The notes under the pieces are model-generated. The model was not told where the DNA came from and did not search any database. It saw only the letters and a list, made by a program, of their open reading frames with translations. The position numbers were made by a program, and so were the translations under genes. From assembly GCA_902812495.1 (NCBI GenBank), contig CADDZR010000001.1, positions 62,001 to 126,000 on the forward strand: a stretch of 64,000 bases of DNA. Reading direction: 5' to 3'. Source of the stretch: an archaeon. Its GTDB lineage: Archaea > Thermoproteota > Nitrososphaeria > Nitrososphaerales > Gagatemarchaeaceae. Below are positions 1-64,000 of this stretch, piece after piece (position 1 is the first letter of the stretch; every line of letters starts with the position of its first letter).

Positions 1-426
1 GACGATATACCGGATTTTATAAAGGAGTTTCAACTCAATCTTATAAGCACGGTACTTGATTTTGAAAATGCAAACGAGGTATATACTGAAGGTATTAGAA
101 AGGGACTTGAATTAACTAACCAAACACTAGACATGATAAGAAATGGCTCTGTTTTAGCGGAGAGGCTTTTTATTAAAAAGAGAATCTGGAGGGATCCCTC
201 AGATTATAATGTGAACGTGGCTCACTCTGTTGCTGCGCAAAAACTAATTTCGGTTGGCAGAAAGGTTGATACTGGAGACAATGTAGGTTTTCTTTATATT
301 GACCATCGCAACCCCAATCCTCTGCTGAGGGTTGAGATCTTACCAAAATGGTATGATAAAGAATATTATTCAAAAATGATAATTAATACAGCAAAGACTA
401 TATTTGAAAGCTTAAAAGAAAAGTAA
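1..426 (+). CDS. polB: DNA polymerase family B, C-terminal part (truncated by window start)
   Basis: Frame 1 is open from the first base, so only the last 141 residues of the protein are present. They match the thumb/C-terminal region of archaeal family B DNA polymerases: a helical stretch, then the block KKRIWRDPSDYNV, then NVAHSVAAQKLISVGRKVDTGD followed closely by a segment with YIDHRNPNP. Archaeal PolB is a replicative or repair polymerase with a proofreading exonuclease; its exonuclease and palm motifs would lie upstream of the window. An internal ATG at 133 is not the start, because the open frame and similarity continue upstream. tRNA-Phe follows. Identification is from remembered family sequence patterns and the catalytic core is not visible. 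Confidence 0.85.
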   Translation, partial: DDIPDFIKEFQLNLISTVLDFENANEVYTEGIRKGLELTNQTLDMIRNGSVLAERLFIKKRIWRDPSDYNVNVAHSVAAQKLISVGRKVDTGDNVGFLYIDHRNPNPLLRVEILPKWYDKEYYSKMIINTAKTIFESLKEK

Positions 427-492
427 ATACACCCACTCAAGTGAAGAGCACGAATTACATTCTAAATTGCCTCAAACAAGAAAACTTTAAGC

Positions 493-505
493 GCCGTATA
501 AAAAA
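493..505 (+). promoter_or_regulatory. TATA-like element upstream of tRNA-Phe
   Basis: The A/T run CGTATAAAAAATC begins about 24 bases before the tRNA 5' end, the spacing expected for an archaeal TATA box (box A) if the transcript starts at or just before the mature tRNA end. Inference from position and composition only. Confidence 0.45.
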
Positions 506-516
506 TCAGGTAAACA

Positions 517-590
517 GCCAGGGTAGCTCAGCCTGGGAGAGCACCCGGCTGAAGACCGGGCTGTCGTCGGTTCAAATCCGACCCCTGGCA
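517..590 (+). tRNA. tRNA-Phe (GAA)
   Basis: A complete cloverleaf can be folded. The acceptor stem is GCCAGGG/CCCTGGC with discriminator A at 590, the D stem is GCTC/GAGC, the anticodon stem is CCCGG/CCGGG with loop CTGAAGA (anticodon GAA at 551-553), and the T arm has the TTCAAAT loop. No intron is needed and no CCA is encoded. Confidence 0.97.
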
Positions 591-690
591 TATAACAACA
601 TTAACTGAAACCGTGATCGCGGTAAAATCAAATTCTTTAATTTAGTGTATCTGACAACTATTAATATAAGCAAATTGTTGATGGTGTGGT

Positions 691-1206
691 TTGACAAAGT
701 GGGAATGCTATAGATGCGGTTATGTGTTTGAAGGGGATACAACCCCTGAAGAATGTCCAAACTGTCATTATTCACTCACCTTTTGGCTTGAACATGTCGA
801 GGAAAAACCACTTACTGTCAGAGCCTTTGTCAAAACAGACTTTCTTACGATAGATGCGGATAAATCCGTTTGGGAGGCTGCGCGTTCAATGAAGGAAAAG
901 GGTGTTGGAAACATAATTGTAACCGTAAATGGGGAACCAGTTGGTATTGTTACTGAGAGGGATATACTGAACAAGGTCGCGGCTGAGGATCTACTTGCTT
1001 CACGTGTACAGGTTAGGAAAATAATGTCGTCACCTCTGATCTCGGTGACTACGGACACACCTCTGGAAGAAGCCATAAAGCTAATGGCGAAACACCACAT
1101 AAGGACGCTCTACGTCACGGAAAACGGTAAGCCATATGGGCTTCTAAACATGAGGGCAATAGTAGGAGACCAGTTCAGGGTGGCTAGACCTGTAGAAGAG
1201 AAGTGA
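691..1206 (+). CDS. Zinc-ribbon plus CBS-pair protein
   Basis: 171 residues. An N-terminal rubredoxin-like zinc ribbon (CYRCGY at 6-11 and CPNC at 22-25) is followed by two CBS domains, the first about residues 45-100 (containing GNIIVTVNGEPVGIVTERD) and the second about 108-165 (HIRTLYVTENGKPYGLLNM). CBS pairs bind adenosyl nucleotides and act as energy or ligand sensors; the zinc ribbon may bind nucleic acid or a partner protein. The target is unknown. The start is TTG at 691, preceded by a GGTGTGG stretch that could serve as a ribosome binding site. It converges on modE with a 4-base gap. Confidence 0.8.
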   Translation: MTKWECYRCGYVFEGDTTPEECPNCHYSLTFWLEHVEEKPLTVRAFVKTDFLTIDADKSVWEAARSMKEKGVGNIIVTVNGEPVGIVTERDILNKVAAEDLLASRVQVRKIMSSPLISVTTDTPLEEAIKLMAKHHIRTLYVTENGKPYGLLNMRAIVGDQFRVARPVEEK

Positions 1207-1210
1207 GAAA

Positions 1211-1765
1211 TTAGCTCTTACCTATTATAATTTCTGTTGCCTTTATGATTGCGTCTACCACATCTCCCTCTTTTAATCCGAGCTCTTTAACCGCATCTGT
1301 TGATATCACAGAAATAATCTTTCCTCTCTCGAGTATTTGCATTTTAACCATTGAAGTTACATCTCCTCTTTCTATCTTAACAACTTTGGCTTTGACTTTA
1401 TTTCTTGCACTCAGCCTGTAGCCGGCGTGCTGCCAGTAGTCTGAATCGCTCAGGGCATTAAAAATGTATTTCCTCAAGCGTCTGAAGTTCTTTAAGAGTT
1501 CCTTGCCTTGATCAGTTAATTCTGCTCCACCCCCCTTTTTTCCGCCAGATTTTCTCTTTACCAAGCTCATCCCCGTCCTCTTTTCCAGTGCTGAAATTCT
1601 CGACCAAGCCGCCCTGAATGAAAGGCCCGCCCTTCTGGCCGCCTCCGATATAGACCCAGACTCAGAAATAAACCTAAGAAGTCTCGCGTCTACTTGATCA
1701 ATAATGGGTACTCTTGACTCGTTCTCCAAGACCAAGTAAAAATTCGGTCTGAGGCCACTATGCAT
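1211..1765 (-). CDS. modE: ModE-type molybdate/tungstate-responsive transcriptional regulator
   Basis: 184 residues. The N-terminal half is a LysR/ModE-type winged helix (ARLLRFISESGSISEAARR, then the recognition region SFRAAWSRISALEKRTG and the basic KRKSGGKKGGG wing). The C-terminal third is a single TOBE/Mop-like oxyanion-binding domain (SARNKVKAKVVKIERGDV to IIKATEIIIG). In the ModE family, molybdate or tungstate binding to TOBE promotes operator binding and represses uptake genes. The gene is divergent from the oxyanion ABC transporter, with a perfect palindrome between them, which fits autoregulated repression of uptake. Bacterial ModE has two Mop domains; one is seen here. Confidence 0.88.
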   Translation of the reverse strand: MHSGLRPNFYLVLENESRVPIIDQVDARLLRFISESGSISEAARRAGLSFRAAWSRISALEKRTGMSLVKRKSGGKKGGGAELTDQGKELLKNFRRLRKYIFNALSDSDYWQHAGYRLSARNKVKAKVVKIERGDVTSMVKMQILERGKIISVISTDAVKELGLKEGDVVDAIIKATEIIIGKS

Positions 1766-1785
1766 GTTTTCTCTTTCTACGACAT

Positions 1786-1804
1786 GAATAAATACTTTTA
1801 TAGG
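1786..1804. promoter_or_regulatory. Shared AT-rich TATA region between modE and wtpA
   Basis: The segment around AAATACTTTTATAGG can be read as a TATA box in both directions. On the minus strand CTATAAAAGTATTTA lies 20-35 bases before the modE ATG. On the plus strand it lies about 40 bases before the wtpA TTG and immediately upstream of the palindrome at 1806. Both assignments are inference. Confidence 0.45.
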
Positions 1805-1805
1805 T

Positions 1806-1829
1806 CGTTATGAACAGCCATTCATAACG
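1806..1829. promoter_or_regulatory. ModE operator: perfect 9-bp inverted repeat with 6-bp spacer
   Basis: CGTTATGAA, six bases CAGCCA, then TTCATAACG form a perfect inverted repeat between modE and the transporter. The outer CGTTAT and the 6-base spacing resemble the known bacterial ModE box (CGNTATATA-N6-TATATANCG). The site lies between the presumed TATA box and the wtpA start, so a bound repressor would cover the transcription start. Confidence 0.8.
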
Positions 1830-1840
1830 GTGTAACAAAT

Positions 1841-2854
1841 TTGCAGAAAAGATATTTGGCGGTTATTGTTGTTGTCTTGGTTGTTGTGGCCGCGTTCGCA
1901 ATTTACCAAACAATAACCCAGAAGAAAAATACACTCATGATCTACACTGCAGATGCATACGTCGGCGAGGTAAATGCTTTCGCTGGTAACTTCAGCATTT
2001 CAGAGGGGGTCGACACCTCTCTCAAGTCGGCAGGTTCTTTTGCCCTTGCGCAACAGATAGCACAAGGAAGCCCTTGTGACGTCTTCTTTTCAATCGCGAA
2101 GTCTGCAGTGCAGAAACAGTACCTTGGAAGCCAATTCTCTGGCTGGGCAATAGCTTTAGCCTCCGACCAGATGGTGATAGCATACTCGTCCAGCGTTTCG
2201 ACAAACCGGGCGGCGGAAACCATCGTCCAAGAATACAATTCATCTGATGGGAAATTGAACATGTCTCAATGGAGGATCTTATTCGAACAATTAACTTCGG
2301 GAAACGTCAAGTTAGGTATTGCAAATCCTTCAACCGATCCTGCGGGACTGAGAGGTTGGTTAGTTCTCGAGGCAGCTGGTTATGTATATGCGGGCAACCA
2401 AAGTTATTATACGAGCAGAATAATGTTAAACAAGGGAAATGTTACAGGAGACCATGCCGCAAACCTTGTAGCACCCTTGGAAACGGGTGAGATACAGTTC
2501 CTCTTCATCTACAGGTCGTTCGCTATATCTCACAAACTTCATTTCCTAACACTTGAAGACAGTGTCAATTTCGGCAACATTGGTATGGGTCCATTCTATT
2601 CTAAGTTTAGCTACAAGCTCTCAAAGGGAACACAAACAGGAGCGCCGATAGTCCTTTATGTTACAGTGCCATCTGGCTCGTCAAACAAGGACCTTGCATA
2701 CAGGTTTGTTAAGTACGTTGTCGCACACTCGAAAATGTTGAGTGAGTTCGGTATGATCCCCCTAAACCCAGTCGTAGTTTATAACAGTACAGCTCTACCG
2801 CCGCAACTTAGTGATATTCTTAGTGGTTCCGCTATAATAGGAGGAAGTTTATGA
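1841..2854 (+). CDS. wtpA: Molybdate/tungstate ABC transporter, substrate-binding protein
   Basis: 337 residues starting with TTG. An N-terminal hydrophobic helix (about residues 5-22) serves as signal anchor. The mature part is a type II periplasmic-binding fold of the ModA/WtpA family: LMIYTADAYVGEVNAF near the start, PCDVFFSIAKSAVQ, a central IANPSTDPAGLRGW motif, and GEIQFLFIYRSFA towards the C-terminus. The protein should capture molybdate or tungstate outside the membrane and pass it to the permease encoded next. Archaeal members (WtpA) commonly prefer tungstate; the sequence alone does not settle which anion. It is the first gene of an operon under the ModE-like operator and overlaps the permease gene by ATGA. 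Confidence 0.88.
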   Translation: MQKRYLAVIVVVLVVVAAFAIYQTITQKKNTLMIYTADAYVGEVNAFAGNFSISEGVDTSLKSAGSFALAQQIAQGSPCDVFFSIAKSAVQKQYLGSQFSGWAIALASDQMVIAYSSSVSTNRAAETIVQEYNSSDGKLNMSQWRILFEQLTSGNVKLGIANPSTDPAGLRGWLVLEAAGYVYAGNQSYYTSRIMLNKGNVTGDHAANLVAPLETGEIQFLFIYRSFAISHKLHFLTLEDSVNFGNIGMGPFYSKFSYKLSKGTQTGAPIVLYVTVPSGSSNKDLAYRFVKYVVAHSKMLSEFGMIPLNPVVVYNSTALPPQLSDILSGSAIIGGSL

Positions 2855-3639
2855 ATAAACTCCACCTTATTTCTGTCATAGTTATATTGATTTTAGCCTT
2901 CCCTGTTATGGTGCTCGTGTACTATGGCTTTGGTCCCAAACTTGACCCCTTAGGATACGGCCCATCTGTAATAAGTTCAGTCATGCTGACAGTTGTTTCT
3001 TCCGCTATAGCCTCGCTGGTGCTTGTCATCTTGCTCACCCCGGTAGCATACTACCTTGCTAGACACAAGAGCCCCGTACTGGAAACTGTTGCGGATATTC
3101 CTGCATCAATACCTCATCCAATTATTGGTATATGCCTTCTGTTGATAAATAGTAACATAACTCCAATAGGTGTTTTTCTCCACTCTGTTGGAATCGACTT
3201 CTTCAACACCATGTTAGGTCTTGTCTCTGCTCTCACGATAATATCTGCTCCAATTTACCTCAAATCTCTTCAACCCTTTTACATCTCAATGGAAAGGGGA
3301 CCCGAAATATACGCCATGAGTTTCGGAGCTTCTGAATTCTCTGCATTCTTTAATGTGGTATTGCCAAATTCTTTCCGTGGCATATTAGGAGCATACCTGA
3401 TATCAATGAGTAGGAGTATGAGCGAGTTCGGTTCTGTTTCAATCATCGCCTATGCAATACTGCAGTATCCTTTCTACGGTGTCTCGCCTGCGCCAGTGTT
3501 AATTTACCAGTACTATTCTTTTTATGGTCTTGGACCAGCTCTTACGTCATCAGCTCTAATGGTTGTAGTCGGGATATTGCTCATGATAGCTTTGCGTATC
3601 GTTGAAAAGCAGGGTAAAGATGATAGAATTCTCTATTAA
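2851..3639 (+). CDS. wtpB: Molybdate/tungstate ABC transporter, permease
   Basis: 262 residues with about six hydrophobic segments, matching ModB/WtpB permeases. The EAA-type loop that contacts the ATPase is visible near residues 145-180 (ERGPEIYAMSFGASEFSAFF followed by VLPNSFRGILGAY), and the conserved SMSRSMSEFGSV segment follows. It forms the membrane channel of the oxyanion importer. The start ATG overlaps the wtpA stop, and its own end overlaps the start of the ATPase gene, so translation is probably coupled. Confidence 0.87.
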   Translation: MNKLHLISVIVILILAFPVMVLVYYGFGPKLDPLGYGPSVISSVMLTVVSSAIASLVLVILLTPVAYYLARHKSPVLETVADIPASIPHPIIGICLLLINSNITPIGVFLHSVGIDFFNTMLGLVSALTIISAPIYLKSLQPFYISMERGPEIYAMSFGASEFSAFFNVVLPNSFRGILGAYLISMSRSMSEFGSVSIIAYAILQYPFYGVSPAPVLIYQYYSFYGLGPALTSSALMVVVGILLMIALRIVEKQGKDDRILY

Positions 3640-4222
3640 AAAGAAACTAGATAACTTTGTTCTTGAGGCAGAGCTTGCTGACTCAGGCTTTATATGCGTA
3701 AGTGGAAAGAATGGTTCAGGGAAAACAACACTCCTGAACTGCATTGCCGGAATATACAAAATTGACTCGGGCTGGATTAAAATTAATGGCAAAGACATAA
3801 CTTCCCTGCCGATCTACAAAAGAAAAGTTGTTCTAACGAATTACACGTCTTATATCCCCCACCTGACAGTTGACGAACATCTGGTCTTTGGTCTAAAATT
3901 CAAGAAAAAAGGAGACAGTTCTATCCTTCATATAGTACGTGAAAAGCTTGGTATCAAGTTCAATTCACGTGTTAACAAGTTAAGCTTGGGAAATAGGTCA
4001 AAGATTTCATTGGCTACAGCCTTGATATCCCTCCCAAACGTCATACTTGTTGATGAGCTTTTTTCAAATCTTGATAATAAAGAAGAATTTATGATTAATT
4101 ATAAAGAAATAGCTAGATCTAATAAAATAGATGTTATATATACAACACAGCATAATGAAGATGCTCTTTATGCAGACCATCACTATGTCGTAAATGAAGG
4201 CCAGACAAAAAAGATAATTTAA
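3620..4222 (+). CDS. wtpC: ABC transporter ATPase of the molybdate/tungstate importer (short, no TOBE domain)
   Basis: About 200 residues from ATG 3620, which has an upstream AGGGTAA; an in-frame TTG at 3602 is possible but deeper inside wtpB. Walker A is GKNGSGKTT, Walker B is VILVDELFSNLD, and the H-loop is QH in TTQHNEDALYADHH. The signature motif is degenerate, LSLGNRSKIS instead of LSGGQ. Most ModC/WtpC proteins are 330-360 residues with a C-terminal TOBE regulatory domain; that domain is missing here, so any trans-inhibition by molybdate must come from elsewhere, for example ModE. Its position at the end of the operon makes it the energising subunit of this importer. Confidence 0.82.
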   Translation: MIEFSIKKKLDNFVLEAELADSGFICVSGKNGSGKTTLLNCIAGIYKIDSGWIKINGKDITSLPIYKRKVVLTNYTSYIPHLTVDEHLVFGLKFKKKGDSSILHIVREKLGIKFNSRVNKLSLGNRSKISLATALISLPNVILVDELFSNLDNKEEFMINYKEIARSNKIDVIYTTQHNEDALYADHHYVVNEGQTKKII

Positions 4223-4262
4223 TATTTTAGACAATTACGAAAGATAAATTAAACACTTTCCT

Positions 4263-5135
4263 TTGTTTGGAATACGGGAGAAAAGTGCTCCGTTGCTCAG
4301 AATAGAGGACGTCTCCTCAGATTATGAAAGAAGAGAAGTCCTTCATTCGATAAATATTACGCTCCCAGGGCCGGGGGTGTATGTTGTCCTTGGGCCGAAT
4401 GGGGCTGGGAAAACAACTCTGTTTAGGACCATAGCGGGTGTACTCAAACCATACACAGGTGCCGTATTTTTTAATGGGGTAAACACATATCACTCAAATC
4501 ACATAAGGAAAGATATTGGTTATCTTTCCCATTTCACATCTCTCCCAGAAGAGATGACAGTTAGGCAGGCCCTTGATTTTTATGCTTCAATAGAAGGTGG
4601 GAATTCGGAGTCGGCGATCAGAAAACTTGGGCTGGAAGAATTTGAAAATTTGAAGATAAGCAAGTTGAGCCAAGGTCTCAAAAAACTTGCTTCGGTTGCG
4701 AAGATATTCTTGAGAGAGCGAAAACTTTTCCTTTTGGATGAACCAACATCGAATTTGGATCCCTCTTATTCTATGATGATAAGAGACATGATGTTATCCC
4801 TGGCGAAAGAAAAAATGATATTCTACTCGTCACACAACCTCTACGAAGCAAGCAATGTAAGTGATCAGGTTATATTGATAAAGGAAGGTAGACTTGTTTT
4901 CTTTGGAAAGAGAGAAGAACTAAAAACCAGGAGTTACAGGATAGGAATTAGGTCAGATAAAGATTTGAAACCTTTATTTCTTGGAGGATATTATGAGAAG
5001 GGATACTATGTCCTCACAGTTAAAGATAAAGAAGAGACTGCTGAGATCATAAAGAAAGTTTTGGAAAGCGGTGCAAGGATATACGAAGTAAGAGAACTGG
5101 ACAATCCATTGGAAGAGGTTTTCAAAGGTGAGTAG
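4263..5135 (+). CDS. ABC transporter ATP-binding protein (NatA/CcmA-like exporter type)
   Basis: 290 residues from TTG. Walker A is GPNGAGKTTLF, the signature is LSQGLKKLASVA (degenerate), Walker B is LFLLDEPTSNLDP, and the H-loop is SSHNLYEAS. A C-terminal extension of about 70 residues follows the nucleotide-binding domain, as in ABC-2 type exporters. The permease gene follows with no gap, so the two form an export pump with unknown cargo. The gene is only 40 bases after the molybdate/tungstate ATPase gene and could be read through from it, but no functional link is visible. Confidence 0.82.
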   Translation: MFGIREKSAPLLRIEDVSSDYERREVLHSINITLPGPGVYVVLGPNGAGKTTLFRTIAGVLKPYTGAVFFNGVNTYHSNHIRKDIGYLSHFTSLPEEMTVRQALDFYASIEGGNSESAIRKLGLEEFENLKISKLSQGLKKLASVAKIFLRERKLFLLDEPTSNLDPSYSMMIRDMMLSLAKEKMIFYSSHNLYEASNVSDQVILIKEGRLVFFGKREELKTRSYRIGIRSDKDLKPLFLGGYYEKGYYVLTVKDKEETAEIIKKVLESGARIYEVRELDNPLEEVFKGE

Positions 5136-5816
5136 ATGGACATAACTCCACAGATAATGAAAAGGAGTGCCAAACTCGGGATGGGATTCGTCATTTTGTC
5201 ATTCTTAGTTGGTATAACCACAACCCTTGTCTTTGATTATTCTGCAAGGTTTGGACCTGGTGTGAATAACCCAGAAGCACTGTTTATATTACCGTTAATG
5301 GTTATACCTTTCGCAAGCATATCAGGACTTCTCATAACAACTCCGATTTATCTTCTATTTGTATATGACAAGAACAACGGTGTCCTTGAGTACTTGCTCG
5401 CAGTAGGGATGAGCCAGAGAGATATATTTGGAGGATATTTCAAAGCGGCGATAGGCCTATGCGTTGCGGCTATTGCACCTGTAATAATGATAAATACCGT
5501 ATTTTTACCTTCGGGACTTTACAATACAATGATAATGAATTTTCTTGCTGTAGTTACTTCTGTTTCCGATGTATCATTGGTGACAATACTTACAATGGCC
5601 TTCAGCTCCATGCAAAGAAGGCCTACAGGAGTAAATACACCACTAGGAATAACAATAGGTATGATTCTCGTTTTGCCGGAAGTCTTTTTGCTCCTTTCGT
5701 TTGGGTCCTCTGTTTTCTGGGTTGATGTCGCAATGGCCCTCATGATCTTCATATTATCTATCGCAATGCTTCTCCTAGTTAACATTCTGATTTCAAGGGA
5801 AAAGTTCTTGCCATGA
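5136..5816 (+). CDS. ABC-2 type transporter permease
   Basis: 226 residues with about six hydrophobic segments (for example GFVILSFLVGITTTLVF, then GLCVAAIAPVIMINTVFL near 110, and a C-terminal VDVAMALMIFILSIAMLLL). The segment VYDKNNGVLEYLLAVGMS resembles the cytoplasmic coupling region of ABC-2 permeases, which contacts the ATPase. The start codon directly abuts the stop of the ATPase gene. Substrate unknown. Confidence 0.75.
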   Translation: MDITPQIMKRSAKLGMGFVILSFLVGITTTLVFDYSARFGPGVNNPEALFILPLMVIPFASISGLLITTPIYLLFVYDKNNGVLEYLLAVGMSQRDIFGGYFKAAIGLCVAAIAPVIMINTVFLPSGLYNTMIMNFLAVVTSVSDVSLVTILTMAFSSMQRRPTGVNTPLGITIGMILVLPEVFLLLSFGSSVFWVDVAMALMIFILSIAMLLLVNILISREKFLP

Positions 5817-5856
5817 AGCTTAAACTTTATTTGTACTCTTTTGACAATGAATAAAC

Positions 5857-6330
5857 ATGGTTCAAGTTGGTGAAAGGGCCCCTGACTTTGTTCTGTATGA
5901 TGCAGACAGAAAAGAGAGGAGACTCGAGGAGTTCTTGAGTAATGGGAAAAAGACGATACTTGCATTCTTCCCTGGCGCATTCACAAGTGTATGCACAACC
6001 GAGATGTGCACTTTCAGAGATATGTTTGGCGAGCTTGTTAAGGCGAATGGAATATTGGTTGGGATCTCTGTTGACCCGCCATTTAGTCTGAAAGCATTTG
6101 CTGAAAAATATGGCTTAAATTTTCCATTACTTTCTGACTTTAAGAGGGAAGTCGTTCAGAAGTACGGAGTTCTATGGAAGGATCTCGCTGGTATCAAAGG
6201 TTACGATGTAGCAAACAGGTCAATCTTCATATTGGATGGATCAGGGAAGGTTGTTTACAAATGGATAGCTGAAAATCCTGGACAACTTCCAAACTTTGAC
6301 GAGATAAAGAAAGCGCTTGAAAGCAATTAA
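5857..6330 (+). CDS. bcp: Peroxiredoxin, Bcp/AhpC-TSA family
   Basis: 157 residues, thioredoxin fold. The active-site motif FPGAFTSVCTTEMC places the peroxidatic cysteine at C46 and a second cysteine at C51, the five-residue spacing of Bcp-type atypical 2-Cys peroxiredoxins. It should reduce hydrogen peroxide and alkyl hydroperoxides in the cytoplasm using a thioredoxin-like donor. An AT-rich AAACTTTATTT element about 30 bases before the ATG would allow a leaderless transcript. The 3' end overlaps that of the convergent FAD oxidase gene by 4 bases; the neighbour may produce the peroxide this protein removes. Confidence 0.92.
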   Translation: MVQVGERAPDFVLYDADRKERRLEEFLSNGKKTILAFFPGAFTSVCTTEMCTFRDMFGELVKANGILVGISVDPPFSLKAFAEKYGLNFPLLSDFKREVVQKYGVLWKDLAGIKGYDVANRSIFILDGSGKVVYKWIAENPGQLPNFDEIKKALESN

Positions 6331-7622
6331 ATAACCCACTCTTCCTTTTCGACCTTTCTATTCTTTGTTCCTATTCTTTCCACAGGATAATATGTCCCGT
6401 TATAGAGTTTTGCGTATTCTTCTCTTCTATAAGCAGCATCAACTATTCTGCCAAGCGAATCTGCTTTCATTATACCGCTTCCGCTGTCTCCTCCAACAAT
6501 GACCATGTTTGATTCTCTTTGAACAAATGGTATACAATCAGGAAGATGATATGCATACAGCCCGGCCCACATACTCTTAATCTCTGGTCTTGAGAATTGA
6601 GGAAAATATTCTTTTAGCACGGGATATATGTTCAAATTAAAATACTCTTCTTCAGCATTGTAAATTGAAAGGTCTCCCGGCTTATCGATAAATTCTCTAT
6701 TTATTTCATCTTCGCATGCGACCCAAAACTCTTGCGACTCGACTACAGGCTTGAAGTGAATCCCTGCTACAGGTAGAATAACCATCGGTAACAAACCTAA
6801 CTCATTGAAACCTTTGGTATTCATTAGTTCGATGAGAGGGCCACTGTTCTTGGCTGCGATGGAGAATATTTGTCTCTTTTTTGACTTGACTTGGAAATCT
6901 AGACCAAGTGGTTCAAGAATCACATTAGTCCAAGCACCGCATGCGACTACAATATCTTTGAAATATATCTTCGAGTAATTCTCAGTTTCCGCGGCAGAGA
7001 AAAACCACTCCTGCCATACGAAGGGTTCGCCTTCTATGCCCAAACTCTTCAAGGCGGAAGCTACTATTCTCATTACTTTGTGATTGAATATTGTTTTACC
7101 GCCAATTTTAACAAACTTATCTATATAGAAAGAAACAAGCTTCTCAGGCGCAAGCCTGCCGCATTTCGAACCAAAAACACCTTCCGAAACGGGTTTTAGT
7201 CCCATCACTAGCGATTCGTCAGAAGCAGGAGAAGGCTGGAAATTCATCTTTTTTTCAAGTTCTGTTTTAGTGTATACATTGACATCTATACCATTCTCTC
7301 TCATCCTCTGAATCTGCTTTTCATATATTGACGCCTTCTTCTCGTCAAGCAACCATAGGTATCCTATTTTTTGGATTCCGAGGTCAGCCCCTTGTGATTG
7401 GGCCTCGAGATAAAAATCAATGCTGTTGTCAGCCAGTATTTGATTGTCAAGAGAAGTAAAGGTATTTCTGAACATCCCATTACTTCTTCCAGTGTTGCCA
7501 GAGCCGGGGCTCGCAAGCATATCGACAAGGATGACATCCCTTTCCGGATTATTCTTCTTAATGTAGTAAGCTGAAACTGTTCCAAGTATACCCGAGCCTA
7601 TTACAAGGACATCACATTGCAT
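6327..7622 (-). CDS. FAD-dependent oxidoreductase, DAO/glycine-sarcosine oxidase type
   Basis: 431 residues. The N-terminus holds the dinucleotide-binding motif VLVIGSGILGTVSAYY followed by an acidic residue after the second strand (VILVD). GRSNGMFRNTF resembles the flavin-contact region of the DAO family, and the C-terminal FAD motif is GLYAYHLPDCIPFV then VIVGGDSGSGIMKAD. Relatives oxidise amino acids, sarcosine, glycerol phosphate or hydroxyglutarate; the substrate cannot be read from the sequence. Oxidase members release hydrogen peroxide, and a peroxiredoxin gene ends tail-to-tail with this one. Confidence 0.8.
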   Translation of the reverse strand: MQCDVLVIGSGILGTVSAYYIKKNNPERDVILVDMLASPGSGNTGRSNGMFRNTFTSLDNQILADNSIDFYLEAQSQGADLGIQKIGYLWLLDEKKASIYEKQIQRMRENGIDVNVYTKTELEKKMNFQPSPASDESLVMGLKPVSEGVFGSKCGRLAPEKLVSFYIDKFVKIGGKTIFNHKVMRIVASALKSLGIEGEPFVWQEWFFSAAETENYSKIYFKDIVVACGAWTNVILEPLGLDFQVKSKKRQIFSIAAKNSGPLIELMNTKGFNELGLLPMVILPVAGIHFKPVVESQEFWVACEDEINREFIDKPGDLSIYNAEEEYFNLNIYPVLKEYFPQFSRPEIKSMWAGLYAYHLPDCIPFVQRESNMVIVGGDSGSGIMKADSLGRIVDAAYRREEYAKLYNGTYYPVERIGTKNRKVEKEEWVI

Positions 7623-7638
7623 TTTTCCTCACCTCGAG

Positions 7639-7713
7639 GGCCGTGGGTGGGATTTGAACCCACGATCAGAAGGTCCACAGCCTCCTGTGTTACCAAGCTA
7701 CACCACCACGGCC
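7639..7713 (-). tRNA. tRNA-His (GTG) with encoded G-1
   Basis: Read on the minus strand, the acceptor stem is GCCGTGG/CCACGGC, the anticodon stem is GGAGG/CCTTC with loop CTGTGGA (anticodon GTG), and the T arm is GTGGG TTCAAAT CCCAC. An extra G at 7713 pairs with C73 at 7639, the histidine-specific identity element, here encoded in the genome. No intron is needed. Confidence 0.96.
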
Positions 7714-7740
7714 ACAGTATAGTGTTCTCTGTTTATTCCT

Positions 7741-8184
7741 TTACTTTTTCGTGAAGCAGTAATAAGGATTGCCCCCGTTCACCATATTCACAGCGAGCTC
7801 GACGATTCTTTCAGAGATCTCTTTCCATCTCTGGTCCCAGTCTATTGATTCTATCATGAGTTCCTTTTCTTCTTTGTTGTATTTCGACGGAACAAGGCGC
7901 CAAAGTGGTGTGCCGTAAAATGGTTTCACTATTCTGACATCCCATCGTCTGCATCTCATTCTGTTTCCTTCCAAAACATAATACTTGCATTTTGGACAGA
8001 ATCTTGATAACCATATTATTTCTCTTGTTCTCTTTACTTTTCTACCTATCTCTTCAAGAAGACGTTCGGATTCCTTCCGTATCATTTCAGCGAGTTCCTT
8101 TTGTCCCTCTTCTGTGTCCATGTAGTATTCTGGGTCTTCTGCGAGCGCCCTATACCAGCTTATCTCTATTTCATCTTCTTTCAT
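7741..8184 (-). CDS. Hypothetical protein with a central four-cysteine zinc site
   Basis: 147 residues, not recognised. The N-terminal half is acidic and helical (EEGQKELAEMIRKESERL); the middle has CPKCKYYVLEGNRMRCRR and a final cysteine in NPYYCF, which together could bind zinc. WDQRWKEISERIVELAV is a second helix. The charge pattern and clean ATG start suggest a real gene. It lies alone between tRNA-His and the NAD salvage cluster. A role cannot be assigned. Confidence 0.6.
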   Translation of the reverse strand: MKEDEIEISWYRALAEDPEYYMDTEEGQKELAEMIRKESERLLEEIGRKVKRTREIIWLSRFCPKCKYYVLEGNRMRCRRWDVRIVKPFYGTPLWRLVPSKYNKEEKELMIESIDWDQRWKEISERIVELAVNMVNGGNPYYCFTKK

Positions 8185-8247
8185 CGTGAATCAACATGTA
8201 TCTTATTCGTGAACCAGGGTTAGTAATAAATATGACCCATATTATCA

Positions 8248-8259
8248 ACCCTCAAGGGT
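8248..8259. repeat. Short palindrome ACCCTCAAGGGT in the gap downstream of pncA
   Basis: A 5-bp inverted repeat with a 2-base centre lies between the end of pncA and the start of the 7741-8184 gene on the same strand. It could be an operator or a weak hairpin, or may be chance; no T-run follows it. Confidence 0.25.
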
Positions 8260-8290
8260 ATGCGGCTGCTACGACGGGCGATCTGACTTT

Positions 8291-8899
8291 TTAGGATGAG
8301 GAGGATGATGCCGCATGCCCTGTAAATTCATTCAAGAAGAACCTTGAATAGGTAAGTTTTGCACCTGCTTTTTTCATTTGCATGAAGGCTTCCGCTGTAT
8401 CCTTGGGTTTTACATTTACACCCTTTGTACAATCTTTGGGCAAGATGACTTGGAATCCTAGATTTAAAGCGTCCAGTACAGTGTTTTTTACGCAATAGTC
8501 TGTTGCCAAACCAGTGACAACAACTTTGTTAACGCCAAGGGACCTTAGCCTAGAGGCCAAGTCTGTTCCGTCGAAGCCTGAATAAGCCTCCTTCTCAGCC
8601 TGCGTTGCTTTGCTTATAATAATCGCACCTTTCGGAACCTTAAGGTCTGGATGAAACCTCGCGCCCCATGTATTTTGTATGCAATGCTCGGGCCACGGGC
8701 CACCGTTCCGGATGAATGAGCAGTGGTCTGAAGGATGCCAGTCCCTAGTTAGTATTACAGGGAGCGAATTCTCAGTGAACCGGTCGATAAGTTTGTTGAT
8801 CTTTGGTATTATCTTATCTCCATTTTTAACGGGCAATGAGCCACCGGGACAAAAATCATTCTGCAAATCAACAACTATTAGCGCAATTTCTTTTCTCAT
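8291..8899 (-). CDS. pncA: Nicotinamidase (isochorismatase-fold amidase)
   Basis: 202 residues. The catalytic triad of the family is visible: D11 in ALIVVDLQNDF, K97 in IISKATQ and C136 in VTGLATDYCVKNT. The metal ligands are D53, H55 and H59 in TRDWHPSDH. The enzyme hydrolyses nicotinamide to nicotinate in the NAD salvage (Preiss-Handler) route. Its start overlaps the end of the nicotinate phosphoribosyltransferase gene, and nadE diverges beyond that, so all enzymes but the adenylyltransferase are encoded together. The last residues are a serine run and may be poorly conserved. Confidence 0.93.
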   Translation of the reverse strand: MRKEIALIVVDLQNDFCPGGSLPVKNGDKIIPKINKLIDRFTENSLPVILTRDWHPSDHCSFIRNGGPWPEHCIQNTWGARFHPDLKVPKGAIIISKATQAEKEAYSGFDGTDLASRLRSLGVNKVVVTGLATDYCVKNTVLDALNLGFQVILPKDCTKGVNVKPKDTAEAFMQMKKAGAKLTYSRFFLNEFTGHAASSSSS

Positions 8900-10110
8900 A
8901 GTGTGTTCAGAACAGGATTAGACTGACGCAGTTTTTCAAGTTTTTCCATTACATTCCTTCTTAAAGATTCTGGGGAGGCAAACTTGGTTACAATTTTGCC
9001 TTGTTCTATCAACTTGTGCTGTAATGGAATATATTTCTTTGGTGCCTTTTCTGAGATTGTAACCACATCGTTATATCCTTCTGCCCTGTAGACATATTTC
9101 CTGCCTCCCAAACCGCCCCGTTTAGCACGATAGAATTTCTTTCCTTTTTCATGAACTTCGACTATCTTGGCGCTGAAGTCAATAAGTGGTGGGTATGCAA
9201 CAGCTGTGCCAATCCCAAACCCATCAACTATATCTCTTAGGTTAGTCACGTCATTCTCATCCAGTCTACCTGATACTATTATTTTGACACTATTTCCTCC
9301 TCTTATATTAAGTTCCCACCTAACTTCTTCAATTATCTTCCTGAAGTCACCCCTTCTTGAAGCTGGGGTATCGAGCCGAACACCCCAAAGTTTCTTGCCC
9401 AAACTTTCGTAAGCCCTTACGGCTTCAGTTTTCTCGTCCCAAAATGTATCTACAAGAGCAATCCTAGGTACTCCTTTTGACATGCTGCTGTCAAACAGTT
9501 TCCAAGCCTTTTCTTGGTCTCCTATTATCTGAATTAAAGCGTGTGGCATCGTTCCCGAAGCTGTTATTCCTAGTAATTTTGCACCCAGAACATTAGAAAC
9601 ACCGTCAAAGCCTGCAATGTAACATGATCTCTCGACAAGTGCTGCAAGAGCCGGATGTACTCTTCTTGTTCCGAAACTTAATAGTAGTCTATTTTGAGCA
9701 GCCATTCTGAATCTTGCAGCCCGTGTTGCAATACTCGTGGCTGAAGATATTAGACCTAGAATTGCTGTTTCATATTCAAGAAAATCAATATACTTCCCTT
9801 CGATAGTTAAAACGGGTTCGTATACGCTCTTATTTCTGTCTGTAAGAAATATTTCACCTTCGTCAAATGACCAAACATCTACAGGTAACCCCTCCAATAG
9901 TTTTGCAACCTCATAAACACCACAAAGCACGCCCCATTTTTGGTCATAAGGTAGTTCTCTTGCATAAACCTCCATAACAACATACGAGTCAATCTTGTTC
10001 TTTAACAGGATACTCTTTGTGTTTAGAAAGTATGCGTCTGTTGTCTTTCCTTTTTTGATTTCTTCTTCGTTAGCTAACCAGAAGACCCTATCTTTCAAGT
10101 CGGTTTGCAT
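8896..10110 (-). CDS. pncB: Nicotinate phosphoribosyltransferase
   Basis: 404 residues, the length of archaeal and bacterial NAPRTases. Characteristic segments are LLSFGTRRVHPALA (phosphoribosyl-acceptor region with the conserved TRR-type motif), AGFDGVSNVLGAKLLGITASGTMPHA (the TxxH phosphohistidine-type region) and VRLDTPASRRGDF near 245. It condenses nicotinate with PRPP to form nicotinate mononucleotide. It is the first gene of a two-gene operon with pncA, whose start overlaps its end, and is divergent from nadE. Confidence 0.93.
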   Translation of the reverse strand: MQTDLKDRVFWLANEEEIKKGKTTDAYFLNTKSILLKNKIDSYVVMEVYARELPYDQKWGVLCGVYEVAKLLEGLPVDVWSFDEGEIFLTDRNKSVYEPVLTIEGKYIDFLEYETAILGLISSATSIATRAARFRMAAQNRLLLSFGTRRVHPALAALVERSCYIAGFDGVSNVLGAKLLGITASGTMPHALIQIIGDQEKAWKLFDSSMSKGVPRIALVDTFWDEKTEAVRAYESLGKKLWGVRLDTPASRRGDFRKIIEEVRWELNIRGGNSVKIIVSGRLDENDVTNLRDIVDGFGIGTAVAYPPLIDFSAKIVEVHEKGKKFYRAKRGGLGGRKYVYRAEGYNDVVTISEKAPKKYIPLQHKLIEQGKIVTKFASPESLRRNVMEKLEKLRQSNPVLNTL

Positions 10111-10168
10111 ACTTTATGGCTAAAAAGCAGAATTGAAAAAGCATTTTATTGAACTAACTGGACGGGAA

Positions 10169-10945
10169 ATGAAAGAGAAAGCAATAAATCTAAAAAACGC
10201 GAGAAGGAAAATAATTTCCTTCATCAGGAAGAAAGTGGAAACATCAGGTACAGAGGGTTTGGTAATTGGGGTGAGTGGAGGAATTGATTCAGCTGTGACT
10301 GCATATCTAAGTGTCGAATCGCTAGGCAACAAAAGAGTAACTGCTTTGATAATGCCTGATATGCGTGTAACACCTGAAAGCGATATTGAGGATGCGAAGA
10401 AAGTTACAGAGGAACTCTGCATCGAGTCAAAGTTGATAGACATAGCGCCGATACATAGATCTTTCATGAGATTCCTTGTAAGTAACAGGATTGCAGAGGG
10501 GAATCTGAGAGCTAGAATCAGAATGGCGCTTTTATATTATCATGCAAATCTCCAGAACAAGCTGGTGGTCGGTACAGGTGATAAATCAGAACTCCTCCTT
10601 GGTTACTTTACCAAATACGGTGATGGTGGTGTAGATTTTTTACCTATTGGAGATCTTTACAAAACAGAAGTAAGGAAATTAGGTGAGATGTTGGGTGTAA
10701 GCAGAAGGATAATAGCGAAACAAAGTAGTCCCAGGTTATGGGCAGGCCAGACAGCTGAGGCGGAGATAGGCCTTCCATACGAGATAATAGATGAGATATT
10801 AAAGGCCTACTTTGAAAATAAATTAACAGTTCAACAGATCGTAAAAAAGCTTGATATTAAAAAAACTACAGTAGAACAAATAATAAAAAGGTGTGAATTA
10901 AACGAGCACAAGAGGTCACTTCCTGAAATTTGTCTTATTAGGTAG
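10169..10945 (+). CDS. nadE: NAD synthetase (ammonia-dependent)
   Basis: About 258 residues from ATG 10169; an in-frame TTG at 10133 would leave only 22 bases to the divergent pncB start, so the ATG is preferred, with ATTTTATTGA 20 bases upstream as a possible TATA box. The N-type ATP pyrophosphatase P-loop is VSGGIDSAVTAYL, followed by GTGDKSELLLGYFTKYGDGGVD, which binds deamido-NAD and metal, and by SPRLWAGQTAE. No glutaminase domain is present, so ammonia is the likely nitrogen donor. The C-terminal TVQQIVKKLDIKKTTVEQI looks helical and HTH-like but is part of the usual NadE tail. Confidence 0.93.
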   Translation: MKEKAINLKNARRKIISFIRKKVETSGTEGLVIGVSGGIDSAVTAYLSVESLGNKRVTALIMPDMRVTPESDIEDAKKVTEELCIESKLIDIAPIHRSFMRFLVSNRIAEGNLRARIRMALLYYHANLQNKLVVGTGDKSELLLGYFTKYGDGGVDFLPIGDLYKTEVRKLGEMLGVSRRIIAKQSSPRLWAGQTAEAEIGLPYEIIDEILKAYFENKLTVQQIVKKLDIKKTTVEQIIKRCELNEHKRSLPEICLIR

Positions 10946-10950
10946 TGAAC

Positions 10951-11928
10951 TTATATTTTAATTCCAATTACATTTTCTATAATATCACTCAATGTTAAAA
11001 CGCCAATTAACATGTTATTTTCATTGTAAACGAACGCAATAGTCGAGCCAGCATCTTCCATTTTTTGTGTAACTGAAGCTATTGAATCTTGTTCGTTTAC
11101 TTTTGCTGGTTGTATAATGTATTCAGATATTGATGAATTTAATTTACCTTCTGCTATAGCATTCATCAAAGAACGAAAAGTAATGGCACCTATCCAATCC
11201 TTCCTTATACTATCATATACAGGTAATCTTGGATGTTTTGAAATTGCCATTATTCTTATTGCTTCAGAAACTTTGGATTGAACTGGTATTGAGATTATTT
11301 CCTCAATTGGAGTACAAATATCGCCTGCAGTTGTGTTTGATGAACTGAATGCGGTTCGAAGTATTCTAGCCAAGTCAGGCTCGATATGACCACTTCTTTC
11401 GAGAACAACAAGCATATCTTCAAACTCGGAAATTAATGTATTTTCTCCGTACCTTCTTGGACCCAGTATCTTCTTCGAGAGTCCCCTCGCCATAGAAGTC
11501 AGTGGTATCGCTACAGGAGAAAGCAACTTTATCACAACTATTGTACTTGGAGAAAGGAACATAGCGATGCGCAAAGAATCCTCTATGCCTATGGTCTTCG
11601 GAAACAAGTAGAGAAAAACCATTATGATTATTGATATTATAACTGTGTCATACAACCATCCAATTAAACCAAATATGTCAAAAAGAATAAGACCAGTGGA
11701 ACTAGCAATTGCTATGTTCGCGAATGTGTCTGTAAATGTGGTCACACTAACAAGTTTTGTTTTTTGAGACACTATCTCGAGTGCCTTCTCAGCATTTTTG
11801 TTACCTGCCTTCAACATAGACGCCAGTGACGCAGGTTTCAGCGTGAGGAAAGTTGCCTCCACCAACGAGGACCAGAACGATACAACTACTGAAACAGCTA
11901 GTGCTAGATAGACGAAGATTGTGGTCAA
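10951..11928 (-). CDS. CNNM/CorC-type membrane protein with CBS pair
   Basis: 325 residues from TTG, which overlaps the pyrH stop as TTGA. The N-terminal half is a DUF21/CNNM domain with three or four membrane segments (AVSVVVSFWSSLVEATFL, a central IISIIIMVFLYLFPKTIG, and SPSTIVVIKLLSPVAIPL); about residues 200-320 form a CBS pair (SKHPRLPVYD and TIAFVYNENNMLIGVLTLSD). The family handles magnesium or sodium-coupled cation transport, gated by ATP-Mg binding to the CBS pair. The transported ion is not readable from sequence. Confidence 0.85.
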   Translation of the reverse strand: MTTIFVYLALAVSVVVSFWSSLVEATFLTLKPASLASMLKAGNKNAEKALEIVSQKTKLVSVTTFTDTFANIAIASSTGLILFDIFGLIGWLYDTVIISIIIMVFLYLFPKTIGIEDSLRIAMFLSPSTIVVIKLLSPVAIPLTSMARGLSKKILGPRRYGENTLISEFEDMLVVLERSGHIEPDLARILRTAFSSSNTTAGDICTPIEEIISIPVQSKVSEAIRIMAISKHPRLPVYDSIRKDWIGAITFRSLMNAIAEGKLNSSISEYIIQPAKVNEQDSIASVTQKMEDAGSTIAFVYNENNMLIGVLTLSDIIENVIGIKI

Positions 11929-12587
11929 TATACTGTTGTACCTATTTTCTTTCCTTCAACGACCTTTATGAGGTTTGTTGGATCATAGCCATCCACAACT
12001 ACCATTTTCAGTCTTTGCCGTTTTAAGTACCTTACTGCAATGGGGTCCACTATTGTATGTATTCCTGGTCGATGCTCTTCACCGACAAGTTTAGTAAGCT
12101 CTTCATAGGTTATCATGTCAAGTTTCTTGGCGTTGCTGTGTACCTTTGGGTCTGCAGAATAAATTCCTGATTGATCTGAGCATTTTATCAACAAATCCGC
12201 CTTCCATTTGCTACTAAGTATTGCTGCAACTGTGTCAGTTGTGATACCTGGCTTCAATCCTCCCATAACTCCTATTCCTTTTGTTTCAAGATTAGAAATC
12301 ATCGAATTGATATTCCTGGGTACTAAATCTATTCCAAGTTTCATTGAAAACAATTTTGCATTTACACGAGATATTTCGATAGCTATCGTGTCTTGTTTTT
12401 CTCGAGATAGATTCAGTTTTTTAGCAATATGAATGAATTCCCTTGCAAGTTTTCCACCTCCCACAACTAGCCCAATTTTGTTCCCTTTTGCGACTAGAGA
12501 AAGAATGGTGGAACAGTATGACTCGACCAGCTGTGGTTTTGGTGGTGATCCTAGTACTGATCCCCCTATTCTGATAACTAGTCTCAA
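11925..12587 (-). CDS. pyrH: UMP kinase, archaeal type
   Basis: 220 residues of the amino-acid-kinase fold. It has VIRIGGSVLG at the N-terminus (phosphate-binding glycine loop), GLVVGGGKLAREFI, VMGGLKPGITTDTVAA and ADLLIKCSDQSGIYSADPK. The enzyme phosphorylates UMP to UDP with ATP. The archaeal form is shorter than bacterial PyrH. The start is TTG. It leads a two-gene unit with the CNNM gene. Confidence 0.92.
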   Translation of the reverse strand: MRLVIRIGGSVLGSPPKPQLVESYCSTILSLVAKGNKIGLVVGGGKLAREFIHIAKKLNLSREKQDTIAIEISRVNAKLFSMKLGIDLVPRNINSMISNLETKGIGVMGGLKPGITTDTVAAILSSKWKADLLIKCSDQSGIYSADPKVHSNAKKLDMITYEELTKLVGEEHRPGIHTIVDPIAVRYLKRQRLKMVVVDGYDPTNLIKVVEGKKIGTTVY

Positions 12588-12706
12588 CTTAAGCTATCGG
12601 TTTATGTAGCCTTTATAAATAGGTGATTAAATAATAATGACAGATAACATGCTATTCCAGTTGACATTTGGAATAATTATAAAATAATTTGAGGTGTTAA
12701 TATAAA

Positions 12707-13957
12707 TTGTCAAGTAAACCTGATTCTGTAAAATTATACAGGATAAGAAAATTAATATCAGAGCTAGCAAGTAAAGAAGGAAGGGGTACTGAACTCGTCT
12801 CCCTTTACATACCTCCAAAGAAACCAATTCACGAAGTTATAGCTAATCTGAGGGAAGAATGGGGCACGGCCGGTAACATAAAGTCAGATACGACACGAAC
12901 ACATGTGCAGGATGCCCTTGTAAAGACCATGCAGAGGCTCAAACTGTATAAAGAGACGCCTGAGAATGGCCTGGTTATCTTCGCCGGAGCACTTCCAACC
13001 AATGGGCCTGGAAGTGAGGTTGTAATGATTCATGAAATAATACCTCCTAAACCCGTTACTGCATATCTTTACCAGTGTGACGATCATTTTCATTTGGAAT
13101 GGCTAAAAGACATGCTCAAAGAAGAAAAAGTCTATGGCCTTCTTTCTATTGATGCGACGGAAGCAGGTTTAGGGCTTCTCAGCGGAGAGAGGCTCGAGAT
13201 AGTTGATGTCATAACTTCGGGAGTTTCAGGCAAGACAAGAAAAGGAGGACAAAGTGCTAGAAGATATGAAAGGCTCAGAGAGATGGAACTTACTTATTAC
13301 TTTCATAGGGTCGCAGAGCACGTAAATAGGGCTTTCCTTGAAGAATCCAAAGTTGTCGGATTGATAGTTGGCGGACCGGGACCTACCAAAGACGATTTCG
13401 TAAAAGGAAACTACCTAAACTATCAGCTGCAGAAAAACATAATCGCCGTAATAGACACTTCATATTCGGGCCGTGAGGGTGTAAGAGAACTTGTTGAAAG
13501 GGCATCCGACCTGCTCAAGGATGTTAGACTTGTAGAAGAAAAGAAAATGGTGCAGAAATTTCTTTCTGAAATAAACAAACCGGGCGGTCTAGCCGTTTAT
13601 GGATTGCAACGTGTTATCGAAGCACTCCAAAACGCAAATTGCGATATCGTTCTTGTAGCTGATAATTTTGAAACATATAAAATATCTGCAACTTGTAAGA
13701 AGTGTGGTACAAAGAAAGAGTCCATTGTTAAAGCGCAAGAAAAGATGCAAAAGATACAAGAATTAATTTCAAAACCTTGTATTAAATGTGGTTCAATGGA
13801 GTTCGAGTTAGAGGAGAGGGACGTAATAGATATTCTTGAAGAAATAGCGACGCAAATTGGAGCGAAAGTTGAGGTCATATCATCAGGAACGGAGGAGGGG
13901 AAAATGTTTAACTCGTTCGGTGGCATTGGAGCATTACTTAGATACAGACAAGATTAA
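12707..13957 (+). CDS. prf1: Peptide chain release factor aRF1
   Basis: 416 residues from TTG. The NIKS stop-codon recognition motif is at 57-60, YQCDDHF (the YxCxxxF element) at 122-128, and GGQ, which triggers peptidyl-tRNA hydrolysis, at 180-182. The C-terminal domain carries a zinc ribbon (CKKCGTK and CIKCGS), usual in archaeal aRF1. It recognises all three stop codons in the ribosomal A site. The start TTG follows an AT-rich leader with GAGGTGTT 15-20 bases upstream. Confidence 0.96.
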   Translation: MSSKPDSVKLYRIRKLISELASKEGRGTELVSLYIPPKKPIHEVIANLREEWGTAGNIKSDTTRTHVQDALVKTMQRLKLYKETPENGLVIFAGALPTNGPGSEVVMIHEIIPPKPVTAYLYQCDDHFHLEWLKDMLKEEKVYGLLSIDATEAGLGLLSGERLEIVDVITSGVSGKTRKGGQSARRYERLREMELTYYFHRVAEHVNRAFLEESKVVGLIVGGPGPTKDDFVKGNYLNYQLQKNIIAVIDTSYSGREGVRELVERASDLLKDVRLVEEKKMVQKFLSEINKPGGLAVYGLQRVIEALQNANCDIVLVADNFETYKISATCKKCGTKKESIVKAQEKMQKIQELISKPCIKCGSMEFELEERDVIDILEEIATQIGAKVEVISSGTEEGKMFNSFGGIGALLRYRQD

Positions 13958-14005
13958 AAGACGAACCGTTTATTTGCATGAGTCTCAAAAGGATAGGAAG
14001 GTAAT

Positions 14006-15223
14006 TTGCCCATCAGGATAGGAATAATAGGTAAGACAAATGCTGGAAAGACAACTCTATTCAACTCTATGACACTGCTTTCTGCAGAGGTCTCAAATTA
14101 CCCTTTTACTACAAAAAGTCCTCAGAGTGGAGTAGCGAACGTTGTTACACTCTGTGTTCACAAAGAATTCAACGTAAAGGATAATCCGGTTAATTCGAGG
14201 TGCGAGGATGGGTGGAGATTCATTCCTGTAGAAGTAACGGACCTGCCTGGTTTAATCAAAGGTGCTTGGATGGGCAAGGGCCTTGGTAACCAATTTTTAG
14301 CTGTCGCGGCCCAATCTGATGCTCTATTTCACGTTGTTGATGCTTCGGGAAGTATAGACAAGGACGGTAAGATTACCGAAGCAGGTACTGGTGACCCTAT
14401 TGCTGACTTTGCTGATGTTGAGCTTGAACTAGTTTTGTGGTATGTAAAGTTGTTTACTTCGAATATAAGTAAAATATCAAAACTTGTAAAGACATCCAAA
14501 TATTCTCTGGCTGATGCTGTAGCTGAGGTACTCCAGGGAATAGGTGTAAAGAAAGAGCATGTTATCAGGGCGTTAAGCGATTCTCTCCTCACAGAAAAAA
14601 ACGTTGAAAACTGGAATGAAAAAGAAATACAAAACTTTTGTTGGATACTTAGAGAGGTTTCAAAACCAACCATAATACTTGCTAACAAGATGGATTTACC
14701 ATATGCAGCAGAAAACTTTCAGAAACTCAGGGAAACCTACAAGGGTTTGATAGTTGTACCCACAAGCGGGGAAGCAGAGCTAACGCTTAGACGAGCAGAG
14801 GCGAAGGGTTTGATAAAGTATGTGCCAGGAGAAGAGAGATTTGAGATATTAAAACCGCAAGAGCTTAACGAAGCGCAAAAGGCTGCGCTTGCATACATTA
14901 AGAGAAAAGTCTTCGGTGAATACCTGCGCACAGGTGTGCAGTTTGCACTCAACATAGCTGTATTCAAGTTACTCAAGATGAATACAATATATCCAGTTGC
15001 AGATCCAGAGAAACTTACCGATAAGCAAGGCAGGGTACTCCCAGATGTTTACCTAATGCCTACTGGTTCTACAGTTGAGGATCTTGCCAGAACTATACAC
15101 AGCGATCTGGCAAAAGGGCTACTTTATGCCGTGGATGCTAGGACAGGGCTGAGATTACCTGCAAACTACGTTTTACGAGATAGAGATGTACTATCCATAG
15201 TATCAACAGCCAGAAGGGGTTAA
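14006..15223 (+). CDS. YchF-like Obg-family GTPase/ATPase with TGS domain
   Basis: 405 residues. The P-loop GKTNAGKTTLFNS is at 10-22, switch region SNYPFTT, G3 is DLPGLIKGAWMGKGLGNQFL, and G4 is NKMD near 235. A helical insertion follows, and the C-terminus is a TGS domain (VYLMPTGSTVEDLARTIHSD). Archaeal members of the YchF/DRG-like group associate with ribosomes; substrate nucleotide preference is uncertain because the YchF branch prefers ATP while this one has an NKMD G4, which fits GTP. It is followed after 17 bases by the primase large subunit gene. Confidence 0.88.
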   Translation: MPIRIGIIGKTNAGKTTLFNSMTLLSAEVSNYPFTTKSPQSGVANVVTLCVHKEFNVKDNPVNSRCEDGWRFIPVEVTDLPGLIKGAWMGKGLGNQFLAVAAQSDALFHVVDASGSIDKDGKITEAGTGDPIADFADVELELVLWYVKLFTSNISKISKLVKTSKYSLADAVAEVLQGIGVKKEHVIRALSDSLLTEKNVENWNEKEIQNFCWILREVSKPTIILANKMDLPYAAENFQKLRETYKGLIVVPTSGEAELTLRRAEAKGLIKYVPGEERFEILKPQELNEAQKAALAYIKRKVFGEYLRTGVQFALNIAVFKLLKMNTIYPVADPEKLTDKQGRVLPDVYLMPTGSTVEDLARTIHSDLAKGLLYAVDARTGLRLPANYVLRDRDVLSIVSTARRG

Positions 15224-15240
15224 ATTCAAGGTCTCTTTCT

Positions 15241-16206
15241 ATGACAAGTGCTTCCTTGCTTTCAGAGTTTGAGGCAAAGTATCCTTTTTCACCTACATCC
15301 AGAAGTATCTTTGAAAGGATACCGTTTGAGGAAAGTCTCAGAAGCAAGGAGGTAATTGAGCATACTGAACAAAGGCTGCTCGCCTCTTTAGGAAGAGACG
15401 TCTATGAAAGGCATCTTTCTCCACTCATAGAATTCGTAAGTTTCTTTGCCTCCGCTTTCATTGCCTCTCAAGACTCCTTTCTTGCTTCCAAGTTTGCGAA
15501 TAGGGAAGCAGCCATGGCACGAAGCTATTTCCTAAAAGAAAGCAGTGAAACAAAAATAAGATTAATGGATATCTGCTTCGGTATTAAGCTAAGTGCAGGG
15601 GGCAGATATTATGTTTTGCCCTTCGAACATTACCTCGAAAGAACATGTAGATTCAACATAATAAGACTCCAGAAGTGGAAACTTGGAAGGCAGGATTTAA
15701 TTTCGGGCCTAGTTTATCTTAATGAAAACAAACTTTCTGACCTTTTTACCGACTGCACAAAAAGTTTGATTTCTGAAGGAGTTGCAAATCTTAAGAGGGG
15801 GGTTTTCCCGCGTCAGCTTGAAGAGCTTAGAAAGAAAGTTCTTTCTTTCATTCCAAAGAAAAAATTGCCCTCATCAGGCAAGTACTCGTATATTGAAGAA
15901 TTGCTTAGACATCCTGTTTATGATGGAAGACACAGACTGGTCTGGCTTGTCCTCGCTCCATATCTCGTTAACATTAAGGGAGTTGATGATTCACAAGCCA
16001 TCGACATAATACGCAACTATGTATCTGTCGCAGGTGAATCCGGAGACATGAAACGGTTTATAGAGTATAACGTAAGAAGGGCAAGGAAGAATGGTCTCAT
16101 GCCTCCGACTCTGACCACCTTAAGGAACGAACACCCGGATCTGTTTGCGTTGCTTCCACCAGAAGTAAAAACTAAAAATCCAAAGAACCCACTGGTATCC
16201 GATTGA
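15241..16206 (+). CDS. priL: DNA primase large subunit, PriL N-domain plus PriX-like C-domain without Fe-S cysteines
   Basis: 321 residues. The N-terminal 200 residues follow the PriL pattern: KYPF near 13-16, an AREAAMARSYF-like helix, YYVLPFEHYLERT, and a WKLGRQDLISGLVYLNENKL segment near 146-165. The C-terminal domain begins HPVYDGRHRLVWLVLAPYL at 224 and ends with NGLMPPTLTTLRNEHPDL, resembling the PriX/PriL C-terminal helical module. Canonical archaeal and eukaryotic PriL coordinates a 4Fe-4S cluster with four cysteines in this domain; here the only cysteines are 112, 136 and 172, all in the N-domain, so the cluster should be absent. It would partner the PriS encoded at 58516. Assignment is from remembered family patterns. 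Confidence 0.68.
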   Translation: MTSASLLSEFEAKYPFSPTSRSIFERIPFEESLRSKEVIEHTEQRLLASLGRDVYERHLSPLIEFVSFFASAFIASQDSFLASKFANREAAMARSYFLKESSETKIRLMDICFGIKLSAGGRYYVLPFEHYLERTCRFNIIRLQKWKLGRQDLISGLVYLNENKLSDLFTDCTKSLISEGVANLKRGVFPRQLEELRKKVLSFIPKKKLPSSGKYSYIEELLRHPVYDGRHRLVWLVLAPYLVNIKGVDDSQAIDIIRNYVSVAGESGDMKRFIEYNVRRARKNGLMPPTLTTLRNEHPDLFALLPPEVKTKNPKNPLVSD

Positions 16207-17033
16207 AATACAAGGCATTTGGGAATACAGGTAGACTTGTTTCTGAAATAGGCATGGGCACATATTACGACCCACTTTGGATATTAACTGCAAAATTAGG
16301 TTGGTTCAGAGGTAAAGAGGAAAAACTAAGAGCAATCAAAAAAGGACTAGAAGGCGGTATAAATCTTATTGATACGGCAGAAATATATGGCTCTGAACGT
16401 TTAGTAGGCGAGGCGATAAATGGATGGAACAGGGAATCTTTATTTGTTGCAACTAAGGTCTGGCCTTCCCATTTAAGATACGACGATGTGATCAAATCAT
16501 GTGAAAAGAGTCTTGAGAGACTCTCAACATCATACATAGACCTATATCAGGTTCACTGGCCCAATCCAAGGATACCCATAAAAGAAACAATGAGGGCAAT
16601 GGAAAAGCTTGTTGAGGATGGTAAGGTAAGATACATAGGTGTAAGCAACTTCTCCCTCACACAGCTAAAGGAAGCGGAGGAGGCACTTGAAAAATGCACG
16701 ATAACTTCAATACAAAATAGTTACAGCTTAATAGATAGGAAGATAGAAGTAGATCTGTTGCCTTATTGTAACCAAAGAAACATTGCTGTACTTGCTTATT
16801 ATCCACTAGCCCACGGAAGACTCACAAGAGATAAAAGGTTAGACGTATTTTGTAATAAGTACGGTAAGACAGCCTCTCAACTAGCTTTGAGATGGCTTAC
16901 CCAGAAGAACAATGTTTTCCCTATACCAAGAGCCTCTAAAGAATCCCATGTTTTGGAGAACCTTGGAGCAAGTGACTGGGAGATTGAACCGTATGATTAT
17001 ATAAATATTTCAAATCTATTCGTAGATAAATAA
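16203..17033 (+). CDS. Aldo/keto reductase (copy 1, upstream of valS)
   Basis: 276 residues, a TIM-barrel NADPH-dependent oxidoreductase. The catalytic tetrad is D57 and Y62 in IDTAEIYG, K85 in VATKVW and H118 in YQVHWPNP. The C-terminal cofactor region is FPIPRASKESHVLENLGA. The start is TTG, overlapping the end of the primase gene. Residues about 90-162 are encoded by a 219-bp segment identical to the paralogue at 19451-20260, whereas the flanks have diverged strongly. Natural substrate unknown. Confidence 0.9.
   Translation: MKYKAFGNTGRLVSEIGMGTYYDPLWILTAKLGWFRGKEEKLRAIKKGLEGGINLIDTAEIYGSERLVGEAINGWNRESLFVATKVWPSHLRYDDVIKSCEKSLERLSTSYIDLYQVHWPNPRIPIKETMRAMEKLVEDGKVRYIGVSNFSLTQLKEAEEALEKCTITSIQNSYSLIDRKIEVDLLPYCNQRNIAVLAYYPLAHGRLTRDKRLDVFCNKYGKTASQLALRWLTQKNNVFPIPRASKESHVLENLGASDWEIEPYDYINISNLFVDK
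16469..16687 (+). repeat. 219-bp perfect inverted repeat, left copy
   Basis: Base-by-base comparison shows that this segment of the first aldo/keto reductase gene is the exact reverse complement of 19791-20009 in the second. Identity starts and stops abruptly; flanking bases differ at once. Because synonymous sites are also identical while the rest of the genes have diverged, recent gene conversion is the simplest explanation. Confidence 0.97.
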
Positions 17034-17081
17034 AGGAACTGCAACAATACAATTTGACGCTTTTAACTTCATATACTAGGA

Positions 17082-19445
17082 GTGTTCGAAGTATTGGCGT
17101 ATTTGGAGGACAGAATACAACCAAAGTTAGAATCAACGGCGTGGGATCCTAACCTTGAGCTAGAGATACTTGCCCAATGGGAACGGGAAAAGCCGTTTAA
17201 GTTCAAACCAAAATTAAAGAGGGACCTGAACTTCGTAATGGACACTCCACCGCCTTACCCTTCCGGAAAACCATGGCACCCAGGTGCGCTAGCTCAATAT
17301 TCACAAATAGATATGGTAGCGCGTTCTGCAAGAATGCGTGGTCTTTCTGTTCTTTATCCCATAGGTATAGACAGAAATGGTCTCCCAATCGAGATAATGA
17401 CAGAAAGAAAGTATAGAATACAGATGAGGAAAACGCCAAGAGAGCACTTCATATCTCTTTGCAAACATGCGCTCGATGAACTCGAAGAATACATGTTAGG
17501 TCTGCTGAAGAGGCTTGGTGTTTCAGGCGATTTCGAAAACAAGTACAGAACGGATTCGGATGAATTTAGGAGGTTGACCCAGTGGTCATTTATAGAAATG
17601 TGGAACCAAGGCCTAATATACGTTGCAACACGTCCAAACAATTATTGTGTTGATTGTGGAACAACAATTGCTGATGCTGAAATAGAATATGAGGAGCTCC
17701 CGGCTTATTTAGTTACCAATAGGTTCATTGTTAAAGATACTAAGGAAGAAATTCTTGTTTCAACAACAAGGCCTGAGCTACTGGCAGCTTGTCAAATGCT
17801 TGCTGTAAATCCAGATGATACAAGATACAAAAAGCTCATAGGTAAATCAGCCATAGTACCTCTTTACAACAGAGAGGTACCAATTAGGACGCATAAAAGT
17901 GTGGATCCTTCATTTGGTACAGGTGTAGTGATGGTCTGCAGTTATGGTGACCATAATGACGTCCAGCTCTTTAGAGAATTTAAGTTGAAAGAAATAATTG
18001 CCATAGGTCAAGATGGAAAGATGAGCGAAATCACCGGAAAATATGCAGGGCTAAGCGTTCGGGATGCTAGGTCACAAATAATCGAAGACCTACAAAAATT
18101 GGGAATAGCTGTAAAGGTCGAACAAATACAGCACAGAACTCCGTTATGCAGTAGAAGTCATACACCTATTGAGATAATACCAATGGAAGAGTTCTACCTT
18201 AAGCAGCTTCCATTTAAGGAAAAAATCAAGAAAGTGTCACAGAGAATTGTTTTCCATCCCGAGATGCACAGGCAGATACTGATAAACTGGATAGATGGCC
18301 TAACAACCGACTATCCTATTTCCAGAAGAAGGTTTTACGCTACGGAGATCCCTGTGTGGTATTGCGCCCGATGCAATACGCCTCATGTTCCAAGGCCGAC
18401 AGGCTATTTCAGACCTTGGAGGGAACCGCCACCATTCAAAAGATGCAAGAAATGTGGAAATACGAAGTTCGTTGGAGAGACAAGGACCTTTGATACATGG
18501 ATGGACTCGAGTCTTACACCTCTATTTATAACTAGATTCACGAAGAGCAAAAGGCTACGCAAACTGCTTTATCCTGCAACTATTAGGCTTCAGGGGAAGG
18601 ATATTGTACGTACTTGGTTATACTATACCATTTTGAGATGTTACCTTCTGACAAAGAAGGCACCCTTCAAACATGCGTGGGTCGGAGGGCTCGGACTTGA
18701 TGCGCAAGGAAGAGCGATGCATAAGAGCTTGGGGAATTTTGTAGATCCCACGCCTCTGCTTGAAAAGTATGGTTCAGATTCGTTCAGGTTCTGGAGCGCG
18801 TCTGAGGCAGGACTTGGATACGACTTCAGACTAAGCGAAGACAGAATAGCTGGTGCAAGAAAGTTCCTAACAAAATTATGGAATACAGCTAGGTTTGTTA
18901 GCTCTTTCCCAGAGCCGAAAAATGCAGAGCTGCAACCTGCAGACAGATGGATATTAAGTGAATTATATAGATTATGGAAGGAGTGTCTTGAAGCATATGA
19001 ACAGTTTAACATGTTCGTAGTTGCAAACAAAGTTAGAGAGTTCCTGTGGAACGAGTTTACGTCCCATTATATTGAGATGGTTAAACCTAGAGCTTACGGG
19101 GAAGTTCAGAACTCCGAAGAAAAAACTGCCGCATGGTACACAATGCATCGAGTTCTCCGAACACTCCTTCTGCTTCTAGCTCCCATTACACCCTTCATCA
19201 CAGATTATATATGGAGGAAAGTCTACTCTCAGGGTAGCATACATTTAGAATTATTTCCTGAACTAAGGGATTACGGTGTCACAGAAGAGATTGGTAATAA
19301 ATTGATGGAATTTAACAATGCGGTATGGAAAGCCAAAAAAGAAAAAGGTCTAGCGCTCAAAGATAGCATTCACTTCGAGATACCCGAAGAACTGAAACCT
19401 TTTGCTAATGATTTAATAAAAATGCATAAAATAGTCAGCGAATGA
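17082..19445 (+). CDS. valS: Valyl-tRNA synthetase
   Basis: 787 residues, class I synthetase. The HIGH-equivalent motif is PPPYPSGKPWHPGA at about 56-69, and the KMSKS-equivalent loop is GRAMHKSLGNFVDP. The editing (CP1) domain includes LVSTTRPELLAACQM and THKSVDPSFGTGVVMVCS. ISRRRFYATEIPVWYC and RTFDTWMDSS are typical of ValRS, and a zinc knuckle (CARC, CKKC) lies in between. The C-terminal region (RWILSELYRLWKECLEA) is the anticodon-binding helix bundle. GTG 17082 directly follows AGGAG with no spacing; TTG 17094 has a better spacing and may be the true start. The gene sits between two inverted aldo/keto reductase genes. Confidence 0.93.
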   Translation: MFEVLAYLEDRIQPKLESTAWDPNLELEILAQWEREKPFKFKPKLKRDLNFVMDTPPPYPSGKPWHPGALAQYSQIDMVARSARMRGLSVLYPIGIDRNGLPIEIMTERKYRIQMRKTPREHFISLCKHALDELEEYMLGLLKRLGVSGDFENKYRTDSDEFRRLTQWSFIEMWNQGLIYVATRPNNYCVDCGTTIADAEIEYEELPAYLVTNRFIVKDTKEEILVSTTRPELLAACQMLAVNPDDTRYKKLIGKSAIVPLYNREVPIRTHKSVDPSFGTGVVMVCSYGDHNDVQLFREFKLKEIIAIGQDGKMSEITGKYAGLSVRDARSQIIEDLQKLGIAVKVEQIQHRTPLCSRSHTPIEIIPMEEFYLKQLPFKEKIKKVSQRIVFHPEMHRQILINWIDGLTTDYPISRRRFYATEIPVWYCARCNTPHVPRPTGYFRPWREPPPFKRCKKCGNTKFVGETRTFDTWMDSSLTPLFITRFTKSKRLRKLLYPATIRLQGKDIVRTWLYYTILRCYLLTKKAPFKHAWVGGLGLDAQGRAMHKSLGNFVDPTPLLEKYGSDSFRFWSASEAGLGYDFRLSEDRIAGARKFLTKLWNTARFVSSFPEPKNAELQPADRWILSELYRLWKECLEAYEQFNMFVVANKVREFLWNEFTSHYIEMVKPRAYGEVQNSEEKTAAWYTMHRVLRTLLLLLAPITPFITDYIWRKVYSQGSIHLELFPELRDYGVTEEIGNKLMEFNNAVWKAKKEKGLALKDSIHFEIPEELKPFANDLIKMHKIVSE

Positions 19446-19450
19446 AGCCT

Positions 19451-20260
19451 TTATTGGAAAAGAGATGATAGCCAAGAATAATCTGCGTCGTCCAAAGCCA
19501 TGTCTGAAGCAGCAACATTTTGTAACACGTGTTGTGGATTAGCAGCCTTTGGAATTGCTACTACGTTTTGAGGTCTAATTGTCCATGCAAGCATAAGTTG
19601 GGCTGGCGTTGCTTTGTATTTATCCAAGAGCTCTTGTGGAATAATATCGGCAGGAATGTTGCCCCTCGCTAACGGACTATAGGCAATTATTGTTATCTTT
19701 TCGCGCTCGGCATATGGTAGGATATCCTTTTCTATTGCGCGTGACTTAATAGAGTACTCAACTTGGTTCGAGACAATTTCAGCTCGAGAGAGTGCCTCCT
19801 CCGCTTCCTTTAGCTGTGTGAGGGAGAAGTTGCTTACACCTATGTATCTTACCTTACCATCCTCAACAAGCTTTTCCATTGCCCTCATTGTTTCTTTTAT
19901 GGGTATCCTTGGATTGGGCCAGTGAACCTGATATAGGTCTATGTATGATGTTGAGAGTCTCTCAAGACTCTTTTCACATGATTTGATCACATCGTCGTAT
20001 CTTAAATGGTCTGGAGAGACCTTTGTGGCTATAAATACAGAGTCTCTTTTTTCCTTTACAGCCTCTCCAACCATTCTCTCCGACTCGCCCAAACTGTATG
20101 ATTCTGCAGTATCTATCAAATTTATACCAGCCTCAAGGCCTACCTTAATCGATTGTAGCTCGATTTTTCTTGTGTTTGGGTCAAGTGAGCCCATTTTCCA
20201 AGTTCCCATACCTATTACTGAGATCTTTTCTTTGGTTCTGTTAAGATACTTGAAACGCAT
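19451..20260 (-). CDS. Aldo/keto reductase (copy 2, downstream of valS)
   Basis: 269 residues. The tetrad is visible as D and Y in IDTAESYSLG, K in IATKVSP and H in YQVHWPNP. The C-terminal cofactor segment is VAIPKAANPQHVLQNVAAS. It has the same fold as the copy at 16203-17033 but opposite orientation, and shares an identical 219-bp core with it. It converges on valS with a 5-base gap. Substrate unknown; relatives include archaeal NADPH-dependent aldehyde reductases. Confidence 0.9.
   Translation of the reverse strand: MRFKYLNRTKEKISVIGMGTWKMGSLDPNTRKIELQSIKVGLEAGINLIDTAESYSLGESERMVGEAVKEKRDSVFIATKVSPDHLRYDDVIKSCEKSLERLSTSYIDLYQVHWPNPRIPIKETMRAMEKLVEDGKVRYIGVSNFSLTQLKEAEEALSRAEIVSNQVEYSIKSRAIEKDILPYAEREKITIIAYSPLARGNIPADIIPQELLDKYKATPAQLMLAWTIRPQNVVAIPKAANPQHVLQNVAASDMALDDADYSWLSSLFQ
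19791..20009 (-). repeat. 219-bp perfect inverted repeat, right copy
   Basis: Exact reverse complement of 16469-16687. The two copies enclose valS and face each other, so homologous recombination between them would invert about 3.1 kb containing valS and exchange the ends of the two reductase genes. Confidence 0.97.
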
Positions 20261-20301
20261 ATTTTGAACCTCTTCAATAGAACGTTATTGTACTTTAATA
20301 T

Positions 20302-20661
20302 TCAGGGATTCAGAAGATCCTTAAGTAGCGCCTTAAGGAATTGAAAGTATTCATCATCGCTGAACTCGATTACTTCGATGTTCCTTTCTTGTTCTGCAAT
20401 TTTATAAGCCAATAGATGATAACATTTTTCATCTTCCCTTCTAAGTATTCGGTAAAAGAAATCCTTACATGAACAAACCATCTTTCTTGGATCTATTATT
20501 TCCTCTGACTCTCTGCCAACAACTGTATGTATAACTCTACCACTCGGGTAAAATCTATGTATCTTTACAGAGCCATCTCTTGCCAACTGTCTTGCCCTTT
20601 CAATTTTTCTTTTGATCATGCTCGATTCTTGCATTGTAGTTCTGAATTGGTTATGAGACAT
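20302..20661 (-). CDS. SWIM zinc-finger protein
   Basis: 119 residues. The SWIM pattern C-x-C-xn-C-x-H is present as VCSCKDFFYRILRREDEKCYH near residues 62-82, preceded by a strand-rich region (VKIHRFYPSGRVIHTVVG). SWIM domains mediate DNA or protein contacts; in eukaryotes the SWIM protein Sws1 of the Shu complex works with Rad51 paralogues. The start ATG overlaps the end of the Y-family polymerase gene by 11 bases, so the two are cotranscribed and probably cooperate in damage tolerance (inference). An internal ATG (residue 15, MIKRKIERAR) is an alternative start. Confidence 0.75.
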   Translation of the reverse strand: MSHNQFRTTMQESSMIKRKIERARQLARDGSVKIHRFYPSGRVIHTVVGRESEEIIDPRKMVCSCKDFFYRILRREDEKCYHLLAYKIAEQERNIEVIEFSDDEYFQFLKALLKDLLNP

Positions 20662-21757
20662 CGCTTGCCCCCAGGTAATACGATATCGATTCCTGTCTCC
20701 TTATCTTGCCTAGGTCGAAAAGTTTCAGTCCAGCTCGTCGTACAAGTCTATCAGAGGATTTGCAAAACTCTGCAAAAAGCCTTTCAATATCATTTTTAAC
20801 TAAGGTTATGTCATTGATGTAAAAAGGATATGTTTTAGTTCTTGTATGCATTTTCATATCATCAGTTATAGCTATTATAGCCAAGCTCTTAAACGAATAA
20901 TCTTTTATTTTTAATTTTTCTTGTATTGCTTTTATAGAATTTTCAATTTCTTGCATTATTTGTTTTTCGTTATTTGTGTTTGATTTTAGTGTTATTATCT
21001 TGCTGATTTGTTCAGACGAGAGGCCGGTTTTTATTGGTTCATCGTCTATCACGTTTGCCATCCTAAAGAGCTTTATGGAAACTTTCTTACCTATTTTCTT
21101 GTAGAGCAAGGTCGGGTCCGTTGAGGCTAACTGACTTATTGATGATATGCCGAGATCGTTGAGTATTTTCCTTGTCTTTGGACCAACCCCTGGAAGTTTT
21201 TCAACGGGCAATTTGCCGATAAATTCCTTTGCAATTAAATCATCAATAACAAGGAGACCGTCGGGCTTTGCCATATCCGAGGCCATCTTAGCCACTGTTT
21301 TTGTTGGACCAATGCCAATGGTCGTTGTCAATCCAGTCGTGCTTCGGATTTTTTCTTTTAGCTTCAGAGCTACTTCCTTGGATTTTGAGAATTCTCCTCC
21401 GCTTGCTTCTGTTAAATCAAAGTATGCTTCGTCTATACTTACGACTTCGACTGAACCTATTTCCTGTCGTATTGTATTCATCACTTTTTCCGACATATTC
21501 GAATACTTTTCTATGTCTAACGGAATAAATTTTGCATCCTTTCCCTCCAGAAGTTTCTTCGCCTTGCTAATTGGCATCCCTGATTTCACGCCGCATTGCC
21601 TTGCGATGTAATTTGAGGTGCTGACAACACCGCTAAGCTCAGTCCTTCCCGAAAAAACACAAACTACGACAGGTTTGCTCCGAAGGCTAGGATTCAGTAA
21701 CTCTTCAACTTGCGCATAAAAATAATCTACATCCAAATGGCCTATCACACGTCTCAA
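20651..21757 (-). CDS. dinB: Y-family DNA polymerase IV (Dpo4/DinB)
   Basis: 368 residues. Catalytic carboxylates are D9 in IGHLDVDYFYAQVEE and the D-E of SIDEAYFDLTEA. The helix-hairpin-helix of the thumb is KLPGVGPKTRKILNDLGI, and the little-finger domain occupies the last 110 residues. This is a translesion polymerase that copies damaged templates with low fidelity. The full length matches Sulfolobus Dpo4. It leads an operon with the SWIM protein and is divergent from alba. A PCNA-interacting C-terminal motif is not obvious, since the protein ends ISYYLGASDVS. Confidence 0.94.
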   Translation of the reverse strand: MRRVIGHLDVDYFYAQVEELLNPSLRSKPVVVCVFSGRTELSGVVSTSNYIARQCGVKSGMPISKAKKLLEGKDAKFIPLDIEKYSNMSEKVMNTIRQEIGSVEVVSIDEAYFDLTEASGGEFSKSKEVALKLKEKIRSTTGLTTTIGIGPTKTVAKMASDMAKPDGLLVIDDLIAKEFIGKLPVEKLPGVGPKTRKILNDLGISSISQLASTDPTLLYKKIGKKVSIKLFRMANVIDDEPIKTGLSSEQISKIITLKSNTNNEKQIMQEIENSIKAIQEKLKIKDYSFKSLAIIAITDDMKMHTRTKTYPFYINDITLVKNDIERLFAEFCKSSDRLVRRAGLKLFDLGKIRRQESISYYLGASDVS

Positions 21758-21857
21758 TGTCTATTTGGACTGGGTATGTGCTTAAATGTTTTGGGATTGA
21801 ACCCGATGAAGCCAGCAAGTGATTATAAGCTACTTGTTGAAGGGGGTTGGTAGGCAA

Positions 21858-22142
21858 ATGAACGAAGAAAAAAAGATGGTTATTGTCGGAAACTCCAAGC
21901 CTCTGTTAAACTATGTAACTGCATGCATAACGATGTTCAACAGTGGAGCAAGATGCGTAGTACTTAGAGCACGTGGAAAAGCAATAAATGCTGCGGTAGA
22001 AGTTGCTCAGTTGCTGAAGAAGAGATTTGTAAGCCATTTGGAGATTTCAAATATAACCATAGATGGAGAGAATGTAACATCGAGAGACGGAAAGCAGCTT
22101 AACCTTTCAGTTATTGAAATAGAGTTATCTATGCCCAACTGA
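21858..22142 (+). CDS. albA: Chromatin protein Alba
   Basis: 94 residues from ATG 21858, which is preceded by AGGGGGTTGG as ribosome binding site; an earlier in-frame GTG at 21819 would add 13 residues. VIVGNSKPLLNYVTACITMF is the typical Alba N-terminus and RARGKAINAAVEVAQLL holds the lysine-bearing DNA-contact loop. Alba dimers coat and fold DNA and RNA; a lysine in this loop is regulated by acetylation in Sulfolobus. The context is DNA polymerase on one side and RPA two genes away. Confidence 0.92.
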   Translation: MNEEKKMVIVGNSKPLLNYVTACITMFNSGARCVVLRARGKAINAAVEVAQLLKKRFVSHLEISNITIDGENVTSRDGKQLNLSVIEIELSMPN

Positions 22143-22155
22143 AACAATATTATAG

Positions 22156-22181
22156 CCCACCTTCGGGAAGGTCACAGTGGG
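22156..22181. repeat. Hairpin in the alba-aminotransferase gap
   Basis: Nested inverted repeats: outer CCCAC (22156-22160) pairs with GTGGG (22177-22181), and inner ACCTTC (22159-22164) with GAAGGT (22167-22172). It lies 15 bases after the alba stop and just before the aminotransferase start. It may be a processing site, attenuator or operator. No T-run follows. Confidence 0.4.
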
Positions 22182-22186
22182 TTCAT

Positions 22187-23527
22187 TTGAGAAAGTTTGC
22201 CAAGATAGTTAAGAAGCCGCCTGGTCCAAATGCAAGACGCGTGGTTAACATGGCAGAGAAATATGTTTCGCCTTCTATCTCTAGATTTTATCCACTTGTC
22301 GTAGAATCGGCTCATGGATCTCTTGTAAGGGATGTAGACGGTAATCAGTACATTGATTTCGCTTCAGGAATTGCTGTCTTGAGTACCGGTTCGACACACA
22401 AGGAAGTTGTTGATGCAATAAAGACACAGGCAGAAAAATTCATACATTTCTCATATACTGATTTCTACTATGAAAATTTAGTAAAACTTGCTAGTGAATT
22501 GACTCGGATAACACCTGGCAAGTTTGAAAAAATGGTTTATTTTGGGAACAGCGGAGCTGAAGCTATCGAAGCTGCATTGAAGTTATCGCGTGTACATACA
22601 AGAAGAGTTTTGTTTCTTGCCCACACAGGTGCTTTTCATGGTAGGACGATGGGAGCACTAAGCTTGACAGCGAGTAAACCAATACAAAGAAAGGGTGCGT
22701 TTCCAATGCTACCGGAGGTTGTGCATTTCCCTTTTCCGTATTGCTATAGGTGTCCTTGGAAGCAGACTTATCCCGAATGTGATTATTATTGCATAGATTA
22801 TTTCAAGGAACAGTTTTTAGACAAATATGTCCCGGCAGAAGATGTTGCGGCTTATTTTTTCGAACCATTACAGGGCGAAGGTGGCTATGTAGTACCACCA
22901 CCCCAATACTTCAAAAAAATGGAATTCCTGAGAGAGTATGGTATTCTGTTTGTGGCTGACGAGATTCAGACAGGAATGTGTAGGACTGGTAAGTTCTTTG
23001 CAGTGGAACACTTTGGTATCGAACCCGACATAATAGCTATTGCAAAAGGGATAGCTTCAGGGATGCCTCTTTCTGCTATAGTCGCAAAGAGTGATATAAT
23101 GAAAAGCTGGAAACCGGGACAACATGCATCAACTTTTGGTGCCAACCCAGTAGCAGTTCAAGCTGCTTTGGCAACATTGGAGGTTATCAAGAAAGAAAAA
23201 TTACTTCAGAATGCTAAGAAGATGGGTGAATTGGCAATGAAAGTTCTGAATGAATTCAAGTCAAGATATGAAATAGTAGGCGATGTCAGGGGTTATGGTC
23301 TCTTTATAGGCGTTGAAATAGTGAAGAATAAAAAAACTAAAGAAAGAGGAATAAACGAGACAAATGAGATCATAGTTAAGTGCTTTGAGCGAGGATTGGT
23401 TCTCATTTCTGCAGGCCTAAATACGTTAAGAATCATTCCGCCATTAAATATAACAAAAGAAGAACTGGTCGAGGGTTTAGACATACTTGAGGGGGTCTTA
23501 GCTGAAGTAAACAAGAAGTCGACCTGA
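22187..23527 (+). CDS. Class III aminotransferase (GabT-like, PLP-dependent)
   Basis: 446 residues from TTG. PLP-fold markers are GNSGAEAIEAALKLSR, GAFHGRTMGALSLT, FVADEIQTGMCRTGKFFA (cofactor aspartate) and IIAIAKGIASGMPLSA with the Schiff-base lysine. It contains the cysteine-rich insert YRCPWKQTYPECDYYC, found in archaeal members. Relatives include 4-aminobutyrate aminotransferase and the Pyrococcus broad-specificity amino acid racemase/aminotransferases, so the substrate is open. RPA follows 2 bases later. Confidence 0.87.
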   Translation: MRKFAKIVKKPPGPNARRVVNMAEKYVSPSISRFYPLVVESAHGSLVRDVDGNQYIDFASGIAVLSTGSTHKEVVDAIKTQAEKFIHFSYTDFYYENLVKLASELTRITPGKFEKMVYFGNSGAEAIEAALKLSRVHTRRVLFLAHTGAFHGRTMGALSLTASKPIQRKGAFPMLPEVVHFPFPYCYRCPWKQTYPECDYYCIDYFKEQFLDKYVPAEDVAAYFFEPLQGEGGYVVPPPQYFKKMEFLREYGILFVADEIQTGMCRTGKFFAVEHFGIEPDIIAIAKGIASGMPLSAIVAKSDIMKSWKPGQHASTFGANPVAVQAALATLEVIKKEKLLQNAKKMGELAMKVLNEFKSRYEIVGDVRGYGLFIGVEIVKNKKTKERGINETNEIIVKCFERGLVLISAGLNTLRIIPPLNITKEELVEGLDILEGVLAEVNKKST

Positions 23528-23529
23528 CG

Positions 23530-24891
23530 ATGTATGATTACGAGTCACTACTAAATGAAATAATGAGACAAAGACCGGATATTACAAAAGAAGAATTACT
23601 CAATATGGTTACACAGAAAAAATCTACTGTTGGAGCGGGTTACCTTACGGACCAGGGTGCCTTGTTTATAATCGCAAACGAACTTGGGGTGAACTTACAA
23701 CGTGCTCGGCATGCTGAATTGAACCTTAAAGATATACAGATAGGTCTTAGGAATGTCACTATAAAGACTAGGATTCTAGGAGCCTATCCAATCAAGACCT
23801 ATACTAGGAAAGACGGAACAAAGGGTCGATACCTGCGCTTTGTAGTATTCGACGGCGAGAGGGTGCTGAATGCTGTAGCTTGGGATGACAGTTTAAACTC
23901 ATTTTCTGAACAACAGATTGCTGTGGGTCAAACCGTACGCATTGTGAACTGTAGCGTCAGGCAAGGTATCGATGGAAACCCAGAGATTAGTGTAGGTGCA
24001 AAGGGTAAAATAGAGATATTGCTTGAAAATGAACCGTCGCTGGAAAACTACGAGTGTCAAGAGTTTGTAGAAGGGCGGCGTCTCGTTTATCTGAAAGGTC
24101 AAGCTTTAACAGACCCAAAGACATCTTCATTTATGAGAATGGGTGAACAGCACCTAGTTATACAATTCAGGGCGAGATTGGACAATGGAAGAGAGTGCAG
24201 AATTGTACTTTGGGATCCCGTGGAACAACCAGCAATCGCAAAAGGAAGTCGCTTTCAAATGTTCAACCTGCGGGTAAAGAAAGGGCTGAATGGCGAACTA
24301 GAAGTGCATGGTGATGGCGCAACAAAATTAACCGTTTCAAAAGCCGAATCTAGCCCTGTTAGGGTAATAAAGGTCATTGCTAGGAAAGGAACTTTTGCGT
24401 TAGTTTGCGATAGGGAAAAAAGAATAATACCTGTGCTACTCTCTCCAAAGACAGAACAAATAATTCGGAATAACGAGATAGTGGACATTGTACCCGAAAA
24501 ACAAACTCCCAAATATGTTGTGTGTACACAGGAAAGTTCTGTTCGTCCTTGCCCCACAACTTTCCCGACCAAGGAAGAACTTTTCGTTAAACTCGCGGAC
24601 GCTATGAGAAGGGGCTTTAGATCCATGTTCGAAGTCATAGCTCTTTCTCATCCAATGAGGAAAAACGTAAAAACAAAAGAGGGAACTATGGTTGCGTTAG
24701 CTGAACTTCTTGTTGGCGACGATAGCGAGGAAACGAAACTTTCAGCTTGGGGGGAAACATCCCGGATGCTTGAAGGTATAAGCCCAGGCGAAAGGTTGAT
24801 GGTCGTAGGAGCTTATCCAGTCACTACTAAGATTGGAGATAGCTTGTTACAACTTGATAATTATTGTGTCATAGAGAAGCTTCATTACTAA
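23530..24891 (+). CDS. rpa: Replication protein A (single-stranded DNA-binding, multiple OB folds)
   Basis: 453 residues. The N-terminal helical segment (SLLNEIMRQRPDITKEELLNMV) is followed by at least three OB-like domains at roughly 70-160, 170-270 and 340-450. Examples are KTRILGAYPIKTYTRKDG then VAWDDS, and a last one with MVALAELLVGDDSEETKLSAWGE. No zinc finger is visible, unlike euryarchaeal RPA41. The architecture matches thaumarchaeal and euryarchaeal RPA rather than the short crenarchaeal SSB. It protects ssDNA at replication forks and in repair. Confidence 0.85.
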   Translation: MYDYESLLNEIMRQRPDITKEELLNMVTQKKSTVGAGYLTDQGALFIIANELGVNLQRARHAELNLKDIQIGLRNVTIKTRILGAYPIKTYTRKDGTKGRYLRFVVFDGERVLNAVAWDDSLNSFSEQQIAVGQTVRIVNCSVRQGIDGNPEISVGAKGKIEILLENEPSLENYECQEFVEGRRLVYLKGQALTDPKTSSFMRMGEQHLVIQFRARLDNGRECRIVLWDPVEQPAIAKGSRFQMFNLRVKKGLNGELEVHGDGATKLTVSKAESSPVRVIKVIARKGTFALVCDREKRIIPVLLSPKTEQIIRNNEIVDIVPEKQTPKYVVCTQESSVRPCPTTFPTKEELFVKLADAMRRGFRSMFEVIALSHPMRKNVKTKEGTMVALAELLVGDDSEETKLSAWGETSRMLEGISPGERLMVVGAYPVTTKIGDSLLQLDNYCVIEKLHY

Positions 24892-25014
24892 CTAACCTTT
24901 CGTTCTTCTTAGTGTTTCGTATTCATATATGAGTATTAATACTAAAACTACAACGAAAAGCGTCAACATCAATATGCTGATGAACCCATAATAGCCGTTC
25001 AAGTCTAGTACCAC
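24892..25014 (-). CDS. Possible small single-span membrane protein (40 residues)
   Basis: An open frame from GTG 25014 encodes a short N-terminal hydrophilic part with NGYYGF, one strongly hydrophobic helix (ISILMLTLFVVVLVLILIY) and a charged tail EYETLRRTKG. Positive charges after the helix suit a tail in the cytoplasm. The stop abuts the RPA stop. A TATA-like TGCTTATTATG lies about 40 bases upstream on the minus strand. No ribosome binding site is clear and no family is recognised; the compositional pattern is the main support. Confidence 0.45.
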   Translation of the reverse strand: MVLDLNGYYGFISILMLTLFVVVLVLILIYEYETLRRTKG

Positions 25015-25431
25015 AGTGTCTCAGGTCAAGGTTCTCTCTTTAACGTCATAATAAGCATTTACAAAAACATGTTGTGTTTCGATTTTTTATCCGATGGAAT
25101 TTATGTTGATGAAGCTGTATATTTATTTTTGATAAAAGTAGTTTCTCCAAGACCTGTTACGAGCAGACGAAACATTGTCAATTTTGAATCCGGTGCGCCA
25201 TTTACTATTTGATGGGCGTTTCATTATAAAAGCAGGGAGGATCATTGCGATGGCAACATCAAGACATAACTTTTGTGGCAAAGTATCCTGGCGTATACAG
25301 CTTCTACTGTGTATACAACTTACCAACAATGACTTGAGAATTGGTTATGTTGGCTTTATCTTTAGATCGAAACTTTCAAGCTCAAAGCTGTGACTCTAGG
25401 CCAAGGAAACAAACCCTGATTATTCTAAATA
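25015..25431. other. Gene-poor interval
   Basis: No convincing reading frame, repeat array or recognisable RNA fold was seen. Short frames here overlap each other in both directions and have no family features. The left edge probably holds the promoter of the small membrane protein; the right edge flanks tRNA-Met. Confidence 0.5.
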
Positions 25432-25538
25432 TGCCGGGGGCGGGATTCGATCCCGCGACCTCCGGAATCCACCTGCCTGGAGATTATGAGTCTCGCCCCG
25501 AATTGCCCGGCGCTATGACCAGGCTAAGCTACCCCGGC
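25432..25538 (-). tRNA. tRNA-Met (CAT), elongator type, with two apparent introns
   Basis: On the minus strand the acceptor stem is GCCGGGG/CCCCGGC with A73, and the T arm is GCGGG ATCGAAT CCCGC. The anticodon stem CCGGG/TCCGG encloses 39 bases instead of 7. The only solution that keeps U33 and a 7-base loop is C-TCATAA with anticodon CAT, flanked by a 15-base insert before it and a 17-base insert after it. The mature product would be 75 nt and would match typical archaeal elongator tRNA-Met. The inserted segments are expected to be removed by the archaeal splicing endonuclease. Confidence 0.85.
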
Positions 25539-25621
25539 ATCTTTTTTGGGTTGTTTTTAAGAGCTGATAGGCTTTACTGTATCCAAAGATTAAAAATTTA
25601 GTCGTTCAAACCTCCGCTCGA

Positions 25622-25721
25622 GCCTCGGTAGCTCAGCCTGGAGATAGATCGGGCACTGGAGCACTGCCTTGGTATTAAGACAGAGAGGCAGGGGTCCCGG
25701 GTTCAAATCCCGGCCGAGGCT
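25622..25721 (+). tRNA. tRNA-Thr (GGT) with apparent D-loop and anticodon-loop introns
   Basis: The acceptor stem is GCCTCGG/CCGAGGC with T73 and the T arm is CCGGG TTCAAAT CCCGG. D stem GCTC/GAGC encloses 24 bases, about 15 more than usual. Anticodon stem CTGCC/GGCAG encloses 18 bases: TTGGTA and A form a normal loop if 11 bases are spliced at the canonical 37/38 site. GGT with G1-C72, C2-G71 and U73 fits archaeal threonine identity; TGG (Pro) is the alternative but T73 argues against it. A T-run at 25733-25737 could terminate the transcript. Confidence 0.78.
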
Positions 25722-25767
25722 CATGCAAATATCTTTTTATTCGGTCGCACAAGTTCGAATGTCTGCT

Positions 25768-25852
25768 GCGGGGGTCGCCCAGCCTGGTCAACGGCGCGAG
25801 GCTCAGGACCTCGTCCCTTAGGGGTTCGTGGGTTCAAATCCCACCCCCCGCA
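25768..25852 (+). tRNA. tRNA-Leu (CAG), class II, 3' CCA encoded
   Basis: The acceptor stem is GCGGGGG/CCCCCGC with A73. The anticodon stem CGAGG/CCTCG has loop CTCAGGA (anticodon CAG). A long variable arm (TCCCTTAGGGGTTC) and the T arm GTGGG TTCAAAT CCCAC complete a leucine tRNA. The bases CCA follow the discriminator at 25853-25855, so the tail is genome-encoded in this gene, unlike the other five tRNAs here. No intron. Confidence 0.95.
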
Positions 25853-26000
25853 CCAAGCTTCGTCAGGTCTCCTGAATGACGATAAGATGGTTATTGGCGA
25901 TGTGCAGAACAATAACGCCACGGATTTGTGTGAGTTACAGGTTGAAATATGCTGGTGCGTTGTTGGTGCCTTCCAGATTTATGGAATCGTATGTGTTTGA

Positions 26001-26225
26001 TTGTGTGTGAAGACCAAGGACATGCCTCCTCGAAGTAATGATTCCACCGAGTCCTTTACTGATTTTGTTGTCGGCTCTGGGAAGAGATTTACCGTTTCTG
26101 TCGAAGATGTTTTAAAAAGACTTGAGGGTAAAAGTGATGATGACCTTCAGGATCTCATTAACTCTCAGATTGTAGTTTTTATCCTTTGGCGCCTAAATAA
26201 AAAAATACACGCTCAAAATCATTAA
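26001..26225 (+). CDS. Small hypothetical protein
   Basis: 74 residues from TTG 26001, or 67 from ATG 26022 (MPPRSNDSTE). The middle is acidic and probably helical (VSVEDVLKRLEGKSDDDLQDLI), ending in a hydrophobic-basic tail (VVFILWRLNKKIHAQ). No family recognised. Isolated in a loosely coding region after the tRNA cluster; could be genuine or chance. Confidence 0.4.
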   Translation: MCVKTKDMPPRSNDSTESFTDFVVGSGKRFTVSVEDVLKRLEGKSDDDLQDLINSQIVVFILWRLNKKIHAQNH

Positions 26226-26639
26226 TAATGACTATTTGGTTTCCCGAAGAGTTGAAACTCCCCTTTCGATTCCAAGTTAATTATTGACTCAATCACTCAA
26301 AGAGTTGTTCTCCGGTATATTTGTAGGGTCAGACGAAGTTGTGTTCATGCCAGCAAGCAATATTGTAGAATTGAATGCAAAATCATAGAGGGGGAGGTCT
26401 CTGTGTATTTCAAAAGTAAATGCCTTTGTCCACAGTCTGGAGACATTGAATCGAAATGTCGCTATAAGGTCGAGTCAACAGTTAGATAGTTGAACTCTTT
26501 GAAACCAAAGACCTACACACTACCGTTTGCATCTAAAGCACCATTAGCTATTTCGTATATGATACCTAAGGTCAATTGCAATGTTTCCCTGTAGTAAGCT
26601 CCAGTAGTCTTGGATAAAAAACGGTGTTGTGCCAATTTT
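26226..26639. other. Gene-poor interval with a possible peptide remnant
   Basis: No full gene is seen. A 34-residue frame at 26284-26388 (TTG start, containing LKELFSGIFVGSDEVVF) looks protein-like and could be a remnant or a small peptide, at low confidence. Two short stretches, GAAGAGTTGAAAC near 26241 and a similar GTTGAACTCTTTGAAAC near 26487, resemble each other loosely but do not form an array. Confidence 0.35.
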
Positions 26640-26996
26640 TCAACCTTGCGATGCAATTTGTGCTGAGAGGGTTGCTAGCTTTTGCACAACCTCCTTTCCG
26701 CGTTCTGTAATTTGGTATCTTCCTGGTCCGCCAAAGAGGTCAACTTTGTATTTAACAAGACCCATGGCCATCAGTTGCCTAGCAACCCAGAGAGTCATCC
26801 AATTTGAATTAGCCCCGATCGCCTCGTCAAGTTCTGCATTACTAAGTCCAGAAGGGCTTTTTGCTAACGATTCAAGGGCTGTTCTCAAAAACTTTAACCT
26901 TGCTATCCCATTGATAGTTTTCTCTTGTTCTTTCTGACTCTCCGGCCAGTACCAAAGACCTCCTTTCATGTCACCCCGCAAAACCCAACTCTTCAT
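26640..26996 (-). CDS. Winged-helix DNA-binding protein
   Basis: 118 residues. After a short N-terminus (GGLWYWPESQKEQEKTING), a helix-rich winged-helix domain covers about 30-105: ARLKFLRTALESLAKSPSG, then LSNAELDEAIG as a likely positioning helix, NSNWMTLWVARQLMAMGLV as recognition helix, and the wing YKVDLFGGPGRYQITERG. This is a MarR/PadR-like pattern, so a local transcription regulator is likely. ATG at 26996; an internal ATG (residue 10) follows GGGGTG and is also plausible. Target unknown. Confidence 0.65.
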   Translation of the reverse strand: MKSWVLRGDMKGGLWYWPESQKEQEKTINGIARLKFLRTALESLAKSPSGLSNAELDEAIGANSNWMTLWVARQLMAMGLVKYKVDLFGGPGRYQITERGKEVVQKLATLSAQIASQG

Positions 26997-27086
26997 AAAG
27001 TGTTCTTCTGCTCGAAACTGTTTTATTGTTCAGTCAACTGTTTTTTGTTTGTGTAATCAAATTGCTGGTGTGAACGCTGTTTAATC

Positions 27087-27353
27087 ATGGCTACAGTTGT
27101 GGAATATTCTACAAGGAAGGCTGAACTCGAAGAAAAAATCAGAGGGTTAGAGAATGAAAAAGCAACGCTGGTTGCCGAGATATCCGCTCTAAAAGAGAAG
27201 ATATCAATGCTTGAGTTAGAAAGAATAGCTAGGGCACTCGAGTCCGAAGTACAAACACTACGAAATGAAAAAGAATTACTTGAACAACGTGCCACAGAAT
27301 ACTCGAGTAACGCAGACCAAAACAATTCCGATCAAGGTCAATACACAGTCTAG
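27087..27353 (+). CDS. Small coiled-coil protein
   Basis: 88 residues. Almost the whole protein between residues 10 and 70 is a heptad-patterned coiled coil (RKAELEEKIRGLENEKATL and onward), with a polar tail NADQNNSDQGQYTV. No enzyme motif. It is convergent with another coiled-coil protein, overlapping it by 4 bases at the 3' ends; the two could pair with each other, though this is speculation. Confidence 0.6.
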   Translation: MATVVEYSTRKAELEEKIRGLENEKATLVAEISALKEKISMLELERIARALESEVQTLRNEKELLEQRATEYSSNADQNNSDQGQYTV

Positions 27354-27784
27354 GTCATATCTGCGGCTTTTCGCTCGAGTTCGCTTTTTTCTTTCCTTAA
27401 ATATCCTATATATGATTCCAATTCTTTAAGTCTTATTTCGAGTTCACGCAACTCGTGTTCATGCTTTATCCTTTCCAGTTCTTCCTTGAGTTCTTTCTGC
27501 TCCAGCATAAGTGCGTCTAGTTTTTCCTTAAGGTGCTTATTCTCCGACTCGAAAGACTTCAGCTTTTTCTGCAATGTTGAAAGCTGTTCAGCAGCGACTA
27601 TGAGGTACTTTTGCCTACTCACAACAGTGGGGAATTTTGTTCCGCATTTTGAGCATGTATACATTCCCACCTTTTTCTCTGTTAGGCCCCTTTCGCCCTC
27701 TGGTGGTTCGACGATTACGGAGTAGACTTTTGTCGGGACGGTCTCCTTGTTACCACACTTTGGACATGCAGGCAAGCGCACCAC
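27350..27784 (-). CDS. Zinc-ribbon coiled-coil protein
   Basis: 144 residues. The N-terminal zinc ribbon is ACPKCGNKE at 6-14 and TCSKCGTKFP near 43-52. From about residue 62 to the end the sequence is a long charged coiled coil. Similar zinc-ribbon/coiled-coil proteins occur in crenarchaea and thaumarchaea without known function; a link to chromatin or transcription is only a guess from the ribbon type. Confidence 0.65.
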   Translation of the reverse strand: MVRLPACPKCGNKETVPTKVYSVIVEPPEGERGLTEKKVGMYTCSKCGTKFPTVVSRQKYLIVAAEQLSTLQKKLKSFESENKHLKEKLDALMLEQKELKEELERIKHEHELRELEIRLKELESYIGYLRKEKSELERKAADMT

Positions 27785-27810
27785 TTATCCAAAGTCGATG
27801 TGTTATAGCT

Positions 27811-28095
27811 TTACTGTTCTTTTATTGCTTCAAGTTCAGATACAGCAGCCCAGAGTGTAGTACGTGCATGAGAAGGTAAATTGGGATCTTGCCCGACTTC
27901 GTCTAGTAAACTTATCGCGTTTGCAGCTCTGATAGCTATGCTTTGCTTTTCATCTTGTAACATGTTTATTGAATCTTTCACTAGCTTCCTAATGTTTCTT
28001 GGTATTGTGTTGGAGTCAGCTATTTGCGCTAAGCTGTTTATTGCCTTGTTCAGACGTACAATGTTTTCATCTTGTCTCTTATCTTTTTCAACCAT
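27811..28095 (-). CDS. UPF0147 family protein
   Basis: 94 residues, all helical. The motif block NTIPRNIRKLVKDSINML followed by AIRAANAISLLDEVGQDPNLP and ARTTLWAAVSELE is the UPF0147 signature, a small archaeal family of unknown function present in most archaeal genomes. It precedes the zinc-ribbon coiled-coil gene on the same strand with a 26-base gap. Confidence 0.8.
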   Translation of the reverse strand: MVEKDKRQDENIVRLNKAINSLAQIADSNTIPRNIRKLVKDSINMLQDEKQSIAIRAANAISLLDEVGQDPNLPSHARTTLWAAVSELEAIKEQ

Positions 28096-28173
28096 TTCTT
28101 CTCACTTATACTGCTGTTGTGCATCTATGTTATCTACTTTTCTTCTTAAAAATTATATCCTAATCAACAAGCA

Positions 28174-28515
28174 ATGTTTGTGTTGAGCCTTACTAGAGAA
28201 AAAATGAAAATGGTTGCTGAGATAGTAAGAAAAGGTGGTTCAATATTAGGCGAACCGTGCAAAGTCTGTAATGGCATACAGGTAAAATTCAAAGAGCGTG
28301 TTTTCTGTGTGGTTCATGAAGATGTTAAAAAAATTCTAGAGGAACCTGAACTCACTTTAGAAAACGTGAGTGCCAATCTAAAAGAAATATTGTTATCTAA
28401 GATAAAGGAAATCTCATTCCTTCTATCAAATGAGCAAGATATAGAAAAACAGGAGAAATATACATCTCTTTTAATCCAATATTACGAATTGCTTAAGGAG
28501 CTGAAAGGGCAATAG
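28174..28515 (+). CDS. UPF0148 / autoantigen p27-like zinc protein
   Basis: 113 residues. The start region VAEIVRKGGSILGEPCKVCNGIQVKFKERVFCVVH matches the archaeal version of the Sjogren/scleroderma autoantigen p27 domain: a methionine-rich N-terminus, then CxxC and a lone Cys-x-x-His. A helical tail follows. Function unknown. The start is ATG 28174; ATG at residue 11 is an alternative. It lies upstream of an IscA-like gene with a 37-base gap. Confidence 0.65.
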   Translation: MFVLSLTREKMKMVAEIVRKGGSILGEPCKVCNGIQVKFKERVFCVVHEDVKKILEEPELTLENVSANLKEILLSKIKEISFLLSNEQDIEKQEKYTSLLIQYYELLKELKGQ

Positions 28516-28552
28516 ATTTCTTTTTATATTAGTCAGACTTTAATCTATAAAG

Positions 28553-28906
28553 ATGACAGAAGTAGAAATAAAACAGATAGTTCAAATTACTGAATCTGCT
28601 GCTACGGAACTTAAAAGGTACTTAGAGAGACAAGGTAAACCCAATGCTGCCTTAAGAATCTTCATAACAGCCGGAGGCTGTGCTGGTTTATCTTATGGTA
28701 TGGTAGTTGATGAAAAGATAACTGAAGACGACTTCGTGGTAGAACAGTATGGCGCAAGAATAGTAGTGGACAGATCCAGCGCTCCGTTTATTGCTGGGTC
28801 ATTAATTGATTACAAAGCGGACAAGTTGATGGGAGGCGGTTTTGTTATAAACAATCCAAACGCTGTTACTACCTGCGGTTGTGGAGAATCTTTCAGAACC
28901 AGCTAG
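28553..28906 (+). CDS. iscA: HesB/IscA-type iron-sulfur cluster assembly protein
   Basis: 117 residues. The three conserved cysteines are present: one in ITAGGCAGLSYGM and two in VTTCGCGESF at the C-terminus. A-type carrier proteins receive iron-sulfur clusters and pass them to target enzymes. An AT-rich stretch with TTTTTATATTAG 20-30 bases before the ATG is a plausible TATA box. Confidence 0.92.
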   Translation: MTEVEIKQIVQITESAATELKRYLERQGKPNAALRIFITAGGCAGLSYGMVVDEKITEDDFVVEQYGARIVVDRSSAPFIAGSLIDYKADKLMGGGFVINNPNAVTTCGCGESFRTS

Positions 28907-28947
28907 CAACGTTTTCTCTTATATAGCCTGACCTAGAGTCTGGGGTT

Positions 28948-29068
28948 GCCGGGGTGGCGGAGTCTGGCAACGCGCGGGCAACCCACGTCGGGTACGTAGC
29001 TCGAGATCGCCAGACATGCTAGCCCGTGACCCATTCGGGTCTTGTGGGTTCAAATCCCACCCCCGGCG
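28948..29068 (+). tRNA. tRNA-Ser (CGA), class II, with two apparent introns
   Basis: The acceptor stem is GCCGGGG/CCCCGGC with G73 (serine discriminator), the T arm is GTGGG TTCAAAT CCCAC, and the variable arm GACCC/GGGTC is long. Anticodon stem CGGGC/GCCCG encloses 42 bases. No single 35-base intron leaves a loop with U33 and a serine anticodon; two introns (20 bases before and 15 after) leave CTCGAGA with anticodon CGA. The mature tRNA would be 86 nt. Anticodon GCT read from TGCTA next to the 3' stem was considered, but it leaves a 6-base loop. Confidence 0.8.
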
Positions 29069-29108
29069 CGTGAAAAAGTCTATTTACACACTTATTTACA
29101 ACGAGGCC

Positions 29109-29582
29109 ATGGAGAGAGTTTTAAAGGGAAAAGATGCAACCGAGTTCGGTAGTTTGAAAGTCTCGCTCGTCTGGAACAGTCCTTTCCCTGAGAAGATAGT
29201 TTCGGTTGCAATGAGACGGTGTTATAGCACAAAACCGATAGAAGAAATAGATGCAGAACTCGATCAGAAGGGCATCGAGTATATGAAATACCTCTTGAAA
29301 AGAGCGTTAGAGGATAAAGCGCTTGACGTGTTTGAGCACTTTAGAATGGAGTTTTTGATTGAGAATTTAGACGAAACAACAGTAAATTCTGTGCTAATCT
29401 CATACCCGTTTGCTCACTGGTTACGTCTGAGTGGTCTCGAATGGTTGCTCGCCATTAACGCAAGAACTTTGATCGAGATGTGGAGAGACAAAGAAACCAA
29501 GCCCTTTGCATCGAAGCTGGTTGAGGTATTAAAAGAAAAGCACGTCTGTGATGCTTTCAACCAGGTGGTTTTTAATGAGTGA
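29109..29582 (+). CDS. ThyX-like protein lacking the RHR flavin/dUMP motif
   Basis: 157 residues from ATG 29109; longer frames would start inside tRNA-Ser. It follows the ThyX fold order: VSLVWNSPFPEKIVSVAMRR then CYSTKPIEE, the VFEHFRMEFLIE segment (equivalent to the conserved H-S-V-x-E-H helix), and NARTLIEMW near the C-terminus. The catalytic RHRxxSxNxxSxR stretch is replaced by LISYPFAHWLRLSGLEW. The next gene, overlapping by TGA/ATG, is a ThyX with that motif but without the CY and EH parts. The two may form one hetero-oligomeric enzyme. It could alternatively be a decayed duplicate, but its length and the coupled translation argue against that. Confidence 0.7.
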   Translation: MERVLKGKDATEFGSLKVSLVWNSPFPEKIVSVAMRRCYSTKPIEEIDAELDQKGIEYMKYLLKRALEDKALDVFEHFRMEFLIENLDETTVNSVLISYPFAHWLRLSGLEWLLAINARTLIEMWRDKETKPFASKLVEVLKEKHVCDAFNQVVFNE

Positions 29583-30114
29583 CATACGTGTTAAGTTGCT
29601 CTATTATACACCTGTAGATTCTATAAGAGGTATTTACGAACAGAAAGGTCTACCATTCAGGCCAGAAGCGGTCATGGATCATATTTTTTACATGTTCGAG
29701 ATAGAAGGATGTAGCAGGGTCACAACACATCAACTTGTCAGACACAGAGTTGCGTCTTACGACCAAGAGTCTCAAAGATTTTCTGCCGCCACGAAGGAAG
29801 GATTTGTTATACCGCCTAGCATAGCTTCCAACAAGTCTGCACTCGAAGTCTACCAAACAGCCTTAGAAGAGGTATATAGGGCGTTTGATAAATTAGTTTC
29901 ATTGGGGGTTCCTAAGGAGGATGCGAGGTACATCCTACCAAGCGCTCTAAAAACAAAGCTGGTGATGACAATTAACGCGCGTAGTCTAATGCATGTAGTT
30001 TGGTTACGTACTTCTATACAAGCGCAGTGGGAAATCAGAGAACTTGTGAGAATGATGTACGATCTTGCAAAAGAAGCAACACCTGAACTTTGGGCGAAAA
30101 TCATAGAGAAATGA
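29575..30114 (+). CDS. thyX: Flavin-dependent thymidylate synthase
   Basis: 179 residues from ATG 29575, which has CCAGGTGG upstream. The ThyX motif appears as RHRVASYDQESQRF, and NARSLMHVVWLRTSIQAQWEI is the C-terminal dUMP/FAD region. The enzyme methylates dUMP to dTMP using methylene-tetrahydrofolate, FAD and NADPH; no ThyA is in the window. The N-terminal third is unusual: after VKLLYYTP the normal A-x-x-C-Y element is missing, and MDHIFYMFEIEG stands where S-V-x-E-H-x-x-F-x-F is expected. The upstream paralogue keeps those parts. The gene overlaps the phosphohexomutase start by ATGA. Confidence 0.87.
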   Translation: MSDIRVKLLYYTPVDSIRGIYEQKGLPFRPEAVMDHIFYMFEIEGCSRVTTHQLVRHRVASYDQESQRFSAATKEGFVIPPSIASNKSALEVYQTALEEVYRAFDKLVSLGVPKEDARYILPSALKTKLVMTINARSLMHVVWLRTSIQAQWEIRELVRMMYDLAKEATPELWAKIIEK

Positions 30115-31430
30115 GTTCACTCCGTTTCGGAACCGCTGGTGTTAGAGGAGTTTTTGGTGAAACAATTCATGCTTCAGACTTCCTCAAGCTTGCGTTAGCG
30201 GTAGTAATGGTGACGAAGGGAAGAAGCTTTGTAATTGGGTGGGATAGCAGAAAAACTTCTGCTTTGATCGGGCATTGCATTATGTCAGTCCCTCAAGCAC
30301 TGGGTCGTGAAGCAATAGTAGTGGGGATGGTGCCTACACCTGTTGTAGCTTTCACCACAAGGGAAACCAAGTCTGCTGCTGGTTTTTCTGTAACGGCTTC
30401 TCATAACACACCCGAATTCGCAGGTATGAAAGTATTCGGCAGCGACGGTATGGAGTTGCAAAGAGATATGGAAAGAAGTATCGAGGATTCCTTCGGAAGG
30501 ATGGAAGGTATTTCCCTTAAGTTTGATAGTAAATGTTACATGTCCGATGGAATTAAGAAATATATTGAAAAGCTGATTGACTTTTTTGGGCACCCGGCAA
30601 GAAAGCTTCGAGTTTTGATTGACTGTGCGAATGGACCCGGAGCACTAATCACGCCTGTAGTTTTATCAAGATTAGGACACGAAGTTATCACATTGAATTG
30701 CCAGACATCTTGGCGCTTTCCTGCCAGAAATCCGGAGCCCACACCCTTGAACTTGGAAGACGTAAGTAAAATAGCAAAAAGTCTCAGGCCTGATGTTGCT
30801 TTCGCACATGACGGGGATGCTGACAGATTGGTCCTTATCGGCTCATCTGGCGAGGTTCTTCCCCATTCAGTCGGAAGTATACTTCTGCTTCAGTCACTCG
30901 AATTAAACAAAGGGACCGTAGTACTTTCAGAAAATATGTCGAACGCTGTGGAAGAGGTAGCAGTGAAGATGGGTCTCAGAGTGGAAAGGGCAAAGATAGG
31001 TAAGACATTCGTTAATCTGAGAGGAAATGCAATCCTAGCGATGGAGCCGAGTAAGGCTGCTTTCAGGCCGTGGGGCTATTGGGAAGATGGTATTTTTGCT
31101 GCTATTGCCATCTCCAAATTGGTTGCTTCAAGGAGCTCTATTATAAATGAGGTGGCAACGAATCTGAAGTGGAAATATTCACAGATCGATGTAATGAGCT
31201 CAGTGGATATCAGACAGCTAAGGGAGATTGTCTTCAAGCTTTTAAGCAAACAGAAGATAGCGAGAATAAGTGAGTTAGATGGTGCAAAATTTATTCTGGA
31301 TGATGGTTCATGGATTATGGTAAGAAAATCAGGCACTGAACCCAAGGTAAGAATATACTATGAATCAGGGAAGCGGTTTAATATGCATAGTATCGCAGAA
31401 CGAGTTGCAGCATATGCGAGAGGGGGTTAG
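30111..31430 (+). CDS. glmM: Phosphohexomutase (phosphoglucosamine/phosphomannomutase family)
   Basis: 439 residues from ATG 30111. The active-site phosphoserine is S97 in SVTASHNTPEF, the metal loop is AHDGDADRLVLI, the sugar-binding loop region is ILAMEPSKAAFR, and the phosphate-binding loop is VRKSGTEPKVRIY. It interconverts hexose 1- and 6-phosphates; archaeal enzymes of this type act on glucosamine, mannose or glucose phosphates, feeding glycan precursors such as those used by AglB. The exact sugar is not determined. It overlaps thyX by ATGA and precedes the PolD small subunit gene by 5 bases. Confidence 0.87.
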   Translation: MSSLRFGTAGVRGVFGETIHASDFLKLALAVVMVTKGRSFVIGWDSRKTSALIGHCIMSVPQALGREAIVVGMVPTPVVAFTTRETKSAAGFSVTASHNTPEFAGMKVFGSDGMELQRDMERSIEDSFGRMEGISLKFDSKCYMSDGIKKYIEKLIDFFGHPARKLRVLIDCANGPGALITPVVLSRLGHEVITLNCQTSWRFPARNPEPTPLNLEDVSKIAKSLRPDVAFAHDGDADRLVLIGSSGEVLPHSVGSILLLQSLELNKGTVVLSENMSNAVEEVAVKMGLRVERAKIGKTFVNLRGNAILAMEPSKAAFRPWGYWEDGIFAAIAISKLVASRSSIINEVATNLKWKYSQIDVMSSVDIRQLREIVFKLLSKQKIARISELDGAKFILDDGSWIMVRKSGTEPKVRIYYESGKRFNMHSIAERVAAYARGG

Positions 31431-31435
31431 GAATT

Positions 31436-32911
31436 ATGACTGAAAGGAAAGATGAAGAAATTGACGCATATGCTAACATTGTTTCTTACTTAACCACAAG
31501 AGGGTATATGATAGAGCCTGAGGCCCTAGAAGCTTTGAACTCTCTGGGTGATGATGCAGAAAAGGTCCTCTCGCAAATCATTGACTCGAAAAAGTCATCG
31601 GTAAATGATAAGTTAATAAAAATAGAGGACATTATTTCCTTCATACCAGCCAGGGAATCTCCTGCTCAGCAAGTGGTTGAAACGGAGCTTGAGGTAGTTT
31701 CTGACCCAACTAACGAGATTAAACCATTGAAACCTCTTGAAGGTTATTCGCGTTTGTTCACCGATAGGTACAATAAGCTTCTTGCTTTGCTGAGACAAAG
31801 GCCTGACTCGAAAGGTGTGGTTACATCAAGTTCCATAGTAAGATTTAGTGAGGGTTCAAAGGTGAAGGTCGCCGGCCTTTTATTCTCAAGAACTGAAAGG
31901 AAGAATGGTGTGGAGGTGACGCTTGACGATTCTTCAGGGCCTATAAGAGTATACTTCAGGGAAGGTTTGGTTCAACAAGCACTTAAAGTTCCGCTTGATT
32001 CTTTATTAATGATCGAGGGGATTAAGCTTGATGGGAATCAGCTACTTGCAACCCGACTGACTCTTCCCGATATTCCAGAACATAAACCAGTCTTGTTTTC
32101 GCATAGGATTTACGCTGTGCTACTCTCAGACTTGCATATAGGTAGCAAAATGTTTCTTGAAGAAGATTTCAAAAGATTTCTCCGGTGGCTTAACAAGGGT
32201 GACGGGGATGAGGATATCGTTTCTCGTATCAAGTATCTCGTTGTTGCGGGAGATTTAGTTGACGGTATAGGAGTGTATCCCGACCAAGAGATGCAGCTTG
32301 AGGAGAAAGAACCAGTAAGTCAATATGACAGGGCATATGATTTGCTTTCACAAGTCCCTGACTACATAACGATTGTGATATCTCCGGGTAATCACGATAT
32401 GGTTCGCCAGGCGCTCCCACAGCCAGCCATTCCTTCTAACCTAGCACGTAAGTTATATGGGATGGAAAATGTAGTTTTTGTTGGCAGCCCCGCATACGTC
32501 AAGCTAAGCGGTGTTCTTTTTTTAATTTTTCATGGACGGAGCCTTGACGATGTTATAGCAAGTACACCCGACCTTTCGTACAGAAGACCCTCTGAAGCCA
32601 TGAAAATCTTACTTAAGGCAAGACATCTTGCGCCGATTTATGGAAAGCGTACAGCTATCTCGCCAGAACCGAAGGATATGTTGGTCATAGACACAGTTCC
32701 TGATGTTATGCATTCTGGACATGTTCATACCCTTGATTACCAAGATTACAAAGGGACTCTCATAATTAACTCGGGCACATTCCAAGGGCAGACACCCTTT
32801 CAACAAAACATGGGACTAGAACCTACACCAAGCATAGTGCCTGTCATTGACCTTTCGAATTTGACAATTTTAAGACGAAGTTTTTCATCCCATCTTTCAT
32901 TCTCCACCTAA
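31436..32911 (+). CDS. dp1: DNA polymerase D small subunit (DP1), proofreading exonuclease
   Basis: 491 residues. The N-terminal region is helical, followed by an OB fold (about 130-215, VKVAGLLFSRTERKNGVEVT). The C-terminal calcineurin-like phosphoesterase has all metal motifs: LLSDLHIGSK, VVAGDLVDG, ISPGNHD, IFHGRS and MHSGHVHTLDY, so it should be an active 3'-5' exonuclease. It pairs with the large subunit encoded at 37074-40490, which is separated from it here by the origin region. The C-terminus lacks a clear PCNA-binding motif. It overlaps the convergent orc1 gene by 15 bases. Confidence 0.95.
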   Translation: MTERKDEEIDAYANIVSYLTTRGYMIEPEALEALNSLGDDAEKVLSQIIDSKKSSVNDKLIKIEDIISFIPARESPAQQVVETELEVVSDPTNEIKPLKPLEGYSRLFTDRYNKLLALLRQRPDSKGVVTSSSIVRFSEGSKVKVAGLLFSRTERKNGVEVTLDDSSGPIRVYFREGLVQQALKVPLDSLLMIEGIKLDGNQLLATRLTLPDIPEHKPVLFSHRIYAVLLSDLHIGSKMFLEEDFKRFLRWLNKGDGDEDIVSRIKYLVVAGDLVDGIGVYPDQEMQLEEKEPVSQYDRAYDLLSQVPDYITIVISPGNHDMVRQALPQPAIPSNLARKLYGMENVVFVGSPAYVKLSGVLFLIFHGRSLDDVIASTPDLSYRRPSEAMKILLKARHLAPIYGKRTAISPEPKDMLVIDTVPDVMHSGHVHTLDYQDYKGTLIINSGTFQGQTPFQQNMGLEPTPSIVPVIDLSNLTILRRSFSSHLSFST

Positions 32912-34078
32912 AGGTAGCCTTTGTTCGCTGTCAAGCAGATCGGAAACCAGCTTTGGGTCTACCAAAAGCCTTACCTTTTTTGTCCTGCCTTTTCTTCCTT
33001 TGCTTACAACGGAAGCTTGCACTAGGCCCAAAAGATCAAGCTCCGACAGAATGCCGCTTACCCTTCGCTGTGTCAAAGGGTCGAGACCTAGCTTTTTGCA
33101 AATGTTCGAATATACTATGTATATCTCGCCGGTGCTGGCCCCACCGACAAAGTGCGATACAGCGGTGAGTATTATCTTGTTTTGTATGGGTAGGGACCTG
33201 AGAGCTTCCTCTACTCTCTCGCGTTCCATCTTATCTGAGGCTTTTTTGACACACTGGTCATCGACCACATTTAACCCCTCCCGCTCCGCTATCTCGCCTG
33301 CAATTCTGAGTAGGTCCACAGCGCGACGTGCGTCTCCATGTTCTGAACCCGCTATTGCGGCACAGAGGTTTATCGCTGACTGAGAAACCGCATTCTCTAT
33401 AAAAGCCATTTGAGCCCTCTCACGAAGTATGTGAAGCAACTCTTCAACAGTATATGGTGGAAATACTATCTCCTCTTCACTTAGACTGCTTAAGACTCTT
33501 GGATCCAAGTCCTGTTTAAAATTCAAGTCGTTTGAAATGCCTATTAACGTCAAGTCGCCTGGGTGTAATCTTTCCGAAGATCTTGTCATCTCATATAGTG
33601 TACCGTCTCCGAAGTTCTTGACAAGATAATCTATCTCATCTAATGTTATTATCACATGAAGCCCTCTTTCCTTTACTGCTTTACAAAACCTCTCAAACTC
33701 TTCGGGAACCGAGATCCCTGTGAAGGGTATTTCAACTCCAACATAACGGCATAGCTCTGCTAGCGTCTTGTATTCAGTACCGGCCAAACGAGTGTTAATA
33801 TATGTCACGACGACCCTTCTGTCCGCCTCAGCCTTGAGTCTTGATAGAACGTATCGTACCACGGCTGTTTTACCTGTTCCCGTTTTTCCGTATACTAAGA
33901 GGTTGGAAGGTCTTGAACCATGCAACACAGGCGCTAACACTGCCGCTATTTCCCTTATTTGATTCTCCCTGAATGGTAAACGAGGTGGTATGTAATCCGG
34001 CGACAAAACTCCCTTGTCTTTGAATAGAGCTCTTCCTTGTTTTGCCCTTCTGAATATGTCTTCGACTTCATTCGACAT
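32897..34078 (-). CDS. cdc6: Replication initiator Orc1/Cdc6
   Basis: 393 residues from ATG 34078 (a TTG two codons upstream also fits). AAA+ core: Walker A is YGKTGTGKTAVVR, Walker B is VIITLDEIDYL, sensor 1 region is LTLIGISNDLNF, and the sensor 2 arginine lies in HGDARRAVDLLR. The C-terminal winged helix (LTQRRVSGILSELDLLGLV) binds origin DNA. The protein recognises ORB elements and loads MCM. Two ORB-like elements lie in the gap directly upstream of its start, the usual arrangement for an archaeal origin linked to its initiator. Confidence 0.96.
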   Translation of the reverse strand: MSNEVEDIFRRAKQGRALFKDKGVLSPDYIPPRLPFRENQIREIAAVLAPVLHGSRPSNLLVYGKTGTGKTAVVRYVLSRLKAEADRRVVVTYINTRLAGTEYKTLAELCRYVGVEIPFTGISVPEEFERFCKAVKERGLHVIITLDEIDYLVKNFGDGTLYEMTRSSERLHPGDLTLIGISNDLNFKQDLDPRVLSSLSEEEIVFPPYTVEELLHILRERAQMAFIENAVSQSAINLCAAIAGSEHGDARRAVDLLRIAGEIAEREGLNVVDDQCVKKASDKMERERVEEALRSLPIQNKIILTAVSHFVGGASTGEIYIVYSNICKKLGLDPLTQRRVSGILSELDLLGLVQASVVSKGRKGRTKKVRLLVDPKLVSDLLDSEQRLPLGGE

Positions 34079-34291
34079 GTGCAAGCTAAACTTAAGTGGA
34101 CTAGATAAGACCTCCGCCCCTCTATTTCTCCTGTTTCTCTTTGGAATAATGTATAAGTTGGTCTTGTTTATACGGAAGATAATGCACCGAACTAGGGTTT
34201 TTATGGGTTGATTATATGCTAAGTTGTGAAACGTAGTGAGCTAAGGATACACGAATTTGAACTAAAGTTTCGACAAGAAGAGGCGTATTTG

Positions 34292-34318
34292 CTACAGTGG
34301 AAACATAGGGGTGGGGGT
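34292..34318 (+). promoter_or_regulatory. Origin recognition box, copy 1
   Basis: CAGTGGAAACATAGGGG (34295-34311) with further Gs after it matches the archaeal mini-ORB pattern (CAGTGGAAACNAAGGGGT as remembered from Pyrococcus and Sulfolobus origins) with one substitution in the middle. The G-string points right. Confidence 0.82.
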
Positions 34319-34365
34319 AGGGCCTGTGAAACCATGTGAACAACTGATCACGAAATTGTGGCCTT

Positions 34366-34390
34366 CAATACCCCTTCGTTTCCAGTGGAA
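34366..34390 (-). promoter_or_regulatory. Origin recognition box, copy 2 (inverted)
   Basis: Read on the minus strand from 34390, the site is TTCCACTGGAAACGAAGGGG followed by T, nearly identical to the ORB consensus. It faces copy 1, with the G-strings towards each other and about 50 bases between the elements. Confidence 0.87.
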
Positions 34391-34407
34391 CAACTCCAAC
34401 TGTTCCA
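34386..34407. repeat. Inverted repeat at the edge of ORB 2
   Basis: TGGAACA (34386-34392) and TGTTCCA (34401-34407) form a perfect 7-bp inverted repeat with an 8-base centre. It overlaps the start of ORB 2 and may extend the Orc1 recognition region or bind another protein. Confidence 0.6.
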
Positions 34408-34597
34408 TTCAATTAAGGCTCGAATCTCGGAGTTAGGGCTTAAAAGCACAAAATTATAGTCATTTACCGTCGAGTTTATGTGAACTGATGTGAAGTATAG
34501 ATGAAGAATATAGCACCAAGTCAAACAATGTTTGCAACCGGTTCACAACTTCACACCAGTAAAATCTTAATTCGACTATAGGCAGCGGGCTTGGGGC

Positions 34598-34981
34598 TTG
34601 CGCAGGAAGATTAAGATAGAACTTGAGGATAGCGACGGTATTAAATATTCATTGTCTGTTGAGGGCAAGATATCACGCGAAAAAATCCTCAAGTTCATGG
34701 ATGCGCTGGAGTTAATGGATATACCCGTAGAAACATTTGAACACAAGCAAGATGGAACATTTTATTCTCGTGTGCGAGAGATAATTGAAACGGACTTCGC
34801 CGGTGTCCAGTTTTCTTCGTCAGATGTGGCTAGGGAGCTTGAAGAAAAATACGGTATGCCGGTTAAGCTGAGCACAATCTCCACATATTTAGCGCGACTC
34901 GCTGAGGACGAATACCTTAAGAGGGAAAGGTTCGGAAATTCCTGGGTCTACAGGAGAAACTACCTCAAATCACGTGCCTGA
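34598..34981 (+). CDS. Winged-helix protein next to the origin
   Basis: 127 residues from TTG. The N-terminal part is a small beta-rich domain (IKIELEDSDGIKYSLSVEG), then a helical segment (ISREKILKFMDALELMD). The C-terminal half is a winged helix: SRVREIIETDFAGVQFSSSD, VARELEEKYGMPVKLSTIS as HTH, and YLKRERFGNSWVYRR as wing. No family name is recognised with confidence. Its promoter region contains the TGTGAA inverted pair, so autoregulation or origin binding is possible. Its end overlaps the convergent membrane-anchored wHTH gene by 12 bases. Confidence 0.7.
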   Translation: MRRKIKIELEDSDGIKYSLSVEGKISREKILKFMDALELMDIPVETFEHKQDGTFYSRVREIIETDFAGVQFSSSDVARELEEKYGMPVKLSTISTYLARLAEDEYLKRERFGNSWVYRRNYLKSRA

Positions 34982-35470
34982 GAGTTTCTTCTTTCCTTCT
35001 TCCGTTATAAAATACACATACGGCTTTTTGGATGAGTCTCGCGTGACTAGTCCTTTATCAAACAGCCCTTTCATTAACCTCGCCGTATGCTCTCTAGTTC
35101 TAGCAACCATGTTTCTAAGCTCAGTTACGGTTTTAGGACCAGAAGCCAGCGCGCTAAGGATTTGTTTTTCAGTTGAATCTAGAGACCTGGACGACAACAA
35201 CTGGGAACCTACTTCCAACTTCTTTGAAGTTTTTTCGTACCCAGCAGGCCGACTCGTAGACAGCAGATCTACACGAACCATTAAGTCGATTATTCTCCCT
35301 TGAATACTCTCTAGTCTTTGTTCTATATAACCTAGAGACTGTTCGACCGTCAACCTTTCGGACCGCAGGCGCCTTAATACCCTTGCCATCCTAATAAGAG
35401 CGACTAAAAGGATCGTCAAAGAAAATAAGATAGCCGATACCGCGAAGTCTATCGTGACGTCGTCCACCAC
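34970..35470 (-). CDS. Membrane-anchored winged-helix regulator
   Basis: 166 residues from GTG. One N-terminal membrane helix (FAVSAILFSLTILLVALI), then a coiled-coil linker (SLGYIEQRLESIQGRIIDLM), then a MarR-like winged helix in the last 75 residues (STEKQILSALASGPKTVTEL, NMVARTREHTARLMKGLFDKG, PYVYFITEEGKKKL). The topology would place the DNA-binding domain in the cytoplasm, tethered to the membrane. A 16-bp perfect palindrome covers its start codon, suggesting autoregulation. Being next to the presumed origin, it could tether that region to the membrane; this is speculative. Confidence 0.72.
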   Translation of the reverse strand: MVDDVTIDFAVSAILFSLTILLVALIRMARVLRRLRSERLTVEQSLGYIEQRLESIQGRIIDLMVRVDLLSTSRPAGYEKTSKKLEVGSQLLSSRSLDSTEKQILSALASGPKTVTELRNMVARTREHTARLMKGLFDKGLVTRDSSKKPYVYFITEEGKKKLSGT

Positions 35471-35483
35471 ATCATATGATGTG
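35468..35483. promoter_or_regulatory. 16-bp perfect palindrome at the start codon of the membrane wHTH gene
   Basis: CACATCATATGATGTG is a perfect palindrome whose first three bases are the GTG start codon (minus strand) of the 34970-35470 gene. A looser related arrangement, GTGAT and ATCAC with 12 bases between, follows at 35486-35507. Probable operator. Confidence 0.65.
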
Positions 35484-35512
35484 ACGTGATATGCTAATAA
35501 ACATCACTCTAG

Positions 35513-35866
35513 TCACTCTACTATCCTTCTTACTATCTCGCTTAACACGGTTACCAGTTCCCTGTTCAATTCCTCAGGGCCCTTTCCGTTAACAAGGTTG
35601 AGAAGTCTAATCACACTTGTAGTATCGATATGGCCAGTCATCGACCCGATTATCAAATTAATTAAGGACTTTCGAAGCTTGGATTTCGATTGACTCAATA
35701 TTCTGTAATACGTGCCCCGCGATATCCGTTTTTCAGGGGTAATTTGGAGAGCATCTTTAACTCTCATTTTACCCGATTTAACATGGCTGTGCATCAGTAA
35801 AATCTGGAGTTGGGTTTCGGTCAATGAAGACATATTTCTAAGATCATATAATATTTGGTTCTGCAA
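35513..35866 (-). CDS. HTH-containing small protein
   Basis: 117 residues. The N-terminal 65 residues look like a helix-turn-helix of the sigma-70 region 4 or response-regulator type (SLTETQLQILLMHSHVKSG, VKDALQITPEKRISRGTYYR as recognition area). The rest is helical (LRKSLINLIIGSMTGHID). No close family recognised; it may be a lineage-specific regulator. AT-rich promoter sequence lies in the 180-base gap shared with the divergent Elf1-like gene. Confidence 0.6.
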   Translation of the reverse strand: MQNQILYDLRNMSSLTETQLQILLMHSHVKSGKMRVKDALQITPEKRISRGTYYRILSQSKSKLRKSLINLIIGSMTGHIDTTSVIRLLNLVNGKGPEELNRELVTVLSEIVRRIVE

Positions 35867-36046
35867 TACAAAACTGTATTACCTACCACTATTTATTAAT
35901 TGCTTTGCTCTTTCAAAAATTTTCCCGTAATATTTCTTATATTTATATTTATTGCAACTAAGAGTTCATATGATTTACCTTATTACGCATGTACTGGGTT
36001 CAATAAATACAAATAAGCGCTCCGTTAACCACTTGTGGGCGAGAAG

Positions 36047-36301
36047 TTGGGTAGGAGACGTAGGAGGGTTGTTAAAACAATTAAAAGGACGCTTCCAAAG
36101 GTTTTTGCATGTCCTCAATGTGGTATGGTAACAGTTCGAATCACGTCACACGAGGACGAGATATCACATGACGTGATCTATCTGGTAGCCTGCGGTAATG
36201 TCGCCTGTGGCGTGAGAAGGGAACTTAGGTATCCGGCTAAAAAGGAAGAGATAGATGTTTACAACACATTTGTAGACGATTTCATGAGGGCGAGTTCTTA
36301 G
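36047..36301 (+). CDS. elf1: Transcription elongation factor Elf1-like zinc protein
   Basis: 84 residues from TTG 36047, giving the family start MGRRRRRVVK; GTG 36035 would add four residues. The zinc ribbon is ACPQCGMVTVRI and VACGNVACGVRREL, followed by an acidic tail (EEIDVYNTFVDDFM). Elf1 binds RNA polymerase near the downstream DNA and helps elongation through chromatin in eukaryotes; archaeal homologues are known in TACK lineages. The next gene begins one base after its stop. Confidence 0.85.
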   Translation: MGRRRRRVVKTIKRTLPKVFACPQCGMVTVRITSHEDEISHDVIYLVACGNVACGVRRELRYPAKKEEIDVYNTFVDDFMRASS

Positions 36302-37072
36302 ATGGATTACGTTGGTCCAGTAGAAAAGTACATTTTAAAGAACAGGAATGGTGGAACAAAGATGTTAGCAGCGTTACTGGACCCTGATTCATTTGATGCA
36401 AGAGGTGCAGCAAGAGTTGCGAAGGTTGCCGAGGACGCCGGTGCCTCCCTAATCTTGGTAGGTGGGTCAACCGTCGTGGAACAATCACATTTGGATCGTG
36501 TTACACGTGATGTTAAGAGGAATGTCACAATACCTGTGATATTGTTTCCGAACAACGTCACAGGAATCACGAAATATGCTGACGCAATACTATTCATGTC
36601 CATGATGAACTCTACTAATCATTATTTCATGTATGGAGCCCAGGTCTTAGGTGCGAGAATTGTACACAGATATAGGCTTGAGGCATTGCCCACCGGTTAT
36701 GTAGTTATTGGCGGGCAAAGTTCAGCCTCGTTCGTTGGGTATGCTAATCCACTCCCTAGCTCTCGGCCTGAGTTGGCCTCAGTTTATGCGATGGCCGCGT
36801 GGTATTTAGGTATGCGTTTCTTATACTTGGAAGCCGGAAGCGGAAGCATAGAACCTCTTAGTCCAGATGCCGTTCGCCAAGCAAGGAAGTTTTACCCTGG
36901 TGTAATTTTGGCCGGAGGGGGGATAAAGACCGAAAGAGATGCAAGCGCGTTGGCTTCTTCCGGAGCAGATATAGTTGTAGTGGGTAATTTAATGGAAACG
37001 CCCAACTTTGAGGAGAAGATAAAGACAATAGCGGAATCTTTAAAGAAGATTAAAAACAAAATCAGGAAGTAA
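36302..37072 (+). CDS. Geranylgeranylglyceryl phosphate synthase
   Basis: 256 residues, TIM barrel of the PcrB/GGGPS family. Key segments are LAALLDPDSF near 22-31, SLILVGGSTVVEQSHLDRV, PVILFPNNVTGITKYADAIL, LYLEAGSGS (product/phosphate binding) and VILAGGGIKTERDA with VVVGNLME. It joins geranylgeranyl diphosphate to glycerol-1-phosphate, the first committed step of archaeal ether lipid synthesis. It is sandwiched between elf1 and the PolD large subunit gene with spacings of 0-1 base, so the genes are probably cotranscribed. Confidence 0.93.
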   Translation: MDYVGPVEKYILKNRNGGTKMLAALLDPDSFDARGAARVAKVAEDAGASLILVGGSTVVEQSHLDRVTRDVKRNVTIPVILFPNNVTGITKYADAILFMSMMNSTNHYFMYGAQVLGARIVHRYRLEALPTGYVVIGGQSSASFVGYANPLPSSRPELASVYAMAAWYLGMRFLYLEAGSGSIEPLSPDAVRQARKFYPGVILAGGGIKTERDASALASSGADIVVVGNLMETPNFEEKIKTIAESLKKIKNKIRK

Positions 37073-37073
37073 C

Positions 37074-40000
37074 GTGTCACAGTCTGAGTTCTCGACAATA
37101 GGTCCCGTGCCACAATCTATCAACAGGTATTACTCCTATATATCACTGCAATGCGAAGAAGCAAAAAGAATAGCTCTTTTGGCACGTTCTAAAGGCATTG
37201 ACCCTACACAACAATACGAATCAAGATTTGTAGTTGACCTCGCAGATAGGGTGGGGGAACTCTTGGGCCTAAACCAGTTTGGGGGTTTTGTTGATAGACT
37301 CAGAACTTTGCTTAGTGAACAGGGTAAGGAAAAGGCCGCGATGACGATAGCACAGGAGGTCGCGCTTGGTAAGTTTGGTTACCTTGAGACAGAAAAAGCC
37401 CTTGAGTATGGCGTGAGAGCAGGTCTGGCCATAATGACCGACGGCGTTACTGTAGCCCCTATCCAGGGTCTATATTCTGTGTCGATCAAACAAAACGACG
37501 ATGGAAGTAATTACCCCTCCCTCAATTTTGCAGGACCTATGAGGTCCGCTGGTGGAACGGAGGCGGGCTTCACCCTTGTGATAGCCGATATGGTGGCGCG
37601 GAAGCTAGGATTATCTCGATATCTACCAAGAGAAGAAGAAATAGGAAGGTTCGTTGAAGAGTTAAGGATCTACGAAAGGGATGTTGGAAACTTTCAGTTT
37701 CATGTTTCAGACGAGGACATAAGATTCGCAATATCTAACCTCCCAGTGGAGATAGATGGCATTGAAACAGACCCAGTCGAAGTCATAGTTCACCGAAATT
37801 TAAAAAGAATTCACACAAATAGAGTAAGAGGTGGAGCGTTACGCGTTCTTAATGACGGGATCATAGGAAGAGCGAATAAACTACTCAAGAAGCTACACGA
37901 CTTGGGAGTCAGCGGATGGGAATGGCTGAACGAAATAAAAGGCGGAAAACAGCGGTCCAGCGCTGAAACTGAACAAACACAGTCACATTTCGAAGAGGTA
38001 ATATCTGGTCGTGCAGTCCTTTCATTACCAAAGCGAAGGGGTGGCTTCAGATTAAGGTACGGGAGGTCGATGAATACGGGATTATCAACCGTAGGTATTC
38101 ATCCAACAATTACTATCTTGCTAGACTTTCCGGTTGTAGTGGGTACACAGGTCAAAATCGACATGCCTGGAAAAGCTGCTACAATCGCATTCGTGGATTC
38201 CATAGAGCCCCCGACGGTTTTGCTCCAAGACAGATCTGTCGTAAAGGTCCGTAACATACAGGAAGCATATTACCTTAAGAAACAAGTCGTGAAAATTCTT
38301 GACTTAGGAGACATCTTAATCAGTTATGGTGACTTTCTTGAGAACAATAAAGATTTGCCACCTTCGCCATATGTACTAGAGTGGTGGCAATATGACCTGA
38401 AAAGAAGCCTTGAGACGAGAGATAAAGAAGTATCTAACGTGATGCCCCTAGAAAGAATCAACCAAATTATTGAAGATCAAAGAGGTGGTGGCATGACGGC
38501 TCAAGAGGCCCTGGCGCTCAGTAGATGCCTACAAATACCCCTTTGTCCATTATATACTCCTCGTTTTGAGAATATAAGCATATCCGAATTTGTGGAACTA
38601 CGCAAAAACATGGAACTAATAGGGGATAACCTCGTCATAAGGCTTGACAATGGAATTGAACAAATACTTCATAAGTTACTTGTGGAATATCGCGTTAATG
38701 ATGGCTACGCATACTTAATAAACGGTTGGGGCTATATATTGTCAGAATTATTTAGCATTAAAAGTACTTCAATCAATACATCGTTTAAAGACGTTCTAGA
38801 GCTCATTGAAAACATATCCGGTATAAAAATAGGCAGACAACAATCTCGAGTTATAGGTGTAAGAGTTGGTCGACCTGAAAAGGCGATGTTACGGAAGTTA
38901 AAGCCACCTGTTCATTGCCTCTTCCCTGTTGGCTCAAACGGCGATCAAAAACGTGACATAGTTAAAGCTGCCAACAAAAGGTACATAACAATAGAACTAG
39001 CTAACGTGATGTGCCCAAACTGTAAAGAAAGACAATTCTCTGCAATTTGTGATACATGCTCACAACACACAATCCGTTTTCTTTCGTGTCAGAAGTGCGG
39101 TATCGAAGTCTCTAGTGAAGTTTGCCCAAGGTGCAAAGGACCTGTCGGCACCTTCTCCGAAACTAGGATCGAACTTGGAAAGTTAGTAGAGAGTGCTTCA
39201 AGAAGGGCTCGGGCGGAGGGCATAAAGACGGTAAAAGGTGTCAAAGGCCTTTCTAGTCAGTCTAAATTTCCAGAAAGACTTGAAAAAGGATTTCTCCGCA
39301 GCAAATATAATCTCTACGTTTACAAAGACGGAACGATAAGAGTTGATATAACCAACGCACCGTTAACTCACTTCAGACCCGCAGACATCGGGACAAGCAT
39401 AACTGCGTTACACAAGCTCGGGTACACACACGATATTACAGGTCAGGAGCTTAAATCAGAAAACCAAGTTTTGGAATTAAAACCTCAAGATATCGTATTA
39501 CCTGATTCGGTTGCAAACGAACTGATAAAGATAGCAAATTTTGTAGATGACGAACTCCAATATCTTTACGGCTTGGATCCATACTATAAAATAAAAACCA
39601 AAGAAGATGTGATAGGGCGTCTAGTCGTAGGACTTGCTCCACACACTTCGGTTGGGATTATAGGAAGAGTGATTGGCTTCGCTCGCTCTCAGGTCTGTTT
39701 TGCAGGTCCCTGTTGGCATGCTGCCAAAAGAAGAGACTGCGACGGAGACGGGGATTCTGTAATGCTTCTTATGGATGTATTACTCAATTTCTCCGTTGAA
39801 TTTGTACCAGATCAGATAGGTGGGTTAATGGACGTGCCTCTTCTTATCCAATCGCTTGTTTTACCAACAGAAGTAGACGAACAAGCACACAACTTTGATA
39901 TAGCAAGAAGATATCCTAGAGAGTTCTACGAGCTTACTCAAAAAAGCGTTCCTGCCTCCATCGCTGAAAAATATATAGAAACAATTAAATCAAGACTTGG

Positions 40001-40490
40001 CACTGAAAGACAATACTATGACTTTGGCTTTACTCATGAAACTTGGAGTATTGTTATCGATAGAGAAAGGTCTGCTTACTCATCTCTTAGAACACTGAGA
40101 GAAAAAATAGCTAAGCAGATAGAGATAGCAGAAAAAATTGAGGCTGTTTCTGCGAAAGAAGTGGTGGAATCCATAGTGAAGACACACTTACTTAGGGATA
40201 TAATGGGAAATGCAAAAAAATATGCTTCGCAAACTTTTAAATGTAAAAGATGTGGTCAAATTCATAGGCGTTTTCCCTTATCAGGTGCTTGCATACGCTG
40301 CGGTGGTCAACTTCATGAAACATTGAGTCAGGCATCAGTGTCAAAATACCTTTCACTTGCAAAAGAATTGGCTGATAGATACAACATCGACCCGTACCTC
40401 AGAGAAAGGATAAGGTCACTTGAAACAGAATTGTTACAACTATTTCAAAAAGAACGAGAAGGACAAATGGAGCTTTCTGATTTTGCTTAG
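37074..40490 (+). CDS. dp2: DNA polymerase D large subunit (DP2), catalytic
   Basis: 1138 residues from GTG. The DPBB-type catalytic core is visible late in the protein: HTSVGIIGRVIGFARSQVCF, then KRRDCDGDGDSVMLLMD, which carries the paired catalytic aspartates. Zinc sites are CPNCKERQFSAICDTC with CQKCGIE and CPRCKG in the middle, and CKRCGQIHRRFPLSGACIRC near the C-terminus. GPMRSAGGTEAGFTLVIADM in the N-terminal part is also characteristic. The usual N-C-D-G-D-E-D catalytic string reads D-C-D-G-D-G-D here. No intein interrupts the frame. The C-terminal SDFA tail lacks an evident PIP motif. It partners DP1 at 31436-32911. Confidence 0.96.
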   Translation: MSQSEFSTIGPVPQSINRYYSYISLQCEEAKRIALLARSKGIDPTQQYESRFVVDLADRVGELLGLNQFGGFVDRLRTLLSEQGKEKAAMTIAQEVALGKFGYLETEKALEYGVRAGLAIMTDGVTVAPIQGLYSVSIKQNDDGSNYPSLNFAGPMRSAGGTEAGFTLVIADMVARKLGLSRYLPREEEIGRFVEELRIYERDVGNFQFHVSDEDIRFAISNLPVEIDGIETDPVEVIVHRNLKRIHTNRVRGGALRVLNDGIIGRANKLLKKLHDLGVSGWEWLNEIKGGKQRSSAETEQTQSHFEEVISGRAVLSLPKRRGGFRLRYGRSMNTGLSTVGIHPTITILLDFPVVVGTQVKIDMPGKAATIAFVDSIEPPTVLLQDRSVVKVRNIQEAYYLKKQVVKILDLGDILISYGDFLENNKDLPPSPYVLEWWQYDLKRSLETRDKEVSNVMPLERINQIIEDQRGGGMTAQEALALSRCLQIPLCPLYTPRFENISISEFVELRKNMELIGDNLVIRLDNGIEQILHKLLVEYRVNDGYAYLINGWGYILSELFSIKSTSINTSFKDVLELIENISGIKIGRQQSRVIGVRVGRPEKAMLRKLKPPVHCLFPVGSNGDQKRDIVKAANKRYITIELANVMCPNCKERQFSAICDTCSQHTIRFLSCQKCGIEVSSEVCPRCKGPVGTFSETRIELGKLVESASRRARAEGIKTVKGVKGLSSQSKFPERLEKGFLRSKYNLYVYKDGTIRVDITNAPLTHFRPADIGTSITALHKLGYTHDITGQELKSENQVLELKPQDIVLPDSVANELIKIANFVDDELQYLYGLDPYYKIKTKEDVIGRLVVGLAPHTSVGIIGRVIGFARSQVCFAGPCWHAAKRRDCDGDGDSVMLLMDVLLNFSVEFVPDQIGGLMDVPLLIQSLVLPTEVDEQAHNFDIARRYPREFYELTQKSVPASIAEKYIETIKSRLGTERQYYDFGFTHETWSIVIDRERSAYSSLRTLREKIAKQIEIAEKIEAVSAKEVVESIVKTHLLRDIMGNAKKYASQTFKCKRCGQIHRRFPLSGACIRCGGQLHETLSQASVSKYLSLAKELADRYNIDPYLRERIRSLETELLQLFQKEREGQMELSDFA

Positions 40491-41779
40491 GAGGTTACAT
40501 AGGCTCTTCCACGGCTGAAAGAGTACTCAACCAGTTGGAACCCCTTTCTTAACTCCCTTACCTTGGAGGCAACAGGCCCTGGGTCTTCCTTAGTTATCCC
40601 CTCATAGATTAAGTTCGCCACTTCTATCATTTCGCTTTCTTTCATACCAAGTCTTGTAAGCTCAGAGACGCCGAGCCTAATTCCACCAGGGTTTGTATAA
40701 TGTCTTCCGGCTTGCAGGTCTCCAGGTATCAGCTGTCTGTTGACGATTATATTACACAGCTCAAGTTTTCTTTCGATTTGAGTTCCATCACCAAAGCGGG
40801 TTACATCTAGAGCCACTTGGTGCGATTTCGTAAAACCTACATTTTCTCCAAGCACTTGCAATCCAAGTTCGCTTAACCTTTGAGCTAATGCCTTTGCGTT
40901 TCTTGTTACTTGGTGAGCATACTCTTTACCGAAGCGAAGGTATTCAGCAAACGCAAGTGCTTTGCCGGCGACACTATGCAAGTGATGGTTACTTGTAACA
41001 CCCGGAAAGACAGCTTGTTTAATCTCTTCAACATATTTACCATTCGTTGCTATAGCACCACCTTGAGGTCCGAAAAGTGTTTTATGCGTACTAAATGTAA
41101 GTACATCTGCACCTTCACGAAGGGGGTCTTGGAAAGCGCCACCCGCAATCAAACCTATAACATGTGCCGCATCATAACAAACCACACCTCCGTTTTCTTT
41201 TATAACATCAGCGAGTTCTCTCACAGGATGTGGAAATAAAAACAAACTTGCGCCGAACATGGCAATTCTAGGCTTCTTCCCTAGTTTTTCCAATCTTTTC
41301 TTCGTGGCATCAATGTCTATGTTCATGATGTTCTTATCAAATGCAAAATACTCAACGTCCAAATTGTGTACCAGGCCCGCCGTACCACCAAAGTCACGTT
41401 TGCCCATGGATATGTGGCCACCATTGGGTATGGATAATGCCATAAGGGTGTCACCCGCAGATGATAAAGCAGAGTAAACAGCCAAGTTTGCGGTAACGCC
41501 CGAAATCGGTCGTACATCAACGAATTCGGCCCCGAGCAATTTCTTTGCTAGGTCTATAGCAATCAACTCCACTTCGTCTATATATTTGCATCCTGCATAT
41601 ACCCTTTCACCAGGCCAACCTTCAGCGTATCTATGACCGAAGTCTGACGACAAAGCTGCCCTTACCTCTGAAGATGTTATATTCTCGCTTGCAACAAGAG
41701 GCAGGCATTCTGAAAACCATCTATGATGAGTTTCTATCTTCTCAAGCACTTGCTTAAATACAGTCTCATACTGATCCAT
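40487..41779 (-). CDS. glyA: Serine hydroxymethyltransferase
   Basis: 430 residues. PLP-fold type I with LPLVASENITSSEVRAAL at the N-terminus, GHRYAEGWPGERVYAGCKYID, YDAAHVIGLIAGGAF, the lysine motif TFSTHKTLFGPQGG, and GGIRLGVSELTRLGM. It interconverts serine and glycine while charging a folate or archaeal pterin with a one-carbon unit, which ThyX and the glycine cleavage system in this window also use. It converges on dp2 with a 4-base overlap. Confidence 0.95.
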   Translation of the reverse strand: MDQYETVFKQVLEKIETHHRWFSECLPLVASENITSSEVRAALSSDFGHRYAEGWPGERVYAGCKYIDEVELIAIDLAKKLLGAEFVDVRPISGVTANLAVYSALSSAGDTLMALSIPNGGHISMGKRDFGGTAGLVHNLDVEYFAFDKNIMNIDIDATKKRLEKLGKKPRIAMFGASLFLFPHPVRELADVIKENGGVVCYDAAHVIGLIAGGAFQDPLREGADVLTFSTHKTLFGPQGGAIATNGKYVEEIKQAVFPGVTSNHHLHSVAGKALAFAEYLRFGKEYAHQVTRNAKALAQRLSELGLQVLGENVGFTKSHQVALDVTRFGDGTQIERKLELCNIIVNRQLIPGDLQAGRHYTNPGGIRLGVSELTRLGMKESEMIEVANLIYEGITKEDPGPVASKVRELRKGFQLVEYSFSRGRAYVTS

Positions 41780-41831
41780 AAAAATTAGTTTATTCGCTAT
41801 CCTTATGAACTTTTGCCTAAGAGGTTATTGC

Positions 41832-41996
41832 ATGAGCAGCAAGAAGAAAAACACGCCGCTACCGGCCTCAAGTGCAGGTCTCTTGACTTTTTTCAACGAG
41901 GAAACAAAAGGAATAAAGATAAGACCCGAGATTGTTTTAATTGGCTCCATCGCGCTCATAGCTTTATCGATAATAATCAACGCATTTTTCAGATAG
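41832..41996 (+). CDS. secG: Sec61-beta/SecG protein translocase subunit
   Basis: 54 residues from ATG 41832, which has AAGAGGTTAT upstream; ATG 41805 would add nine residues. SSAGLLTFFNEETKGIKIRPEIV is the conserved cytoplasmic segment, and LIGSIALIALSIIINAF is the single membrane anchor. It is the small accessory subunit of the SecYE translocon. The following membrane protein gene starts 3 bases after its stop. Confidence 0.93.
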   Translation: MSSKKKNTPLPASSAGLLTFFNEETKGIKIRPEIVLIGSIALIALSIIINAFFR

Positions 41997-41999
41997 TCG

Positions 42000-43739
42000 G
42001 TGAAGTCTCTGCAGGATTCATCTGGGCTCCTTTCATCCTACTATAGGAGACTATTTGTTTTACCATCTACAGTAAGAATCGTACTATATAGTCTAATCTC
42101 AGCCTTTATCTTATCGTTTCTAATTCAGTCGAAATTTTATACTACTTTAGTACTGATTATTACTGGTGCACTATTATCAGGTGCCATCCTGACTTTTTTA
42201 GGCAAGACTTCACAGATTTCTATTCTTTCCTACAGGCGCGCAATGGGGCTAGTCTTAGTGGACTTGATAATATATACCTTCTCTCTTATTTTTGCTCTGC
42301 CATCTAGGTATGTTGGAAGTCTTCAACACATCTCTAATATTTTTGGATATGTAACATTTGTGGCGATTGGTTTTAATCTCGTAGTTATGCGCGGAGTGTT
42401 TTGCCGAAACATACTACATTCGCTAGTATTTGCTTCCGTATTTCCCGTTATGGTATACATTCTCTTATATAAGGCAGGCGCTATCCAACTTCCTTCTGGC
42501 TCTGGCTTACTTCTTGGAATACTCATATTTTCAATTTCAGGAGCCTTCCTTTCATACTTCGTCAAAAAAGACAGTATTTTAGGATACTCACCTATTGACA
42601 TACTTCAAGCATTCATCCACGCTTGGGTTGCGGGAAACGGTGAAAAACTTGAGAAGGTCTTTTCGAACAATGCTTCAAACCAAGAGGTTGAGACAACAAT
42701 TATCACATTCACAACAGACAGAACACTGTATGTTATTGTACCTGGAGTCCATCCAGGTCCTCTTGACCCTATCGGAAGCTACGATCTGCCGGAACTTGTA
42801 TTTGAAGAATTAAAAGATATGGGTCTTGCGGTAACTCTTCACGGAACAGGTAGTCATGAAAGAAATATTCCAACACATCGAGAGTGCAAAAGATATGTAT
42901 TGAATATAAGAGAGCAAATACTAAGCAAAAAAGGAGAAAAGGCAGTAGGTATAGTAGGTCCAGTGAAAACAAGTGACGGAAGATACAACGCTACAGCATG
43001 GATCATGGACAAACATACATTCGTCATACTTTCATCAGCCCCCTATGGCTCGGACGACCTTGACTCCAAGAAATTTGAGGAAGTTATACATAAATCTAGA
43101 GCGCTGGGACTAGACTGTACCATAGTGGATGCACACAATTCACTCTCTCCTGTCCGTGTTACCGAAATAAACATAAATTGGGACGAACTTTTAAGGAGAC
43201 TAGATCTTGAGGAAGAGAAAGAGTTCCTAGTAGGTTGGGCGAATTCAAATGAAATTGGTTTTCAGCCAAGAGATGACCTATTTGAGGCGGGAATAACGCT
43301 CATCCTGTTTAGGATAGCGGGGAAAGATACAGCCCTTGTTTGTGCCGACTCAAATAACTCTCAACCCGAGGTGAGGCAAGAGATAATCTCGGTTCTAGAG
43401 AAAAGAGGTGTCGAACTCATTGAGTTCTGTACATCTGACACGCACAAATCTGCTGGCAGAGGCCTCAGAACACCAAAAGGCTATTACAGTCTCGGGGAGA
43501 AAACATCGAAAGATGAATTAAGCAAATTAATTGAAAGGCTTCTTCTACTTGCTAAAGAAAGGGTCAAAGAATGTGATTGCACAATCTTATCTGTTAGGAA
43601 TACATACTCTATGGTTGGCTCTAAGGTTCTCGAGAGGCTTGCCCAAATAACAACATCTGGAGCAAAGTATGCACGAAGGTACGCGATAATAGCTTCGTTC
43701 ATCTTCATTCTGTCAATACTTTTGTTGAACCTTTTCTAA
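42000..43739 (+). CDS. DUF2070 integral membrane protein
   Basis: 579 residues from GTG. About six or seven membrane segments occupy residues 20-190, a soluble domain of some 350 residues follows, and a last hydrophobic helix (AIIASFIFILSILLLNLF) ends the protein. The soluble part has VPGVHPGPLDPIGSYDLP, HGTGSHERNIPT and VDAHNSLSP, histidine/aspartate motifs conserved in the archaeal DUF2070 family that look like a metal-dependent hydrolase site. Function unknown. It directly follows the Sec61-beta gene and precedes tmk. Confidence 0.82.
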   Translation: MKSLQDSSGLLSSYYRRLFVLPSTVRIVLYSLISAFILSFLIQSKFYTTLVLIITGALLSGAILTFLGKTSQISILSYRRAMGLVLVDLIIYTFSLIFALPSRYVGSLQHISNIFGYVTFVAIGFNLVVMRGVFCRNILHSLVFASVFPVMVYILLYKAGAIQLPSGSGLLLGILIFSISGAFLSYFVKKDSILGYSPIDILQAFIHAWVAGNGEKLEKVFSNNASNQEVETTIITFTTDRTLYVIVPGVHPGPLDPIGSYDLPELVFEELKDMGLAVTLHGTGSHERNIPTHRECKRYVLNIREQILSKKGEKAVGIVGPVKTSDGRYNATAWIMDKHTFVILSSAPYGSDDLDSKKFEEVIHKSRALGLDCTIVDAHNSLSPVRVTEININWDELLRRLDLEEEKEFLVGWANSNEIGFQPRDDLFEAGITLILFRIAGKDTALVCADSNNSQPEVRQEIISVLEKRGVELIEFCTSDTHKSAGRGLRTPKGYYSLGEKTSKDELSKLIERLLLLAKERVKECDCTILSVRNTYSMVGSKVLERLAQITTSGAKYARRYAIIASFIFILSILLLNLF

Positions 43740-43779
43740 TCCAGTAACAGATTTAGGAAGGAAAACAAGAGGGTCACTT

Positions 43780-44406
43780 GTGGCCAAAACAAGCGGCTAC
43801 TTAATAGCCATAGAAGGTCCAGATGCAGCCGGTAAAAAAACCCAAAGTTCAATATTGATCAAATGGTTTAAAGAAAAAGGAATAAAAGCTTCTACAATAT
43901 CTTTTCCCAATTATAGTACGCCTATTGGTAAAGAGATACAAGCCTTCCTTGAAAGGAAGAGAAAATATTCAGCACACGTGAGGCACATCCTTTTTGCAGC
44001 AAACAGATGGGAAAAGAGAGAAGAAATACTACGTCTGCTAGGCAGACAAACATTTGTTGTCGTAAACAGATACACTGAATCTAACATTGTATATGGTTCT
44101 GCGTACGGACTGGATCAAAAATGGCTATGGAATCTCGAACTCGGAATGCCTAAAACTGACTTGGTAATTGTTTTAGATATAGGACCAAAAGAAATGCAAC
44201 TCAGAAGGAAAGAGATGGACGTTTACGAAAAGAATATCTTGTTACAGAGGAAAGTGCGTGCATTGTATCTAGAGCTTTCAGAAAGGCACGGCTGGACTGT
44301 TGTCGACGGCAGTGCAACAATTGACAAGGTGCAATACGAGATAAGAAAAACAATAATAGAGAAATTCTCAGATTCCGTTACCGCTCTCAAGGCTGATAGA
44401 ACTTGA
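43780..44406 (+). CDS. tmk: Thymidylate kinase
   Basis: 208 residues from GTG. The P-loop is EGPDAAGKKTQSS, then FPNYSTPIGKEIQAFL (dTMP-binding region), LFAANRWEKREEI, and VVNRYTESNIVYGSAYGL (D/E-R-Y motif, here N-R-Y). The lid is short. It phosphorylates dTMP to dTDP, downstream of ThyX. It overlaps the start of the HD phosphohydrolase gene by 4 bases. Confidence 0.9.
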   Translation: MAKTSGYLIAIEGPDAAGKKTQSSILIKWFKEKGIKASTISFPNYSTPIGKEIQAFLERKRKYSAHVRHILFAANRWEKREEILRLLGRQTFVVVNRYTESNIVYGSAYGLDQKWLWNLELGMPKTDLVIVLDIGPKEMQLRRKEMDVYEKNILLQRKVRALYLELSERHGWTVVDGSATIDKVQYEIRKTIIEKFSDSVTALKADRT

Positions 44407-45674
44407 AATACGTAGCAGAAATCAGAGACCCGATTCACGGCTACATCAAGATTAGCGAAACGGAAAGAGAACTCATCGATTCACCATATCTGCAACGTTT
44501 GAGATACATAAAACAACTAGCTGGTACATATCTGGTCTATCCAGGTGCGACACATACGAGGTTTGAGCATGTGTTGGGCACAATGTATGTGGCAGGAAAA
44601 GTCTCTGAGAGACTAGAACAATTAAATGAAATCGACAGCGACACTGCAAATGAGCTCAGGCTTGCGGCATTGCTCCATGACGTAGGTCACGGCCCATTTT
44701 CACATATGTTTGATGAACTATGGGCAGAAAAGGGAATAACACATGAAGAAGTCTCTCGAGAGCTTATAAAAAGAACCGAGCTGGCTGACATACTGGTTCG
44801 TAATGGTTTCTCGCCAAAAAGGATATCAACACTAGCTATAGGAGAATATAAAACAAAGAATCGCTTCCTAAATGATGTAATCTCAGGAAGCCTGAGTACA
44901 GACATTATGGACTATCTTTTGAGAGACTCTTACTTTACGGGGGTCGAATACGGCAAAGTTGATATTCACAGAATAATAGATTCAATATGTGTCGCAGAAG
45001 ATAGACTTGCCCTTGATAAAGCAGCTTTGTATGCGTTTGAGGCTTTACTGATCGCAAGGTATGAAATGTTCAAAGCTGTGTATTTTCACAGAACTGTTAG
45101 AGCAGCACAAGTCATGTTAATTAGAGCAATGCAGCTTGTAGATGGAACAATACACTTAACTGATAGGTGGAAAAACGATACATTTCTAGGACTGACGGAT
45201 GACAACGTTCTTGCAGAACTTTGCTCTCTTGACTCAACAAAAAACGCAATGGCAAAAAAGTTTGCCAAGAATTTTATAGAAAGAAAATTATTGAAATGTG
45301 CATACGAAACGTTTCTACAACTGCGTGAAACGGACAATATAAAACGTCTTTCACCTAGGGATAAAAAGGCCGTGGAAAAACGCATTGCTGAAATGTCCAA
45401 TGTGGACGAACACTATGTGTATCTAGACGTACCGTTGGCTCCGTCCGTACCTTACACGTCTGAGAGACAGCTTTTTGAAACACTTACACTTGTCGACTCG
45501 GATGAGAAAAACTACGAAAAGGTACCTGTTGAAAAGTTACCGCTAGTTGGTGCTATCAGTGGATATCTGAACGTATTTAGGGTTTACACAACAGAAGAAT
45601 ATAGAAATTCAGTGAGAAAGGCACTTAGAGGAAAGAGTTTAACTGAGATTATCGGCTACTCGGCTGTAAGCTAA
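44403..45674 (+). CDS. HD-domain phosphohydrolase, SAMHD1/dGTPase-like
   Basis: 423 residues from TTG. Metal-binding HD residues are H (ATHTRFEHVLGT), HD (ALLHDVGHGPFSHMFD) and D (STDIMDYLLRDSYFTGVEYG). IRDPIHGYIKI at the start and the DSYFTG segment are typical of the SAMHD1/dGTPase branch, which removes triphosphate from dNTPs to limit pools or block foreign DNA replication. Coupled to tmk by overlapping frames, so a role in dNTP balance is likely. Substrate not proven. Confidence 0.85.
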   Translation: MKYVAEIRDPIHGYIKISETERELIDSPYLQRLRYIKQLAGTYLVYPGATHTRFEHVLGTMYVAGKVSERLEQLNEIDSDTANELRLAALLHDVGHGPFSHMFDELWAEKGITHEEVSRELIKRTELADILVRNGFSPKRISTLAIGEYKTKNRFLNDVISGSLSTDIMDYLLRDSYFTGVEYGKVDIHRIIDSICVAEDRLALDKAALYAFEALLIARYEMFKAVYFHRTVRAAQVMLIRAMQLVDGTIHLTDRWKNDTFLGLTDDNVLAELCSLDSTKNAMAKKFAKNFIERKLLKCAYETFLQLRETDNIKRLSPRDKKAVEKRIAEMSNVDEHYVYLDVPLAPSVPYTSERQLFETLTLVDSDEKNYEKVPVEKLPLVGAISGYLNVFRVYTTEEYRNSVRKALRGKSLTEIIGYSAVS

Positions 45675-45698
45675 AATAAACAATAAAAATAACCATTT

Positions 45699-47543
45699 GT
45701 GAACTTAAAACACATATTTCCATATTCAGAATTTAGAAAAGGTCAAGAGGAACTGATAAGGAAAGTTTATACCGTTTGTATAAATCGTAAAACATTAGCG
45801 ATAGAAGCCTTCAACGGTTTCGGTAAGACAATATGCATTGTTTGCGGAGCACTCGCAGCTGCAAAGGATATGAAGCTACGTGTTATCTATAGTTGCAGGA
45901 CAAAGAGACAAGTCGCCAGAGTCATCGAGGAATTAACTAGGGTTCAGGCCAGAATAGGCTTCGTGGCTTCCTATCTTTCTTCTAAATCCGATTATTGCTT
46001 ACTATTACCCGAAGAGCGTTTTTCGTTGCCCAAAACAATGTTTAGCCATTATTGTAATTTTAAAACCACAAATAATCTTTGTAACTACTACTTGAAGTTT
46101 TATCATTCTCATGAAAAGGCGGCAGACATAATTCAAGAACTGAGTTCAAAAATTGTACAGTATCCAGAACTTATGAGGCTTGGTGCTAAGGAGGGTTTCT
46201 GCCCCTACGAACTGCAAAAGGTTTTACTTTCATCGAGCCAGTTTATCGTCCTAACCTACGATTACCTTATTGAGGAAAAAAACTTGGACATGCTATATAA
46301 CGCTGGGTTCACCGACGGAGAAACAATAGTTGTATTTGATGAGGCTCACAACCTTGAAGATTTTATTTTCGATAAGAACATATATGAACTTGAGATTTCG
46401 GATATAACAAAGGCAGCTGATGAAATGGCAATGGTTGGCTTTAGAGAACTCTCTGACGCTTTGCGTTATATTGAAGATAAATTCGAAGCGCATATAAGCG
46501 GGAACGGCGAAGGAAAGCAGAGTATAGACAAGCTACTTCAAAGTATTTACAAAGATAAAGACAAGCTGTGGTTAAACAACATTGTCTATGAGTTAACTAA
46601 CCCTAGACAGTCAAGTTGGCTTGCAATATCTTTAAACATGGAGACACCGGTATCAACCTACAGATGCGGATTCTTTTTGAATAAAATGTTATGCAGCAAG
46701 AAACCTGTGTTATATTATTCGTCAGGGAAACTGTATCTTGCAGATCTTCAAGAAAATATCAGCCTAGCTTCTTTTCTACGGAGGTTCAGGACGGTTATCT
46801 TAGCATCAGCTACACTAAGTCCTCCAGAGCTTTTCTTAAGAAGGCTTGGTTTAGAAAGAGTAGATACATACATAGCACAAAAATCTGAATCAGTGTCATG
46901 TCTCACACTGATAGACAGATCTGTAACCACAGAATTCAAATACAGAAATTCCGACACTTATAGACGGATAGCACATAAAATATCTCTAATACTCGAAGCC
47001 GTGTCTGGTAATTCGTGCGTCTTTACAACTTCCTATTCTCAAATACACGAGATCACCGCGTTCTTACCTCAAGACATTCGTAGCAGAACTCTTTTTGAAA
47101 AGCCAGATCTAAGTCTTTTAGAGGCTTCGGAAATCGTGGACAAGCTGGCTAAGAAGAAAAACCTGGTTCTGTTCGGTGTCCAAGGCGGAAGGTTTGCGGA
47201 AGGTGAAGACGCAGCATTCGGAAACACCACGGCAGTGGTTGTAGTCGGATTGCCTATGCACCCACCAAACCCACGTCTATTCATTCGTTATCTATGGCTC
47301 AAAAACCATGGAGTTGATAACCCGCATTTTAATGCGTCCGTTCTTCCCGCCTTGAGAAAAACCATACAAGCGGCAGGTAGAGGAATTAGGTCAGAATCAA
47401 GGAAAGCAGTCATCGTGTTACTAGACAAACGATTTGACAACCCGCAACTTATTGAACTCATGCCGGAATGGATGACAGAGAATATGGTATCAAAAGATTG
47501 GGGCCCAGAGATCAAACATACAATTAGCAAGTACCTAAGCTAA
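45699..47543 (+). CDS. xpd: XPD/Rad3-like Fe-S DNA helicase
   Basis: 614 residues from GTG. Walker A is EAFNGFGKT at 36-44, deviating from the usual APTGTGKT, and the DEAH box is VVFDEAHNLED. Four cysteines C100, C119, C128 and C168 occupy the Fe-S domain positions. Helicase domain 2 ends with GQGGRFAEGEDAAF-like VQGGRFAEGED and the motif VI region AAGRGIRSESRKA. XPD unwinds DNA 5'-3' in repair. The altered P-loop keeps G-K-T, so activity is plausible. It is convergent with a RuvC-fold gene, with a 9-base overlap. Confidence 0.87.
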   Translation: MNLKHIFPYSEFRKGQEELIRKVYTVCINRKTLAIEAFNGFGKTICIVCGALAAAKDMKLRVIYSCRTKRQVARVIEELTRVQARIGFVASYLSSKSDYCLLLPEERFSLPKTMFSHYCNFKTTNNLCNYYLKFYHSHEKAADIIQELSSKIVQYPELMRLGAKEGFCPYELQKVLLSSSQFIVLTYDYLIEEKNLDMLYNAGFTDGETIVVFDEAHNLEDFIFDKNIYELEISDITKAADEMAMVGFRELSDALRYIEDKFEAHISGNGEGKQSIDKLLQSIYKDKDKLWLNNIVYELTNPRQSSWLAISLNMETPVSTYRCGFFLNKMLCSKKPVLYYSSGKLYLADLQENISLASFLRRFRTVILASATLSPPELFLRRLGLERVDTYIAQKSESVSCLTLIDRSVTTEFKYRNSDTYRRIAHKISLILEAVSGNSCVFTTSYSQIHEITAFLPQDIRSRTLFEKPDLSLLEASEIVDKLAKKKNLVLFGVQGGRFAEGEDAAFGNTTAVVVVGLPMHPPNPRLFIRYLWLKNHGVDNPHFNASVLPALRKTIQAAGRGIRSESRKAVIVLLDKRFDNPQLIELMPEWMTENMVSKDWGPEIKHTISKYLS

Positions 47544-48131
47544 GTCAGAAACAACTTTACCTTTTTTCAGTAAAATCTGTGCTGCAGCGCTTTGGTCTTT
47601 TGTCATTTTGGATCCAATCTTTTTTTGAGAAGTACCAGACTCGTTAACTAGCTCAACTTGAAAACTTTTCTTACTGGGTATTTCTAAAAGTTTTTTGGCA
47701 ATTGACAAGTCACCATTTCCGATCTTTATTTTTATAAAGTAATTCTGAAATCTTTGAATCAGCTTTTGGATCATATTTTGAAGGTGTTTTTCAGAACTCA
47801 AATTTTTTGTCCCTATATACATGTCTCCGAGTTGTATAGCTATCCCTATTCTTTTTCCTGGATCAATACCTAATGTAATTTTATTGCTTTTTATTATTTT
47901 AGAGTAAATTTGGCATTTAAATAGTAATGGCTCCTCTTCTAGTTCCTCTAAGAAAAGTACATTATTAGGTTTAAAAAGATTCAAATCCTTTTTGGTTGTT
48001 AAAACTATAGCTTCCGGATCCAATCTTTCGCCTGGTATAGAACTTAAAAAATTAATCCCGGCTGTCTTTAATAATGAAGTTATACTATAATAGGCAAATG
48101 GACTAAAAGTCGAAACGTATATTTTTCCCAT
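47535..48131 (-). CDS. RuvC/YqgF-like RNase H-fold protein
   Basis: 198 residues. The second half resembles the RuvC/YqgF resolvase fold: TLGIDPGKRIGIAI carries the first acidic residue, IKIGNGD and VELVNESGTS the second, and MTKDQSAAAQILL the last. The N-terminal 80 residues are a separate domain of unknown type (YVSTFSPFAYYSITSLL). A DNA junction nuclease or related enzyme is likely; the archaeal Hjc family is unrelated. It is divergent from the possible RecA-fold gene with a 27-base gap, and both are more AT-rich than their surroundings. Confidence 0.62.
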   Translation of the reverse strand: MGKIYVSTFSPFAYYSITSLLKTAGINFLSSIPGERLDPEAIVLTTKKDLNLFKPNNVLFLEELEEEPLLFKCQIYSKIIKSNKITLGIDPGKRIGIAIQLGDMYIGTKNLSSEKHLQNMIQKLIQRFQNYFIKIKIGNGDLSIAKKLLEIPSKKSFQVELVNESGTSQKKIGSKMTKDQSAAAQILLKKGKVVSDLA

Positions 48132-48158
48132 TCTTTTTATATTCTTTATTATTACCTA

Positions 48159-48626
48159 ATGATTATAAAGTTTTGGAAATTGAAGATTAAAGAAGGTCTA
48201 GGGTTGGCCATCGTTAAGAATAAAAAACAAACCTTAAATTTTATAAATGAAGTACTAACTACATTTTCTTTAAGTTCAAAAAAAACATTATTAATTGATT
48301 TTTTCGCTTTATATCTTTCTAATATAAATAATGAGAAAAAAAATCAAAATATTACAATAGAAATTCCTGATACTTTATTTATAACATGGTTGATAGACAA
48401 TTTAGAATATTTATTTACATTTGATATTATAATTATAAATGATATTAATGTAATATATCATGAAATGTATCAAAATAACAACGCATCTCAAACATTGTGG
48501 AAAATTTTACACACGCTTTCGATTTTGATGCAGCAAAATAAATGTTCTTGTATTGTTATTGTAAATGAAAGATATGAAAAAAGACGGAAAACATATAGCA
48601 AAATATCCAATTTTGATTTATGCTGA
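48159..48626 (+). CDS. Possible RecA/RadB-fold protein without Walker A
   Basis: 155 residues, strongly AT-rich with many Lys, Asn and Ile. Order of elements suggests the RecA core: KTLLIDFFALYLSN resembles the strand after Walker A in RadB/KaiC (VLYIDTEG), TFDIIIINDINVIYHEMY resembles Walker B (DLIVVDSITALY), and the helix-strand ILHTLSILMQQNKCSCIVIVNE resembles LxxLAxxxxxxVVITNQ. The P-loop position reads GLAIVKNKKQTL and cannot bind nucleotide normally. The C-terminal loops are missing. Family unproven; it may be a degenerate Rad51 paralogue or an unrelated lineage-specific gene. Confidence 0.55.
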   Translation: MIIKFWKLKIKEGLGLAIVKNKKQTLNFINEVLTTFSLSSKKTLLIDFFALYLSNINNEKKNQNITIEIPDTLFITWLIDNLEYLFTFDIIIINDINVIYHEMYQNNNASQTLWKILHTLSILMQQNKCSCIVIVNERYEKRRKTYSKISNFDLC

Positions 48627-48673
48627 TTATAATGTGTGAAATAAATTTATGATGTTTAATTTTATATTTAAAT

Positions 48674-49081
48674 TTACTTTGTTGCAAAAATATAAATGCC
48701 CATAATTAAACTTAAAAATAACAGAAACAAAGACAAAAGAAGATATATATTCGTAAGCCTTGGCTTAGTGGTTTGCTTCCCAGCCATGTATGAAATATAT
48801 ACTCCAAGTCCTCCTAAAGATATAACAAAAATATCAATGAAAGTTTCAGGTATTGACTGTGCTCCTAGCTGTGGATAGATTATAAAACCTTGATTAGGCA
48901 CTGGAAAGAAAACAGCATTAACCATTCCTGCCATAAATACTATTATAATTAAAATATATAAAATTTGAAGTAGATTAAAACGATAATTTATTATTTTAAA
49001 ACGGCGTTTTGACCATGACCCAAAATAATTGAAAGCTTTCATACCTATCTGTCTAATTTTTTCCCTTATCATGTTTTTCAC
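48674..49081 (-). CDS. Hypothetical membrane protein
   Basis: 135 residues. A basic N-terminus is followed by three hydrophobic segments (LLQILYILIIIVFMAGMV, FIDIFVISLGGLGVYISYMA and IYLLLSLFLLFLSLIMGIYIF), with a short loop NAVFFPVPNQGFIIYPQLG probably outside. Not recognised. AT-rich like its neighbours. Its start overlaps the end of the next upstream gene by 29 bases, suggesting cotranscription. Confidence 0.6.
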   Translation of the reverse strand: MKNMIREKIRQIGMKAFNYFGSWSKRRFKIINYRFNLLQILYILIIIVFMAGMVNAVFFPVPNQGFIIYPQLGAQSIPETFIDIFVISLGGLGVYISYMAGKQTTKPRLTNIYLLLSLFLLFLSLIMGIYIFATK

Positions 49082-49280
49082 GCATCATTCCTAATATATC
49101 CCTCACCCATTGACCGGTATATTCGTTTTTCTCTAGCTTATCAAAGAAGTCTTTCCAACTCAATTCTCCGTACGCCCTTTTCCACATTTTATAAGCTTCC
49201 ATTACTTTCAGATATGCTTCATTATGATAGACACAAAAACCCGTTTCATTCGCTTCTTTGTTACAAGCCTTGCACCGCAT
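49053..49280 (-). CDS. Small zinc-finger protein
   Basis: 75 residues from ATG 49280. CKACNKEANETGFCVYHNEAY gives a C-x2-C-x9-C-x2-H zinc site. The remainder (YLKVMEAYKMWKRAYG, LSWKDFFDKLEKNEYTG) is helical with conserved-looking aromatics. Similar proteins of unknown function occur in crenarchaea and thaumarchaea. It overlaps the end of the topoisomerase gene by 20 bases. Confidence 0.65.
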   Translation of the reverse strand: MRCKACNKEANETGFCVYHNEAYLKVMEAYKMWKRAYGELSWKDFFDKLEKNEYTGQWVRDILGMMREKHDKGKN

Positions 49281-51327
49281 CTCTATTTGCACTTCTAGAG
49301 GGGCAGTTAATGTTTATGCAGAAGCGCCACGAAGATTTACCGAGTTTGCTCTCGACCAAAGGCCAACGACAGTACTTACACATTCCTAGATAAGTCAAAA
49401 ACCCTCTTTGGGGAAGAGGTGCCGAAGCTTTGCAACCGTTTGAATAATTGTCACAACCCACAAACCTTTTCTTGGTCTTAGCCGATCTTAAAACAATCAA
49501 AGAACCTGTCTTACAAATAGGACACCCGCCCAAGATCACTGTATCTCTAATGATACTGCGAGCGCCTTCATACAGTATTCCACCTAACACATCTTCCCTC
49601 TCTTTGAATTTCGGTAAAATCCTGGCGATGTTTTCAACGGATTTAGTTATAACATAAGGGTACTTTGAGACATCCGTTTCAATCATCTCAAGTTCCTTGT
49701 CTATCATTCGTGTTAATTCCGTCCCAAGTATTTCTGGCGCGTTCGCAAGCATTGCTTCTACGACAGCAAAACCGAGATTTGTAAGCTCTATTTTGGAACC
49801 CTTAACATATCCCCTGTGAAAAAGAGTTGCGATAATTTCAGAGCGTGTAGCCTTTGTACCGACTTCTTCATTTTCCATCTTATTCAGAAGAGAAGCTTGA
49901 TTGTAACGTGCTGGCGGAGATTCAAAGTTTTCTTCACATAAGATTTCTTTGAGTTTTATTTCTAGACCTAGATCAAGCTCAGGTATCTGGATATCCTTAA
50001 GAGTCGAATACTCTCCATAATACTCAAGCCAACCTTCCTCATCTGTCGTAACCCCTGAAAGGTGAAATTTATGCCCTACAACATCGATTACTACATGGGT
50101 TCGTGTTTGCTTGCAAGGCGGTGCAAATGAAGATAGGAACCTTCTAACGATAAGGTCATACAATCTGAACTCAGCTGCAGGTAGGCTGTTTTTTGGACGC
50201 TCGCCTGTAGGGTAAATTGCAGGGTGTGCAGGGTCGTCCTTAGCCCCCTCTCTCGGAAAAAGCGTGCCTGTTAGTAGGTTGGAAGCAAACGAATAATGAG
50301 TTTGCTTTGAAATCTTTCTTACTATCTCGTAGTAATTAAGTTTTGGTAGTTTTTGACTGTTTGTTCTTGGATAGGAGATAAGGGCTTTCAAGTATAGGCT
50401 TTCCGCCAAATTTAATGTCCGGGCAGGAGAATAACCAAAGTATCTGTAAGCCGCTCTTTGAAGATCACCTAGGTTGAAAGGGGCGGGCGGCTCAAGAATA
50501 ATTTGTTTTTTCTGCACATCAACTACCTTTCCTTCCTTCCCATCGCAATCAACCTTTATCTTGAACGCCTCTTTTTGATTGTAAATTTTTTGTGTGGTGT
50601 AACGAGCAGCAAATTCCCTATCTCCAATGATGAATACTCCACTAACTGTCCAATAAGGTGTTGGAACAAAACTCCTAATTTCACATTCCCTTTGGTACAC
50701 AAAATGAAGCGTTGCACCTTGGACCCTTCCGATGCTGAAGGTTCTGTAACCACCTCTGTGCTCGGAATATGCCTCGGTTAAAACCCTGGACAAATTAATC
50801 CCCCAAATAAAGTCAACATAGTGTCTTGCCCTTCCAGCTAGTGCAAAGCTTTCCTTCATTTTATTAATCTCATGGAATGCCTTTAAGAGCTCCGTAGCCG
50901 TTAAAGAAGAAAATTTCATACGCAATATCTCTTGGGGTTCGCGACCGCAGATGTATCTGAGTATATTGTATCCTATTGTTTCTCCTTCTATGTCGTAGTC
51001 ACAAGCATTAACAAAAATATCTGCGGACTTCGCTTCCTCTCTCATCACATCTAAAATTTTGGAGACTTTCTTCTTTGATCTTAAGCTAACCGGAGCCCAT
51101 TCGAGGTCAAAAACTGGGTAAATCGTCCTATCTTTCAAGGTATCGTATAAGGCAAAAAGATGGCCTTGGGCAGGAAAAACTTTGATTTCGTTACCATCCC
51201 TATTTAGTTTATAGAACACGACACCCTCTCTCGCCACCCTTCGTACGTCAGAGTTCCCAAGGGCGTTCGCGATTTTAGCAGCCGCCGCAGTTTTCTCGCA
51301 AAGTATAAAGGTTCGTAACCTAACCAT
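49261..51327 (-). CDS. topA: DNA topoisomerase, type IA
   Basis: 688 residues from ATG 51327 (GTG 51330 also fits). Toprim domain: ILCEKTAAAAKIANAL and NACDYDIEGETIGYNIL with the acidic triad. FSIGRVQGATL and the catalytic tyrosine motif ALISYPRTNSQKLP follow, then KATRSEIIATLFHRGYV. Two C-terminal zinc sites are visible: GGCPICKTGS with VGCDNYSNGC, and CKYCRWPLVE with CININC. There is no reverse-gyrase helicase domain. It relaxes negatively supercoiled DNA or decatenates, as topoisomerase III. It shares an operon with the small zinc-ribbon gene upstream. Confidence 0.95.
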   Translation of the reverse strand: MVRLRTFILCEKTAAAAKIANALGNSDVRRVAREGVVFYKLNRDGNEIKVFPAQGHLFALYDTLKDRTIYPVFDLEWAPVSLRSKKKVSKILDVMREEAKSADIFVNACDYDIEGETIGYNILRYICGREPQEILRMKFSSLTATELLKAFHEINKMKESFALAGRARHYVDFIWGINLSRVLTEAYSEHRGGYRTFSIGRVQGATLHFVYQRECEIRSFVPTPYWTVSGVFIIGDREFAARYTTQKIYNQKEAFKIKVDCDGKEGKVVDVQKKQIILEPPAPFNLGDLQRAAYRYFGYSPARTLNLAESLYLKALISYPRTNSQKLPKLNYYEIVRKISKQTHYSFASNLLTGTLFPREGAKDDPAHPAIYPTGERPKNSLPAAEFRLYDLIVRRFLSSFAPPCKQTRTHVVIDVVGHKFHLSGVTTDEEGWLEYYGEYSTLKDIQIPELDLGLEIKLKEILCEENFESPPARYNQASLLNKMENEEVGTKATRSEIIATLFHRGYVKGSKIELTNLGFAVVEAMLANAPEILGTELTRMIDKELEMIETDVSKYPYVITKSVENIARILPKFKEREDVLGGILYEGARSIIRDTVILGGCPICKTGSLIVLRSAKTKKRFVGCDNYSNGCKASAPLPQRGFLTYLGMCKYCRWPLVESKLGKSSWRFCININCPSRSANRDAVQGL

Positions 51328-51330
51328 CAC

Positions 51331-51507
51331 CTAAGTAAAAGTACCATCAAGCTTTCTAATATGGACATCAAATCTTTGAGCTGTTAACTTTACACCACAC
51401 CTTTTGCATCTATACTCGGAAACACGTAATATATCTTCGGGGGACCTCAGCTCGAAGCCAGAGTAAAGAGTAGCACCGCATTTTCTACACGCTACTTCAT
51501 AAGTCAT
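51331..51507 (-). CDS. Small zinc-ribbon protein
   Basis: 58 residues from ATG 51507. ACRKCGATLYSGFEL and YRCKRCGVKL form a two-knuckle zinc ribbon separated by SPEDILRVSE. Nearly the whole protein is the ribbon. It overlaps cofE at one end and abuts the topoisomerase gene at the other, so all are in one operon. A nucleic-acid-binding role is likely but unproven. Confidence 0.7.
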   Translation of the reverse strand: MTYEVACRKCGATLYSGFELRSPEDILRVSEYRCKRCGVKLTAQRFDVHIRKLDGTFT

Positions 51508-52291
51508 GTCCAAAGGCCTCGTTATAGTTTCCTAAAAAGGATGTGCCGAAAAGGCTTCTGATGTATACACATTGATTTTTGCGAATGCCGAAGTCCTCCA
51601 TTTCGTAAATACTGTCAGAATGAACATCAAGTCCCCGAACTACAACAATTGGAATAGATTCATTAGATTCGCCCATTAGAATCTGTGCCGCAGAACAGAG
51701 GTCGTCCGCAAGCGCTTGCACAGTTACTCGTAACACATTTCCAAAAAGATCTTTGTTCCCCCTCATTTCAACTAGCCCTTCCAGTCCTGCACAAGCCACT
51801 GCTACTCCAATTGTACCCTTTCTCATAGGCATCAACCTGCTATCAGAAAGAATTACAGCTACCTCGGTTCCGAGCCTGAATTTTATCTCATCACGTATGA
51901 GCATCGCCAAAGCCCCAGGTTGGCGTGGGTAAACCACAACCTTTCCTTTCCCTATATTTGATTTGTCTACCCCAGCATTTGGGCAAAGCATGTTTGACTT
52001 GATACATAGCAAAAAGCCAGGTATTCCACCCAGTATTTGATCAGACTCCCTTTGGATTACCTCTGCAAATTCCTTGGTAATTCTATATCGTTTAGAAAGA
52101 GTTATGGCTTCTGAAGTAGGAATGACTTTAGATAGATCAATAACTGAGCCCTCGGAAATCGCTACAAACTTGCTTGATATTATAACAACGTCTCCTGAAA
52201 TAATTAGACCTTTTAAGGAGCTTTCCAAAACGTCAAAAATGTCAAAGGCAGAGCTGAATCTCCTAACTTTAACGGGTAGTAAGCTTATCAT
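51497..52291 (-). CDS. cofE: Coenzyme F420-0:L-glutamate ligase
   Basis: 264 residues. LKGLIISGDVVIISSKFVAISEG near residue 27, ESDQILGGIPGFLLCIKSNMLCPNAGVDKSN, YPRQPGALAMLIRDEI and VILSDSRLMPMRKGTIGVAV are the CofE signature. It adds glutamates to F420-0, so this organism probably makes F420. It is the first gene of an operon with the zinc ribbon and topoisomerase genes and is divergent from gcvT across a 56-base promoter gap. Confidence 0.92.
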   Translation of the reverse strand: MISLLPVKVRRFSSAFDIFDVLESSLKGLIISGDVVIISSKFVAISEGSVIDLSKVIPTSEAITLSKRYRITKEFAEVIQRESDQILGGIPGFLLCIKSNMLCPNAGVDKSNIGKGKVVVYPRQPGALAMLIRDEIKFRLGTEVAVILSDSRLMPMRKGTIGVAVACAGLEGLVEMRGNKDLFGNVLRVTVQALADDLCSAAQILMGESNESIPIVVVRGLDVHSDSIYEMEDFGIRKNQCVYIRSLFGTSFLGNYNEAFGHDL

Positions 52292-52313
52292 ATTTTATAT
52301 GTATTGCCACCAT

Positions 52314-52325
52314 CTTATATATAGG
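52314..52325. promoter_or_regulatory. TATA box in the cofE-gcvT divergent gap
   Basis: CTTATATATAGG is centred about 29 bases before the gcvT ATG and 28 bases before the cofE ATG. The near-symmetric TATATA could serve both directions, each giving a leaderless transcript. Confidence 0.6.
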
Positions 52326-52347
52326 TATCAAAAGAGATATTATAATT

Positions 52348-53451
52348 ATGCATCAAGTACCATTGCATAATCTACATGAAGAAAAAGCAGTAATGACAAG
52401 CTTCGCTGGATTCGAACTTCCACTTTTCTATACAAGCATAATTGAGGAACATTTAGCAGTGAGAAACTCAGCTGGAATTTTTGATGTATCTCACATGGGT
52501 CGGATTCTTTTAGAAGGTGAAGATTCACTTAATTTTCTTGAGAAGATATTGCCAGTAAGTGTTACAATAAAACAAGACATGAAAGCATTTTATAGTTTTA
52601 TGTTAAATGATAAAGGTTTCATAATTGATGATTTGATTGTTTTAAAACTTTCTAAATTTAAATTCATTATCGTTGTAAATGCAGCAAACAAAGAAAAAGA
52701 CTTGGATCATATTAACAAGTGTGCTAATTCATACAAAATCACAATACACGATATAACTTTTCAGACATGTATGTTTGCGGTCCAAGGGCCTAAAAGTATT
52801 GAGCTAACTTCAGAGGTTTTGAGAGGCACAAACATGCCAGAAAAGCGGTATGAAATAACAACACTAAACCTCGAAAGTCAAGAAATCATAATTTCACGGA
52901 CCGGCTATACTGGAGAGGATGGTTTAGAAATGATAATCCCGTGCAAAAATGGCGTGCAAACTGCAGCTATGGTCTGGAAAGAAATATCAAAAGTAGCCAA
53001 AGAATGCGGTTTGGGTTCTAGGGACACTCTTAGGATTGAAGCAGGTTTACCTCTTTACGGCAACGAGATTGATGAAAAGACAACTCCATTTGAACTAGGC
53101 CTCGAAAGATTGATAAACTGGGACAAAGATTTTATAGGAAAAGAAGCACTTCGTCGCAACCTGTTACCTGAGAAGCTTGTTTGTGGCCTTGTATTGGAGA
53201 AAGATATTCCACGTGCTGGATTTGAAGTAAGGGATCAGCAAGGTAGTTCTGTCGGATTTATCACCAGCGGAACTTACTCACCTATTTTGAAAAAAGGCAT
53301 AGCGTTAGCTAAGGTAAAAAATAACTATGCACAACCCGGTGGTATGCTTTTTGTTCAGGTTAGAAATTCAAGCCGCCCTTCTTATGTTGTAAAACCACCT
53401 TTTTATGATACTTCGAAATATGGGTACAAACGAGTGAAGCAGCAAATATGA
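52348..53451 (+). CDS. gcvT: Glycine cleavage system T protein (aminomethyltransferase)
   Basis: 367 residues. LPLFYTSIIEEHLAVRNSAGIFDVSHMG at the N-terminus is classic GcvT. The folate-site region ISRTGYTGEDGLEMIIP and GLGSRDTLRIEAGLPLYGNEI are conserved, the latter with the catalytic aspartate region. The C-terminal beta barrel ends GGMLFVQVRNSSR. It transfers the aminomethyl carbon from lipoyl-H protein to tetrahydrofolate. It overlaps gcvH by ATGA. The P protein (GcvP) is not in the window. Confidence 0.95.
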   Translation: MHQVPLHNLHEEKAVMTSFAGFELPLFYTSIIEEHLAVRNSAGIFDVSHMGRILLEGEDSLNFLEKILPVSVTIKQDMKAFYSFMLNDKGFIIDDLIVLKLSKFKFIIVVNAANKEKDLDHINKCANSYKITIHDITFQTCMFAVQGPKSIELTSEVLRGTNMPEKRYEITTLNLESQEIIISRTGYTGEDGLEMIIPCKNGVQTAAMVWKEISKVAKECGLGSRDTLRIEAGLPLYGNEIDEKTTPFELGLERLINWDKDFIGKEALRRNLLPEKLVCGLVLEKDIPRAGFEVRDQQGSSVGFITSGTYSPILKKGIALAKVKNNYAQPGGMLFVQVRNSSRPSYVVKPPFYDTSKYGYKRVKQQI

Positions 53452-53858
53452 AATACAAAAAATATGAGATACAAGAAGACCTATTATATACTAAAGAGCA
53501 CGAGTGGGCAAAAGTCTCCGGTCATAATGCAAGAATTGGAATAAGTGATTACGCTGCAAAAACCTTGAACGATATTGTTTACGTTACTCTTCCGAAAATT
53601 GGTCAGACAGTCAAACAATTTGAAGTAATAGGTACGATAGAATCTGTTAAGGCTGTATCAGAGATTTATTCACCTTTTTCAGGAAAAGTTATTCAATTAA
53701 ATCAACAGCTCGAATCTCACCCTGAACTTATTAACAAGTCGCCATACGTCGAAGGCTGGTTACTCGAGGTAGAGCTTTCATCATATGAGCAAGAGAAAAA
53801 GAATCTTTTAACCGCTGAAGAATATATTAAGCATTTGGAGTCAACTCAAATTCAGTAA
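53448..53858 (+). CDS. gcvH: Glycine cleavage system H protein
   Basis: 136 residues. TKEHEWAKVSGHNARIGISDYAA at the start and the lipoylation motif GTIESVKAVSEIYSP, whose lysine carries lipoate, are present. GWLLEVELSS follows. It shuttles the glycine-derived aminomethyl group between P, T and L proteins. Translation is coupled to gcvT. Confidence 0.96.
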   Translation: MKYKKYEIQEDLLYTKEHEWAKVSGHNARIGISDYAAKTLNDIVYVTLPKIGQTVKQFEVIGTIESVKAVSEIYSPFSGKVIQLNQQLESHPELINKSPYVEGWLLEVELSSYEQEKKNLLTAEEYIKHLESTQIQ

Positions 53859-53891
53859 GATTAAATATATCATGGCAGGAGAAGGCCCGTT

Positions 53892-56237
53892 TTGGAAATC
53901 AAACAATTAGTTACAACTTTCAGGAGGCCAACGATTTCACGCAGGGGTTTAATGATAGCAATTATGTTGCTGTCAATCTTTTCTATAGCCTTACTCATAC
54001 GTGCTTACGCAGCCAAATACGGCTTCTTTCTTAATGAGTTTGACCCATATTATGACTACTATGCAGCAAATCACATAGTTACCTTGGCGCAGCAACATGG
54101 AATATGGTATGCATTATTTAACAATCCACCTAACTGTGGACCAAACGTGCTAACATCATGTCACGACCAGCAAGGCTACTTTTATTGGCACGACATCAAA
54201 ACCTGGTTCCCATATGGCAGAAATGTTGCATCAACGTCTCAGGATGGCTTGCAACTGACAGGAGCCTTCTTATACCTACTCATTAACAGTGTATTTGGAG
54301 TAAAGATAACACTCTACAACTTTCTTGTCCTCCTTCCTGTATTCTTGGGGGCGTTTTCTTCGGTTCTTCTCTATTTTCTCATGAGGAAAATTGCTGGTGA
54401 TGTTGCAGGAATTTTCGCAGGGCTAGCATTCGCTGTTTCACCACCATTGATTCAGAGAGGTAATCTTGGTTGGTTCAAGTCAGAACCTCTAGCCATATTT
54501 TTGTTTCTTTGTTCAGCGATACTTTTCATGAGCGTCTTTGACAAACAAAAGGATACTAGGACAAAAGTCGTCTTATCGCTTGCCGCTGGCTTTCTTGCTG
54601 GGTATGCAAACACCTCATGGGGAGGAGCATTATACTTTAGCGTTACTTTCGGCTTGATGTTTGTTATCATACCGTTTCTAAACATCGAAAAAAGCGAGAT
54701 TGCAGTTTTTTCTCTGATATTTGCTTCCGCTGATATATTCATAAGCTCTGTTTTCCCTAGGCCTGGCTTGTCGTTTGTAACAAATCCTGCGGGTTTGGCG
54801 CTTATAGGTGGTTCTGTCTTTCTTGGGCTGGCAAACTGGAGTAGGACGTGGCAAAAAGACACTATACAGCTAACTACGTTTAGACTTCTTCTTTTGTTCT
54901 TTTTCGCAGGTCTTGCTGTTCTTAGTTTCGGCATCGTGGGCAATCTAAGTCTCAGGTATCTCTCCGCATTGGCACCTTGGGTAAGAAGTGGAAATCCACT
55001 CGTTCAGTCAGTTGCAGAGCAGGCAGTACCTACAGGAGCAGATTATTTTACCTCATATTTGGTTTTGCTGTTCTTTAGTGTTGGCGGTGCAGTCACAGCT
55101 CTTAAGAGAAGAGATATTCCAATTCTCTTTGTACTCGTCATCGGGCTTACGGGTCTTTACGTCTCAGCTGCTTTCTCAAGACTTCTTGTTTATTCTTCAA
55201 TATCTCTGTGCCTTTTAGGTGGGATAGGCTTCGCAGAGCTAGTTTTTTCATTAACTAAGCCTAACCCTCCCTCATTACTCAAGAAAAAAGAGTCATACGG
55301 ACCAAGAAACGAGGTAAAAGTGGTGTATTCTATAGCACTCATAGTGTTAATAGCTGTTCCCGCTGGCTCATTCTGGATTCCAAATCCCATTCCATGCACT
55401 GGTTCGAATATCATTTTCTGCAACCAGAGTCCAGCCGACTCTGGTGTAAGCTTAGCTAATGGCGCAACAGTTTTCTCTCGCTCTACATCAAACGACTGGA
55501 CGCAAGCGTTACAATGGATAAGACAGAATACACCAACAAATTCAGTCATAATTTCATGGTGGGACTATGGATACTGGGTTACAGTCATGGGTAATAGGAC
55601 AACCGTAGCAGATAACGCTACATTAAATGGTACAAGGATTGCTCAAATTGGAAGAATGTTCATGTCAAACGCGACGACAGCGGCAATGGTTGCGAAACAA
55701 ATGTCAGGTGGAAGACCAGCATACATTCTTTTATTCATAGTCGGCAGTATAGTGCCATTGCCAAACGGCCAGCAGTATTACATACTCCAGGTACCAGCTG
55801 GTGGCGGTCTCACAGCAGGAGGGGGTGATGAAAGCAAGAAACAATGGTTCATAAGAATTGGTGGCTTGAATGAATCTCTTTACTTAGAATGTCCAAAGAT
55901 TTCTCCTTCGTGCCCAAACGTAGACGATTTTAACTTGACACCCTATGCATTACAAAATACAATTTTTGGTCAGATGCTTCCTTTCAAGTTTGCAGGTTTC
56001 ATCGTCAATTCTAACAGCACAACAAATGTGTATCCAAACTATACTTTTGGAAGTGGCGGGTCCCCACCCATAGAGGCCTTTACCTATCCATACAGTTTTA
56101 CTTTTTCGAAAAATAGCACAGGTCCATTTAGCATAGCTTACTACTCACCAAGTTTATCAAATCCAACACCATGTGCTTCATTACAAACAGGAACAGTATT
56201 CTGCTTTTCCACCATATTGATCTACAAAGTTAACTAG
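53892..56237 (+). CDS. aglB: Oligosaccharyltransferase AglB (STT3 family)
   Basis: 781 residues from TTG. About 12 membrane helices fill residues 18-500. NEFDPYYDYYAA carries the catalytic D-x-D/E of external loop 1, and SWWDYGYWVTVMG is the acceptor-sequon WWDYG motif starting the C-terminal globular domain. The protein transfers lipid-linked glycans to Asn-x-Ser/Thr on exported proteins. The extracytoplasmic part contains its own possible sequons such as NNS/NST. It ends tail-to-tail with nop10, with an 8-base overlap. Confidence 0.94.
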   Translation: MEIKQLVTTFRRPTISRRGLMIAIMLLSIFSIALLIRAYAAKYGFFLNEFDPYYDYYAANHIVTLAQQHGIWYALFNNPPNCGPNVLTSCHDQQGYFYWHDIKTWFPYGRNVASTSQDGLQLTGAFLYLLINSVFGVKITLYNFLVLLPVFLGAFSSVLLYFLMRKIAGDVAGIFAGLAFAVSPPLIQRGNLGWFKSEPLAIFLFLCSAILFMSVFDKQKDTRTKVVLSLAAGFLAGYANTSWGGALYFSVTFGLMFVIIPFLNIEKSEIAVFSLIFASADIFISSVFPRPGLSFVTNPAGLALIGGSVFLGLANWSRTWQKDTIQLTTFRLLLLFFFAGLAVLSFGIVGNLSLRYLSALAPWVRSGNPLVQSVAEQAVPTGADYFTSYLVLLFFSVGGAVTALKRRDIPILFVLVIGLTGLYVSAAFSRLLVYSSISLCLLGGIGFAELVFSLTKPNPPSLLKKKESYGPRNEVKVVYSIALIVLIAVPAGSFWIPNPIPCTGSNIIFCNQSPADSGVSLANGATVFSRSTSNDWTQALQWIRQNTPTNSVIISWWDYGYWVTVMGNRTTVADNATLNGTRIAQIGRMFMSNATTAAMVAKQMSGGRPAYILLFIVGSIVPLPNGQQYYILQVPAGGGLTAGGGDESKKQWFIRIGGLNESLYLECPKISPSCPNVDDFNLTPYALQNTIFGQMLPFKFAGFIVNSNSTTNVYPNYTFGSGGSPPIEAFTYPYSFTFSKNSTGPFSIAYYSPSLSNPTPCASLQTGTVFCFSTILIYKVN

Positions 56238-56388
56238 AATGAGATTCTGGAATCCTGTACAAGATATATTTATCGTCTGGTGAAAACTTAGGTGGATGTG
56301 CGGAGACTGTAGTACTACCACATTTGCTACATTTTTGCTCAAGAGTATAGGTATTACATTGTGGGCATTTCAAGAGAAGATTTTTCAA
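56230..56388 (-). CDS. nop10: Nop10, H/ACA ribonucleoprotein subunit
   Basis: 52 residues from TTG 56388. LLLKCPQCNTYTLEQKC followed by SKCG makes the N-terminal zinc ribbon, then AHPPKFSPDDKY is the hallmark Nop10 motif, ending YRIPESHSS. It supports Cbf5 in RNA-guided pseudouridylation. The gene was missed by a length cut-off in simple ORF calling. The TTG overlaps the aIF2-alpha stop as TTGA, matching the conserved archaeal order S27e, aIF2-alpha, nop10. Confidence 0.93.
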   Translation of the reverse strand: MKNLLLKCPQCNTYTLEQKCSKCGSTTVSAHPPKFSPDDKYILYRIPESHSS

Positions 56389-57185
56389 CTTAGCCCGCCG
56401 TATTTCCTTGACATCTCCCTCTTGAAGTTGAAAGTCCCATTTTTGCCTATGCTTTGCCTTATTTTTTCCAGTACAGAATTTAGTATCTTTTCCGCACGTT
56501 TATAGTCATCTGCAACAACCCTTACCCGGTACCAAGGTGCTCCTGCGTAGGTTATCCTTACATTCTCAGGATGTAATTCCAAGGCATTAACTAATGCCTT
56601 CTTTATATATTCTATACCGAAAGGAGATCTAGAGTAAAGCTCAACAAGCGCGCCAATCTCATATTTCGGTGGCACTATCTTTTCTTTTGCAATCTCAACC
56701 ATTGCACGTTGAACTTCTGGTGGTATGTCAAGGCCCTCTAGTGCCTTTTCTCCATCCACAGCCATCGATTCAAAAGCATCGTATAATGCACCATATTTTT
56801 CTTCAAGAACTTTTTTGTAGTTTACAACTATTTCGTCAGAGATGCCAAGCCTATTTTTGACAATTTGAAGCATTCCGTTTGCCCTTTGTTCTCTCTTCCA
56901 TTCTATTATTTTCTGTCTCCTCTCTTCATTACTAACTTGCCTAAGGGAAAGGTCGACTTCCATTCTGTTCTTGTCTGAGCGTATTACCTTGAGCACCATC
57001 TTTTGCTGTGGCTTTGCTATCCTTTCCAAATTTCGCACCCAACCAGTTGAAACTTCCGATATGTGCAAGAAACCTGTAATTCCGCCGTATTCGTCAAGGG
57101 TTACGTATATTCCATGTGGTGTAATCTCCTTTACTGTACTTATAACAACCTCTCCGACTTCTGGCAAAGCCTTTTCATTTGTCAT
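56385..57185 (-). CDS. eif2a: Translation initiation factor aIF2, alpha subunit
   Basis: 266 residues from ATG 57185 (an upstream TTG at 57197 overlaps the S27e gene). The N-terminal S1 domain is VGEVVISTVKEITPHGIYVTL to HISEVSTGWVRN, then a helical middle domain (VSNEERRQKIIEWKREQRAN) and a C-terminal alpha-beta domain (IRITYAGAPWYRVRV-like segment VRITYAGAPWYRVRVVADDY). Part of the aIF2 heterotrimer that brings initiator tRNA to the ribosome. Confidence 0.95.
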   Translation of the reverse strand: MTNEKALPEVGEVVISTVKEITPHGIYVTLDEYGGITGFLHISEVSTGWVRNLERIAKPQQKMVLKVIRSDKNRMEVDLSLRQVSNEERRQKIIEWKREQRANGMLQIVKNRLGISDEIVVNYKKVLEEKYGALYDAFESMAVDGEKALEGLDIPPEVQRAMVEIAKEKIVPPKYEIGALVELYSRSPFGIEYIKKALVNALELHPENVRITYAGAPWYRVRVVADDYKRAEKILNSVLEKIRQSIGKNGTFNFKREMSRKYGGLS

Positions 57186-57189
57186 AGGA

Positions 57190-57387
57190 TTAATCAAGCC
57201 TTCTGATTATTCTCCCGTGTATTATTGCCTTTCCACCAGTACTTTCAGCAAGTTTTGTACCGCATCCCTTGCAACCTACGTCTCTTGATGCATAAGAAAA
57301 AACTATTCTCTCCTCCCCACAGTCAGGACACTTTACAAGAAGAAAGCTACTTCGTGGTTTCGGTATAAGCTCTCGCTTGTTATTCAT
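57190..57387 (-). CDS. rps27e: Ribosomal protein S27e
   Basis: 65 residues. PKPRSSFLLVKCPDCGEERIVFS and VGCKGCGTKLAESTGGKA form the S27e zinc ribbon (CPDC, CKGC). Small-subunit protein. The ATG overlaps the L44e stop (ATGA), and aIF2-alpha follows 5 bases after its own stop. Confidence 0.96.
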   Translation of the reverse strand: MNNKRELIPKPRSSFLLVKCPDCGEERIVFSYASRDVGCKGCGTKLAESTGGKAIIHGRIIRRLD

Positions 57388-57662
57388 TCCACGATCTCCG
57401 CCTTCCTGAGCCTTAGACCTTCACGCATTATCTCTTTATTGCATTCCTTACATTTTAATCTTAAGGTGGCCTTCTTTGTAGTTTTTGCCGTTCGTATAAG
57501 CTCTGGGTATTTCTGGCCTCCATACCCTCTCTTTCTTCCAGCCTGCCTGCGTGCACCCCACGACGATGCCCGCTCCCTCCCCTTCTTGTAAATAGAGACA
57601 GTGTGTAGTGTATGCTTCTTGCAGTGAGGACAAAATGTGTTTATTTCTTTTGGAAATTTCAT
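57384..57662 (-). CDS. rpl44e: Ribosomal protein L44e
   Basis: 92 residues from ATG 57662 (MKFPKEINTFCPHCKKHT), the family start; an upstream in-frame start at 57680 is less likely. Zinc ligands are CPHC and CKEC. The middle is very basic with GYGGQKYPE. Large-subunit protein near the E site. It leads the L44e-S27e-aIF2-alpha-nop10 operon and is divergent from the PCNA gene. Confidence 0.96.
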   Translation of the reverse strand: MKFPKEINTFCPHCKKHTLHTVSIYKKGRERASSWGARRQAGRKRGYGGQKYPELIRTAKTTKKATLRLKCKECNKEIMREGLRLRKAEIVE

Positions 57663-57737
57663 ATCCGACAAAACGGGCAAGAATTTCCCCCGTTTAAATG
57701 TTGGTCATTCATGAGCAAATTTTTATAGCTAGCTCCA

Positions 57738-58505
57738 TTGGCTTTGATAGAGAGTAAGTTGTTCTTTGCACGAACTCCAACATCAGCCGAATGGAAGGCA
57801 GTTGCAGCAGCAGTAAAGACGCTTGTTGAAGAAGCGACATTTGAGGCAACACCGGAAGCCCTAATCTTCAGGGCAATGGATCCCTCTCATATCGCACTTG
57901 TCGACCTTTATTGGCCAAATACAGCCTTTGAAAAATACGAGTGCGACAAACAATTTAGATTCAGTCTTAGAGTTGAGGATTTTGTTAAGCTCTTTAATAG
58001 GTGCGAGACGAAAGACAGCGTTGAGATATCACATACAGAGGATGCGATACAGGTAAAGTTCGAGAATGCATACAAACGTGTCTTCACGATTCATCTTATT
58101 GAGAGTAGCGCAACAACAGCGCCTTTGCCAAAGCTAGAATTTGATGCAAGAATAAAGCTTGCCAAGGACACATTTGAAAGGATACTGAACGATGTTTCAG
58201 TTGTGTCGGATCAAGTAACAATACACGCTCAAACTGATAAGGTAGTCTTTTCGGGCAAGAGCGACGTAGGGCAGGTTTCTATACAACTTGACAAACTCGG
58301 AGAAGGAGATCTTGAAATTAACGTGAAGAACGAAAGTAAGGCAACATACAGCGTAGAATACCTTCTCTCAATAACAAAGGCAATAAACCTGAATGAATAC
58401 TTGATATGCGAACTCTCAACCAAAAAACCACTAAGACTTGAATTTAGGCTTAATGAACACGGGTCAAGGATACATTATTACCTTGCACCGAGAATAGGAG
58501 AATAA
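57738..58505 (+). CDS. pcn: PCNA sliding clamp
   Basis: 255 residues from TTG. Two-domain clamp fold with EATPEALIFRAMDPSHIALVDL near residue 35, a central interdomain loop (LIESSATTAPLPKLEFDARI), and the C-terminal LRLEFRLNEHGSRIHYYLAPRI. It forms a trimeric ring that tethers polymerases, ligase and nucleases. TTTTTATAGC ends about 10 bases before the TTG. Followed 10 bases later by priS. Confidence 0.96.
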   Translation: MALIESKLFFARTPTSAEWKAVAAAVKTLVEEATFEATPEALIFRAMDPSHIALVDLYWPNTAFEKYECDKQFRFSLRVEDFVKLFNRCETKDSVEISHTEDAIQVKFENAYKRVFTIHLIESSATTAPLPKLEFDARIKLAKDTFERILNDVSVVSDQVTIHAQTDKVVFSGKSDVGQVSIQLDKLGEGDLEINVKNESKATYSVEYLLSITKAINLNEYLICELSTKKPLRLEFRLNEHGSRIHYYLAPRIGE

Positions 58506-58515
58506 AGCTAGAGGT

Positions 58516-59586
58516 ATGGATGAGAAAACAAAGCTTTTCTTACGGAACTTATACAAAAAATATTATTTCAAACATGCACAAAAAATAGTTTTCCCCCCAC
58601 ATATAAACGAGAGGGAGATTGGATATATGGATTTTGAAGGTAAGATGGTCAGGCACCTCTCATTCAAGAATGAGGGTGAATTTATGGCTGACATATTGAA
58701 ACAAGGACCGGCCTCTGTATTCTGCTCGAATGCCAGGTACGAAAATCCAACTTTACCAATGGACGAGAAAGTATGGAAAGGGGCAGAACTTATATTCGAT
58801 ATAGACGCTGACCAGATAGAAACAAACTGCAGGAACAGCCATGACTTTTGGTTTTGTATGAGCTGTTCTGGACACGGAAGATCACCTTTTCCGCAGACAT
58901 GTCCTCTTTGCGGAAAAGGTATAATAAAGATAACAGGCAGATGTAACACATGCATAGGCAATGCTTTGAAACATGCCAACCAAGTAATATCAATTCTTAA
59001 AGATGATTTCGGAGTAAATAGAAGCGAAATCAAGCTTTATTTTTCCGGAAACAGGGGTTTTCATATCCATATCTTTGATAATAGATTCTTTAGCCTGAAC
59101 CAAGATGCAAGACTTGAAATAGCTTTATACATTACAGGAGAGTCTCTTCCTCCTCCGAAAGCTCTTGCTATAAACATCATAACGAAGAGCAATAGCGAAA
59201 TCTCAGGATGGCTTAAACGCATATCGAACCACATCAAAAATGAGAAAGGAAGAACAAACACAGTTAGGTTAATAACAAATTATATACATAATAGTCTGCC
59301 AAAAATAGATCACCAAGTTACTTCTGATGTACATAGAATTTTCAGACTTGCAGGTACACTCCATAACCGCACGGGCTTTCTAAAGGTCGAGGTTACAGGA
59401 GACGACTTCGACCCGAATTATGACCCCGTGGTCATCGATGAAGAGGCAGTGAAGATAAGAGTCAAGTACTATCCAAGCTTTAATATAAAGGGAGAGCACT
59501 TCGGTCCATTCAAGGAAGAGGAGATAAAAATACCAGCTTACGCCGCGGTGCAAATTCTGACGTCTGGTTTGGGTGAGGTCTGCTGA
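58516..59586 (+). CDS. priS: DNA primase catalytic subunit
   Basis: 356 residues. Catalytic D95 and D97 lie in LIFDIDADQ, and the zinc motif is C114, C117, H120, C129, C132. FSGNRGFHIHIFD is the nucleotide-binding S-G-x-R-G-x-H motif and IDHQVTSDVHRIFRLAGTLH holds the third acidic residue. It makes RNA/DNA primers at origins and forks. Operon pcn-priS-GINS. It should pair with the large subunit at 15241-16206. Confidence 0.96.
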   Translation: MDEKTKLFLRNLYKKYYFKHAQKIVFPPHINEREIGYMDFEGKMVRHLSFKNEGEFMADILKQGPASVFCSNARYENPTLPMDEKVWKGAELIFDIDADQIETNCRNSHDFWFCMSCSGHGRSPFPQTCPLCGKGIIKITGRCNTCIGNALKHANQVISILKDDFGVNRSEIKLYFSGNRGFHIHIFDNRFFSLNQDARLEIALYITGESLPPPKALAINIITKSNSEISGWLKRISNHIKNEKGRTNTVRLITNYIHNSLPKIDHQVTSDVHRIFRLAGTLHNRTGFLKVEVTGDDFDPNYDPVVIDEEAVKIRVKYYPSFNIKGEHFGPFKEEEIKIPAYAAVQILTSGLGEVC

Positions 59587-59591
59587 ACTCA

Positions 59592-60140
59592 ATGATAGAG
59601 ATAATCAAGAAGCAACTTGAATCAGAACAACAGACTAAGGAAGTGCTTCCTTTACAAGATGACTTTTATCATAGTATATCGAAGCATACAAAAGAGCTCC
59701 TTCGTTCGTTAAACAATAATAACTCGGAAACTACAAACAAACTCATCCACAAACAAATAGAGATGCTCAGTATAGTGGTTTCAGCATTGCTCAAGCTGAG
59801 ACTTGAAAAAGCATCCATAAGCGGCTCTGAACATTTATTACCTGAGGAGAGATTTGTCTTTGAATCAAAAAAAGGATACGAACAGTCTTATCGGACATTA
59901 GTAAATGCGGTCAAAGAGGGAAAGATGTCCTATCTAGAATATCTAAAGAAAAAGGAGCTTAAAAGGAAAGTTGTGGTTCGTTTTCTAAAAGAATTAAGTG
60001 AGATAGTTGGTCCTGACTTGAACAAGTACGGACCTTACAAGCCAGGGGACATAGCTACAATTCCTTGGCTTAACGCAAGAATAATCATGGCCGAGGGGGA
60101 CGCGGAACCCGTCCAAATAAGTAAAACTGACTATGAATAG
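59592..60140 (+). CDS. gins51: GINS complex subunit (Gins51/Gins15, Sld5/Psf1-like)
   Basis: 182 residues. The helical A domain (about 1-120) includes LIHKQIEMLSIVVSALLKLRLEKA and RFVFESKKGYEQSYRTLV. The C-terminal B domain has FLKELSEIVGPDLNKYGPYKPGDIATIPWLNARI, the typical GINS linker and strand motif. With MCM and a Cdc45/RecJ protein it forms the CMG helicase. It follows priS by 5 bases, the order found in many archaea. It converges on tfs with a 10-base overlap. Confidence 0.85.
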   Translation: MIEIIKKQLESEQQTKEVLPLQDDFYHSISKHTKELLRSLNNNNSETTNKLIHKQIEMLSIVVSALLKLRLEKASISGSEHLLPEERFVFESKKGYEQSYRTLVNAVKEGKMSYLEYLKKKELKRKVVVRFLKELSEIVGPDLNKYGPYKPGDIATIPWLNARIIMAEGDAEPVQISKTDYE

Positions 60141-60472
60141 CTTCGCCAAGTATGGTTGCACTTGGTGCACCTGTAAAACTGGGTCGGCGGCTCATCACCA
60201 CTTCTTGTTTGGAGAAGCCACCACATCGCCTCATTGTTACCACACTTCGGGCACTCAACTTTGATTGTCGGAAGTGTGGTTAGCTTGCTCTCCTTTTCAC
60301 TCACAACTTTAATTGAGGGCGTACCAAGCTCCTCTGTGACGGCCTGTGTTACACTTTTACCGGCCTTATTAGTGTAACCGCAATTTTCGCAAAGATATGT
60401 TATAGAAAAACCCTTCTCGGATTTTATTTGTTTAAGCTTCAATCTTGTTCCACATTTGGGACAGAATTTCAA
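60131..60472 (-). CDS. tfs: Transcription factor S (TFIIS/RpoM-like)
   Basis: 113 residues. N-terminal zinc ribbon MKFCPKCGTRLKLKQ with CENCGY, a linker, and the C-terminal TFIIS ribbon VECPKCGNNEAMWWLLQTRSGDEPPTQFYRCTKC. The catalytic D-E pair (SGDEPPT) that inserts into the polymerase active site is present. It rescues backtracked RNA polymerase by stimulating transcript cleavage. Its start overlaps the rpoL stop. Confidence 0.96.
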   Translation of the reverse strand: MKFCPKCGTRLKLKQIKSEKGFSITYLCENCGYTNKAGKSVTQAVTEELGTPSIKVVSEKESKLTTLPTIKVECPKCGNNEAMWWLLQTRSGDEPPTQFYRCTKCNHTWRSYS

Positions 60473-60756
60473 GTCCTTTCACCTTCCGACTTTAACATGT
60501 CTCTTAATGTCTTAACTTTCTCTAGAGCTCTTTCAATGCTTGATAATAGGACTTTGCTTGGTGCGATACGTTGTGTTCTTAACTTAATTACCTGTTTTGA
60601 TACTAGCGGATGTGGTGGCACAACACCTGCAAAAGTAACATTCTTCTCTTCAAGAAGTTCGTGGTGCAATATCTCTGCCAGAGAGTAGTCTTCATTATAC
60701 ATCTCAACGGTAAGTTCCTTTTCGTTTTCCTTTACTCCAAGTCGCATAACAGTCAT
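60469..60756 (-). CDS. rpoL: DNA-directed RNA polymerase subunit L
   Basis: 95 residues from ATG 60756; GTG 60771 and ATG 60747 are alternatives. VEMYNEDYSLAEILHHELLEEKNVTFAGVVPPHPLVSKQVIKLRT matches the Rpb11/RpoL dimerisation fold that pairs with RpoD in polymerase assembly. It lies between csl4 and tfs in a compact minus-strand operon. Confidence 0.93.
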   Translation of the reverse strand: MTVMRLGVKENEKELTVEMYNEDYSLAEILHHELLEEKNVTFAGVVPPHPLVSKQVIKLRTQRIAPSKVLLSSIERALEKVKTLRDMLKSEGERT

Positions 60757-60784
60757 AACGTTTCTTCTCACAGCCTAATAAGAA

Positions 60785-61342
60785 TCATGGTTTTAAATTT
60801 TCAAATAAGACAAAATCTTCCGCAAATTTTCTATGTTCAATGTTGCCACATTCCACACATTTTGCTCGATTACCCGCCGGTTGTAGCTTTTTTCCGCACC
60901 TGCTGCATAAGGCGAAAAGAACACCACTTTTCCTATCTTCCATGGAAAGATGAATCAAACTATTTGCTTTACTAACAACCCTACATCTGACAATGTCGCC
61001 AAGCTTTACCAGACTCCCTTCCCATGGTTTTTTCATACTGTTCTTCATGAAAAGTATGCCAGAGAAGGAATTTGCTACGAACCTGTCGTTTAAATAGTAT
61101 ATTTTTACGTTAGCCGTGTTTTGTTGTACGGATTCAACTTGGCCTATAACGTAGTCGCCAACTTCAATTGTCTTTGGCTTGACAGTTGGGTTAACTCGTA
61201 TTTCTCTAGCTTTCTTGTCCACATCGACTACACCCATACTCAAAGAACGTATTGTCCCTTGAAACTCGTATGTGTTCTGGCCTGGGAAGAACTCCTCCGA
61301 TACTGCTATTTTGTCACCTGGCAGAACGGTCTTCTTTTCCAA
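60785..61342 (-). CDS. csl4: Exosome subunit Csl4
   Basis: 185 residues from TTG 61342, two bases after the dph2 stop; longer frames would run into dph2. N-terminal domain VLPGDKIAVSEEFFPGQNTYE, S1 domain (VGDYVIGQVESVQQNTANVKI), and a C-terminal zinc ribbon (CSRCGKKLQPAG and CVECGNI). It caps the archaeal RNA exosome and recruits DnaG and RNA substrates. Confidence 0.94.
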   Translation of the reverse strand: MEKKTVLPGDKIAVSEEFFPGQNTYEFQGTIRSLSMGVVDVDKKAREIRVNPTVKPKTIEVGDYVIGQVESVQQNTANVKIYYLNDRFVANSFSGILFMKNSMKKPWEGSLVKLGDIVRCRVVSKANSLIHLSMEDRKSGVLFALCSRCGKKLQPAGNRAKCVECGNIEHRKFAEDFVLFENLKP

Positions 61343-61344
61343 AA

Positions 61345-62379
61345 TTAAACACCAGGCAAAAGACCGACTGTAAGCTCTATCCACTTTGGCCTAACCATAA
61401 AGTCACCTATGTCTCTGCCCTCTAGCAAACGAATTAAAGCATCTGCTTGAGGAATCGAGAGAACTGGCCTATCAAAATTGTATCCATCAATCGATATCCT
61501 TGGACACGCTGTCTGGACAAATGCTTCGATTTCGGTATATGGTGCTAGCCTCTCAGGGGTTATTTCTCTCATCGCCAGCTGGATGACCTCCTTTCCATGC
61601 AACTCGAGCTTTCTTCTTACCCACTCGCTTCTCTGTTTCATGAATTGACCCTCTTTAAGACCTGTGATGACACCAAATTTTGTTGCGTCGAGTGCCTTGT
61701 ATACTGCTAGGATAGCTCTTTTCATCCTTTCTCTTGCCGGTTCTTCCATGTTTATTATCTCGTTGAGATACGGATCAAGCATGTATGTGGGTTTGTTAGT
61801 TCCAAGCGCAATACCGACAGCATGAAACTCGCTTTCACCCAAGAAGAAAAAGGCGTCTACAACTTCCTTCAGGTTGTAGACAGTTGAAAAATCACATCCA
61901 AAAACCTGTCCTGCTTGTAACAGATTGTTACCTTTTCCTATATGGACTTCAAACCCCATCCTTTCAAGCTTTGACCTAACTTCGCCTAATTTGTGTAAAT
62001 GTTGGCTAAATGTCGCAAGACCTATCCTCTTGTACATAGAAAGCATCCCAGCAGCTTTTTCAATTACCGTATCAAACTCAACGTCATCATAGGCTTCAAC
62101 AAAGTAAACATAATTATTCACAGACTTGACTACGGCAGTGTGCCCTATGTGAATTACCATATCTGCCCCAAGCCTTACTGCGTCGTATCCAGAGTAGTCG
62201 CATATGCCATAACATGTATCTCCTGAGTAAACACACTTTATTCCGTAGTCCTTCTCAACCATCTGCATTATTTTCATCGTCTGCTTTATTAAACCCCCTG
62301 GCGCATTAAAAAGTATTAAATTGGGTTTTTTCTCAGAAATAAGGTCCACTATCTTTTTTTCGTTTATCCTTATTGTCAT
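61345..62379 (-). CDS. dph2: Diphthamide synthase Dph2 (radical 3-amino-3-carboxypropyl transferase)
   Basis: 344 residues. The three cysteines that bind the unusual 4Fe-4S cluster are expected in CVYSGDTCYGICDYSG (near 50-65), GQVFGCDFSTVYN and VQTACPRISIDGY. DMVIHIGHTA is also conserved. It transfers an aminocarboxypropyl group from SAM to the histidine of elongation factor 2, starting diphthamide synthesis. Its start overlaps the L10e stop by 4 bases. Confidence 0.94.
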   Translation of the reverse strand: MTIRINEKKIVDLISEKKPNLILFNAPGGLIKQTMKIMQMVEKDYGIKCVYSGDTCYGICDYSGYDAVRLGADMVIHIGHTAVVKSVNNYVYFVEAYDDVEFDTVIEKAAGMLSMYKRIGLATFSQHLHKLGEVRSKLERMGFEVHIGKGNNLLQAGQVFGCDFSTVYNLKEVVDAFFFLGESEFHAVGIALGTNKPTYMLDPYLNEIINMEEPARERMKRAILAVYKALDATKFGVITGLKEGQFMKQRSEWVRRKLELHGKEVIQLAMREITPERLAPYTEIEAFVQTACPRISIDGYNFDRPVLSIPQADALIRLLEGRDIGDFMVRPKWIELTVGLLPGV

Positions 62380-62885
62380 TTATTAACAGCTTTTTGAAGC
62401 GGTACTACCTCTATTTTTGTTTTAACTGGCAATTTTGCAGAAGCTGCCATTAGGGCTTCTTTCGCCTTTTCAAGATTTTCTGACTTTATGCTTATCTCCA
62501 TTATCGTATCGCCATTATCGACTCTTGCCGCAAGACCAATTGGCTTTCCAAAAGCTTTTCTCATCCCCTCTTGCAGTCTATCGGCACCTGCGGTGGCTAT
62601 CATCTTGTTCTCACGCAATATAATATGCGGATAAACCTTAACCACAAGGAAGTAGTTTTCCTCCCCCACGGAAACAAGCTTTTTGTTGGCAGCTACTCTC
62701 GCAGCCTCGAGTGCGTTGTGCCTGATTTGCACCCTCCCGAGAGAGACAAGCTTTAGTAAAACATCATAATCCTCTCTCTGTTTTCCAAGTGTAAATCGTG
62801 CGATTTTTGGATTTGGAGCTCCTGGTGCAAATTCCTTTCTGGTATACGCCATACCTTTTACTTCCCTATAGTTCCTACCGTGCAC
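62376..62885 (-). CDS. rpl10e: Ribosomal protein L10e (L16 family)
   Basis: 169 residues from GTG. NYREVKGMAYTRKEFAPGAPNPKIARF is the L10e start, then GRVQIRHNALEAARVAANKKL and GADRLQEGMRKAFGKPIGLAARV. Large-subunit protein near the peptidyl transferase centre. First gene of the L10e-dph2-csl4-rpoL-tfs operon, divergent from the methyltransferase gene with a 61-base gap. Confidence 0.95.
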   Translation of the reverse strand: MHGRNYREVKGMAYTRKEFAPGAPNPKIARFTLGKQREDYDVLLKLVSLGRVQIRHNALEAARVAANKKLVSVGEENYFLVVKVYPHIILRENKMIATAGADRLQEGMRKAFGKPIGLAARVDNGDTIMEISIKSENLEKAKEALMAASAKLPVKTKIEVVPLQKAVNK

Positions 62886-62946
62886 TCAAATCACCTTTTA
62901 ACTATCAAGAGCCACCCTTAATTAAGCATGTCCATAAACTTGTCTT

Positions 62947-64000
62947 ATGAACATAAAAAAGAATTCCGTTGGCTTTGAATGCTGTTTTGTACTATCATTT
63001 GGCGATTTATCCATTTTAGAAATTTGTTTAGTTTTAGATTATACTTTAAAAGAAATTAAAAAGATGTGCGACAGAATAGCAGTAGCCAGAATTATAGCAG
63101 AAATAAAACGAAAAAACATATACGGTATTCACAAGGCAGCTTATCCTGTTTTTCCTTTAGAGAAGAAGCAAGTTTTGGGCGAGGTGTTAAACAAGATCAA
63201 CCTGCCGATGGAAGATAAAATGAGAGTTTCACTAAGTGCATATTGCGGAATCGATGAAAGAATTCATGATTCAGTTCTCTCAGAAATAATATCTTCGATT
63301 AAAGAATATGGTTATACCCACATCAAATACGTGAGGAGCAAAGAAGCGAAATCAGATTTCGTGATGAGAAAAAGGGTTATGGACTTTGTTGCATACCAAG
63401 ATTCTGGTCAGGTTTACCTTGCACCTACGAGATTCATACCCGATAGGTCTTACATAGAAGAACATTCAACTGGTTTGAAAAACTATTCTACAATAACAAT
63501 TTCGCCCAGGTTGGCAAGAACTCTTATCAACATTGCAAACCCCGAGCGGAATGGTGTACTACTTGATCCTTTCTGTGGTACAGGAACAATACTGATTGAA
63601 GCTATTTCAATGGGCATAAGGTGCATAGGCTCCGATATATCAGAGAAACGCATTCTTCAAACAAGGAAAAACATCGAAAGCATCATCCAAAGCCCTGGAA
63701 GAGAGTACGTAAAGCTATATGTCGCTGATGTAAAGAATTTAGCCAACAAAATACAGGAAAGAAGCATTAGGTCAATAGTAACTGAACCAATATTACTCCC
63801 ATCCTTCAAAGCAAGACCAAGCAAGAAAACAGCATCAGAGTTGCTTGCGAGGTCTAGTACTCTATATTCAGAAACAATTTCTCTAGCAGATAAAATACTT
63901 GAGACAGGGGGTACATTGGCAATAGTTGTTCCAGTTGTTCTAACCCTTGACGGTGGGGAGGTAACAATTAAGCTTAACACAGACGGGACTAGACTGTCAA
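62947..64000 (+). CDS. Trm11/TrmG10-like RNA methyltransferase (truncated by window end)
   Basis: Open from ATG 62947 to the last base, at least 351 residues. The N-terminal half resembles a THUMP-like region (KMCDRIAVARIIAEIKRK, MRVSLSAYCGIDERIHDSVL). The Rossmann methyltransferase part begins STITISPRLARTLINIANPE and has the SAM motif LLDPFCGTGTILIEA, then IGSDISEKRI. The catalytic position normally reading DPPYG reads TEPILLPSF, like the EPxLGP variant of Trm11-type proteins. It probably makes N2-methylguanosine at tRNA position 10 or a related mark. It is not closed by a stop within the window. Confidence 0.8.
   Translation, partial: MNIKKNSVGFECCFVLSFGDLSILEICLVLDYTLKEIKKMCDRIAVARIIAEIKRKNIYGIHKAAYPVFPLEKKQVLGEVLNKINLPMEDKMRVSLSAYCGIDERIHDSVLSEIISSIKEYGYTHIKYVRSKEAKSDFVMRKRVMDFVAYQDSGQVYLAPTRFIPDRSYIEEHSTGLKNYSTITISPRLARTLINIANPERNGVLLDPFCGTGTILIEAISMGIRCIGSDISEKRILQTRKNIESIIQSPGREYVKLYVADVKNLANKIQERSIRSIVTEPILLPSFKARPSKKTASELLARSSTLYSETISLADKILETGGTLAIVVPVVLTLDGGEVTIKLNTDGTRLS

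Follow-up and report, generated by a model that had tools for sequence, protein, structure and literature searches.

Flavin-Dependent Thymidylate Synthases

The flavin-dependent thymidylate synthase (FDTS) ThyX is essential and is a target for antibacterial agents. ThyX enzymes in the literature are homotetramers with active sites built at three-subunit interfaces. In the Mycobacterium tuberculosis enzyme, the FAD of subunit A is contacted by the RHR motif of that subunit, by two residues of B (Ser71 and Arg190), and by the Gln103 backbone of C; the dUMP contacts are Arg95 and Arg199 on A and Arg87, Ser105, and Arg107 on C (PMC6514825). From their neighbors Ser71 and Arg190, we infer that Glu74 and Asn188 also belong to role B. 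In single-chain ThyX of this kind, represented by Thermotoga maritima and M. tuberculosis, every chain carries all of these residues and the tetramer has four equivalent sites. The two adjacent archaeal genes described here, P1 and P2, are predicted to share this fold, the same catalytic residues when taken over both chains, and sites made from several subunits, but each chain carries only one of two complementary subsets.

The closest single-chain relatives of the pair are ThyX enzymes of the same type from f7 and f9, two families of the order to which the genome studied here belongs (L003–L006); the f7 enzymes are closest to P1 (52% over 73 aa with L003), and the f9 and f7 enzymes to P2 (about 50%). 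They share a Phe lid residue with P2, and those of f9 also have the Asp that P1 carries at the FAD serine position. Unlike P1/P2, they are unduplicated, each a complete chain of about 205 aa. Other single-chain enzymes are longer: one of 431 aa in f45 (L093, G508) has an apparent intein-like insert just before SHQLVRHR, and two in f34 of 381 and 320 aa (L094 in G541 and L095 in G375) carry long, mutually unlike inserts after the active-site loop.

The nearest known relatives in concept are the two-domain ThyX proteins of about 480–560 aa found in ammonia-oxidizing archaea and others (L063–L068, L098), which, like P1/P2, combine two unequal ThyX domains. In the Nitrosopumilus type only the C-terminal domain still has the RHR motif; in L064, which is of this type, the N-terminal domain lacks RHR and has an N-x-R motif. 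These proteins differ from P1/P2 in being single chains with nearly full-length domains from other subfamilies, and in dividing the roles differently as judged by eye. The two-domain enzymes look asymmetric and are possibly another ThyX with composite sites. The ThyX of Chlamydia is also long and two-domain. Closer in its division of residues is a fusion of about 400–420 aa from the family f21 (L058–L060, L080), with an N-terminal half that lacks a full RHR motif and a C-terminal half that lacks the CY helix, though this protein is one ORF, belongs to an f18/f13-like subfamily, and has a separate origin. The family f21 may be Conexivisphaera, a guess on which no argument here rests.

A preliminary description of the locus held that a ThyX assembled from two specialized subunits was not known to have been described. 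Consistent with this, no description of a heteromeric, split, or tandem ThyX was found in the open literature searched, an absence that is not proof; the arrangement is not, however, unique to this genome.

The P1–P2 Gene Pair

The window, the whole 64,000-nucleotide stretch of DNA analyzed here, comes from the 1.34-Mb metagenome-assembled genome (MAG) of a soil archaeon, which is 94.9% complete. Both genes lie on the forward strand. P1, the putative B-role paralogue (29154..29582, +), encodes 142 aa from a TTG codon at 29154, which is probably the start in preference to the ATG at 29109 because every orthologue begins at the residue aligned with 29154. P2, the putative A/C-role paralogue (29575..30114, +), encodes 179 aa; 17 aligned orthologues are available for each. 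Re-reading of the ORFs bore out the preliminary description of both genes: P1 contains AMRRCYSTKP and VFEH without RHR, P2 contains RHRVASYDQESQRF without the CY element and has MDH in place of E-H, and the stop and start overlap, by 8 nt (29575–29582). The CY helix, the E-H segment, and the NAR motif are present in P1; missing from it are the RHR motif, the active-site loop, and the arginines that bind dUMP. P2 has these last three, lacks the CY helix, and has an Asp for the E-H glutamate. A whole-genome search found no second ThyX.

Profile searches recognize the two chains very unequally. P2 matches Pfam Thy1 (PF02511; cut-off 24.8 bits) with E = 3.1e-50 and 171.1 bits, over profile positions 51–191 only, and scores 135.1 bits against the NCBIfam thyX equivalog TIGR02170, above its cut-off of 87.9 bits. 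P1 matches PF02511 over positions 2–67 only (E = 5.7e-6, 26.7 bits, barely over the cut-off) and reaches 24.3 bits with TIGR02170, far under its cut-off. A phmmer search of P1 against the PDB gave RNase P as the sole match (E = 0.011), which was judged to be chance.

The segments that each chain retains indicate that the pair did not arise by cutting one gene in two. P2 opens with a first strand of its own (VKLLYYTP), and P1 closes with an NAR(T)L segment of its own, which includes N102 and R104, binds FAD in ThyX, and comes late in that enzyme. Because P2 keeps the first strand and P1 keeps the NAR(T)L segment, each must bear a different internal deletion: in P1 of the active-site loop and the helical part that follows, with a degenerate helix at the expected RHR site, and in P2 of the CY helix region. 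P1 and P2 are complementary deletion paralogues.

The pair is set in a DNA-replication neighborhood, with genes for a phosphomannomutase (PMM)-like protein, the small subunit of DNA polymerase II (PolD), Cdc6, the large PolD subunit, and serine hydroxymethyltransferase (SHMT) within 12 kb; a PcrB-like gene is also present among these genes at 30114–41779. SHMT makes the one-carbon donor. Just upstream of P1, at 28949–29068, lies what is probably an intron-containing class II tRNA gene, recognized by eye from its matching ends (GCCGGGG...CCCCGGC) and detected neither by ARAGORN nor by Rfam at cut-off.

Division of the Active-Site Residues

Residues were counted in a sequence alignment of 41 pairs (41 RHR chains, P2 among them, and 41 partner chains, P1 among them) and 32 archaeal single-chain ThyX enzymes. 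The residues of roles A and C are found in P2. Its RHR motif (residues 56–58; 29740..29748, +), which corresponds to the motif that binds FAD and dUMP in the subunit A role, is present in 41/41 RHR chains, as are the Ser and Arg of the active-site loop S66-Q-R68-F69 (29770..29781, +; dUMP binding, subunit C role). The same is true of Arg118 (29926..29928, +; T. maritima Arg147), on a segment missing from all partners, and of Arg145 (30007..30009, +; T. maritima Arg174, M. tuberculosis Arg199; dUMP, subunit A role), a position that is not conserved or missing in the 41 partners. The RHR-X7-S motif, which reads RHRVASYDQES in P2, is invariant together with R68, R118, and R145 in 41/41 RHR chains. 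In terms of the known enzymes, Arg87, RHR, Ser105, Arg107, T. maritima Arg147, and Arg199 are kept by all 41 RHR chains and by 32/32 single-chain enzymes; from the 41 partners they have mostly or entirely disappeared. RHR and the active-site loop are missing from all P1 rows, and parts of RHR persist in the partners of f21 and of the G487 order, a different order of the phylum. In place of the loop's lid Tyr (29779–29781 in the window), every P2 and the f7/f9 enzymes have Phe, and the f21 fusion has His.

The partner chains hold the converse set. P1 Cys23-Tyr24 (29220..29225, +) occupies the folate-loop position (T. maritima Ser30-Phe31), with Cys in 21/21 P1 rows; the column is gapped, and the CY helix missing, in all RHR chains. 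At P1 Glu61-His62 (29334..29339, +; T. maritima Glu58-His59), Glu, which is Glu74 in M. tuberculosis numbering, occurs in 41/41 partners but in 2/41 RHR chains. It is missing from the other 39 RHR chains (17 of the 39 have Asp) and present in 32/32 archaeal single-chain ThyX. At P1 Asn102-Ala-Arg104 (29457..29465, +; M. tuberculosis Asn188/Arg190), Arg is found in 41/41 partners vs. 24/41 RHR chains, the 17 losses being 5 to Lys and the others to Y, A, W, G, and E, and Asn188 in 37/41 vs. 7/41. Across the 41 pairs of this alignment, the RHR chain retains the residues that ThyX crystal structures assign to subunits A and C, and the partner retains those assigned to subunit B. P1 and P2 together hold all of the catalytic residues, with exceptions shared by their single-chain relatives: the FAD serine/threonine position is Asp in P1 as in f9, and T. 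maritima His53 is missing from both chains as from f7/f9.

These counts bear on whether P2 could be a working homotetramer, with P1 as an inactive paralogue of regulatory or chaperone-like function. P2 exceeds the equivalog cut-off, and in the window it keeps an intact NAR motif (N134, R136), so loss from P2 has gone less far here than in its relatives. P2 nevertheless lacks a full FAD/folate set on its own chain, with its CY helix deleted and its E-H Glu replaced, and among RHR chains the helix is absent throughout, the Glu from 39/41, and the FAD-binding Arg from 17/41, while every one of the 41 partners keeps both Glu and Arg. If P1 were a regulator, it would not be expected to conserve, in more than one lineage, precisely those catalytic residues that the RHR chain lacks, and we regard this explanation as unlikely.

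Predicted Fold

The preliminary description had made its reading depend on the first protein sharing the ThyX fold. The AlphaFold2 model of P1, built with 18 sequences (pLDDT 93.1, pTM 0.86), matches ThyX structures: against the PDB with Foldseek, 50/50 among the matches listed are ThyX, the best with E = 1.4e-4 and probability 1.00, and TMq among the matches listed is 0.58–0.70. P1 is thus predicted to have the ThyX fold. In an AlphaFold2 model of P1 fused to P2 each half is well folded, but the position of one relative to the other is not fixed (pTM 0.63), and this model was set aside as evidence for pairing.

Conservation and dTMP Supply

Within the family of the window's genome, Gagatemarchaeaceae (f1), P1 adjoins P2 in 18/18 P2-carrying genomes. 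Two related genomes that carry the pair, SubAcS15-15 and SubAcS15-57, belong to this family (group I.1c; PMC10640624). The dN/dS values of 0.055–0.114 for P1 and 0.045–0.105 for P2 point to purifying selection. Given the Pfam E-values and this joint conservation under purifying selection, the resemblance of the pair to ThyX is not a matter of chance. The genome is a MAG, and an assembly error, a frameshift, or a decaying pseudogene could in principle produce such a locus. With the same layout in 18 family genomes and in other lineages, and dN/dS of 0.045–0.114, the probability of such an artefact is negligible; the comparative data refute both this and a simple gene split. Further copies occur: G031 has a second pair (L062, contig C67) in which P1 and P2, both intact, lie about 1.5 kb apart with ORFs between them, and G063, a genome of the family f20, likewise carries the pair twice (L056, L057), with one copy truncated where a contig ends.

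The overlap of the genes, and the natural single-chain fusion in f21, might also suggest that programmed frameshifting joins P1 and P2 into a single protein. Across the family, however, the junction is usually an 11-nt overlap and sometimes a gap of 3–8 nt, and the frame of P2 relative to P1 may be +1, 0, or +2, a variation that makes a frameshift fusion unlikely. As P2 also has its own start and first strand, and the genes are well separated in the G031 copy, we consider frameshifting highly improbable.

No ThyA was found in any genome of the family. The pair is present in G006, a single contig listed as 100% complete, in which neither ThyA nor thymidine kinase was found; by gene content, the pair should therefore be its only dTMP route. 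The window's own genome also encodes thymidine kinase, which leaves it the option of salvage. Three family members (G016, G018, G020) have thymidine kinase and no detected ThyX or ThyA, which suggests that synthesis has been replaced by salvage.

A heteromer whose main reaction is not dUMP methylation, such as another uracil or nucleotide modification, would be one way to account for the Phe lid of P2, as flavin oxidation is about 1000-fold slower in the corresponding Y91F variant of the T. maritima enzyme (PMC11940539). The single-chain f7/f9 relatives have the same Phe, though, every dUMP-binding arginine is retained, and G006 has no other detected source of dTMP; this makes a different main reaction very unlikely.

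Recurrence in Other Archaea

A survey of other lineages, suggested in the preliminary description, recovered the pair in f20 and in the G487 order, and in fused form in f21. In f20, from another order of the class, a search with the P1 model places P1 and P2 side by side in 4/4 genomes (G063, G078, G084, G087). In f21, of the same order as f20, four genomes encode the two halves in one ORF of 397–423 aa. In the G487 order (f64, f76), 28/32 genomes have a ThyX match of the RHR-half type, and the partner lies directly upstream in 16/16 genomes read, usually with a 4-nt overlap. Nine genomes of this order have a distant ThyA-like match, which is missing from several of the most complete.

In phylogenetic trees, P2 groups with f9 (support 100), the f21 C-terminal half with f18/f13-like enzymes, and the RHR half of the G487 order among f28/f58/f25-like enzymes. 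The approximately unbiased (AU) test rejects a single clade of all RHR halves (p = 0.0015), and with it a single common origin of all divided forms; P2 with the f21 half is likewise rejected (p = 0.011; 8.6e-6 in a smaller set), and P2 with the G487-order half is borderline (p = 0.049). These sequence comparisons support at least two origins of divided ThyX, so that the partition was reached more than once. A third origin is likely but is not claimed as shown, because the halves of f21 and the G487 order are not separated: grouping them is not rejected (p = 0.094), and the N-half tree unites them (98.3/98), on long branches.

A Proposed Heteromeric ThyX

These observations lead to the hypothesis, to which we assign a probability of about 0.82, that P1 and P2 assemble into a single heteromeric ThyX, with an A2B2 tetramer as the likeliest form. 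A single-chain ThyX like those of f7/f9 would have been duplicated, and the copies would then have lost complementary parts, so that each came to depend on the other. P2 would act in the A and C roles: its RHR motif and terminal arginine would hold FAD and dUMP, with dUMP covered by a loop from another P2 chain. P1 would act in the B role, where the FAD pocket, and probably that for folate, would be completed by its NAR motif, E-H segment, and CY/folate-loop helix. In a tetramer of 222 symmetry with P2 as A and C and P1 as B and D, that symmetry would leave two of the four sites complete and two lost. The putative activity of such a complex is argued from conservation and pathway gaps, and its stoichiometry from symmetry. 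The heteromer with a composite site envisaged in the preliminary description gains support from the predicted fold of P1, the loss of residues along subunit roles in at least two lineages, and the natural fusion, but the single complete site that it foresaw would become two per A2B2.

Whether divided ThyX is a recurrent archaeal outcome is more evenly balanced, and we give roughly equal credence to either answer. Under such a scheme, duplication and complementary loss along subunit roles would have occurred at least three separate times (in Gagatemarchaeaceae and f20, in the f21 fusion, and in the G487 order), with the two-domain ThyX of ammonia oxidizers as a further case, to give A2B2 enzymes with two working sites.

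For annotation, the partner subunit scores near or under family cut-offs and is easily overlooked or labeled a fragment. For the study of ThyX, P1/P2 would be a clean system in which to assign residues to subunits and count working sites, with natural replicates and single-chain relatives available for comparison. If the heteromer is real, its mutually dependent, half-equipped subunits would illustrate how complementary loss turns a homomer into an obligate heteromer.
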